Assembly: GCA_938009905.1 (NCBI GenBank)
Contig: CALLGK010000174.1
Span: 1-35,484, forward strand
Length of the DNA: 35,484 nucleotides
Direction of reading: 5' to 3'
Source: an uncultured Acidimicrobiales bacterium
GTDB lineage: Bacteria > Actinomycetota > Acidimicrobiia > Acidimicrobiales > SZUA-35
Shown here: in pieces, positions 1 to 35,484 of the stretch
Layout: every line of letters begins with the position of its first letter
Position numbering within the stretch: position 1 is the first letter of the stretch
The notes under the pieces: generated by a model
What the model saw: the letters and a program-made list of their open reading frames with translations, nothing else
Told to the model about the DNA's origin: nothing
Databases searched by the model: none
Made by a program: the position numbers and the translations under genes

Positions 1-1218
1 GTCGCCGCAGCGCTCGCGCTCGACGTGCTTTATCTTCGACATGCTCGGTTTCGGCCGTTGGCGATCCATCGCCAGGTACCACGCGAGTGGGGTCGCCTGC
101 TGCCACCCACAACCGTGGCTGGTTTGTATGGGGCTCGACTCGGCGTTGGTCCGCTCACCATGCTCACAACATGGCTGTGGTGGGCAGCCATGCTCGGCGC
201 TGCCTTGGTGAGCGTGTGGGCTGCCGTTGCGGCAGGTTCGCTTTTTGCCCTCGTTCGGGTGGTCGCGAACGACCTCGTGGCCCAGCGCATCCATGCCGGT
301 GGTCTCGGGGCCATCGAGCGTTTGGGAGCGTTGACACGACGTTCGTGGATATCAGTCGATGGCGGGGCCGTCCTCGGACTCGTTGCCGTTGTGCTGGTTG
401 CTGCCGGCTGTGTGGCCAGCAATGACGTTGTGGCCAGCAATGACGTCGCGGTTGAAGGAGCGACACAGACGCCGGGTGAAACGGTTGCAGATGGCGAGCC
501 TGAACTAAGTGCCGATGACGCAGATGGCGAAACTGAGGCGACCGGCGACCTCGGGAAGCAGCGAGACGATGGAGGAGTTGACGTGAGCAAGGGCGAGACG
601 GGAGCAAACGACTCGGATGCCGGCAGTGATGTCGAGAGCGCAGATGGCGACGCCGCTAGCACAGGCGAGGCAACGAGCGGAGACGCCGAAGAGTCGATTC
701 CAACCGTCTGGCAGCCGTCAACGCCAGACGAACTGTCGGCAGCCGTGATCCCCGAAGTGCAGTGGTTCAACCGGCTCACCGAGCCGGGAGCCGACATCTA
801 CCTCGACATCACGGCGGCGTCGAAGCGACAGCCCGATCCGACAGAAGAGCTCCCGCTGCTTGAGACGCGCGGCTACTTGGGCGGGTGGAGCCGGGTTTTT
901 CGCAACGACACCCAAGACGTCGTGGTGGCCCAGATCTACGAGTTTACAACCGCAGAAGATGCCGCCTTCTACCTCGAAGATGGATTCATCACGCTGACCG
1001 GGCACGGCGCCCAGTTCTTCGACATCGAATCGCTTGAGGGAGTGCGCGGCTTCCGCCAGGACGGCGAAGACGAGATCGGCCCGATCGTGAACTTCGGCCT
1101 CGCCTATTCCGAGCAGAACCGCTGGGTTCTCCTGACGCTCACGGGCGACCCGGCAACGGCAACACTCGACATCTTGGTCGCGGCCATGGAATCCCAACGA
1201 GCACTCCACACCGAGTAG
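1..1218 (+). CDS. Membrane-anchored protein with acidic linker, 5' truncated
   Basis: The frame is open from base 1, so the true start lies upstream; a GTG at 25 is only the first start codon inside the window. About three hydrophobic segments can be seen: two around codons 45-85 (rich in Trp, Ala, Leu) and one near 120-135 ending in a lipobox-like VAAGC. A low-complexity linker of about 100 residues rich in Asp, Glu, Ser, Thr and Gly follows. A soluble C-terminal domain of about 165 residues then begins near STPDELSAAVIPEVQWF. I do not recognise the family. Layout suggests a membrane base carrying an extracytoplasmic domain on a flexible stalk. The membrane part and the C-terminal domain could have separate origins, since the lipobox-like site is internal. 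The gene ends 54 bases before lldD on the same strand, with no sign of functional linkage. Confidence 0.7.
   Translation, partial: VAAALALDVLYLRHARFRPLAIHRQVPREWGRLLPPTTVAGLYGARLGVGPLTMLTTWLWWAAMLGAALVSVWAAVAAGSLFALVRVVANDLVAQRIHAGGLGAIERLGALTRRSWISVDGGAVLGLVAVVLVAAGCVASNDVVASNDVAVEGATQTPGETVADGEPELSADDADGETEATGDLGKQRDDGGVDVSKGETGANDSDAGSDVESADGDAASTGEATSGDAEESIPTVWQPSTPDELSAAVIPEVQWFNRLTEPGADIYLDITAASKRQPDPTEELPLLETRGYLGGWSRVFRNDTQDVVVAQIYEFTTAEDAAFYLEDGFITLTGHGAQFFDIESLEGVRGFRQDGEDEIGPIVNFGLAYSEQNRWVLLTLTGDPATATLDILVAAMESQRALHTE
412..447 (+). repeat. 18-bp tandem duplication in the linker
   Basis: Two adjacent 18-base units (412-429 and 430-447) differ only at the last base. They encode VASNDV twice, in frame, immediately after the internal lipobox-like Cys of the protein at 1-1218. 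This looks like a recent slippage duplication in a linker tolerant of length change. Confidence 0.9.
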
Positions 1219-1272
1219 CCGCTGGGATCGGTCGGAGCGGTCTGCTCGCGACGCGACGGCTAGATTCGAGCG

Positions 1273-2520
1273 ATGGCGCTTCCCGGCAAGCAAGCCCTCG
1301 AGAGCTTTCGATCAGTTGTCCGGTTCAAGGAGTTCGAACGCGACCCGGTCACCCGCAGGTTGAACACCACGGCTGACGTCAGCGACTTGCGTCGTCTGGC
1401 GAAGCGACGGCTTCCCCGAGGGATCTTCGACTACATCGACGGTGCAGCCGAAGACGAGCGAACGCTCGAGGCCAACGCGGCCGGGTTCTCCAAACTCGAG
1501 TTCCGCCCACGGGTGCTGCGCGACGTCAGCGATCTCGACACGTCGATCTCGCTGTTTGGTGTTGAACGGCCAACCCCCGTGCTCTTCGCCGCAACCGGAT
1601 TCACCAGAATCGCCGATGCTCAGGGTGAGTTGGCCGTCGCCCGAGCGGCCGCCCGCGCCGGCATTCCGTATGGTCTCTCAACCCTGTCGACTCGCTCGAT
1701 CGAAGAAGTGGCAGAGGTGTCCGACGGGGCCAAGTGGTTCCAGGTGTACACGTGGAAAGACCGAGGCCTGGTGACCGCCATGGTCGAGCGGGCTGCCGCC
1801 GCCGGCTACGAAGCGCTGACGCTCACCGTCGACACCGCAGTGCTCGGCCGTCGGGAACGCGATGTGCGACGGGGCTACACCCTCCCACCGAAGATCGGGC
1901 TTGAGACGATCGTTGACGGGATCTTGCACCCCCAGTGGACAAAGGACTTCCTCTCGAACGAACCCATCACGTTCGCCAACGTGGTTGGTCTTGGCGATGC
2001 AGACGGGTCGAGCGCGGTCAATCTGTCTGAGCTCGTGAATGGCCAGTTCACGCAGGCACTGTCATGGGACGACGTGGAGTGGCTGGCATCAATCTGGGAC
2101 GGTCCGATCGTGCTGAAGGGCATCCAGACGGTCGCTGATGCCAAACAAGCCGTGGCCTCTGGTGTCGCTGGCATTGCCCTGTCGAATCACGGTGGGCGCC
2201 AGCTCGATGACGCTCCTGCGCCCATCGAGCTGATCGAACCCGTGGCCCAGGAGGTTGGCGGGCAGATCGCGATCATCTCTGAAGGTGGCGCTCGACGGGG
2301 GAGCGACATCGTGAAAGCACTGGCCCTCGGTGCCGACGCGGTGTCGATCGGTCGTCCGTACCTGTATGCGTTGGGGGCAGCAGGGGAGCGTGGCGTCGAT
2401 TGGCTCATCGACTTCCTCGACACGGGAATGCGTCGGACGATGGCGTTGAGCGGTGTTCGGTCTGTCGCCGAGATCGATCGCGAGCTGGTGCGGTGGAAAG
2501 GGTCGGACGAGCCTCGCTAG
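1273..2520 (+). CDS. lldD: FMN-dependent L-lactate dehydrogenase, LldD2 type
   Basis: A 415-residue member of the FMN-dependent alpha-hydroxy acid dehydrogenase family, which oxidises L-lactate to pyruvate and usually passes electrons to the quinone pool. Visible family features are the active-site Tyr in IFDYIDGAAEDE (about 54), flavin-contact segment ATGFTRI (107-113), WFQVYTWKDR (about 155-164), Lys282 in VLKGIQT, the catalytic His306 and Arg309 in SNHGGRQLD, and the phosphate-binding SEGGARRGSD and SIGRPYLY segments near the C-terminus. From memory of the family, the N-terminal extension (VVRFKEFERDPVTRRL) and the RRLPRGIFDY segment resemble mycobacterial LldD2 more than LldD1/MftD. Length is normal. 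The ATG at 1273 is the only sensible start. It is monocistronic or last in its unit, because an AT-rich operator follows 19 bases after the stop. Other 2-hydroxy acid substrates are possible. Confidence 0.92.
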   Translation: MALPGKQALESFRSVVRFKEFERDPVTRRLNTTADVSDLRRLAKRRLPRGIFDYIDGAAEDERTLEANAAGFSKLEFRPRVLRDVSDLDTSISLFGVERPTPVLFAATGFTRIADAQGELAVARAAARAGIPYGLSTLSTRSIEEVAEVSDGAKWFQVYTWKDRGLVTAMVERAAAAGYEALTLTVDTAVLGRRERDVRRGYTLPPKIGLETIVDGILHPQWTKDFLSNEPITFANVVGLGDADGSSAVNLSELVNGQFTQALSWDDVEWLASIWDGPIVLKGIQTVADAKQAVASGVAGIALSNHGGRQLDDAPAPIELIEPVAQEVGGQIAIISEGGARRGSDIVKALALGADAVSIGRPYLYALGAAGERGVDWLIDFLDTGMRRTMALSGVRSVAEIDRELVRWKGSDEPR

Positions 2521-2538
2521 AAGGAGACTGCGCACTCA

Positions 2539-2574
2539 CTTTACTATGTAAAAGTTTTCCTTTACATAGTAAAG
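2539..2574. promoter_or_regulatory. Double palindromic operator, probable TetR site
   Basis: A perfect 14-bp inverted repeat has arms CTTTACTATGTAAA (2539-2552) and its complement (2561-2574), separated by 8 bases. Each arm is itself palindromic, TTTAC-NNN-GTAAA, giving two adjacent operator half-sets that could bind two repressor dimers. It is strikingly AT-rich for this genome and sits directly before a membrane-protein/TetR pair. TetR repressors typically bind such sites and autoregulate, so the inferred ligand is the TetR protein at 2988-3563. It could instead, or also, form a hairpin behind lldD, though there is no U-tract. Confidence 0.85.
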
Positions 2575-2589
2575 TCAACATCGTATGGT
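2561..2589 (+). promoter_or_regulatory. Candidate -35/-10 promoter under the operator
   Basis: TTTACA (2561-2566) matches the sigma-70 -35 consensus at 5 of 6 positions. After 17 bases, TATGGT (2584-2589) matches the -10 consensus at 4 of 6. Expected transcription start is about 2596, which coincides with the ATG of the membrane protein. The mRNA would then be leaderless, common in actinobacteria, and this fits the lack of a well-spaced Shine-Dalgarno. The right operator arm covers the -35 box, so a bound repressor would block the promoter. Confidence 0.6.
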
Positions 2590-2595
2590 GAAGGC

Positions 2596-2991
2596 ATGAT
2601 CTCCCAACTTCGTCCTTCTCTTCTGGCCAACGCGGCCTTCTCCGCTGCCAGCGGCGCCCTCATGCTGATCGCACCGAGCACGGTGAGCGGGTGGCTCGGG
2701 CTCGACATTGCCGGCTGGCTCAGGCTCTTCGGGCTCGTGCTGGTGGGCCATGCGTTGCTCATCGTGTTCTTGCTGCCCCGACTCGGAGTGCGTCGCTCGG
2801 CACAACTCAACCTCTTGGCCATTGCCCCCTACCCGTTCCTGATGATCGCGGTGGTAGCCGCCGGACTCGTCGAGCGTTCGCTTGGCCAAGGTCTGGTGCT
2901 GGCTGACGGGGCGATCATCGGAGCCGTCGCCGTGGTCCAAGCTCTCGGGTTGCGAGATCACGCAGCAGACCGCCACCCTCAGACGGCGTGA
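2596..2991 (+). CDS. Small integral membrane protein, about four TM segments
   Basis: 131 residues with about four hydrophobic helices: near 9-33, 40-62, 72-94 and 101-120. No catalytic motif is visible and I do not recognise the family; the topology resembles small DoxX-like or SdpI-like membrane proteins, but this is only a resemblance. Its stop overlaps the GTG start of the downstream TetR gene by four bases (GTGA at 2988-2991), so the two are probably translationally coupled. The operator and promoter just upstream suggest the pair is self-regulated. The natural inference is that this protein is the repressor's main target, perhaps dealing with a hydrophobic compound sensed by the TetR protein. 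Confidence 0.8.
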   Translation: MISQLRPSLLANAAFSAASGALMLIAPSTVSGWLGLDIAGWLRLFGLVLVGHALLIVFLLPRLGVRRSAQLNLLAIAPYPFLMIAVVAAGLVERSLGQGLVLADGAIIGAVAVVQALGLRDHAADRHPQTA

Positions 2992-3563
2992 ACGACACCC
3001 CCACCCGCTTGCTCGACGCTGTTGACCGCGTCATCGCCGACCACGGCCCGTCCGGGGTGACCCTGCGGCGGGTTGGAACAGAAGCTGGGCTGTCTCACAC
3101 GGCTGCGGCTCATTACTTCAAGGACAAGCCGGGGCTGTTTGCCGCCTACCTGACCCGTGCGTACAACCAGGTGGGAGAGCGAATCGAGGCAGCGGCAGCG
3201 TCGACCGACGACTCGTATCAGGCCATGCTGGATGCTGCTGCTACCTATGCGGAGTTTGCCATCGAGTCACCGTCGGCCTTCAGCGTGATGCAACGCCTCG
3301 AGCTCACCCACGTCGACACACCGGATCTCTGGTCGGCTCGGGAGCGTTGTTACTTCGGCGTGGCAGCGATCTTGGTCAGGCAGCAGGAGGCCGGTTGGGC
3401 AGCCGAGCGCGACATCCGAGATCTCATTGCCCTCACGTGGGCGTTCGTGCATGGCTTCGTCGAGCTGTGGGTGAGCGGCCCGTTGGCTGCGCCCTATGAC
3501 GGCGAGGACTTTGTTGCGACGCTGCGGCGTGTGTTCGACGATCTGCTCAGCTCGTTGGCCTGA
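2988..3563 (+). CDS. TetR/AcrR-family transcriptional repressor
   Basis: 191 residues. The N-terminal helix-turn-helix domain is clear: a first helix (RLLDAVDRVIADHGPSGVTLRRVG), the HTH around 27-47 (VTLRRVGTEAGLSHTAAAHYF) and the typical FKDKPGLFAAYL continuation. The remaining 140 residues are helical, as expected for a ligand-binding/dimerisation domain, and the family is ligand-inactivated by small molecules. The GTG start overlaps the upstream stop, so it is the second gene of a two-gene unit. The palindromic operator at 2539-2574 is its likely binding site, giving negative autoregulation. Ligand unknown. Confidence 0.9.
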   Translation: MNDTPTRLLDAVDRVIADHGPSGVTLRRVGTEAGLSHTAAAHYFKDKPGLFAAYLTRAYNQVGERIEAAAASTDDSYQAMLDAAATYAEFAIESPSAFSVMQRLELTHVDTPDLWSARERCYFGVAAILVRQQEAGWAAERDIRDLIALTWAFVHGFVELWVSGPLAAPYDGEDFVATLRRVFDDLLSSLA

Positions 3564-3961
3564 AGATTCGCCGAGCGGTGTGAGGCTATGGCCCTGGCTG
3601 CATCGAACTGAATTCGAGCGGGGAACCTTGCCCTGGCCAGCGCGCTTTCGTTCGGTCCCGTTACGTGAGATTTGCAGGTTCGTGATCACTTTGAGTGCGT
3701 GTGGTCCGTCCGCGGACGGCCTTCGTCACGGTGTGCAGTGGTACGGCCATGTTCGGTCCACCGAATGCGTTCGCGGACGCACCCGTGCCCGATGCGAATG
3801 GCCGGTCACCATCAGGCTTGGGCTAGGAACAGCGGGAACCGGGAAGATGTGCGGCGGTAAGGGCATGGGGATGTCGGGATTCCGTGCTCCGTTATGTGTG
3901 AGTTCGGTGGGGTGCGCGACCGCTGTCGACGGCTTGACCTTGCTGTGTTTCACTCGTTGGT
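3564..3961. other. 398-bp intergenic region without a convincing gene
   Basis: No open frame here shows recognisable protein features. A perfect 14-bp GC-rich palindrome (CCGTCCGCGGACGG) lies at 3706-3719, and a related CGCGGACG string recurs at about 3772-3779. Both may be operator-like elements or chance in GC-rich DNA. The promoter of the methyltransferase gene at 3962 presumably lies in the right half, but I cannot pick clear -35/-10 boxes. Confidence 0.5.
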
Positions 3962-4615
3962 GTGACCGCGAACTTCGTGAGCGTCGATGGAAGCCCTCTC
4001 GCGATGTATCTCGCTCTTCCTGCCGGGGACGACCCGATGATCGTCCACAACGCCTCTCCACCCGGGTCGTCGATTCTCGAACTCGGAAGCGGACCAGGCC
4101 GGCTGACCAGAGTGCTCATCGCGCTGGGTCACGAGGTTGTCGCCGTTGATGACAGTCAGGAGATGCTTGCTCACGTCACGGGAGCCGAAACGGTCCGCGC
4201 TGACCTGTTCGACATCGATCTTGGTCGACGGTTCGACGTTGTGCTGGCGGCAAGCCACCTCATCAACCATCCCGATGAACACATGCGAGGTTCGCTGCTC
4301 GCTGTCTGCAAACGCCACCTGAGTCCAGAGGGCATTGTCCTTGTTCAACGGTATGCGCCAGGTTGGCCTCCGCAGGATGGTGAGCGCACCGGTTCCGCTG
4401 GCCCGGTGGACATGACCTTCAGGGTGCGCTCGAGACGAGGTGCCGTCGTGTCTGCTTCAGTGACCTATCAGCTCGGCACGGTGCAGTGGATCCAGGACTA
4501 TGAGGCCGTGGACGTCGACGACGACCTGCTCACCGCCGCTGTCGAGAGTGCTGGACTCAGAGTCGAAGGGTCGATCGACGACACGGCAACGTGGGTCAAG
4601 CTCGGTCATCAGTAG
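3962..4615 (+). CDS. Class I SAM-dependent methyltransferase
   Basis: 217 residues with a Rossmann-type methyltransferase core: motif I SILELGSGPGRLT (about 37-49) for S-adenosylmethionine binding, an acidic residue after strand beta2 (VVAVDDSQEML), a motif II-like loop (AETVRADLFDIDL), and the post-motif FDVVLAASHLINH. The C-terminal half is a beta-rich region (RVRSRRGAVVSASVTYQLG) as in many small-molecule methyltransferases. The methyl acceptor cannot be deduced. The GTG start at 3962 gives a protein with an unusually short N-terminal segment before motif I, so the exact start is uncertain. It stands alone, with repeat A downstream. Confidence 0.85.
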   Translation: MTANFVSVDGSPLAMYLALPAGDDPMIVHNASPPGSSILELGSGPGRLTRVLIALGHEVVAVDDSQEMLAHVTGAETVRADLFDIDLGRRFDVVLAASHLINHPDEHMRGSLLAVCKRHLSPEGIVLVQRYAPGWPPQDGERTGSAGPVDMTFRVRSRRGAVVSASVTYQLGTVQWIQDYEAVDVDDDLLTAAVESAGLRVEGSIDDTATWVKLGHQ

Positions 4616-4660
4616 ACGACCGAAGGGGCGGCCAATCATGTTCCAGCTTGCTCGACATTC

Positions 4661-4672
4661 CGTGACGTCACG
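4661..4672. promoter_or_regulatory. 12-bp perfect palindrome CGTGACGTCACG
   Basis: A perfect 12-base palindrome lies 46 bases after the methyltransferase stop and 57 bases before the end of the convergent GNAT gene. It could be a protein-binding site or a short hairpin; there is no U-tract to make it a clear terminator. Role unassigned. Confidence 0.35.
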
Positions 4673-4705
4673 CTCGGGCCGAAGTAGTGCGCTCCCTGAG
4701 CGGGC

Positions 4706-4739
4706 GAAGTCGGGTTTATGAGCGAGTGTTATCGAGTGG
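4706..4739 (+). repeat. 34-bp direct repeat, copy A
   Basis: This copy matches 5322-5355 at 31 of 34 positions, in the same orientation and 616 bp apart. It contains the stop codon and last codons of the minus-strand GNAT gene, so that gene ends inside it. Weaker similarity continues on both sides, including GGGCCGA upstream and TCGA-rich sequence downstream. See copy B and the related finding. Confidence 0.8.
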
Positions 4740-5217
4740 ATTCGGTCGAATGGTGTGTGGACCCTCTGCTCATCGTCACGCGCCAGTCGGTGAACCCGTG
4801 GTTTCGCCAAAACTCGATGGCACGTGCGTCGAATGCCAGGGTTCCAACTTCGATCACCGTGATGCCAAGGCTCTCTGCGTGCTCGTTGACGGGATCGAAC
4901 AGAAGTGAACCGACCCCGTTCCTCCGAAACGGTGCGGCAACGTAGGCGTCAGTGACTACGAGCGTCGATGGCGTATCGAGGACTGGGTGCGCAGGAGCGG
5001 GCCTGGCAACGATGAAACCTGCGATCTCGCCACGCACCTCGGCGACCCAAGCTGGTTGATCATCGGTTAGCCACACCTTGATGGATTCGGCCATTGCCTG
5101 ATCCGCACCTTGCTTGATCTGATACCGCCGGTCTGCTTCGTGCCCAGCTGCGCTCAGCTCGCTCCACAACTCAAGCAACCTGTTCGCGTCATCTGCATGC
5201 GCCCGTCGAATCTTCAC
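4729..5217 (-). CDS. GNAT-family N-acetyltransferase
   Basis: 162 residues, a typical single-domain GNAT length. It begins MKIRRAHADDANRLLELW, the standard beta1-alpha1 opening. Acetyl-CoA-binding motif A is clear: VVTDAYVAAPFRRNGVGSLLF (about 87-107), with the pyrophosphate-binding R-R-N-G-V-G. Motif B follows (ITVIEVGTLAFDARAIEFWRNHGF), ending in the characteristic Y/F-x-x-x-GF element. It transfers an acetyl group from acetyl-CoA to an amine; the substrate cannot be told. The last codons and stop lie in repeat A, and a second copy of that sequence lies about 105 bp upstream of its start, so the gene sits like a cassette between direct repeats. Confidence 0.9.
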   Translation of the reverse strand: MKIRRAHADDANRLLELWSELSAAGHEADRRYQIKQGADQAMAESIKVWLTDDQPAWVAEVRGEIAGFIVARPAPAHPVLDTPSTLVVTDAYVAAPFRRNGVGSLLFDPVNEHAESLGITVIEVGTLAFDARAIEFWRNHGFTDWRVTMSRGSTHHSTESTR

Positions 5218-5321
5218 GCCTGGAGCGTGACACGCCGGAGGAACGCTCCGCCACCAAGTTTGAGGTTGCGGAATTCTGTGGCGCCGCAGTGGGGCCGATA
5301 CCGAGTGCTGGTCTAGTGGAA

Positions 5322-5355
5322 GAAGGCGGGTTTACGAGCGGGTGTTATCGAGTGG
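5322..5355 (+). repeat. 34-bp direct repeat, copy B
   Basis: Near-identical (31/34) to copy A at 4706-4739. Read on the minus strand, the similarity extends past the repeat into sequence resembling the last seven codons of the GNAT gene: 17 of 21 bases match, including the TAA stop. Copy B may therefore be the leftover 3' end of a second, deleted GNAT-like gene rather than a recombination site. Confidence 0.75.
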
Positions 5356-5393
5356 TGTCCATCGAACCGGTCAACCCCAGACCACCCGCGAGG

Positions 5394-5624
5394 ATGGGCC
5401 GAGATGAGTCAAGGCACATACGTCGTGTGGTCGTGACTGATCTAGGCCGCCAAGGGGTTGACGTTCTTGTCGATTCTGTCGATGACGGCGCTAGTCCGCT
5501 TCACGCCGGCGACTTGGTCGTGGCTGCGAGCGGCGAACCGGGTGCATCAATCCTTGACCTCGCAGCGCGCACCGTGATCGAGTTGCGAGGTGATGCTGAG
5601 CGCCACATTGGCCTTGACGACTGA
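5394..5624 (+). CDS. Small hypothetical protein, doubtful
   Basis: A 76-codon frame from the ATG at 5394 has coding-like codon choice and a plausible composition: beta-strand-like VVVTDLGRQGVDVLVDSV, then GDLVVAASGEPGASILDLAARTVIEL as an alternating strand/helix pattern. The frame stays open upstream to a GTG at 5289, across repeat B. No family is recognised, no Shine-Dalgarno is obvious and the gene is isolated between repeat B and the convergent TetR gene. It may be a fragment of a larger lost gene or a spurious frame. Confidence 0.3.
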   Translation: MGRDESRHIRRVVVTDLGRQGVDVLVDSVDDGASPLHAGDLVVAASGEPGASILDLAARTVIELRGDAERHIGLDD

Positions 5625-5662
5625 AGGGGTTCTTGTCCGTCTCGGACTTGTGTTGGAGGTTG

Positions 5663-6238
5663 TCAGCTGCACGCCCTCCAGATGAGGGCTGCGGTGCGTT
5701 GCGGCCAGTCGTTCGCGATCGGCTCATGGGCGAGCCGTAGGCCGTACATCGTGCCGGTCGCTGCTGCTGTTGCGTAGTCCAGGTCGGCATCAGCGTCGAG
5801 GTGGCCGGCATCGACTCCTCGTTGGAGAATCGTTCGGATCCGTCGGCGGCGGGGCGCAACGATGCGTTCGCTGTACAGGATCTTCAGTTCACTGTCGGGG
5901 GCAGCTTGCAGCATGGCTCCGACCATCCCGATGCCATTGGGACGCATCACGCCGTCGAAGAAGCCGGTGAGTTCGGCGAGGAGATCCTGGTACGGGTCGT
6001 CAGTGGCGATCCGTTCGTCGGCCTTCGACATCGACGCGATGGCTGCGGTTGCCAGGTCAGCCTTGGTTGGCCAGCGTCGATAGAGAGCCTGACGCGTCGT
6101 GCCAGCGGCCTCGGCCACTGCAACCACGGACATGGCCTCGTAGCCGTGAATTGCGAGTTGGGCTCGCGCTGCGCTCAGTACGGCTTCATCGATGTGGGTG
6201 TTTCGCGGCCGGCCGGGGGTTCGCCTTTCAGATGTCAC
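5663..6238 (-). CDS. TetR/AcrR-family repressor, divergent regulator
   Basis: 191 residues. It begins with the GRPRNTHIDEAVLSAA segment typical of TetR proteins, followed by the HTH (MSVVAVAEAAGTTRQALYRRWPTKADL, about 35-61) with the conserved R-W-x-T-K-x-x-L. The C-terminal part is helical, with PNGIGMVGAMLQAAPDSELKILYSER and a repeated Arg run typical of TetR_C ligand domains. It is divergently transcribed from the NADP-binding protein gene at 6303 across a 64-bp gap holding a near-perfect 26-bp palindrome, so it probably represses that unit and itself. Confidence 0.92.
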   Translation of the reverse strand: MTSERRTPGRPRNTHIDEAVLSAARAQLAIHGYEAMSVVAVAEAAGTTRQALYRRWPTKADLATAAIASMSKADERIATDDPYQDLLAELTGFFDGVMRPNGIGMVGAMLQAAPDSELKILYSERIVAPRRRRIRTILQRGVDAGHLDADADLDYATAAATGTMYGLRLAHEPIANDWPQRTAALIWRACS

Positions 6239-6259
6239 TTCTCAATCGTAGACCGATAT

Positions 6260-6285
6260 GTTACGGTACAGTACTGTTACGTAAC
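6260..6285. promoter_or_regulatory. 26-bp near-perfect palindrome, TetR operator
   Basis: The 26 bases starting GTTACGGTAC and ending GTTACGTAAC match their own reverse complement at 22 of 26 positions. A perfect ACAGTACTGT core sits at its centre and GTTAC/GTAAC lies at the ends. It occupies the divergent gap between the TetR gene (start 6238) and the gene at 6303. Position and symmetry make it the expected operator for the adjacent repressor. Confidence 0.85.
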
Positions 6286-6302
6286 TACGGACGGAGAACT
6301 GG

Positions 6303-6929
6303 GTGACGACAGGAACGCAAACATCGGTGGCCGTTCTCGGCGCAGGACCGGTCGGCCGGGCGCTGGTTGATGGACTCCACCGAGCAGGACGGACGGTTCG
6401 CGTCGGGGTTCGCTCGCCCGACGATGCCAAGTACCAGGATCTCGACGCAGCGATCGAAGTCGTCACGATCGAGGCCGCCGTTGCTGCTTCGGATGTGACC
6501 ATTCTTGCTGTTCCAGCCGACGCGCTGGGCTCGGTCCTGTCGACAACATCGTTCGAGCCGGGTCACATCGTGATCGATGCTTGCAACGCCGTCTTCACCG
6601 CCATGCCCGAAGGTTTCGATTCGATCGGCGACTTCGTGGCTTCACGTCTCGGACCCGGCGTCGGGTTTGTGAAGGCGTTCAACACCATTGGGGCTGAACA
6701 CCTCGGCAACGGGGCGTTCGACGACGGCCGGGCCTTTCTGCCGATCGCTGGCGACCCACTCGCCGTCGAGGCTGCAACGGAACTGGCAACGATGCTGGGC
6801 TTCGACGCAGTAGCACTTGGCGGGCGTGACGTGATCGGCATGGTCGAAGACCACGCCCGACTCTGGATCCATCTCGCGTTCCGTTGCGGATGGGGTCGCG
6901 ACTTCGGTTTCACGAGAGTTCAGCGATGA
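6303..6929 (+). CDS. NADP-binding oxidoreductase, F420-NADP reductase (NpdG)-like
   Basis: 208 residues with an N-terminal Rossmann dinucleotide-binding fold: VAVLGAGPVGRALVDGL (about 9-25), the VRSPDD loop after beta2 that in this family contacts the NADP 2'-phosphate, then VTILAVPADAL and VIDACNAV. FVKAFNTIGAEHL (about 122-134) is the hallmark segment of the NADPH-dependent F420 reductase/NADP-binding family. Members move hydride between NADP and F420 or act as stand-alone NADP-binding reductases; which applies here cannot be told. The GTG start at 6303 has a GGAG about seven bases upstream. It is the first gene of a plus-strand group (6303-9129) facing a TetR repressor, with its operator immediately upstream. 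Confidence 0.82.
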   Translation: MTTGTQTSVAVLGAGPVGRALVDGLHRAGRTVRVGVRSPDDAKYQDLDAAIEVVTIEAAVAASDVTILAVPADALGSVLSTTSFEPGHIVIDACNAVFTAMPEGFDSIGDFVASRLGPGVGFVKAFNTIGAEHLGNGAFDDGRAFLPIAGDPLAVEAATELATMLGFDAVALGGRDVIGMVEDHARLWIHLAFRCGWGRDFGFTRVQR

Positions 6930-7032
6930 CGGGAGCCGAGGCAAGAGGTCATGCCGAATCGGCATTTCCCGCCGTCGTCGGATCGCTTCACGCTGTTCAC
7001 ATGACCGAACCCAGAGCAAGGGCAGGAACCTG

Positions 7033-7698
7033 ATGCGGATTGGCATCGTCGGGGCAGGCAACATCGGGACCAACTGCGCGGTGCAGTTCCTCGCTGGCGG
7101 CCACGAAGTCATGTTGAGTTTCAGTCGAGACCCGGCGTCGCTTTCAGCGCTCGCCGATCAACTCGGCGCAGGTTGCACATCCGGCCAGGTGGCCGAGGCG
7201 GTCGCCTTCGCCGATGTCGTTGTTCTTTCGGTGCCATGGCCAGTGATCGACCTCGCCCTCGAACAAACCGGGTCATTGGAGGGGACACTCGTGATCGATA
7301 CGACCAATCAGTTCGGTGCCGATGGTGTGGTGGATCTCGGTGGCGGCACCGCCGCGCGGTTCAACAGCGACCGAATGCCAGGCGCTCGCTACACCAAGTC
7401 GTTCAACACCATCACCGCCGGGTACCAGCGGCAAGCGGCCGGGCGGACCGGGTCCGATCGTCTCGTGCAGTGGATCTGCGGCGATGACCAAGGAGCCAAA
7501 CACATCACCGCAGGCCTTGTCCACGACGCCGGCTACGCACCTGTCGACCTCGGCAGTATCGATGCCTGCACCGTGATGGAAGCACCACGGCGTGTCGGCG
7601 CCGTCTACGGCGAGGAGTACCGCAGCGACGACGCCAACCAGGTCGTCGCTGCGGTGCGCACCAACGAACCGATCCCACCTACCCCGACCTACTCGTGA
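7033..7698 (+). CDS. Second NpdG-like NADP-binding oxidoreductase
   Basis: 221 residues, same family as the gene at 6303 but clearly diverged. It has a dinucleotide motif IGIVGAGNIGTNCA (about 3-16), SFSRDPASL after beta2, VVVLSVPWPVI, TLVIDTTNQF and the family segment YTKSFNTITAGYQ (about 120-132). The start at 7033 is preceded by AGGA. A 103-base gap separates it from the first paralogue, so they may be co-transcribed. Tandem paralogues of this type suggest either two substrates or one duplication; redox of F420 or of a small carbonyl compound is possible. Confidence 0.82.
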   Translation: MRIGIVGAGNIGTNCAVQFLAGGHEVMLSFSRDPASLSALADQLGAGCTSGQVAEAVAFADVVVLSVPWPVIDLALEQTGSLEGTLVIDTTNQFGADGVVDLGGGTAARFNSDRMPGARYTKSFNTITAGYQRQAAGRTGSDRLVQWICGDDQGAKHITAGLVHDAGYAPVDLGSIDACTVMEAPRRVGAVYGEEYRSDDANQVVAAVRTNEPIPPTPTYS

Positions 7699-7790
7699 GA
7701 CCTCACGAAACAAGCCGGGGTCTCGAACCAGCCCAGATCCTTATCGACCTCTCAACCACTCATTTCAACTGAACCAAAGGAACGAAACTC

Positions 7791-8531
7791 ATGGCACAAA
7801 CAGTCGACACCCACGGGTCCACCAAGAAGATCCTCATCGTTGCTTCCAACCCCGCTATCTCCGCCCAGACCGGCTGGCCCATCGGATTCTGGTGGGGTGA
7901 GCTGACACACCCGTACTGGGAGTTCACCGAAGCGGGCTACGACGTCACCATCGCCAGCCCTGACGGCGGAGCAATCACCGGCGACGGTTTCTCCGATCCC
8001 GAAGACGAGTCGGGATACTCCGCCCACGACCTCATCTCTCTCGGGTTCAAGAAGAGCCCAATCCACGCCGGACTTCTCGACAGCACCGTTGCCATTGCCG
8101 ACGTGAACGTCGCTGAGTTCGACGGCGTCCTCTTGGTTGGCGGCCAAGGCCCGATGTACACGTTCATGGGGAACGGCGACCTCTATGACCTCGTCCGAGA
8201 CTTCTACGAAGCCGGTAAAGCAACGGCCGTGATATGCCACGCGACCTGCATCCTTCTCGAAGCCACGAAGACCGACGGATCGCTCATCGTCGACGGGAAG
8301 ACTTGGACCGGGTTTGCCAACAGCGAGGAGGACTACGCCGACGGGTTCGTCGGACAGGCCATCCAACCGTTCCGTATCGAAGATCGGGCCAAAGCGCTCG
8401 ACAACACCAACTTCATCGTCGATTCGATGTTCAAGCCCTTCGCAGTTCGCGATGGCAACCTCATCACCGGCCAACAGCAGTACGCAGGAGCCGCCGCAGC
8501 CAAGCTGGTGATCGAGGCTCTCGGTGTCTGA
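7791..8531 (+). CDS. DJ-1/PfpI-superfamily protein (Hsp31-like)
   Basis: 246 residues of the type 1 glutamine amidotransferase-like/DJ-1 superfamily. The nucleophile elbow is AVICHATCILLEA with Cys149-His150; Glu37 in GFWWGELTHPYWEF is the acid that pairs with the Cys in Hsp31/DJ-1-type enzymes. GYDVTIASPDGG and DGVLLVGGQGPMYTF are further family signatures. Relatives act as glutathione-independent glyoxalases, deglycases or chaperones, detoxifying methylglyoxal-type aldehydes. The start has a good AAAGGAA ribosome site. It lies 92 bases behind the second NpdG-like gene and overlaps the next gene by eight bases, so this part is an operon, probably a redox or aldehyde stress unit under the TetR protein. 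Confidence 0.88.
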   Translation: MAQTVDTHGSTKKILIVASNPAISAQTGWPIGFWWGELTHPYWEFTEAGYDVTIASPDGGAITGDGFSDPEDESGYSAHDLISLGFKKSPIHAGLLDSTVAIADVNVAEFDGVLLVGGQGPMYTFMGNGDLYDLVRDFYEAGKATAVICHATCILLEATKTDGSLIVDGKTWTGFANSEEDYADGFVGQAIQPFRIEDRAKALDNTNFIVDSMFKPFAVRDGNLITGQQQYAGAAAAKLVIEALGV

Positions 8532-9129
8532 CCATTCGGCGAGCGCCGGCAACGGCCCTGGCACCGGTCCGGTGACCACCGTGGTGGAACGGCACGTCAA
8601 AGCCGACCGGGTCGACGACTACGAGGAGTGGCTTCGTCGACTTCTGGCGGACGCCGCCAGCCTCGACGGGTTCCAAGGCGCTGACATTCACCGACCCCAA
8701 CCAGGAGCCCCAGCACCGGTCTACACCAGCGTTTTCCGATTCGCGACCCTCGAGAATCTCCGAGCCTTCGAGGTCAGCGATCTACGCCGCCGGTACATGG
8801 CCGACGTCATCGACTTGGTCGAAGCCGACGCTGCGTGGTCGACCCACACCGGTCTCGAACTTTGGTTCGCAGCACCGCCCGGAACGGTTGTTCCCCAGCC
8901 TGTGCGGTGGCGTATGGCGCTCCTGCTCGGCCTTGTCGTCTACGCCCTCGTGCTGATCTTCGGAGCGATCGCCGGAGCGCTTATTCCCAGCTGGCCGTTC
9001 CCGCTGCGACTCGCAGTCGTGATTGCTGTCGAGATCACGCTCATGACCTACGTGCTGCTTCCCTTCCTCACTCGTCGGCTCGCCCGATGGATCTTCCCCC
9101 GCGACGTCACCCGACCCGCAGCGACCTGA
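8524..9129 (+). CDS. ABM-domain protein with two C-terminal TM helices
   Basis: 201 residues. The N-terminal half (about 17-115) has the pattern of an antibiotic biosynthesis monooxygenase (ABM) dimeric alpha-beta barrel: VTTVVERHVKADRVDDYEEWL, then FQGADIHRPQ and YTSVFRFATLENLRAFEVSDLRR. Two strong hydrophobic helices follow (about 130-155 and 165-185), with a basic C-terminus. Membrane-tethered ABM proteins of this layout are known as a family, but their substrates are not established. The GTG start overlaps the end of the DJ-1-like gene by eight bases, so the two are probably translationally coupled. It could act on a quinone or aromatic at the membrane. Confidence 0.8.
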   Translation: MSDHSASAGNGPGTGPVTTVVERHVKADRVDDYEEWLRRLLADAASLDGFQGADIHRPQPGAPAPVYTSVFRFATLENLRAFEVSDLRRRYMADVIDLVEADAAWSTHTGLELWFAAPPGTVVPQPVRWRMALLLGLVVYALVLIFGAIAGALIPSWPFPLRLAVVIAVEITLMTYVLLPFLTRRLARWIFPRDVTRPAAT

Positions 9130-9169
9130 CACTATTGGGAGCGGTCTCCGCCGAATCAGGAACTCAACC

Positions 9170-9310
9170 AAGGAACTACGCCATCTTCGAACCTTCCTCG
9201 CCGTCGTCGACGAAGGAAGCATCACCGCCGCAGCACGACTCAACCGGATCTGCAGTGAAGTCTGCTTCTTGATCAGGCACCGTGGTTCCACGCATGGCCG
9301 CCGACTCTAG
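9170..9310 (+). pseudogene. Remnant of a LysR-family regulator N-terminus
   Basis: In the frame 9170-9310 the translation runs KELRHLRTFLAVVDEGSITA, then AARLNR, matching the first helices and start of the winged HTH of LysR-type regulators. Homology breaks off about 30 codons in (ICSEVCFLIRH replaces the expected AVS..I recognition helix) and a TAG follows at 9308. No ATG or GTG precedes it; the AAG at 9170 stands where a start codon would be expected. The effector domain is entirely absent. It is a decayed gene end and marks a deletion or insertion junction near 9265. Confidence 0.7.
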
Positions 9311-9351
9311 TCAGTCACCCGAAAGCAAAACACTTGGAACCAACACCGTCT

Positions 9352-9395
9352 GCGCCTCGGTGGAGATACCACCTCCGATCAGAGCACCGAGGCGC
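9352..9395. terminator. 11-bp inverted repeat at the 3' end of the TerB/Coq4-like gene
   Basis: GCGCCTCGGTG (9352-9362) and CACCGAGGCGC (9385-9395) form a perfect 11-bp stem; inside the loop GGTGG and CCACC can pair as an alternative hairpin. The structure spans the stop codon of the minus-strand gene at 9379. It is a plausible transcription end, but has no clear U-tract. Confidence 0.5.
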
Positions 9396-10512
9396 CGAAG
9401 CTCTCGTATTCCCGACCCTCTAAGACAGCGAGGTCGCGCCCCGCTGCGTCCTGAAATGCCGAAATGCCTCCCGCTTCCCACGGTCCGACCGATCCGGCCG
9501 CGACCGCCTGTTCCGACTTTGGAACGACGTTGAAGTGTGACCGAACCTCACTCAACGGTTTGTCCGCATGCGACCACCAGTCAGTCGCCAAGAAGTCGGG
9601 CTCTCGTGTGGTCATTGCCCCCCGCCGGAATGCGTCTGCGACCCGCTCGGGCATGCCACCGACAGCCAAGTGTCCGGCGTCGGCCTGGAAGATGCCTGCG
9701 GCGCTGGCGAGATCGCCGGTCTGGAACAGCTTGATCACCATGGCGAGCAATGTGAACGCCCGAGGGTCGTGGCTCGCCCTGGAGATGAACGAGAACACTT
9801 CGAGCTCGGACTCAACGGTTGACCCGTAGTCAGCCAACACGTGAACCCAGTCGTGTTGGGCAAGGACCGGCGGCGCCGATCCCTCCTCGCCAGGAAAGCG
9901 AAAGCCCCTGGCTCGATAAAAGTCGAACACCCCGCGCCCCAGGGTTCCAGCTTCGAGATTGCCGAGGTTTCGCCATCGCTCGGCCAACTCGTCCCGAAGG
10001 ACCGTGTTGCTCCATGCGTAGATGTTGTCGTCCGGTGACTGCAGGGGAGTGAACGAGGACAAGTCGAGGTTGCTGATGTAGGCACTCCGGTCGATGTCGC
10101 TGGCCACGAGCTGTCGGGAGGTGTCGACCATCGACCGCATCTCGGAAATCAGATCATCGGGCAGTGCCAACTCAGTCGCGAACTCGATCACCCGAGCCGA
10201 AACCTCCGGCGATGCCTCAGGCAGGATCATCCGGCCGAGTTCCATCACCTGGACAAGCCGGGTCCGGAACATCGCATTGCGATCGGCCAACCCTTCCGCA
10301 AACTCCTGCGCCGACACGGACTCGACGCGACTGAAGTCAACGGCGACGCCCGTCATTGACTCGGTGAGGGTGCCGAGAACCGCTGACTGCAGCTCACTCA
10401 AGATCGCCCCCTCAGCACAAGCTGCTCCGATACCTCGAGCGATGAAGGCGACCTCATCGTCGTCGGGCGGCAGCAAATTCTCGAAATCTGGCCCCGGAAG
10501 CGGCGTCGGCAT
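9379..10512 (-). CDS. TerB-like plus Coq4-like two-domain protein
   Basis: 377 residues, acidic and with no signal peptide. The N-terminal 120 residues are helical, and DDEVAFIARGIGAACAEGAI followed by repeated helices looks TerB-like (weak call). The C-terminal half carries HDWVHVLADYGSTVESELE: His220, Asp221, His224 and Glu236, an exact HDxxH-x11-E metal-binding motif of the kind defining Coq4 family proteins. GRGVFDFYRARGF precedes it and FSFISRASHDPRAFTLLAMV follows it, both compatible with Coq4. Coq4 proteins act in quinone biosynthesis, but an actinobacterium uses menaquinone, so the role here is open. A C-terminal region of about 90 residues continues with DWWSHADKPLSEVRSHFNV, as in Coq4 where a conserved WE-type segment ends the domain. 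It stands alone on the minus strand between a LysR remnant and degenerate sequence. Confidence 0.6.
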   Translation of the reverse strand: MPTPLPGPDFENLLPPDDDEVAFIARGIGAACAEGAILSELQSAVLGTLTESMTGVAVDFSRVESVSAQEFAEGLADRNAMFRTRLVQVMELGRMILPEASPEVSARVIEFATELALPDDLISEMRSMVDTSRQLVASDIDRSAYISNLDLSSFTPLQSPDDNIYAWSNTVLRDELAERWRNLGNLEAGTLGRGVFDFYRARGFRFPGEEGSAPPVLAQHDWVHVLADYGSTVESELEVFSFISRASHDPRAFTLLAMVIKLFQTGDLASAAGIFQADAGHLAVGGMPERVADAFRRGAMTTREPDFLATDWWSHADKPLSEVRSHFNVVPKSEQAVAAGSVGPWEAGGISAFQDAAGRDLAVLEGREYESFGASVL

Positions 10513-10921
10513 CTCCCAAAGTTAGCCGTTGGCTCCACTCAGCCCGAGCCGAGCGCGACCAAAGCCTGCCAACCGGAGCACTCCGCAGACCACCGACCTC
10601 CTCGAACACCGGCGACGGTTGACCGCTTCGACATAGGCGCCCATGGCCTCCGTCAGCTCACTCATGGGTTCTCAGCTCCAGATACCAACGGCGTGAATCG
10701 ATCACCAGGTGTCTCTCAGAGAGCATGGCCAGAACTGGGTTGTCCGAGATCCGGGCCACTCGATAATCGCAACCGCCAACGCTGGGCCAGCCACTCAGGA
10801 ACCGGCGCTACGTGTGACCCGATCGCTCGATAGCGCTCGCAGCTGCGGTGGGCATCCGTCACCCGGTTTGCTCGCAGGTCACGCTGAACGTCGACGCACG
10901 GCACCGGAGTGCGTGGTGGCT
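10513..10921. other. 409-bp region of degenerate-looking sequence
   Basis: No confident gene. Two short minus-strand frames overlap by ATGA near 10658-10665: one ends RISDNPVLAMLSERHLVIDS and continues RRWYLELRTHE, the other starts MSELTEAMGAYVEAVNRRRC. Both have protein-like composition but lack family matches and are short. They may be relics of a decayed gene, in keeping with the LysR remnant and the truncated PNPOx gene nearby. Confidence 0.35.
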
Positions 10922-11683
10922 TCAGCGAACTTGGAATACGAGCTTGTCGAAGTCGACGTACGGCCAGTTCTCGACGATTCGCCCGTTGGCGATTCTGTAG
11001 ATGTGGACTTCGTTCCAATGGACTGTCCGGCCAGTTGCGTCGTGACCGGCCCACGTGGCTGTGTGGGTAGCCGTGACCCGATTGTGTTCAACGACGAGAT
11101 CGTCTTGTGCGATGAGATGAATGATTTCGACTTGGACGTCGGGGAAACCGTCGAGGAGGTTGACACCGACGTTCACGAAGCTTGCCGCCGTGTCGGTCTG
11201 TCCGTCGAAGCCGAAGTGGTGGCGGAAGTCGTGAGCGAACAGGCGCGGAAAGACTTGGAACTCTTGTTCGTTCTTGAACTTCTCGATGTATCGGCGAACG
11301 AGCATTCGGTTCGAATCGACCGAACCGTCCCGGGTGTTCCTCGGCGCCGGAGTGATCCGAGCGATCGTTCCAACCGCTCGCGCAATGAGCTGGCTTTTCC
11401 GCGAGAGCGGCAGCGGGCTGAACGGCGGCTCAAGCCCGCTGCGCTGAGCTTCGAGTCGCTCGCTGGGTTGATACTGCCAGGACTCTGCGATCTCGTCATG
11501 GTCGATGCGATGCACGCTGGTTTCGACCCATTCGAGGCGTTCGTCGCCACGTCGGTCTGTCACCAGTTGCCGCCCGACGACGATGTCGTCCTCGGCGATG
11601 AGGAGTTCGATCGAACGCTCGCAGCCGTCGTCGATCGCTGCCATCGCGGTGCGGACGACGTTCTTCGGGTCTTGTGTGCTCAT
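10922..11683 (-). CDS. SnoaL-like ester cyclase with a shortened first domain
   Basis: 253 residues with two stretches of the SnoaL/NTF2-like cone fold. The C-terminal copy (about 123-253) is complete: NRMLVRRYIEKFKN, then NVGVNLLDGFPDVQVEIIHL, the catalytic-type EHNRVTATHTATWAGHDATG, and VHIYRIANGRIVENW. The N-terminal copy opens NVVRTAMAAIDDG and jumps straight to SIELLIAEDDIVVGRQLVTD and SVHRIDHDEIAESWQY; the middle of about 50 residues is missing. It looks like a tandem-domain protein that lost part of domain 1, or a fusion of two adjacent genes after a deletion. SnoaL proteins cyclise or hydrolyse polyketide-type or other small substrates; substrate unknown. It is divergent from the DGPF/ECF42 pair, and NTF2-like proteins often keep company with ECF sigma factors. 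Confidence 0.75.
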   Translation of the reverse strand: MSTQDPKNVVRTAMAAIDDGCERSIELLIAEDDIVVGRQLVTDRRGDERLEWVETSVHRIDHDEIAESWQYQPSERLEAQRSGLEPPFSPLPLSRKSQLIARAVGTIARITPAPRNTRDGSVDSNRMLVRRYIEKFKNEQEFQVFPRLFAHDFRHHFGFDGQTDTAASFVNVGVNLLDGFPDVQVEIIHLIAQDDLVVEHNRVTATHTATWAGHDATGRTVHWNEVHIYRIANGRIVENWPYVDFDKLVFQVR

Positions 11684-11704
11684 AACCAGAATGACGGATG
11701 AGAC

Positions 11705-11729
11705 TGTCGAGTCCGGACCGATTCAACGA
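11705..11729 (+). promoter_or_regulatory. Candidate ECF42-type promoter
   Basis: TGTCGA (11705-11710), a 16-base spacer and CGA (11727-11729) fit the TGTCGA / CGA pair that I recall being described for ECF42 sigma factors. It lies about 95 bases upstream of the DGPF gene that is coupled to the ECF42-like gene. This would be an autoregulatory promoter. The first 22-bp repeat unit overlaps the spacer and the -10 element. Confidence 0.5.
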
Positions 11730-11755
11730 TGAATCCGGACCGATTCAACAATGGA
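11712..11755 (+). repeat. Two tandem 22-bp repeats in the promoter region
   Basis: Units 11712-11733 and 11734-11755 (TCCGGACCGATTCAAC followed by six bases) match at 20 of 22 positions. Only the first unit has TGTCGA in front and CGA at the -10 position; in the second, CGA is CAA. A partial TCCGG follows at 11759. They could be a second regulator's binding sites or a promoter duplication. Confidence 0.85.
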
Positions 11756-11824
11756 GTGTCCGGATTTCACGGTCGGCCACGTCAAGAGTGCACACAACAA
11801 CCGCCATGAAGGAGACTTCAGATC

Positions 11825-12172
11825 ATGCAATACGCACTCCTGGCCTACGAAGACATCGACGCCACCGAAGCACGCACCGACGAAGAACAAAGCGAACTCC
11901 TCGCCGGCTACGGCAAAGTCGCTCAGGCTCTTGCAGAGCAAGGCAAACTCGTCTTCGGCGACGGACTCCGATCTTCGGTGGTCGCGACGACCGTACGTCC
12001 CGGAACTGACCAGGCAATCGTCACCGACGGACCCATCACCGAAGGGCGTGAGCACCTAATAGGTGTCTTCGTGATCGAAGCGACCGACCTCGATGAAGCA
12101 CTCAATTGGGCGGGCCAGATGCCCCATGCGCAGACATCAGGCGGCGTAGAGATCCGCCCCGTCGGCGCGTGA
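11825..12172 (+). CDS. YCII/DGPF-domain protein, ECF42 partner
   Basis: 115 residues, the normal size for a single DGPF (YCII-related) domain. Family features are MQYALLAYED at the N-terminus, the central VVATTVRPG, the TDGPITEGREHLIGVFVIEA segment (about 67-86) that carries the DGPF/DGPxxE motif, and DLDEALNWAGQMPHA. The biochemical role of these proteins is unclear; the family resembles small-molecule binding YCII enzymes. It has a GGAG nine bases before the ATG, and its stop overlaps the GTG of the sigma factor by four bases (12169-12172). DGPF genes are the known partners and targets of ECF42 sigma factors, so the two almost certainly act together. Confidence 0.9.
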   Translation: MQYALLAYEDIDATEARTDEEQSELLAGYGKVAQALAEQGKLVFGDGLRSSVVATTVRPGTDQAIVTDGPITEGREHLIGVFVIEATDLDEALNWAGQMPHAQTSGGVEIRPVGA

Positions 12173-13410
12173 CGATCGACGATGCACTCTTCAAACAAGC
12201 TTGGCCGCGCGTCTACGCTGCGGCCGTCCGATCCGCCGGCGGAGATTTCGCCGCGGGCGAAGACGCAACCGCAGAGGCATTCGAACGCGCAACACGCACA
12301 TGGACACATGGCCGGCCCGACAACCCGGTCGGATGGTTGATCACCACCGCACGCCGCATCACGATTGACGAGCGCCGCAAGCAAGCCACCCGAAACCGTA
12401 CGGCCCGACGTCTCAGCCCCGACGCAGAAGACGACAACTCACCGGCGTCAAGCATTACAGGAGACGACGTTCTCGATCTGTTCTTCACTTGCGCCCATCC
12501 TTCGCTCACACCCGAAGCGCAAGTCGCCCTCACACTCCGAGCCGTTGCCGGAATGCGCCCCGCCGAGATCGCCAGAGCGTTTCACTGCTCACCGTCAACG
12601 ATGGAAAAAAGACTGGTTCGGGCGCGACGCAAGATCCGCGAAGCCGGTATCTCGCTCCGATCACCAGACCGAGCAGAACTCGATGATCGCCTCGGCCCCG
12701 TGATGCGATCAATTCTGCTCGTCTTCAACGAAGGCTACGCACCGACCGCCGGGGATGAGGCGTTCCGACAAGAACTCTGCGACGAAGCGATTCTCCTCGC
12801 CCGGAGCCTGCACGACATGCTCCCCGACCAAGCCGAGCCCGCAGCGCTCCTTGCAACCCTGCTCTTGATCGATGCACGCAAGTCGGCGCGAGTCGATGAG
12901 AGCGGCGGTCTGGTACCTCTTCGCTTCCAGAACCGGCAACGCTGGAACAGCACGAACATCGCGGAAGGCGTCGAACTCACCCTCGGAGCACTGAACTCGC
13001 CGAAGCGTGGGGACTACACGCTGCAAGCCGCAATCGGCGCCCTCCACATGGAAGCGCCGAGGCACGAACTCACCGACTGGCCCCAGATCGCCTTCCTGTA
13101 CGAACAGCGCCTGGAGCAATTCCGAACCCCATCGCCCACGCTTGTCATCGCACATTCGATTGCTGTCGCCGAAGCCCACGGCACTTGCGCAGCACGGCCA
13201 CTTCTCTACGGGCTCAAACCCGCCGAGGACGTCACCGCGTTTCTACATCACACGGCGCTGGCACGCTTCGCTGAGATCGACAACGACATCGAGGCCGCCT
13301 TGCGAAACATCGCCGCGGCCGCAGCAGCCGCCCCCACGACTGCCGACCGCACCGCACTGGACAAATGGTCAACCAAACTCGAGAAAAGTCGGGCCTCGCC
13401 GAACACTTGA
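12169..13410 (+). CDS. ECF42-type RNA polymerase sigma factor with long C-terminal extension
   Basis: 413 residues from the GTG at 12169, chosen because it overlaps the DGPF stop as GTGA. Region 2 spans about 8-75 (VGWLITTARRITIDERRKQATRNR ends sigma2, with the promoter -10 reading helix). Sigma4 is about 115-165, with the HTH GMRPAEIARAFHCSPSTMEKRLVRAR. Beyond it, about 230 residues are a helical, TPR-like extension typical of this group: LLVFNEGYAPTAGDEAF, ALLATLLLIDARKSARVD, LQAAIGALHMEAP and HELTDWPQIAFLYEQ all match the classic pattern. ECF42 members carry no cognate anti-sigma; the C-terminal extension is thought to be needed for activity. The signal is unknown. The gene's 3' end overlaps a truncated PNPOx remnant on the opposite strand. 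Confidence 0.93.
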   Translation: MTIDDALFKQAWPRVYAAAVRSAGGDFAAGEDATAEAFERATRTWTHGRPDNPVGWLITTARRITIDERRKQATRNRTARRLSPDAEDDNSPASSITGDDVLDLFFTCAHPSLTPEAQVALTLRAVAGMRPAEIARAFHCSPSTMEKRLVRARRKIREAGISLRSPDRAELDDRLGPVMRSILLVFNEGYAPTAGDEAFRQELCDEAILLARSLHDMLPDQAEPAALLATLLLIDARKSARVDESGGLVPLRFQNRQRWNSTNIAEGVELTLGALNSPKRGDYTLQAAIGALHMEAPRHELTDWPQIAFLYEQRLEQFRTPSPTLVIAHSIAVAEAHGTCAARPLLYGLKPAEDVTAFLHHTALARFAEIDNDIEAALRNIAAAAAAAPTTADRTALDKWSTKLEKSRASPNT

Positions 13411-13700
13411 ACTCCTCGGCTGCTGGCGAGACCTACGAGCGGGGCGAACACACCTATCGAGACTCGAGGGTCAGCGGCGATGTTGCGCATCTTTGGTGAG
13501 CGTGGCGAGGCGGTGAACATCAGTGCGAAATTGAGCGCGAAAAATCTCACGGGTGTTGCGAGTGGGCCCGCTGGGCCAGCTGTTGCGAGCACGCACATGT
13601 TCTGTGTCGACAACAAGTTCTGTATTCGGTCTTCGAGATCGGGCCGATCGAGACGCAGATCCGGCATCGGTTCACCGAGCCACGGGTTCGCAAGAGGCAT
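13248..13700 (-). pseudogene. Truncated pyridoxamine 5'-phosphate oxidase-like gene
   Basis: From the ATG at about 13700 the translation gives a good PNPOx-family start: LEDRIQNLLSTQNMCVLATA, GPLATPVRFFALNFALMFTA, SPKMRNIAADPRVSIGVFAP, and RGVQVFGEARLF. These proteins bind flavin (or F420) in a split barrel. After RLF (about 13390) the frame runs antisense through the last 50 codons of the sigma factor and becomes an Ala/Ser-rich string without family character, reaching a stop at 13248. The 3' third of the gene has been lost at the junction with the sigma factor. A tandem 16-bp repeat covers its start. It may still yield protein, but is likely non-functional. Confidence 0.65.
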
Positions 13701-13722
13701 CTTGAACAAGAGGCATCTTGAA
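13691..13722. repeat. Perfect 16-bp tandem duplication at a start codon
   Basis: Two identical 16-base units (13691-13706, 13707-13722; CAAGAGGCATCTTGAA) adjoin. Read on the minus strand each contains an ATG, so the start region of the PNPOx remnant is duplicated; only the downstream ATG (near 13700) is in frame because 16 is not a multiple of three. Confidence 0.9.
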
Positions 13723-14034
13723 ACGGTAGCCCTCGATTGCCGGCCGCACGGTTTAGCAGGCAGCGCATAGTTGCGACCGCGAACAGTCAACTAGCGCCAC
13801 ACTTCCGGCGAACTGTTGTGGCCCAGACCGCTCAGTAACGCCACACGTAATCGCCGCCGAATCCCAAACTCAGCTCTTCCGGTCAACGATGTCGGTGAGC
13901 CCTGCGAAAGCTCCGGGTCTCGGTGAGCGGAAGGGCACACGGGAGGAACGTGTAAGGCGCCGCGGCGCCTGGGTTCACCACCTCGAAACACCGCAGAACC
14001 GGCCCGGTAACCGCGATGGCGTACACCTGTCCCC

Positions 14035-15084
14035 ATGGATCTTCACCGCCCAGCCGCTGCACCAGCCGACTCGGTTCGACATATGCCGAAGGTGGACCTC
14101 CACTGCCAACTCGAGGGCACGGCTCACCGAGCGACACGGGCCAAGCTCGCTCTGGCTCACGGCGGCGAGGCTGGGGTCGACGTCGATGAGCTATCCGGCC
14201 GGGCGTCGGCCACGGCCTTCGTGGGAGCGTTCGACCAGTTCAGCTCCCTGCTCCAGACCCCGGCCGACTTCGAGCTGCTCGTCTATGAGGCGACTCGCGA
14301 CGCTGTGGCAGCTGGCATCACGTATCGGGAGATGTTGTTCTCACCCGGATACCACCTGCAGCGTGGGGTCGCCTTCGCAGACCTCTGGGACGGGCTTAGT
14401 GCCGGCATCGACGCCGGCGAGGCCGACTTCGGAGTCACCACTCGACTCATCCTCGACATCGACGCAACGAGAAGCGTGCCGCTCGTTCTCGCCTTGCTGC
14501 AGTTGATTCGCAACACCGACCGCCAGACGCTCGCTGGAATCGGTGGTGAAGCAAGTGGCTTCGTCGAAGAAGACGGCGCTCTTCGTCGAGTCGTGGACGA
14601 CGCAAACGCCATCGGCCTCAACACCTGTTTCCATGCCGGGTACGACGCCGCGCCGGCTCAGATCGCATCGCTCGTGGACGCTGGCGTCGATCGAATCGGT
14701 CACGGGGCGCGGCTCCTCGAGAGCCGTGAAGTCGCCGTCCGAGTGATCGAACGAGATATTCCGGTCGTCAGTTGCCCATCATCCGACGTCGCAATGGGTG
14801 TCGTCGGCGAGTTGTCGGCGCATCCCTTCCGAGAACAACTTCGGCGGGGGGTTCATGTGACGCTCAGCAGCGACTGTCCGGCGTTGTCGGGGCTCGATCT
14901 CGCTGACGAATATGCTCTCGTCGGCGAGACACTTGGCAAAATCGATGCCTCGGTCGACGATGTGATCGTGGCGGGCATCGATGCAGCGTGGCTCGACGAC
15001 AGTCAGAAGCGATCCATGCGAGAAGAGCTTGCCTCGTTCAGGCGTCGCGAATCGATGGACGCAACAGCAAAAGCGGGATCGTGA
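14035..15084 (+). CDS. Adenosine-deaminase-like protein with altered active site
   Basis: 349 residues, the usual length and fold order of the adenosine/AMP deaminase family. The opening MPKVDLHCQLEGTA corresponds to the zinc HxH motif, but here reads His23-Cys24-Gln25, so the second metal-ligand His is Gln. The HAGE motif reads HAGY (His200, Tyr203), replacing the proton-donor Glu. IGHGARL keeps the catalytic His223. The usual DD pair reads SSDCPA: Asp280 kept, the second Asp replaced by Cys281. Thus one zinc His, the catalytic Glu and one Asp are changed together. Either this is a catalytically dead relative, or an amidohydrolase with other chemistry. It is not a frameshift: each substitution lies in an intact motif. 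It overlaps the MFS gene on the opposite strand by 47 bases at its 3' end. Confidence 0.85.
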   Translation: MDLHRPAAAPADSVRHMPKVDLHCQLEGTAHRATRAKLALAHGGEAGVDVDELSGRASATAFVGAFDQFSSLLQTPADFELLVYEATRDAVAAGITYREMLFSPGYHLQRGVAFADLWDGLSAGIDAGEADFGVTTRLILDIDATRSVPLVLALLQLIRNTDRQTLAGIGGEASGFVEEDGALRRVVDDANAIGLNTCFHAGYDAAPAQIASLVDAGVDRIGHGARLLESREVAVRVIERDIPVVSCPSSDVAMGVVGELSAHPFREQLRRGVHVTLSSDCPALSGLDLADEYALVGETLGKIDASVDDVIVAGIDAAWLDDSQKRSMREELASFRRRESMDATAKAGS

Positions 15085-16300
15085 TGGCCATGGTGACGAG
15101 GCCAACTGCACGCATCGTCCACACCGGGCCGAGGGCGGGAGCCAAGACGGTTTGGGTCAAGGCGCCAAACGGGAGCCCACCGGAAAAGCCGAGCGTCATG
15201 ATGCCCATCACTCGACCCATCATGGCGTCTTCGGTGCGCTGCTGGAGCAGGGTGCGGTGTGACGCAATGGCGATGCCGGCGTTGATGCCCCAGGCCACCA
15301 TCACGGCAACGGCGACCCAGTAGTTCGGGGCAAGGCTCAGAAGGAACTGACCCATACCAAGGCCGATGCCGATGAAGAGACCAACGTTGAGGCCGTGTCG
15401 CATGTCGGCTCGCCGAGCCACCGCGGCAGAGCTCGCGAGCATGCCAAGGCCAAAGGAACCAAGCAGTAGACCTGCTGCCTGGGAACCCCGCCCAAACTCT
15501 TGCTCGACGACGCGCGGCATGGTGATCTGCATCACGCTGAACGAGGAGCCAAGCACCAGCGTTGCGATGAGCAGCGTGCGTCGTGGCTCTGAGCCCAGCC
15601 CGTAGCGGAGACCTTCTGCCACCTCGGACCGCAACCTCCTTGCTGGCCCTGCCCGTTGTTCATCTGGAGGAATGGTGACGCCCCAGAGCAGGGCGATCGC
15701 CACCAAAAGGGCGATGGTGAGCAAGGCGAACCCGCCGGCGTTGCCGAACACGCGGATGGCGACGCCGGCAAAGCCCAGGCCGAGAAACTGGGCAGCCTGG
15801 CCGCCTCCGTTTTGCAGCGCCGATGCGCTCTGAAGTCGCTCCCGTGGCACGAGCTTGGGCACGATGGCGTTGAGATTGGGTTGCATCATCACGAGCGCCG
15901 TACCCAAGAGCGCTGCCGCGACACCCGCATTGCGAGGCGTCGCTGCGTCTGCGGCTACAACGGCCGTCCAACCGGCCATGATCACAGCAGACACCGCAAC
16001 CCAAATCAGGGTGAAGGTGCGGCGATTGAACCGGTCGGACCAGGCCCCGGCTGGTAAGGCAAGCAGTAAGGCCGGAAGCCCAAGCGCCACACCGATCAAG
16101 CCTTCTGCCGATGGCCACTCGGTGAGGGTGACGATGAGCCACACGAACGTGAACCGCAGGGTTCCGTTGGCCCCGAACACAAGAATCTGGGCAATCCAGT
16201 AGCGGCGGAAGTTCTTGTCGGCGAGCACCTCCCCGGCAGGTGAGCGAGTCGGGGTGTCTGCAGCCGTCACGCCCGCATCCTCGCACTCAGGCTCGGGCAA
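15038..16300 (-). CDS. Major facilitator superfamily exporter (EntS-like group)
   Basis: 420 residues with about 12 hydrophobic segments, beginning after a 27-residue cytoplasmic stretch. Family signatures include the cytoplasmic loop 2-3 element AGAWSDRFNRRTF (about 85-97), a central cytoplasmic loop (PPDEQRAGPARRLRSEVAEGLRYG) and the second-half loop RRADMRHGLN. The ERLQSASALQNGGGQAAQFLG run in TM5 and the RTLLQQRTEDAMMGRVMG segment are typical of the MFS_3/EntS-like exporters. Substrate is likely a drug, siderophore or lipid-like compound. Its 3' end overlaps the deaminase-like gene, so the two are convergent; no other clue links them. Confidence 0.88.
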   Translation of the reverse strand: MPEPECEDAGVTAADTPTRSPAGEVLADKNFRRYWIAQILVFGANGTLRFTFVWLIVTLTEWPSAEGLIGVALGLPALLLALPAGAWSDRFNRRTFTLIWVAVSAVIMAGWTAVVAADAATPRNAGVAAALLGTALVMMQPNLNAIVPKLVPRERLQSASALQNGGGQAAQFLGLGFAGVAIRVFGNAGGFALLTIALLVAIALLWGVTIPPDEQRAGPARRLRSEVAEGLRYGLGSEPRRTLLIATLVLGSSFSVMQITMPRVVEQEFGRGSQAAGLLLGSFGLGMLASSAAVARRADMRHGLNVGLFIGIGLGMGQFLLSLAPNYWVAVAVMVAWGINAGIAIASHRTLLQQRTEDAMMGRVMGIMTLGFSGGLPFGALTQTVLAPALGPVWTMRAVGLVTMAITIPLLLLRPSIRDA

Positions 16301-16355
16301 CCCAACCTCGATTCGCCCATCTTGGCGCCACGCTTCGCACCGTTAGGCTTCCGGA

Positions 16356-16754
16356 ATGCGGCTTGATGCATTCGGATTCGTCGTCAACGACATGGAGAAG
16401 ACCTTGGCCTTCTACCGGGCGTTGGGCCTTGAGTTCGGCGAGCCAGAAGGCGAAGGCCACATCGAGGCGGTCATCGACGGCGGTATTCGCCTGATGTTCG
16501 ACACGGCCGAGGTCGTGCAGAGCTTCTCCGACTGGCAGCCGCCAACGGGCGGAGGTCGCCGAATGGCGCTGGCCTTCCTGTGCGACTCGCCAGCCGAGGT
16601 CGACGAGCGGTACGCCGCGTTGACGGCCGCTGGTAGCCACGGTGCGGTCGAACCCTTCGACGCGTTTTGGGGTCAGCGATACGCCACCGTGCACGACCCA
16701 GACGGCAATCCTGTCGACCTCTTCGCTCGTCTCGACGCAGAACAAGCCGACTGA
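16356..16754 (+). CDS. VOC/glyoxalase-fold protein
   Basis: 132 residues with the two beta-alpha-beta-beta-beta modules of the VOC superfamily: MRLDAFGFVVNDMEKTLAFYRALGLEFG, then the second module starting MALAFLCDSPAEVDERYAALT and ending ATVHDPDGNPVDLFA, the most diagnostic string (conserved DPDGN). The superfamily includes glyoxalase I, dioxygenases and resistance proteins. Candidate ligands are not all clear: Glu37-type and late Asp-Pro-Asp-Gly are seen, but the full metal set is not. It lies three bases ahead of engB on the same strand, so both may be co-transcribed. Substrate unknown. Confidence 0.88.
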   Translation: MRLDAFGFVVNDMEKTLAFYRALGLEFGEPEGEGHIEAVIDGGIRLMFDTAEVVQSFSDWQPPTGGGRRMALAFLCDSPAEVDERYAALTAAGSHGAVEPFDAFWGQRYATVHDPDGNPVDLFARLDAEQAD

Positions 16755-16757
16755 ACG

Positions 16758-17363
16758 ATGGCGCCTCTTCCCGTCGAGTTCGTCCAATCCGCGTCCAAGC
16801 ACAGCCAACTGCCCGACTCCCGGGCCGAGATCACCGTTGTTGGGCGGTCAAACGTCGGCAAGTCATCGCTACTCAACGCCCTTGCTCATCGCAAGAAGCT
16901 GGCCCACGTGTCCAACACGCCGGGGCGCACACGCCTTCTCAATCTCTTTGAGATCGTCGATCCGAAAGACAAGCGCCCGGGGCTGTCAAAGACCATGGTC
17001 GACCTGCCCGGCTACGGCTTTGCCAAGGCGCCTGGCAACATGCGAGCCGAGTGGCAGGCCATGATCGAGAACTACCTGCTCGAACGCGAGAACCTGCTCA
17101 TGGTGATCGTGCTGGTAGACGGTGTCGTCGGCCCCACGAAACTCGACGTGCAGATGCTCGATTGGCTTCGGGCCAACGGACTTCCGCACTCGGTCGTCGC
17201 AACCAAGCACGACAAGGTGAAGTCGTCCCAGCGAGACAAGCGCAAGAAGGCCGTCGCCGAGGGATGTGACCTCGAGCCGCGCGACGTCATCTGGGTGAGT
17301 GCCGAGAAGGGCACCGGTCTCGATCGACTCCGGGGCCTCGTCATGACCTGGCTTCAGGCCTGA
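16758..17363 (+). CDS. engB: Ribosome-biogenesis GTPase EngB (YsxC/YihA)
   Basis: 201 residues, normal for EngB, an essential GTPase of 50S subunit assembly. All G motifs are visible: G1 GRSNVGKSS (about 29-37), the G2 Thr in SNTPGRTRLLNLF, G3 DLPGYGFAK (about 82-90), G4 TKHDK (about 149-153) and G5 SAEKG. The KVKSSQRDKRKK segment after G4 is typical. It begins three bases after the VOC stop (ATG at 16758). A conserved housekeeping gene between accessory ones. Confidence 0.96.
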   Translation: MAPLPVEFVQSASKHSQLPDSRAEITVVGRSNVGKSSLLNALAHRKKLAHVSNTPGRTRLLNLFEIVDPKDKRPGLSKTMVDLPGYGFAKAPGNMRAEWQAMIENYLLERENLLMVIVLVDGVVGPTKLDVQMLDWLRANGLPHSVVATKHDKVKSSQRDKRKKAVAEGCDLEPRDVIWVSAEKGTGLDRLRGLVMTWLQA

Positions 17364-17422
17364 AACAGACACGCAACCGAATGGGGCGTCTCGTTTCGCA
17401 CGGGGCATGACATAGTTGGGCC

Positions 17423-18220
17423 ATGGCCACATCGCCCGGTCCCTCCATCTGCATCTTCGGCCTAGGAGAAGCAGGTGCACTGATTGCTGCAGACCTTGTC
17501 GCGGCCGGCGCCACGGTTGCCGCCTTTGACCCAGCGGGGATCGAGGCTCCGGAGGGCGTGCAACTCCACGATTCGGCCACCGAGGCCGTTGTGGGGGCCG
17601 AGTTGATCATGTCGGTCACAACTCCAGCCCGGGCGCCAGCAGCGTTGTCGCAAGCGCTTGAGGCGATCGGCGACGATGCGATCTACGCCGATCTCTCGAC
17701 CGGCTCGCCAAACATGAAACGAGGGCTTGCCCTCACCGCAGATCGGGCTGACATTCCCTTCGCAGACGTTGCGCTGCTGTCGAGCATTCCCGGCGTCGGT
17801 CTTCGGGCCCGCGCCCTCGCATCCGGTTCTGGAGGAGAACGCTATGCCGAGCTGCTCAAGCCACTCGGTGCCGACGTGAGTTTCTGCGGCGAGGAAGCGG
17901 GCAAGGCTGCCAGTCGGAAGTACCTGCGAGCGATCATGCTGCGGGGCGTCGGCGCGATTGCGGTGGAGGCGCTGCAATCAGGGCACTCAGCTGATGATGT
18001 TGAATGGCTTTGGTCAAACATGACGGAAGAGATCAGTGCTGGCGACAACTGGCTCGAAGAGTCGGTGACCCGACTCGGGCCATTCGCTCAGCGCAGACGT
18101 CGAGAGCTCGACAGCTGCTTGCTCTACCTGAACGACCTCGGGGTCGACCCGATCATGACCCGGTCGACGATTGAGATGCTTCGTCGGATCGAAGCGAACG
18201 GTCTGCCAACCATTCCGTAA
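17423..18220 (+). CDS. NAD(P)-binding dehydrogenase with DUF1932-type C-terminus
   Basis: 265 residues. The N-terminal Rossmann domain reads ICIFGLGEAGALIAADLVAAG (about 9-29), with FDPA after beta2; next come IMSVTTPARAPAALS and IYADLSTGSPNMKRGLA as in the 3-hydroxyisobutyrate/6-phosphogluconate dehydrogenase superfamily. The C-terminal helical domain (EEAGKAASRKYLRAIMLRGV, about 155-174, with a Lys in the position of the catalytic Lys) resembles the DUF1932 C-terminal domain of putative phosphogluconate-like dehydrogenases. A 2-hydroxy or beta-hydroxy acid is the expected substrate; identity unknown. The 3' end overlaps the convergent CobW gene by 68 bases. Confidence 0.85.
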   Translation: MATSPGPSICIFGLGEAGALIAADLVAAGATVAAFDPAGIEAPEGVQLHDSATEAVVGAELIMSVTTPARAPAALSQALEAIGDDAIYADLSTGSPNMKRGLALTADRADIPFADVALLSSIPGVGLRARALASGSGGERYAELLKPLGADVSFCGEEAGKAASRKYLRAIMLRGVGAIAVEALQSGHSADDVEWLWSNMTEEISAGDNWLEESVTRLGPFAQRRRRELDSCLLYLNDLGVDPIMTRSTIEMLRRIEANGLPTIP

Positions 18221-19115
18221 CTGCGACGTCGCCTGGCGCGGCCAGCACGATGAACGCAGAGACAGCTTCTCGCGACGATGGCCGGTGAGTGACCCGCACC
18301 CGGTTGCCAACGAGGTCAATGTCGAAACTGCCTTCTGCCCTATCGAAGACCGATCCCTTGGCCCGAACGACAGACGGGGGAGCCGACTCGAGCCAGGTCT
18401 GCAAGCCTTCTTTCCCGTCGACGGGTATCGACTTGAGGGTGGCTAGCGTCGAAGCCAGCGGGTGGTGGGCTGTTCCGTCGTCTGGTTCGGTGGCGTCGAA
18501 CTCAGTCAGCGTGGTCGTGAGACCGAGCAAGACTGCTGGGTCGAGCTGTCCTTCTGTGACCTCGACGATTGGCCCGTCGGTCAGCGTCGCAAGGGTTGAT
18601 CGTGTGGTGGCCAGCGTTGCTTCGCTGGCTAGATCTGTCTTGGTGAGCAGCACGAGGTCGCCCCGCTCAACCTGACGACGGATCGATGGTCCGATGCGCT
18701 TGTCGGTGAGCTGCGTTGGCAGGGCGTCGGCATCGACGGCCACGGCAACTCCGGCCAGCTGAAAACCAGGCAGGTAGGCGTATTGGGCCACGCTCATCGG
18801 ATCGGCAACACCACTCGGTTCGATCACGAGATGATCTGGCGGCTCAGGCCAGGCCGCTATGGCGTCGAGCGTCTCGACGAAGCCATCGATCAGCGAACAA
18901 CAGACGCACCCGTTGGCCAGTTCGATGATGTCGTCGGTTTGCCGAGCGATTCGGCTGGCGTCGATGTTGACGTCGCCAAAGTCGTTGACCAGCACAGCGA
19001 TTCGCAGCTGGTGCTCCTCGGCGAATGAGTGCGCAAGGAGCTCACTAATGATGGTGGTCTTGCCTGCGCCCAGGTAACCACCAACCACCGTGACCGGAAT
19101 ACCGCGGCCGCTCAC
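18153..19115 (-). CDS. CobW/COG0523-family GTPase, putative metallochaperone
   Basis: 320 residues from the GTG at 19115, which lies 13 bases after the preceding stop codon; the frame is open further upstream, but that segment is antisense-like Arg/Ser-rich sequence. P-loop VGGYLGAGKTT (11-21), switch region VLVNDFGDVNID, the metal-binding NGCVCCSL (Cys70, Cys72, Cys73: the diagnostic CxCC), Walker B/GTP segment HLVIEPSGVADP, and base-specifying LLTKTD. A C-terminal domain of about 90 residues follows (RAKGSVFDRAEGSFDIDLVGN). COG0523 GTPases load Zn, Co or Fe into client enzymes. Sitting directly behind a metal-dependent amidohydrolase in the same operon suggests that enzyme, or the pathway, is its client. 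No Zur-like site was seen. Confidence 0.92.
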   Translation of the reverse strand: MSGRGIPVTVVGGYLGAGKTTIISELLAHSFAEEHQLRIAVLVNDFGDVNIDASRIARQTDDIIELANGCVCCSLIDGFVETLDAIAAWPEPPDHLVIEPSGVADPMSVAQYAYLPGFQLAGVAVAVDADALPTQLTDKRIGPSIRRQVERGDLVLLTKTDLASEATLATTRSTLATLTDGPIVEVTEGQLDPAVLLGLTTTLTEFDATEPDDGTAHHPLASTLATLKSIPVDGKEGLQTWLESAPPSVVRAKGSVFDRAEGSFDIDLVGNRVRVTHRPSSREAVSAFIVLAAPGDVAVTEWLADRSLRSDEASQSSTGS

Positions 19116-19128
19116 TGGATGCAGTGCC

Positions 19129-20760
19129 TCATGAACCTTTGTGGATCCGGCCAGACAGCACGGTGCCCCACACCCCGATGTCGCGAATGGCCTCCGGCGC
19201 AACCGCGAGTGGGTCATCGTCGAGGATGGCAAAGTCGACCTTCTTGCCTGGCTCGATTGAGCCGATCTCGTTGTCGAGTTTGAGCTGGCGCGCCGCTCCA
19301 AGCGTCGCTGCTTCAAGCGCCTCGGCCGGGGTGATTCGCTCGTTCGGGCCGAGCACCACGCCACTTGGAGTCAATCGGTTGACGGCGCACCACATCGTGT
19401 GAAGCGGACCCATCGGCGTGATGGGTGCATCGGAGTGGAACGACAGCAAGACACCCTCATCGAGGGCACTGCGGCAAGCGTTCATGGCCGCGGCTCGGTC
19501 TTCGCCAACGGTCATCGTGCGATGTTGGTCACCCCAGTACCAAAGGTGATTGGTGAACATGTTGGCGGCTACGCCGAGCGAGGCCATACGACGCAGCTGA
19601 TCGCGATGGGCCAGTTGGCAGTGTTGCGACGTGTGGCGGTGATCCCAGCGGGGCGTCTTGCGAAGCACCGTTTCGACTGCGTCGAGGAAGATATCGAGCG
19701 CCTCATCGCCATTCGTATGGCAGTGCACGGTGAGGCCGGCGTCATGAAAGGCTGCAAGTTGATCAGCGACCGAGTCGGGTGGCAGGAGCCACAGACCGTT
19801 CTCGACGCCCGCTTGGGGCAGGTACCCGGGGGAGCGAAGCCGAGCGGTGTAGCCCTGGATCGATCCGTCGAGCATGAGCTTGACGACGCCAAAGCGAAGC
19901 CGGTCGCTCTGCTGCTCCATGCGTTCGAGCACCTGCGTGGCGAGTTCGTCGCTCGCGCCGAAGTTGCCCTGGGCCGCCATCATCACGCGAAGCGGATACT
20001 CGTCGTCAGTGGTTTCGGTTGCCCATCGATCCCAGTCTTTCGATGGCGATGTTCCGAGGTCAGTTGCTGTTGTGACACCGACGTTGCGAGCGATGCGAGC
20101 GAAGTCCCACAGGGCCTGCGGTTCGGAGAGCGTCCGCAGAATGCCGAGAAAGCCCGACCGGGCAAGCGCCATGGCAGCAGGTTCTTGAAGCTCGCCGTTG
20201 GGGAAGCCGTCTGGCCCCTTCGGAATGCCCTCGGCCGGATGGTCGGCCCCGATGTCGTGTGCCTCGAGCATGGCGGTGTTAACCGTGGCCAAGTGTCCGC
20301 TGGCATGAAACACAAAGATCGGACGCTGCTCAGACACGGTGTCGAGATGATGCCGGTTGAGCCGCTCACCCTGCAGGTAGATCGGGTCAAGACCCCATGC
20401 GAGTAGTGGTTGCGAAGGGTCATCGAGCTGCGCTTCGGCCTCTCTAAGGCGGTCGAGGGTTGCGTCGAGGTCTTCACAGCCCTCCCACCGAGTGCCGTCT
20501 GGCGCGCTACGGGGATAGAAACCGACATAGGGCGAACTCCAGATGCCGCCCGCCATGCCGTGCGTGTGGGCTTCGACAAACCCGGGAATGATCACCTTGT
20601 CGGCGAAGCGGTCATCGACGGTTGCGTCTCCCCACTGCTGGAGCGACGCAACGGATCCGACGGCGACGATGAGGTCGTCATCGACGAGCACTGCCTCGGC
20701 GGTTGGATTGGCCGCCCACATCGTTCGAATGGTCTTGGCCGTGTAGATCGTTCTGGTCAC
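19129..20760 (-). CDS. YtcJ-like metal-dependent amidohydrolase
   Basis: 543 residues from the GTG at 20760, preferred because it overlaps the preceding gene's stop as GTGA; an upstream ATG at 20778 would add six residues. Amidohydrolase-3 features: the metal-binding VEAHTHG (about 63-68) at the first strand, the probable carboxylated-lysine region FGVVKLMLDGSIQGY, HCHTNGDEALD, SQHCQLAH, and the final SFHSDAPIT Asp. After the barrel, EIGSIEPGKKVDFAILDDDP is the typical small beta-sandwich end. Known relatives hydrolyse N-substituted formamides, but these YtcJ-like proteins are functionally diverse. It is the middle gene of GATase, amidohydrolase, CobW. Confidence 0.92.
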   Translation of the reverse strand: MTRTIYTAKTIRTMWAANPTAEAVLVDDDLIVAVGSVASLQQWGDATVDDRFADKVIIPGFVEAHTHGMAGGIWSSPYVGFYPRSAPDGTRWEGCEDLDATLDRLREAEAQLDDPSQPLLAWGLDPIYLQGERLNRHHLDTVSEQRPIFVFHASGHLATVNTAMLEAHDIGADHPAEGIPKGPDGFPNGELQEPAAMALARSGFLGILRTLSEPQALWDFARIARNVGVTTATDLGTSPSKDWDRWATETTDDEYPLRVMMAAQGNFGASDELATQVLERMEQQSDRLRFGVVKLMLDGSIQGYTARLRSPGYLPQAGVENGLWLLPPDSVADQLAAFHDAGLTVHCHTNGDEALDIFLDAVETVLRKTPRWDHRHTSQHCQLAHRDQLRRMASLGVAANMFTNHLWYWGDQHRTMTVGEDRAAAMNACRSALDEGVLLSFHSDAPITPMGPLHTMWCAVNRLTPSGVVLGPNERITPAEALEAATLGAARQLKLDNEIGSIEPGKKVDFAILDDDPLAVAPEAIRDIGVWGTVLSGRIHKGS

Positions 20761-21452
20761 CGAGTCACTCCACTCCAACGCAGAAAGTTCGAAATCATGG
20801 TCTGTCCCTCAGGGTGCTCATCTGTCCAGTATTCGGGATGGAACTGAGTACCAACGATTCGATCCTTGTTGTTCACCACGATTTGCACGGGAGTGATGTC
20901 GGTTGAGGCCAACACGTCGAACCCGGCTGGGGGATCGGGAACGTGGAGCGAATGGGCATGGCGAAACACGGGCTGGTCGCCAAGGCCGTCGAGCACTGGA
21001 TGGCGTTCGGTGACATCAACAGGGAAGACATCAACCGGCAGGTAGCCAAATTCAACGGGCCCGACCCGCCCGTCCGTCGCTTCGCCAGCGTCAGCACCGT
21101 CGTGGTCAACCTCGAGCGGCACAACGGCCGCGCCCAGTGTCTCTGCAATGAACTGGAACCCGCCGCACAGGCCAAACATGGGAAGCTCTCGCGCTCGCAC
21201 GATCTCTCGGAGGGGAGCAAGGCTGGCCTCGTCGTACATCGACGGGTCAGTTCCGTTCCCGCTGATGAAGATGGCCGTGGCGCCGATCCGTTCCAGTAGC
21301 TCGTGGCTGACGCGGTCGTAGCGCACGAGCATGCAGTGCTGATCGGCCAGGTCTTCGAGGCGGTAGGTGATCCTTGTTCTCGCCGCCAGCAGCTTCTCGC
21401 CCCACTTCGACGAGTGCGCCCGAACATGTTCGTAGTCGACGAAGACGATCAC
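20757..21452 (-). CDS. Class I glutamine amidotransferase-like protein
   Basis: 231 residues with a complete triad: nucleophile Cys96 in MFGLCGGFQ, and His205/Glu207 in VGTQFHPEYW. IGATAIFISGNGTDPSMYD (about 57-75) and GYLPVDVFPVDVTERHPVLDG are typical of stand-alone gamma-glutamyl or GATase1 proteins. It has no synthase domain and could either supply ammonia to a partner or cleave gamma-glutamyl amides as PuuD/Gln-type hydrolases do. First gene of the minus-strand operon; the GTGA overlap with the amidohydrolase indicates coupled translation. Divergent to the HelD/HelR gene, with 49 bases between start codons. Confidence 0.9.
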   Translation of the reverse strand: MIVFVDYEHVRAHSSKWGEKLLAARTRITYRLEDLADQHCMLVRYDRVSHELLERIGATAIFISGNGTDPSMYDEASLAPLREIVRARELPMFGLCGGFQFIAETLGAAVVPLEVDHDGADAGEATDGRVGPVEFGYLPVDVFPVDVTERHPVLDGLGDQPVFRHAHSLHVPDPPAGFDVLASTDITPVQIVVNNKDRIVGTQFHPEYWTDEHPEGQTMISNFLRWSGVTR

Positions 21453-21501
21453 CTCCCGAGACTACTCACGAGCGTGACCAGCTGGACCTATCCTGTCGGC
21501 C

Positions 21502-23922
21502 GTGTCGAACGAGCACTCAACCTCCGAGACGTCGCCGGTTTCCGACGATGCACTTGCCTCTGAACGGTTGATGATCGACGCCATCGGAGCTGCTCATCTA
21601 CGGGAGCTCGATCGAGCTCGACGGGTGGCTGAGGGGCTGGCGGCCGAAGCGGCAGAAATGACAGAAGAGGGCATTCGCGACATCTTCGACGACGACGCCG
21701 AAGCCGATGCTGCTGTCGAAGCGGCACTCGTGCGGCAGACGTCTGACCGGGCGATGCATGCAGCCCGTCGCGTGGCCGAGTTGGAGGCTCAGGGCGAAGC
21801 GCTTGCCTTCGGACACTTCACGACAGACGACGAGAAGCTCTACATCGGCCGCATGACGGTGCTCGATGGCGACGACGCGCTTCTTGTCGATTGGCGGGCA
21901 CGGGCGTCCATCCCGTTCTACCGAGCCACGCCGTTGGACAGCCTTGGAGTTCACCACCGACGTCATCTTCAGTTCGACGCGGAAGAGCGGACGCTTGTCG
22001 GCTACTCAGACGAGGTCTTTGATCTCGAGACACTCGACGCCACCCACGGATTGCGAGGCGAAGCGGCGATTCTTGCGTCGCTCTCAGCTCCCACCCAGGA
22101 ACAGATGCGTTCTGTGGTGGCCACGATTCAGTCTGAGCAGGACGCCGTCATTCGAGCGTCGAGCAGCGGCCCTCTTGTTGTGCAGGGGGCGCCAGGAACC
22201 GGCAAGACAGTCGTGGCACTGCATCGTGCCGCCTACCTGCTGTACGACCAACGGGCCGCCCTCGCCGACTCCGGCGTGCTGATCGTCGGTCCCACCAACG
22301 AGTTCCTCCGCTACATCAGCGGCGTGCTGCCATCGCTCGGCGAGTCGGGTGTTGTTTCGGTGACCGCCAACAAGCTGTACCCAGGCATTCTGCTCGGCTC
22401 GTCAGAAGCTCCCGAGGTTGCCGATCTAAAGGGCAGTGCGGCGATGGCGATGTTCTTGGCCGCTGCGGTCGCCGACCGACAACGTCGGCCGTCAGGTCCG
22501 CTCGACGTGTTCTTTGGTTCAGCTCGGGTGCGGATCGAGGTCGATAAGGCCCAGCAGATCTTTGATCGTGCCCGCCGCCATCCGTCCCACAACGATGGTG
22601 CAGACGAGTTCAGGTCGTTGATTCTCGATGCGCTCACAGCAGAGGTGCACAACCCGGCGTTTGATGTCAGTGGAAGCGGCAACGCCGAGGCTCGGGCCTC
22701 GTTCCGGCAGTCGCCGGCGGTCGAGACCTTTCTGCTTCGCCACTTCCCGCCGCTCACACCAGAACGAGCGCTGCGTGATCTGCTCGGCTCTCGAGCCCTC
22801 GTTCGCTCAGCTGCTCGGCAAGCGGGCATCGACGTTGCTGTCGCCGATCTGCTTGTTCGAGATCGGGTGGCGGAAGATGACCTGCCCAACATTCGCTGGA
22901 CAAACGCAGACGTTGGCCTCCTCGATGAGCTCCACGCGCTGCTGGGCGGTTCGATGGGGCAAACCGAAGAAGAGCGGGCCAGGGTGCGAGACGCCATCGA
23001 CGAGTTCGAGCTTGCTCGGCGCCACGACGACATCGAACCAATCTCGCTTCCCGACTTCGATGATCTGGTCGAGCTCGATGATGACCCTGACGAGTTTCAG
23101 ATCATGGCGTTTGAGGACATCGCAGAACTCACAGAGGTCGAAGACGAGTCCGGGGCTCGGACGAATCCGGACGATCGGTACGTCGCCGAAGACGACGATG
23201 ACGACGAGCCGGTGCGCGAGCTCGAGCTTGCTGGTGCAGACGATCTCGACGAAGCCGGTTCGACCGTTGTCGAGCTGGCGTTCGGGCAGCGATCGTGGCG
23301 CTTCGGGCATGTGATTGTCGACGAGGCGCAAGATCTCACACCGATGGAGTGGCGCATGATTGTTCGTCGGGCCAAGGGCGGCTCGATGACGATCGTTGGC
23401 GACCTGGCCCAACGATCAATCGGACCCCCGGGAACGTGGCGAGATCACCTGCCTGCAGCGGTCAAGGAGTTTGACTACCAGGAACTCACGATCAACTACC
23501 GGTCACCAGCCGAGGTGAACGATCTCGCCGCTCGGATTCTCGCTGACCTCGCGCCTGAGCTATCGGCGGCCACATCGATTCGATCGTCTGGCTACGAGCC
23601 TCGGTTCGTGTCGGTGGCATCAATGGCTGACGAGCTGCCGGCGATTGTTTCCGACGCAGCGGCTGCGGTGGAAGGAACGTCGGGCGTCATCGGGTTCGAT
23701 CTCGACGACGACCTTGCGAATAGTGGGGCGCAGGTGCTTCGGCCGTGGCAATCAAAGGGCCTCGAATTTGAGACCGTTGTGGTGGTGGAACCAAGCCGAT
23801 TTCTCAAAGAACCCGGTGGGCTGAGCTTGCTCTACGTGGCCATCACCAGAGCAACAAGCCAGCTGATCATCGTGCACGAAGATGATCTGCCGGATGTGCT
23901 CGCGGGCGAGAAGACCACTTAG
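21502..23922 (+). CDS. helD: HelD/HelR-type RNA polymerase-recycling ATPase
   Basis: 806 residues, matching the actinobacterial HelD class (UvrD-like superfamily 1). An N-terminal helical, coiled-coil-like region (about 20-105) would enter the RNA polymerase secondary channel. FTTDDEKLYIGRMTVLDGDD and VDWRARASIPFYRATP (about 130-145) are signature strings. The Q-motif IQSEQDAVI and Walker A GAPGTGKT (229-236) follow; the 1A/1B segment is interrupted by a specific insertion with strongly acidic stretches (EDESGARTNPDDRYVAEDDD). Walker B is HVIVDEAQDLTPMEW, then VGDLAQRS, LTINYRSPAEVN and SKGLEFETVVVVEP. HelD dissociates stalled polymerase and in some species (HelR) protects it from rifamycins. 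Starts at GTG 21502. The stop overlaps the next, convergent gene by four bases. Confidence 0.92.
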   Translation: MSNEHSTSETSPVSDDALASERLMIDAIGAAHLRELDRARRVAEGLAAEAAEMTEEGIRDIFDDDAEADAAVEAALVRQTSDRAMHAARRVAELEAQGEALAFGHFTTDDEKLYIGRMTVLDGDDALLVDWRARASIPFYRATPLDSLGVHHRRHLQFDAEERTLVGYSDEVFDLETLDATHGLRGEAAILASLSAPTQEQMRSVVATIQSEQDAVIRASSSGPLVVQGAPGTGKTVVALHRAAYLLYDQRAALADSGVLIVGPTNEFLRYISGVLPSLGESGVVSVTANKLYPGILLGSSEAPEVADLKGSAAMAMFLAAAVADRQRRPSGPLDVFFGSARVRIEVDKAQQIFDRARRHPSHNDGADEFRSLILDALTAEVHNPAFDVSGSGNAEARASFRQSPAVETFLLRHFPPLTPERALRDLLGSRALVRSAARQAGIDVAVADLLVRDRVAEDDLPNIRWTNADVGLLDELHALLGGSMGQTEEERARVRDAIDEFELARRHDDIEPISLPDFDDLVELDDDPDEFQIMAFEDIAELTEVEDESGARTNPDDRYVAEDDDDDEPVRELELAGADDLDEAGSTVVELAFGQRSWRFGHVIVDEAQDLTPMEWRMIVRRAKGGSMTIVGDLAQRSIGPPGTWRDHLPAAVKEFDYQELTINYRSPAEVNDLAARILADLAPELSAATSIRSSGYEPRFVSVASMADELPAIVSDAAAAVEGTSGVIGFDLDDDLANSGAQVLRPWQSKGLEFETVVVVEPSRFLKEPGGLSLLYVAITRATSQLIIVHEDDLPDVLAGEKTT

Positions 23923-25226
23923 CGCCTCAGACGGCTGAGAAGATCAGCGGCGATCACATCGACGGGTCGACCATCCGTCGCCACGCACTCAAAACTCTCG
24001 TAGACGGGCGCCCGCTCAGCCAGCAGTTCTGTGACTCGGGCAGCCGGGTCTGCTCCGGCCAGCAACGGTCGGTGTTCTGTGTCGCCAACTCGGTCGATGA
24101 TCTCGGACGCGTCAGCGGTGAGAGCGAAAACGCGACCCGCATTGGACAGAATCTCGCGGTTAGTAGCGTCGAGCATGAGGCCACCTCCAGTGGCAACCAC
24201 TACGCCCTGACGGCTTGCCGCCGCGGCCGCCACATCTCGCTCGAGTTCGCGGAAGCGGCCCTCGCCGTATTCGGCAAAGATCTGCGGAATTGGTCCGTGC
24301 TCGGCCTCGATCGCGACGTCGGTGTCGATGAAGTCGACGCCAAGTGCTTCCGCGAGCGCGGCGCCGACGCTTGACTTGCCGGTCCCCATGAACCCAGTGA
24401 GCACCACTGTTGGCTGCACCGCAGCCAAGAGGCGGTCGCGAGCCCGTACCCAGGCCGGGTGATCTGGTTCGATGAGTTCCATGTGGCCAACGTCTCGGAA
24501 CTCGTCGTACGTCGTAGGGACGGGCGACGCGGTCACGAGGTCGACGTAACGCCGCACGTAATCCAGGGGCACGTCCTCGTCGGTGGTGCCCTGAATGATC
24601 GCCTGCGGGGTCGGCGCCTTTGACACATCGAGAAGGGCAGCAGGGGAGGCCTCTCGGTAACGATCCAAGACGTCGTCAGGCGTTCCTCCAAGCAGATCGC
24701 TGATTGCTCCGTTGCCGAGCCCGTTGGCCCAACCATCCTCGAGGTCAGCAACCGGCGCCAGACCAACGGCGAGGGCGATGGGTGTGGTGAGCCGATCGCA
24801 TAGCGTTGACCACAGGGCCAGATGACCGCCTGCGCTATGGCCGACAATGCCGTGACGGCCCACATCGAGCCCGAACTCTTCAGCGATCGTCGCAACATGG
24901 TTGATTGCCGCAATCACGTCGTCACCTGTGCCGGGCCATCCTCCGCCCTCGTGGCCGACCCGGCGGTACTCGATGTTCCACACCGCGCAGCCGTCGTCGA
25001 GAAGCGAGGCCGCCATCGGATCCATCAAATCGAGGGCCCATGTGCTACGCCAGAAGCCTCCGTGAACAAGCGTCACGATTGGCCAACCGGCCGCCGGGGT
25101 TGCACCGTCAGGGAGCCAAAGTTCGCCGAATTGATGCGTCTGTTGGCCGTAGGGGATCTGGCGAGGGTTGGACACGAAGACGGAGCGTAGTTGGTGCCAT
25201 TGGCCCGTCCTGCCCTGTGCTCGCAT
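23919..25226 (-). CDS. aroK: Alpha/beta hydrolase fused to shikimate kinase
   Basis: 435 residues from the ATG at 25226. A longer start at 25292 is open, but would run into the divergent neighbour's start and lacks recognisable domain sequence; a GTG at 25175 is also possible. Residues about 30-270 are an alpha/beta hydrolase of the BD-FAE/esterase group: oxyanion HGGFWRSTW (HGG at 56-58), GHSAGGH with nucleophile Ser131, TTDEDVPLDYV with the acid, and GHMEL with His248. About 273-435 is a complete shikimate kinase: P-loop GFMGTGKSS (278-286), DTD (301-303) binding Mg and shikimate, FRELERDV, TGGGLML (346-352), and the lid TEHRPLL. Both halves appear intact. Shikimate kinase phosphorylates shikimate in aromatic amino acid synthesis and is normally alone or in an aro cluster, none of which is seen here. 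The fusion is unusual. No frameshift is visible. Confidence 0.9.
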   Translation of the reverse strand: MRAQGRTGQWHQLRSVFVSNPRQIPYGQQTHQFGELWLPDGATPAAGWPIVTLVHGGFWRSTWALDLMDPMAASLLDDGCAVWNIEYRRVGHEGGGWPGTGDDVIAAINHVATIAEEFGLDVGRHGIVGHSAGGHLALWSTLCDRLTTPIALAVGLAPVADLEDGWANGLGNGAISDLLGGTPDDVLDRYREASPAALLDVSKAPTPQAIIQGTTDEDVPLDYVRRYVDLVTASPVPTTYDEFRDVGHMELIEPDHPAWVRARDRLLAAVQPTVVLTGFMGTGKSSVGAALAEALGVDFIDTDVAIEAEHGPIPQIFAEYGEGRFRELERDVAAAAASRQGVVVATGGGLMLDATNREILSNAGRVFALTADASEIIDRVGDTEHRPLLAGADPAARVTELLAERAPVYESFECVATDGRPVDVIAADLLSRLRR

Positions 25227-25290
25227 GGGTCGATCTGCCAGATTCGCAAAAACTACGCAAGGCACGGCCGTTGTTCGCCGATAGGCAATC

Positions 25291-26778
25291 ATGACCCCCG
25301 ACGCCCGACCCGCGGGCCCTGCGACCGCGCCGCCGCCTCCTCCATCTGACGCTGTGGCACCTCCGCCGGTGCGACCAACTCCGCTCGCCCGTCGCCGTGG
25401 GTTTGATGCGCAAGCTCACGTTGCTCCCGAGCACCGTCGGCCAAAGCCGCCAGTTGAGAAGGAGCGTCGCTCTGTTCCGCGGCCTCCCAAGAACCTTGAA
25501 GAGCTCGACATCCCCATTGGCCTGATCGAAGACATCTTCATGCGTCGTCTTCTTGGCCAAAAGCAGAGCTCGACGAGTGACATGGCCAACGATCTCGCGC
25601 TCTCGCTCTCTGTTGTGCACGAAGTCGCCGATCGTCTGCGTGACAAGAACCTGCTCGAGTACTTGGGTCTCGACGGGCGCGACTATCGATTCACGCTCAC
25701 CGAGTCTGGACACAAGGCCACCAACGAGCGGTTCAAGGTGTCGATGTATGCGGGCCAAGTTCCCGTGTCTCTGACCGACTACGAACAGGTCGTTGAAGCC
25801 CACCGAAAGCGTCCGCCGCTCAACCGTGAGTCGACAGAAGGCGTGATGCGTGACTTGATCATGCCTCGCCGCCTTATCGACAAACTGGGTGCAGCCATGC
25901 TGAACGACGGCGCCGTGTTCATCTACGGACCGCCCGGCACCGGCAAGACCAGCATGGCCGAACGTATCGGCGAAGTCTCTGCCGACTGGGTGCTGGTTCC
26001 TCGGTGCATCGAAGTCGATGGCAACGTCGTGGTGGTCTTCGATCCCTCGATTCACAAGCCTGTCGAACAGCCGGCGGGCCTCGACCCTCGATGGGTGGCA
26101 TGCGAACGGCCCTTCGTCATCGTCGGTGGCGAGCTCAACATGGGCATGCTCGAGCTGAACCATGATCCGGTCACCGGCGTCTACAGCGCACCGAAGCAGC
26201 TGCTGGCCAACAACGGCATTCTCGTGATCGACGACTTCGGCCGTCAGCTCGTTTCTCCCGATGAGATCTTGAATCGGTGGATCGTGCCGCTCTCCAGAGA
26301 CATCGACTTCTTGAAGCTTGCGAACGGCACAACCTTCACCACCCCGTTTGCCGTGAAGTTGATCGTGTCGAGCAATCTCGATCCGAACTCCCTCGGCGAC
26401 GAGGCCTTCCTGCGTCGGCTTCGCAACAAGGTGTACGTGGGTGCGTGCAGCGAGAAAGAGTTCGACGAGATTCTGCGAATGGCGGCAGACAAGTCGACGG
26501 TGAAGCTCACCGATTCCTCAATGGACGATCTCCGCGAGGTCGCGTTGGAAAACGTCGGAGCGCTGCGCCCGTACATCGCCGTTGACTTCTGCGACCTGAT
26601 GACGGGAATCTGCGAGTACGAGAAGCGTCCGATGGTCATGGATCGTCAGATGATCGATGACATCGCCGACCTGTACTTCGTGAGCGAGACCGACGATCTC
26701 GGCAAGACCCGTCACGACTGCCTAGCCGGCGCCGAGATGCTCCCTGAGGAACTCGGCCGGTCCATGTTCGAGAAGTGA
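25291..26778 (+). CDS. AAA-family ATPase with N-terminal winged-helix region
   Basis: 495 residues. The first 65 are Pro/Ala/Arg-rich and likely disordered. About 70-145 has a winged-helix look (MANDLALSLSVVHEVADRLRDKNLLEYLGLDGRDYRFTLTE). The AAA module follows: Walker A YGPPGTGKTS (213-221 region), Walker B NGILVIDDFG (about 307-316), then SSNLDP (sensor 1) and LRRLRNKVYVGA (Arg-finger/sensor 2 region). FVIVGGELNMGMLELNHDPVTG is a distinctive insertion between them. I know homologues of such ATPases in several phyla, sometimes near Flp/Tad pili, but the function is not established. It overlaps the convergent esterase by 57 bases. Confidence 0.85.
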   Translation: MTPDARPAGPATAPPPPPSDAVAPPPVRPTPLARRRGFDAQAHVAPEHRRPKPPVEKERRSVPRPPKNLEELDIPIGLIEDIFMRRLLGQKQSSTSDMANDLALSLSVVHEVADRLRDKNLLEYLGLDGRDYRFTLTESGHKATNERFKVSMYAGQVPVSLTDYEQVVEAHRKRPPLNRESTEGVMRDLIMPRRLIDKLGAAMLNDGAVFIYGPPGTGKTSMAERIGEVSADWVLVPRCIEVDGNVVVVFDPSIHKPVEQPAGLDPRWVACERPFVIVGGELNMGMLELNHDPVTGVYSAPKQLLANNGILVIDDFGRQLVSPDEILNRWIVPLSRDIDFLKLANGTTFTTPFAVKLIVSSNLDPNSLGDEAFLRRLRNKVYVGACSEKEFDEILRMAADKSTVKLTDSSMDDLREVALENVGALRPYIAVDFCDLMTGICEYEKRPMVMDRQMIDDIADLYFVSETDDLGKTRHDCLAGAEMLPEELGRSMFEK

Positions 26779-27612
26779 AGAATGACCCTCGTCTTCGACG
26801 ATGACCAGTTCGACATCAGCCCCTTGGGCGGTGAGATGGTCGTAGAGCAAGTTGGCCTGTGAGACATGCACGATGCCATCAAGGCGGCCGTGCACGATCA
26901 GCATTGGTGGTGCACCGGCATCGAGTGCCGCCGGGCTCACCGCCACCGCCGCGTCTTCGCAATTGGGTACCGAGCAACCCAGCACGCCCTCGCTGAACTC
27001 CACAACCCCTTGTCCCTCAAGACCGTTGAAAAAGTCGACGTTCGGATCGAGCAGTGGTCGAAAGTCGGTGGGCGCCCCGGCAAGGACGACAGCCGCCACG
27101 GGCAGATTGTTGTGGCCAACCATGGCCGTGAGGTGCCCACCTGCAGAGAAGCCGTAGACACCAAGCCGCTCGGGGTCGATCGACCACCGATCAGCGTTGT
27201 CTGACACGAAGGTCACAGCAGTAACAGCGTCGTCGACAGCATCGGCGACGCTATGCGGAGCTTCGGCGTATCGATAGTTGACCGAGATCACGGCGAATCC
27301 TTGGTCGGTCCACTCCCATACGGGGAGCGAGTCGCCTTTGTCGCCTCCTACCCAGCCGCCTCCGTGGATCCAGATGATCGCCGGAATCGAGGTGTCACTG
27401 CCCGGGTAGTCGTGGTCTGGAGGCAGGTAGATGTCGATGCGCTGCTGTGGATGTTCGTCTGCATACGCGACATCGAGTTCCGCCTGTGCATCTACCTCAA
27501 GCGGAGTAAGTCGCTTGATCGGTCGATTGACGTATGCCAGCACCCCGAGCGCAACGACAAGAAGGCCGAGCAGGGCTCCGGTCCGTAGCTGAGATGGGCT
27601 GAATCGACGCAC
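26722..27612 (-). CDS. Membrane-anchored esterase/lipase-type alpha/beta hydrolase
   Basis: 296 residues. Residues about 9-29 are a hydrophobic N-terminal segment (LRTGALLGLLVVALGVLAYV) that probably anchors the protein outside the membrane or acts as an uncleaved signal. Hormone-sensitive-lipase-like signatures: IWIHGGGWVGGDKGDS (oxyanion), VYGFSAGGHLT (nucleophile Ser), HGRLDGIVHV (acid) and VEDEGHSSLL (His). Two Cys in the loop GVLGCSVPNCEDAA could make an extracytoplasmic disulphide. Substrate is probably an ester or oligosaccharide acyl group. The tail-to-tail overlap with the AAA ATPase gene is 57 bases. Confidence 0.9.
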   Translation of the reverse strand: MRRFSPSQLRTGALLGLLVVALGVLAYVNRPIKRLTPLEVDAQAELDVAYADEHPQQRIDIYLPPDHDYPGSDTSIPAIIWIHGGGWVGGDKGDSLPVWEWTDQGFAVISVNYRYAEAPHSVADAVDDAVTAVTFVSDNADRWSIDPERLGVYGFSAGGHLTAMVGHNNLPVAAVVLAGAPTDFRPLLDPNVDFFNGLEGQGVVEFSEGVLGCSVPNCEDAAVAVSPAALDAGAPPMLIVHGRLDGIVHVSQANLLYDHLTAQGADVELVIVEDEGHSSLLEHGPAEFLREHLGAG

Positions 27613-27670
27613 AGCTCATTCTCGCACCGCTGGCAAATGGGAGCGGGTGATACGCGCTCCGAACGTCTTG

Positions 27671-28894
27671 CTAGGCCGCGGCGCGAGTTCGACGCAGTAG
27701 GGGATCGGCGAGGGCCAGCGCTCGATCGGCGACGTTGAGCACCTTGGCGGAGGCATCGTTTGACTCCGCGTCGATGAGGTTTCCCATCACCTGCAAGGTG
27801 ATGTTGGCGACGGTCTCGGTTCCGACGGCGAAGCGAAGGCCGCTGCGCAGAATCCACGGGTGGCCGATGAGGAACGAGAAGCGTCGGCCTGTGCGCAAGA
27901 AGCTGTCGAACCGGTCGCCGACGAGCCGGTCGTATTCGTCGGCGGCCGTCGCCGGATTCTCGACAAAGAGGTTTGCTGCGAGCATTCCAGACTCGAGCCC
28001 GTAGTCGATCCCCTCGCCGTTCATCGGATTGACAAGGCCAGCGGCATCACCAACGGCGACCCAACCCGGTCCGTGCCGCTTCTGTGTGCTCATCGGCAAC
28101 CGCCATGCTCGGGGGCGCTCGAGATTCGGTCCGAGTCCCCACGGTTCGTCGACAATCGTGCGGTACGAGGCCAGCAAGTTGTTGAGGTTGAGCGACTTGA
28201 AGCTCTTCATTGTCGAGAGAGCACCAACGCCGATGTTGACCGTTCCGTCGCCCGCAGGGAACATCCAGCCGTAGCCGGGAACCGGGATGCCGTTTTCGTC
28301 GCGGAGGGTGAGGCAGGCTTCGAGGTGTCGATCAAGATGCCGAGGTGACTCCGCATAGGTGCGAATCGCGAGCCCGAACGGTTCGTCTGCGACTCGTTCT
28401 GCCCCAAGCATGCGAGCCACCTGACCCGGTGCCCCGGTGGCGACTACAGTCAGGTCGGCTTCGACCTTTGTCCCACCGGCCTCGACGCCGATCACCTTGT
28501 TGTCATCGTCGATGAGGGGGAGTGCTTCGGTTTCCCAAACCACCTCGGCGCCAGCGTTGGCTGCCGCATCGATGAGCGCGGCGTCGAGTCGACGGCGGGG
28601 CCACACGGCTCCTCGACCGGGGAACCGCGACGTTTCAGGCCACGGCAGTTCGCGCACGGTCTTGTTCGCGATCATTCGAAGCCCATCGATCTGGTGGGCG
28701 TCTTCGAGCTCGATACCGAGTTCGTCGAGGGCAGCAACAGCTCGAGGTGTGAGTCCGTCGCCACACACCTTGTCGCGTCCATAGGGTGCCTTGTCGAACA
28801 CCTTGACCGTTGCCCCACGCGACGCGCCAGCGATCGCAGCTGCTGCGCCAGCGGGGCCGGCTCCGATAACGGCGATGTCGACGTGCTCAGTCAC
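27671..28894 (-). CDS. Geranylgeranyl-reductase-family flavoprotein, possible MenJ
   Basis: 407 residues with FAD-binding motifs: IAVIGAGPAGAAAAIAGA (about 7-24), the family hallmark YGRDKVCGDGLTPRAV (38-53), an Arg-Arg-Arg segment WPRRRLDAALIDAA, and the second FAD site GWVAVGDAAGLVNPMNGEGIDY. Such proteins reduce isoprenoid double bonds; in actinobacteria the known member MenJ saturates the menaquinone side chain. Given an actinobacterial host, that role is plausible, but archaeal-type lipid reductases share these motifs. The C-terminal third (LMGNLIDAESNDASAKVLNV) is not diagnostic. It is 75 bases behind the FKBP gene on the same strand and may share its transcript. Confidence 0.85.
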   Translation of the reverse strand: MTEHVDIAVIGAGPAGAAAAIAGASRGATVKVFDKAPYGRDKVCGDGLTPRAVAALDELGIELEDAHQIDGLRMIANKTVRELPWPETSRFPGRGAVWPRRRLDAALIDAAANAGAEVVWETEALPLIDDDNKVIGVEAGGTKVEADLTVVATGAPGQVARMLGAERVADEPFGLAIRTYAESPRHLDRHLEACLTLRDENGIPVPGYGWMFPAGDGTVNIGVGALSTMKSFKSLNLNNLLASYRTIVDEPWGLGPNLERPRAWRLPMSTQKRHGPGWVAVGDAAGLVNPMNGEGIDYGLESGMLAANLFVENPATAADEYDRLVGDRFDSFLRTGRRFSFLIGHPWILRSGLRFAVGTETVANITLQVMGNLIDAESNDASAKVLNVADRALALADPLLRRTRAAA

Positions 28895-28969
28895 AAGGCT
28901 CCACTTTGGTCTGTCAGGCTGCGCGGTGGCTGGTCGCGTGACGCTTGACCGTCAGCCACGGACGAGTCG

Positions 28970-29425
28970 CTAGCCGATGGAACGAAGATCGACGGTGAAG
29001 ATCAACGTCTCGTTCGGTCCGATGACGCCACCAGCACCGCTCGGGCCATAGGCCAGATGGGGCGGAATCGTGAGTTGGCGTCTGCCCCCCACGCGCATGC
29101 CAGTGACGCCTTGATCCCAACCCGGGATCACCATGCCCGCGCCCAAGCCGAACGAGAACACATCGCCACGGTTCCACGAGGCGTCGAACTCCTTGCCCGT
29201 CGACCACGACACGCCGACATAGTCGACATTTACCTGCACGCCAGGCTCAGCTTCCGGTCCGTCGCCGACGACGAGATCTTCGACCTGAAGATCGGACGGC
29301 GCGTCACCTTCTGGCACGGAGATGGTGGGACGGGCAAAAACGTCAATTCCCTCTGGATTACGGGATTCTGGGTGATTCACGCTGTCGACGGTACCGCTCT
29401 GTTGCGCCCTTTGGCCCGTTGGCAT
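28970..29425 (-). CDS. FKBP-type peptidyl-prolyl cis-trans isomerase
   Basis: 151 residues from the ATG at 29425; a GTG at 29380 is an alternative, since the first 35 residues are low in structure. The FKBP domain (about 45-151) is complete: DLQVEDLVVGDGPEAEPGVQVNVDYVG, GKEFDASWNRGDVFSFGLGAGMVIPGWDQGVTGMRVGG, RRQLTIPPHLAYGPSGAGG, and ETLIFTVDLRSI. The Gly-rich YGxxG loop and the IPGWDQG core match folding isomerases. No signal peptide is seen, so it is probably cytoplasmic. Confidence 0.93.
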   Translation of the reverse strand: MPTGQRAQQSGTVDSVNHPESRNPEGIDVFARPTISVPEGDAPSDLQVEDLVVGDGPEAEPGVQVNVDYVGVSWSTGKEFDASWNRGDVFSFGLGAGMVIPGWDQGVTGMRVGGRRQLTIPPHLAYGPSGAGGVIGPNETLIFTVDLRSIG

Positions 29426-29480
29426 GCTCCGATCGAATCATCGCGCTCAACTCATCCCGAAACGTTCCGATTGAAGTTGC

Positions 29481-29654
29481 ATGACCGAGCAGACTCCCAT
29501 CTCAACTGAAGAGGTAAGCGCAGAGCGAGGCGCCAGCCTCGTTGAGTACGCGTTGCTTCTGGCTCTTATTGCCGTGGTGTGCATCGCCGCAGTTACCGCC
29601 CTTGGCGGAACGACCGCTGTGCCATACAGCGAGGTCGCTTCGACGCTGGGCTAA
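29481..29654 (+). CDS. Flp/Fap-type (type IVb) prepilin
   Basis: 57 residues: a short hydrophilic leader ending in AERG, then ASLVEYALLLALIAVVCIAAVTALGG. This is the hallmark of a class III/Flp prepilin: cleavage after Gly17, Glu at +5 of the mature chain, then a hydrophobic helix. The mature pilin would be 40 residues. A GAAGTT-type sequence precedes it, but no strong ribosome site; the ATG at 29481 is the only one giving the leader. No tad/cpa genes are present in the window, so the assembly system is elsewhere. Nearest candidate partner is the AAA ATPase 2.7 kb away, but no direct link is seen. Too short for usual gene finding. Confidence 0.85.
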   Translation: MTEQTPISTEEVSAERGASLVEYALLLALIAVVCIAAVTALGGTTAVPYSEVASTLG

Positions 29655-29689
29655 CAAGCCAACAACAGCGAAGCGCTCAAACTGAAGAG

Positions 29690-29760
29690 AGCGGGTACGG
29701 GGAATCGAACCCCGGTCAACAGGTTGGAAACCTGTGGCTCTACCATTGAGCTACACCCGC
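29690..29760 (-). tRNA. tRNA-Gly, anticodon TCC
   Basis: A 71-base cloverleaf on the minus strand: acceptor GCGGGTG/TACCCGC (last pair G-U), D-arm GCTC...GAGC, anticodon stem ACAGG/CCTGT with loop TTTCCAA giving anticodon TCC (reads GGA), and T-arm CGGGG TTCGATT CCCCG. CCA is not encoded. No duplicated 3' end suggesting an integrated element was seen nearby. Confidence 0.96.
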
Positions 29761-29830
29761 AAGGGTTCTCACGATAGCTGCCGACGCGGTCACTGACGTT
29801 CATTTTTTCGCTACCACGATTCGTGGCACC

Positions 29831-30424
29831 ATGGGCGCGATGGTCCCAAGCAGTGATGCGGCATCAAACAGTGTGGCCGAGATCGATGGGTGGCTTGATG
29901 CGTCCCTCGGAGCCATGCGGGCCAGGGCGGATGAGCTGCCGGGTCAACAGGGCAAAACGGTCGCGGCTGGACTCGCCCGTTTCGCCGAAGAGAAAGATCC
30001 GCTGGAAGCCCCGACCGCAATCTCTCTCCAGGTCGTCGACGAGTTCCTTGCGTCGCGCGCAGGTGCAGCCCGTGTGCACGGCTTGCCGCTCAGCACCGTT
30101 TTCGGTGCACTGCGTTGGGAGCCAACCCAACGCGCCAGCGATGGTGGAACTGAGTTCGGCCTTGCGGTTCTCACCGACTTGCTCGGTCTTGATGCCACGC
30201 AGGCGGGGATCATGGTGGTCGGTCCTGGTTGTCAATATCCCGTGCACCATCACGCACGAGCTGAGGCGTACCTGGTATTGCATGGCGTTGGGCAATGGCG
30301 GTTCGGTGGATCTGAGGAGTACGTCAGTGTCGAGCCGGGCGAGATCGTCGTGAACGAGCCGAACGACACGCACAGCGCGATTGCCGGCGACGAACCAATC
30401 GCTGCGCTCTACATCTTGTGGTGA
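29831..30424 (+). CDS. Cupin resembling DMSP lyase (DddL/DddQ/DddW group)
   Basis: 197 residues: a helical N-terminal region of about 110 residues, then a single cupin barrel. The metal motif is YPVHHHARAEAYLVL (His139, His141, Glu145, Tyr147), with the second-motif His in NEPNDTHSAIAG (His181), and the C-terminus ends ALYILW, closely like the YxW segment that closes DddQ/DddL proteins. MVVGPGCQYPVHHHA and GVGQWRFG also fit that group. DMSP lyases cleave dimethylsulphoniopropionate to DMS and acrylate; other cupins of this subgroup have unknown substrates. Start is ATG 29831 or 29840. No acrylate-utilisation or DMSP transporter gene is next to it, which lowers certainty. Confidence 0.65.
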   Translation: MGAMVPSSDAASNSVAEIDGWLDASLGAMRARADELPGQQGKTVAAGLARFAEEKDPLEAPTAISLQVVDEFLASRAGAARVHGLPLSTVFGALRWEPTQRASDGGTEFGLAVLTDLLGLDATQAGIMVVGPGCQYPVHHHARAEAYLVLHGVGQWRFGGSEEYVSVEPGEIVVNEPNDTHSAIAGDEPIAALYILW

Positions 30425-30623
30425 GTCGCGACCTCTCAGCACACAGGCGCTGAATGGCTCTTGTTGGGCAACCATGTCGAAGAAAATCGATCGACCGTAC
30501 GCCGCTTTCGCTCTGCGGATACGAGGTTGGGCCTCGGCTCGTCAGTCTTGGGGGGTACTAGTAGTATCTGACGAGATTCCAGACTGCACTCGTGAGTCAG
30601 AGCCAATCTGGGGAGATGGGCGA

Positions 30624-31124
30624 ATGGTCGTTCGGGCCGGAAACAATCGAAAACGAGGCGGCTTTCGCTTCGACGATGGGCTTGATCCCGACGTCGAGCC
30701 CGTCGAGCGGCAAGACCTGCTCGAGCTCATGGGCGAGCGTCAGGTATCCGTCGTCGAACGGCTTGTGGGCGTGGATGGCCGTGAGCGAACAGGAGCTTCG
30801 AGGCGAGCCGGCGGCCGAAACCGACTCGAGCATCAGCTCGTGACGTTCACCGGCAGTTGGGCCGACGTCGCTCTCGACATGGTGCACTGCCCAGACGGCA
30901 CCATCAACGTTTATGGCCTGGTCATGCCCGGCGACCGAGTGGATCTCGAGGCCAACCGGGACTACCTGACGAACTGCATCGCCAACTTGTGGTCGCGGCC
31001 CACCCGCAGCAATCCGGTCTCCCAACTCGGATCGTTCGAGTTCGTTGGAGTGCAACCTGGCCCGGCTGAGTTGGCCATTAGCTGTGGTGGCCATCTGTTG
31101 CTGGCCGATCTCTCGATCGAGTAG
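30624..31124 (+). CDS. Small partner protein of the CHAT protease, beta-sandwich-like
   Basis: 166 residues. The ATG at 30624 was chosen because GGGGAG lies eight bases upstream; the frame is open further upstream without domain features. An N-terminal acidic/basic stretch (DGLDPDVEPVERQDLLELMGE) precedes a beta-rich region: LVTFTGSWADVALDMVHCPD, GTINVYGLVMPGDRVDLEAN, and a closing GSFEFVGVQPGPAELAI, which resembles carboxypeptidase-regulatory-like/Ig-type beta-sandwich ends. The TACTAGTA palindrome at 30556-30563 lies about 60 bases upstream, in the promoter region. It ends ten bases before the CHAT protease gene, so they form an operon. Proteins in this place beside CHAT proteases may be substrates, regulators or sensors; no family name is certain. 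Confidence 0.7.
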   Translation: MVVRAGNNRKRGGFRFDDGLDPDVEPVERQDLLELMGERQVSVVERLVGVDGRERTGASRRAGGRNRLEHQLVTFTGSWADVALDMVHCPDGTINVYGLVMPGDRVDLEANRDYLTNCIANLWSRPTRSNPVSQLGSFEFVGVQPGPAELAISCGGHLLLADLSIE

Positions 31125-31134
31125 GTCTGTCGAG

Positions 31135-33888
31135 ATGGCAGGTGATGAAGCGTGGCGCTCCCAAGTGGCCGCCCTCGAGCGTCTCACGCCGATCGACCCC
31201 ACTGGTGTTACCACCGAAGCTCATGGGCTGGTCGCATTCGCTGAGATCAATGGCGACCTGTGCCTGCGAGCGCGAGCGAAGGTTGTCCTGGCCAAGCTGG
31301 CCCTGAACGACTGGGACCTGACGCTCGCGCGCTCGCTGCTCGACGACAGCTCGGCGTTGTTGTCCAGTGCAGTTGTCGAAGACGCGCTGAGCTTCAAGGT
31401 GGTTAAGGCCGAGCTGCTGTCGAAGACCCACCGTGTTGAAGCGTCGCTTGCTCTTTCAAGTGAGATCGTTCAGGAAACGGTCCATCTGATCGACGCAGGT
31501 GAGGCGGGCGAGTCGATTTTGTGGCTGTGCTGGAAGGCGACGTTCCTCAACAGCATTGGCCACCGTGATCTGGGGCACTTCGACGAGTCGTTGCAGGTGC
31601 TCGACACCCTCGACGACATACCGGTTCCGGCCGACGACGAGGTGCTGCCGGTGATGCTGCTAGCCAACCGGGCCCATGCCTTTGCCGACCTTGGCCGGCT
31701 TGCCGAAGGAGCCGAGGCGTTCGAGCGCGCCCGCGAGCAGTTCGCCAGGCTTGGCGCTGAGATCTACGAGCGTCGGGCTGCGGTGCATCTAGCCCACGTG
31801 TTGGCGCAGCAGGGCTTGTTTGGGCGGGCCCTGACCGTCATGCACGAGGCGCGCTCTCACTATGAGCATCACGATGTCGACGACGGCGACTGGAACAAGG
31901 CCGCCTACGACCTCGACTCGGCCAGGCTGGTGATGGCCGACGTCTACTTCATGATGGGGGCAACCGACAAAGCACTTGAACTCTTGTCGGCTGCAATCCC
32001 AACGGTGACGGAATGGAACAGGGCACGCGACATCCGTCGCGTGTTCATGATGTCAGCTGAGCTTGTTGCCGAATCATCACCCGAGCAAGCACGGGAGCTC
32101 CTCGAATCGCTGATCGAGCTGGCGTCGGAGCGAAACGATCGCATCGCGATGGCCAGAGTTGGCATGCGGATCTTCGAGCTCATTCCTGGTCACAAAAACC
32201 CAGCTCTGGTGGAGCTGATCACGGCAACCATCGAAGACATCGGATCAGACACCGACGTGGTTCGCCTTTCTCTGCTTCGAGCGGAACGGTGTCCGCCAGA
32301 AGAGACTCGTGAACACCTGGATCGGGCCGCAGAAGCAATTCAGCAGTGCTCAGATCCGAATCTGCTCTGGCAATTCCACTTTCGCGTTGGCAGCTTTGCC
32401 CTCGCAGAAGGCCAGCTCGAAGACGCACGCAACTCGCTCCACACCGCGGTCGGGATCCTGCGCGAGCTGTGGTCGTCAATTCCCGATGAGCGCTTGCGGT
32501 TTCGTCACCGGTCAGCGCACACCCATGTGGTCGACGAACTGACCAGGGCGCTGCTCGAGCTTGGGCTTGCCGAAGAGCTCTTCGAGCTGATCGAGCAGAC
32601 CTATGCGGTCACACTGCACGAGCGCATTCATGGCATGGTGCCGCCGGCAGAATGGCCAACGGTGTGCGCTGAGCTGAGCGTGATCTATCGCGAGATGGCC
32701 GAAGCCGATCCGTCGGAGTGGCCGCAGCTGAATCTTCGGGCCATCGAGATTGAGCAAGCGAGAACGGCCGGGTCGACCTCGACAGCGGTCGTGGATCAAT
32801 CCTCTGTCAAGCCTGATGCGGCGGTCCCTCCCGAGTACTGCGCCGTTTATGGCATCTGTGACGACGAGGTGTTCGCGCTGTATCGCGAGTTCGATCTTCC
32901 GCCCGTGTTGGTTCGGAATCTCACGACGCGTCAGCGCCTCGAGCGATTGCAGCTTGAGCTCGACTTGCAACGTCAGCGATGCAACGTCTCGACGTTGCAA
33001 GCGCACACCCCGCAGCTTGAAGCCATCACGAACGCGTTACTCGAAGAGCTCTTTGATCTCTTGGTTGGCCCGCCATACAGAGAGCTGGGCCTTGATCCGC
33101 AGAACCCTCCCAAGCCCGAGTGGGGCATTCAGGTTGTGTTCGTCCCGCCTCCGGGATTCGACGATCTTCCGTTCGCTGCGTTTCGGGTCGGCGGCGTGCC
33201 CCTTGTCAGCTATGCGGCGACGTGCATCGCTCCGAGCACATCACTCGCAAGCTGGGCGGGTGGCCGGGCCCGCAAAGGGCGAGCCACGCTTGCCGTCGGT
33301 ATCGCGACAGACAAACTGACTTTTCCTGAACTCGAGGCCATCGAGATCGCGGAAGCCGTCGACGGTCGAGTCTTGGTTGGGTCTGAGGCAACGATCGGCA
33401 GGCTCAGTTCGCTGGTTCCGCAGTTCGACGTGGTGCACATCGCAACGCACGGCGTTGCCCGAACAGACGACCCATGGTTCAACGGCGTGCATCTCGCCGA
33501 TGGTTGGCTCACCGCAACTGAGCTCAACGAGTGGGAGCTCGATGGTCAGATCATCATTCTCAGCGGATGCGACACCGGTCAGCAGTCGGCCCCTGGACAC
33601 GAGCTGCTTGGTCTGCCGCGTGCGTTCCTCGCCGCTGGCGCCGGGGGAGTGATTGCTGCAACGTCAGAGCTCGACGATGAGCGTGCGGCCAGCTTCATGG
33701 TGAAGCTCCACCAGAACCTCGCGAACTCTGGCCCCGCAGAAGCACTCCGACAGACGCAAGCGGAGTTCGCGAGTGCGGGTGCCGACCTACGGCAGTGGGC
33801 GTCGATGGCGTACATCGGTGGGGCAGACCGTGTGGTTGTGCCAGCCAACAGTCGAGATCTCACGAGGTCGTCTGTAACGCCCGTGTAA
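31135..33888 (+). CDS. TPR-CHAT caspase-like protease
   Basis: 917 residues from the ATG at 31135, ten bases after the preceding stop; the frame is open upstream but only as antisense-like sequence. About 1-480 are helical repeats of TPR type (ANRAHAFADLGRLAEGAEAF, FRVGSFALAEGQLEDARNSL). The C-terminal 250 residues are a CHAT domain: LPFAAFRVGG and a following Ala-rich region, the catalytic His772 in VVHIATHG, and the catalytic Cys812 in IILSGCDTG, then GLPRAFLAAGAGGVIA. CHAT proteins are caspase-fold (C14-like) proteases; bacterial ones activate gasdermins or, in type III-E systems, cleave target proteins. No gasdermin or CRISPR gene is present here. Its own flanking genes, a beta-sandwich-like protein and a tiny basic protein, may be its partners. 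Repeats at the N-terminus likely sense a signal. Confidence 0.93.
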   Translation: MAGDEAWRSQVAALERLTPIDPTGVTTEAHGLVAFAEINGDLCLRARAKVVLAKLALNDWDLTLARSLLDDSSALLSSAVVEDALSFKVVKAELLSKTHRVEASLALSSEIVQETVHLIDAGEAGESILWLCWKATFLNSIGHRDLGHFDESLQVLDTLDDIPVPADDEVLPVMLLANRAHAFADLGRLAEGAEAFERAREQFARLGAEIYERRAAVHLAHVLAQQGLFGRALTVMHEARSHYEHHDVDDGDWNKAAYDLDSARLVMADVYFMMGATDKALELLSAAIPTVTEWNRARDIRRVFMMSAELVAESSPEQARELLESLIELASERNDRIAMARVGMRIFELIPGHKNPALVELITATIEDIGSDTDVVRLSLLRAERCPPEETREHLDRAAEAIQQCSDPNLLWQFHFRVGSFALAEGQLEDARNSLHTAVGILRELWSSIPDERLRFRHRSAHTHVVDELTRALLELGLAEELFELIEQTYAVTLHERIHGMVPPAEWPTVCAELSVIYREMAEADPSEWPQLNLRAIEIEQARTAGSTSTAVVDQSSVKPDAAVPPEYCAVYGICDDEVFALYREFDLPPVLVRNLTTRQRLERLQLELDLQRQRCNVSTLQAHTPQLEAITNALLEELFDLLVGPPYRELGLDPQNPPKPEWGIQVVFVPPPGFDDLPFAAFRVGGVPLVSYAATCIAPSTSLASWAGGRARKGRATLAVGIATDKLTFPELEAIEIAEAVDGRVLVGSEATIGRLSSLVPQFDVVHIATHGVARTDDPWFNGVHLADGWLTATELNEWELDGQIIILSGCDTGQQSAPGHELLGLPRAFLAAGAGGVIAATSELDDERAASFMVKLHQNLANSGPAEALRQTQAEFASAGADLRQWASMAYIGGADRVVVPANSRDLTRSSVTPV

Positions 33889-33913
33889 CGCCGTCCATCG
33901 CACAGTGCTCTCT

Positions 33914-33939
33914 CTACGTACGGATCTCTCCATACGTAG
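33914..33939. promoter_or_regulatory. Inverted repeat ahead of the 53-aa gene
   Basis: CTACGTA (33914-33920) and TACGTAG (33933-33939) are perfect complements separated by 12 bases. The right arm touches the GGAGGG ribosome site of the gene at 33951. It could be an operator for a regulator, or an RNA hairpin that hides or exposes the ribosome site. Confidence 0.6.
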
Positions 33940-33950
33940 GGAGGGAACGC

Positions 33951-34112
33951 ATGAGCGACGCACGGAACAAGAAGGGCAACAACGACGGGAAGACGTCTGA
34001 GCGATTGGGGCGGTGGACCGGCCTTAAACGCTTGCGGCGATCCCACCCTCGGTCGGACCAGAAGAACGCTGTGGTCGATTCGGTGGCGAAAGGGTTCTTG
34101 CTCGGCCGCTGA
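33951..34112 (+). CDS. Small basic protein downstream of the CHAT gene
   Basis: 53 residues from the ATG at 33951, which follows an excellent ribosome site (GGAGGG, five bases upstream). Composition is very basic: MSDARNKKGNNDGKTSERLG then a Trp, KRLRR, HPRSDQKNAV and a hydrophobic tail VAKGFLLGR. No family is recognised. It begins 62 bases behind the CHAT protease stop on the same strand, with its own inverted repeat, and may be co-transcribed. A peptide precursor, a substrate cleaved by the protease, or a nucleic-acid-binding peptide are all possible. The strong ribosome site makes translation likely. Confidence 0.65.
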   Translation: MSDARNKKGNNDGKTSERLGRWTGLKRLRRSHPRSDQKNAVVDSVAKGFLLGR

Positions 34113-34154
34113 AGGTTGCCAGCCGAGGCAACCCTTGTTCCGACGTGTTCGTTG

Positions 34155-34228
34155 TCGGGATGGTGAGATTTGAACTCACGACCCCCTGCTCCCAAAGCAG
34201 GTGCGCTACCAACCTGCGCCACATCCCG
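34155..34228 (-). tRNA. tRNA-Pro, anticodon TGG
   Basis: A 74-base cloverleaf on the minus strand: acceptor CGGGATG/CATCCCG, D-arm GCGC...GCGC, anticodon stem CCTGC/GCAGG with loop TTTGGGA giving anticodon TGG (reads CCA), and T-arm GTGAG TTCAAAT CTCAC. CCA is not encoded. It is divergent from tig. Confidence 0.96.
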
Positions 34229-34356
34229 GTCCCGGCCCTCTACCTTCGTGGTGAGGCCGAGGCGAAAGGGTATCCCGTTCTCTCACTTGAACGACGCACC
34301 TTTCGGAAAGCACGTGGCAACGCGGAGCGCGGGACGAGCGAAGCTCACGCGTGAGA

Positions 34357-34392
34357 GCCAATGTGACCGCGTCAGCAGGGCCAATGTGACCG
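34357..34392 (+). repeat. Two 13-bp direct repeats before tig
   Basis: GCCAATGTGACCG occurs at 34357-34369 and again at 34380-34392, 23 bases apart (about two helical turns), 15 bases before the GTG of the trigger-factor gene. The spacing and place suggest binding sites of a regulator on one face of the helix. No match to a known actinobacterial stress operator is claimed. Confidence 0.75.
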
Positions 34393-34406
34393 TTACACTC
34401 CGGGCG

Positions 34407-35484
34407 GTGAAATCCTCAGTGGAAGCCCTCGAGGGCAACAAGGTCAAATTGGTCGTCGAAGTCGATGAGACTGAGTTCGACAAAGACGTCGATTTGGCGT
34501 TTCGGAAGCTGGCGAAAGAAGTTCGCCTTCCCGGCTTCCGCCCGGGTAAGGCACCTCGCAAAGTGCTCGAAGCCCACATCGGCACCGAGTTTGCTCGCCA
34601 GGAAGCCTTCCGCGACGGCCTGCCGAACTACTACGTCGAGGCCGTGAAAGAGCACGACGTCGATGTCATCGCTCCACCAGAGATCGACATCACAGACGGC
34701 CAAGACGCCGGCCCCGTCACATTCGACGCCGTCGTCGAAGTACGGCCGAGCGTTGAGATCGATGGCTACTCGGGTTTCGAACTCGAGATCCCTTCGCCAG
34801 CCGTTGACGATGCCGAGATCGACGAGCAGATCGAGCGCATGCTCGGTCAGTACGGCACGCTCGAAGATGCCGATCGCCCTGCCGCAGACGGCGACCGCGT
34901 CTCGATCGACATCGAAGTTCTGCACGAGGGCGAGGCCGTCGATGGCCTGACCGCAGACGACTACCTCTACCAAGTCGGCATGGGTGCCGTCGTTCCCGAG
35001 ATGGACGAGAACCTCATCGGTGCCTCGGTGGGAGATGAGCTCGAATTCGAAGCGGCCCACCCCGACGAGGAAGAGGAAGAGCCGCTCCACTTCGCGATCA
35101 AGGTGAAGGCTGTCCAAGAGACGGTCTTGCCAACGCCAGACGACGACTGGGCGAAAGAGAACTCCGAGTTCGACACGCTGGCCGAGCTGCGGGAAGACCT
35201 CACCAACCGCATGTCCACCACGAAGATCAACCAGGCGATCGCGGCGCAGCGCAACGCGGCCGCCGACAAGCTCGTTGAGCTCATGAGCGACGACGACATT
35301 CCAGAAGCACTCGTCACGATGGAGTTCGAGAACCGAGTGCAAGACATGTCGATGCGGCTTCAGGCCCAGGGGCTCGACTTCGAGCAGTTCCTGCAGTTCA
35401 GCGGGCAATCTCGCGACGACGCCCTTGCCGGCTTGCGCGACCAGGCCCAGCACAGCGCCAAGCTCGACCTTGCTCTGCGAGCCC
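34407..35484 (+). CDS. tig: Trigger factor, 3' truncated by the window
   Basis: Starts at the GTG 34407 (KSSVEALEGNKVKLVVEVDE) and is open to the end of the window, about 359 codons of an expected 430 or more. The ribosome-binding signature is present at GFRPGKAPRKVLEAHIG, where the F-R-P-G-K motif contacts the large subunit near the exit tunnel. The FKBP-like PPIase domain follows (about 150-240), including DRVSIDIEVLHEGEAV and YQVGMGAVVPEMDENLIG, then the start of the C-terminal chaperone arms (LREDLTNRMSTTKINQAIAA). Trigger factor folds nascent chains as they leave the ribosome. In many bacteria clpP and clpX follow, which would lie beyond the window. Confidence 0.96.
   Translation, partial: MKSSVEALEGNKVKLVVEVDETEFDKDVDLAFRKLAKEVRLPGFRPGKAPRKVLEAHIGTEFARQEAFRDGLPNYYVEAVKEHDVDVIAPPEIDITDGQDAGPVTFDAVVEVRPSVEIDGYSGFELEIPSPAVDDAEIDEQIERMLGQYGTLEDADRPAADGDRVSIDIEVLHEGEAVDGLTADDYLYQVGMGAVVPEMDENLIGASVGDELEFEAAHPDEEEEEPLHFAIKVKAVQETVLPTPDDDWAKENSEFDTLAELREDLTNRMSTTKINQAIAAQRNAAADKLVELMSDDDIPEALVTMEFENRVQDMSMRLQAQGLDFEQFLQFSGQSRDDALAGLRDQAQHSAKLDLALRA

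Follow-up and report, generated by a model that had tools for sequence, protein, structure and literature searches.

A conserved TPR-CHAT protease and short anti-sigma-like beta-sandwich gene pair, probably derived from an ECF54-type sigma module

CHAT proteases pair with bacterial gasdermins. Another partnership is that of the type III-E CRISPR system, in which the TPR-CHAT protease Csx29 cleaves the sigma inhibitor Csx30, an event proposed to free CASP-sigma (PMC10028731). CHAT proteins also occur in the gene context of ECF54, where an ECF sigma factor is encoded with carboxypeptidase-like, subtilase and CHAT proteins, and the review passage that sets out this group describes it as having no anti-sigma factor (PMC8999054, citing Casas-Pastor 2021 and Huang 2015). 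Within the literature searched, that review is the only place where ECF54 and CHAT are named together.

In this study, we examine a TPR-CHAT protease gene and its small neighbours in the window, the whole 35,484-nucleotide stretch of DNA that was analysed, which is one entire contig of an uncultured Acidimicrobiales genome (G000; 4.38 Mb in 343 contigs, 85% complete). Homologues were sought in 119 relatives and in 298 genomes of the order. G002 (91% complete) and G004 are sister species of the same genus, and G011 belongs to the same family.

The locus resembles the ECF54 type in combining a CHAT protease of intact dyad with a carboxypeptidase-regulatory-like partner, and the gene order of its relatives suggests that it derives from such a module, whose gene context matches ECF54; the likeness is drawn from gene context. 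It differs in having neither a sigma gene nor a subtilase gene, and the pair is therefore classed as a derivative of the ECF54-type context and not as a member. A further difference is that the review gives the group no anti-sigma factor, whereas the carboxypeptidase-like protein here resembles such a factor. The resemblance to Csx29-Csx30-CASP-sigma is an analogy of working: in full modules a TPR-CHAT protease lies beside a protein that probably inhibits an ECF-type sigma factor, but the window pair has no sigma gene and no recognised Cas7-11 or other CRISPR gene nearby (PADLOC gave no Cas7-11 match among the ten larger window ORFs scanned). The beta-sandwich profiles A5 and A6 did not match Csx30 in a PDB search with E values up to 10, which leaves shared ancestry with the CRISPR-linked system unsupported. 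With gasdermin loci the window shares a CHAT protease and an adjacent small partner gene, but the partner is a small beta-sandwich protein, and neither the 166-aa nor the 53-aa protein of the window had a gasdermin match in Pfam, NCBIfam or PADLOC.

The locus and its conserved gene pair

In the 917-aa protein (31135-33888, plus strand), Pfam places a CHAT domain (PF12770, E 1.2e-35) at residues 634-895 (33034-33819), along with weak TPR matches. His772 and Cys812 (codons 33448-33450 and 33568-33570) are invariant in all nine aligned proteins, with relatives 20-48% identical, and the CHAT sequence matches Csx29-type CHAT chains in the PDB, which bears out the original prediction of a TPR-CHAT protease with an intact His/Cys dyad. 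The stop of the 166-aa ORF (30624-31124, plus strand) lies 10 bases before the 917-aa ORF, a spacing that was confirmed. Among the 119 relatives, a homologue of the 166-aa protein occurs only in G002 and G004, in each case just upstream of TPR-CHAT. The two genes are genuine and their pairing is conserved; both are intact and under purifying selection. Between the two sigma-less species, the window's and G002, dN/dS for CHAT is about 0.25, a rough figure because dS is near saturation. The loss of sigma and subtilase, together with fast divergence (48-52% identity, as against 91% for trigger factor), could be taken to mark a decaying remnant without present function, but with both ORFs intact in two species, the dyad kept and dN/dS at this value, we regard decay as very improbable.

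The CHAT tree, in which the branch of the genus is long, has no row for the window and does not place it; the order of the sisters was taken from pairwise identities. At loci L016 and L017, beside CHAT, the cupin, 166-aa and CHAT products are about 40-50% identical, as against 87-91% for trigger factor in the same genomes.

The 166-aa protein had been guessed to be a beta-sandwich, and this was upheld by AlphaFold2, which places strands across residues 70-165 (block-mean pLDDT for the most part above 90) and gives one N-terminal helix at low confidence. The sandwich, taken as residues 70-166, is encoded at 30831-31121. Pfam CarboxypepD_reg matches weakly in four of nine family members and is absent from the window protein.

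In the window, G002 and G004 alike, the locus lies upstream of trigger factor, with tRNA-Gly on one side and tRNA-Pro on the other. The window tRNA genes, at 29689-29760 and 34154-34228 (both on the minus strand), border a block made up of a cupin gene, the 166-aa gene and CHAT, with a sigma gene where one is present. This block looks like an insertion at the tRNA pair, because in G011 the same two tRNA genes are only 46 bp apart (L064, 1236-1429), a block-free site seen in that one genome. In G020 (L137), an integrase-like ORF adjoins the same tRNA-Pro, which raises the possibility of an integration site here; a search near the left boundary for an att-like repeat of the tRNA-Pro end found none. 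The cupin gene (29831-30424, plus strand; DMSP-lyase-like, Pfam PF16867, E 2.4e-13) is associated with the locus: it is next to the module in both G002 and G004, 15 bp upstream of sigma in the latter, and may be a further module component. Elsewhere in the window, an 806-aa protein (21502-23922), for which PADLOC gave weak matches of the UvrD-helicase type (GajB and others), is probably an ordinary helicase, and a single ORF at 23922-25292 seems to join an esterase-like domain (BD-FAE) to a shikimate kinase domain.

Downstream of CHAT lies a strong hairpin (33908-33945, plus strand; z -6.0) without a T run, and then a basic 53-aa ORF (33951-34112, plus strand) that the original prediction had counted as a third component with a strong ribosome site. 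The ORF exists 62 bp after CHAT, and it has a good Shine-Dalgarno sequence, as a three-gene proteolytic system would have it. However, the ribosome site falls within the 3' arm of the hairpin, and no homologue of the ORF was found in the 119 relatives; the 298 order genomes gave only two 34-residue matches (E 0.004), each with an internal stop. In G002 the CHAT stop is about 80 bp from tRNA-Pro, which leaves no room for such an ORF, and in G004 an acetyltransferase-like ORF occupies the corresponding position. A system of three genes is thus scarcely credible, and by these comparisons the 53-aa ORF is judged unrelated and outside the system. Of the proposed three-gene linkage, only the part joining the 166-aa gene to CHAT, seen in G002 and G004, holds.

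The beta-sandwich family and its sigma module

In other genera of the family, CHAT is preceded by a protein of 208-222 aa, which aligns with the window protein in its C-terminal half; the gene for this longer protein is in turn preceded by an ECF sigma gene. Profile A3 of this family found members in 32 of the 298 order genomes, and in most surveyed loci a beta-sandwich protein is encoded beside TPR-CHAT. Judged by its ORF, AlphaFold2 model, family profile and gene linkage, the 166-aa protein is a member of this usual partner family of such CHAT proteases, an anti-sigma-like beta-sandwich protein of short form. The earlier statement that no dedicated partner is present does not stand.

Among the 38 beta-sandwich loci of the order with enough upstream sequence, sigma is directly upstream in 34 (33 by script plus L112, in which the ORFs overlap by 4 bases). 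At L020 it is elsewhere in the same cluster, which brings the loci with a clustered sigma to 35 of 38; it is missing only in the window, G002 and L114. The last of these (4900-8071) is a second, separate sigma-less beta-sandwich/TPR-CHAT pair, from another family of the order (G271).

A scan from the sigma side covered 80 loci in Actinomycetota, Chloroflexota, Planctomycetota, Pseudomonadota, Armatimonadota, Eisenbacteria and Krumholzibacteriota; since it began from a sigma motif, it is uninformative on how often sigma is missing. Where enough downstream sequence was available (61 loci), the beta-sandwich gene was present in 49, CHAT in 50, subtilase in 43 and all of them in 37, some loci being without CHAT or without the sandwich gene. 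Full sigma/beta-sandwich/TPR-CHAT/subtilase modules are present in Actinomycetota, Chloroflexota, Planctomycetota, Betaproteobacteria and others, and in Modestobacter, a member of the Geodermatophilaceae, to which the review's ECF54 example also belongs. One Krumholzibacteriota locus (L212, 8989-15734) has two sigma/beta-sandwich pairs around a single CHAT and a single subtilase gene. The description of the window system as self-contained fails here, as in relatives an ECF sigma gene, and often a subtilase gene too, is part of the unit, and the window pair is accompanied by neither.

The long-form beta-sandwich protein is likely the anti-sigma factor of the module, a reading drawn from a zinc motif, profile matches in the PDB and a predicted helical domain, each of them modest alone. 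The motif H-x3/4-C-x2-C occurs in 8 of 101 beta-sandwich proteins, where shuffled sequences lead one to expect 0.03. A 30-sequence profile run against the whole PDB matched 3hug, which we take to be RslA (E 2.7e-4), followed by ChrR (0.003), DdvA (0.005) and RsiW (0.01), with RskA weaker (0.07). AlphaFold2 predicts four helices and then the sandwich for the long form, and Pfam zf-HC2 matches on long forms fall under the curated cut-off (best E 0.0011). The Foldseek matches of both models were weak and of a generic beta-sandwich kind (best E 0.016 and 0.0056), and were excluded from the evidence; no anti-sigma factor or Csx30 was among the best 50 matches listed. The H-x3-C-x2-C anti-sigma domain, present or recognisable in the long forms of the family, is absent from the window protein. 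Because short forms, the window's included, lack most of this domain, their anti-sigma reading rests on the homologous long forms.

Apparent loss of the sigma gene in the window lineage

The order of genes in G004, at the same tRNA-flanked site, is cupin, sigma, beta-sandwich gene and CHAT; in the window and G002 it is the same, minus sigma. The position held by sigma in G004 corresponds to the gap between the cupin and 166-aa genes (30425-30623, plus strand), in which a search for a sigma remnant found none. This comparison of gene orders indicates that the sigma gene was lost from between the two in the window lineage. No close sigma was found elsewhere in G000 or G002 either, the best matches being generic ECFs of 25-27% identity. 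A second sigma-like protein of the window (12106-13410), with DUF6596 and sigma-70 region 4 and of the ECF42 kind, is not the missing partner. As for the subtilase, the L142 protein had no homologue at E 1e-5 in any of G000, G002 and G004, and no subtilase gene is next to the pair.

The genomes being 85% and 91% complete, there is room for an unlinked copy of sigma, and the module may then be merely split, with the 166-aa protein still controlling an ECF sigma encoded elsewhere or in the unassembled part. The N-terminal segment of the protein (residues 23-46, 30690-30761) could be read in the same direction: it is 83% identical between the sigma-less species and 38% identical to G004, where the sandwich gives 51% and 47%, and such conservation would suggest that it still binds something. 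The contrast has a Fisher p of 0.003, for a segment picked after the alignment had been viewed, and serves as a lead only. Against a split module are the generic character of the best sigma matches and the linked gene in G004; moreover, sigma is missing in two genomes alike, which makes an assembly gap less likely. We consider it unlikely that the module is merely split.

Proposed function of the pair

We put at a little above even the chance that the pair is the protease and anti-sigma-like half of an ECF54-type sigma module that has lost its sigma and now acts on another partner. In the full module, the N-terminal anti-sigma domain of the beta-sandwich protein would hold the ECF sigma. On a signal sensed by its TPR part, the CHAT protease would become active, cleave the beta-sandwich protein and so free the sigma, by analogy with Csx29-Csx30-CASP-sigma; the co-encoded subtilase may be a further output or a processing enzyme. 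In the window lineage, a short N-terminal helical segment appears to replace the anti-sigma domain and, there being no linked sigma, the output must differ or use another partner. The pair would most likely act on a partner bound by the N-terminal segment, whether a sigma or another regulator encoded elsewhere.

As the pair would be the surviving half of a sigma/anti-sigma-like/CHAT/subtilase switch, the 166-aa protein is likely the target of CHAT. Both flanking proteins had been put forward as candidate substrates; the 166-aa protein, a conserved CHAT partner, is the best candidate, and the 53-aa protein, without a homologue, drops out. The 166-aa protein might instead be a sensor or inhibitor of a CHAT protease with other targets, since its predicted sandwich fold, related to the carboxypeptidase-regulatory-like domains of relatives, could bind a ligand. 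However, the long forms, with their anti-sigma-like domain, lie between sigma and CHAT, which by the precedent of Csx30 is the position of a substrate, and we think a sensor or inhibitor slightly less likely than a split module. A regulatory role is favoured over a defensive one, both having been suggested originally, because of the ancestral sigma/anti-sigma context, the housekeeping genes on its flanks (tRNAs and trigger factor) and the weakness of the PADLOC match of the CHAT gene to BovA (E 0.0018 over 69 residues), which was taken as a shared CHAT region only.

A broader possibility, advanced tentatively, is that CHAT and its one-time anti-sigma factor have escaped the control of sigma and turned to a new partner by way of the short N-terminal segment. 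In this wider view, the widespread non-CRISPR module would be the general system, and the Csx29-Csx30-CASP-sigma portion of type III-E CRISPR would have arisen either from it or alongside it.

Two genes without prior assignment now constitute a putative, testable protease-substrate pair, and their sigma-less lineage offers a natural test of the role of a CHAT protease without sigma. The more interesting part lies in the wider family: a large sigma group gains a protein that is probably both its anti-sigma factor and the substrate of CHAT, the likely anti-sigma factor falling to an ECF group described as having none. Signalling by CHAT-controlled proteolysis of anti-sigma factors may be common among bacteria, although the literature searched shows it for type III-E CRISPR alone.
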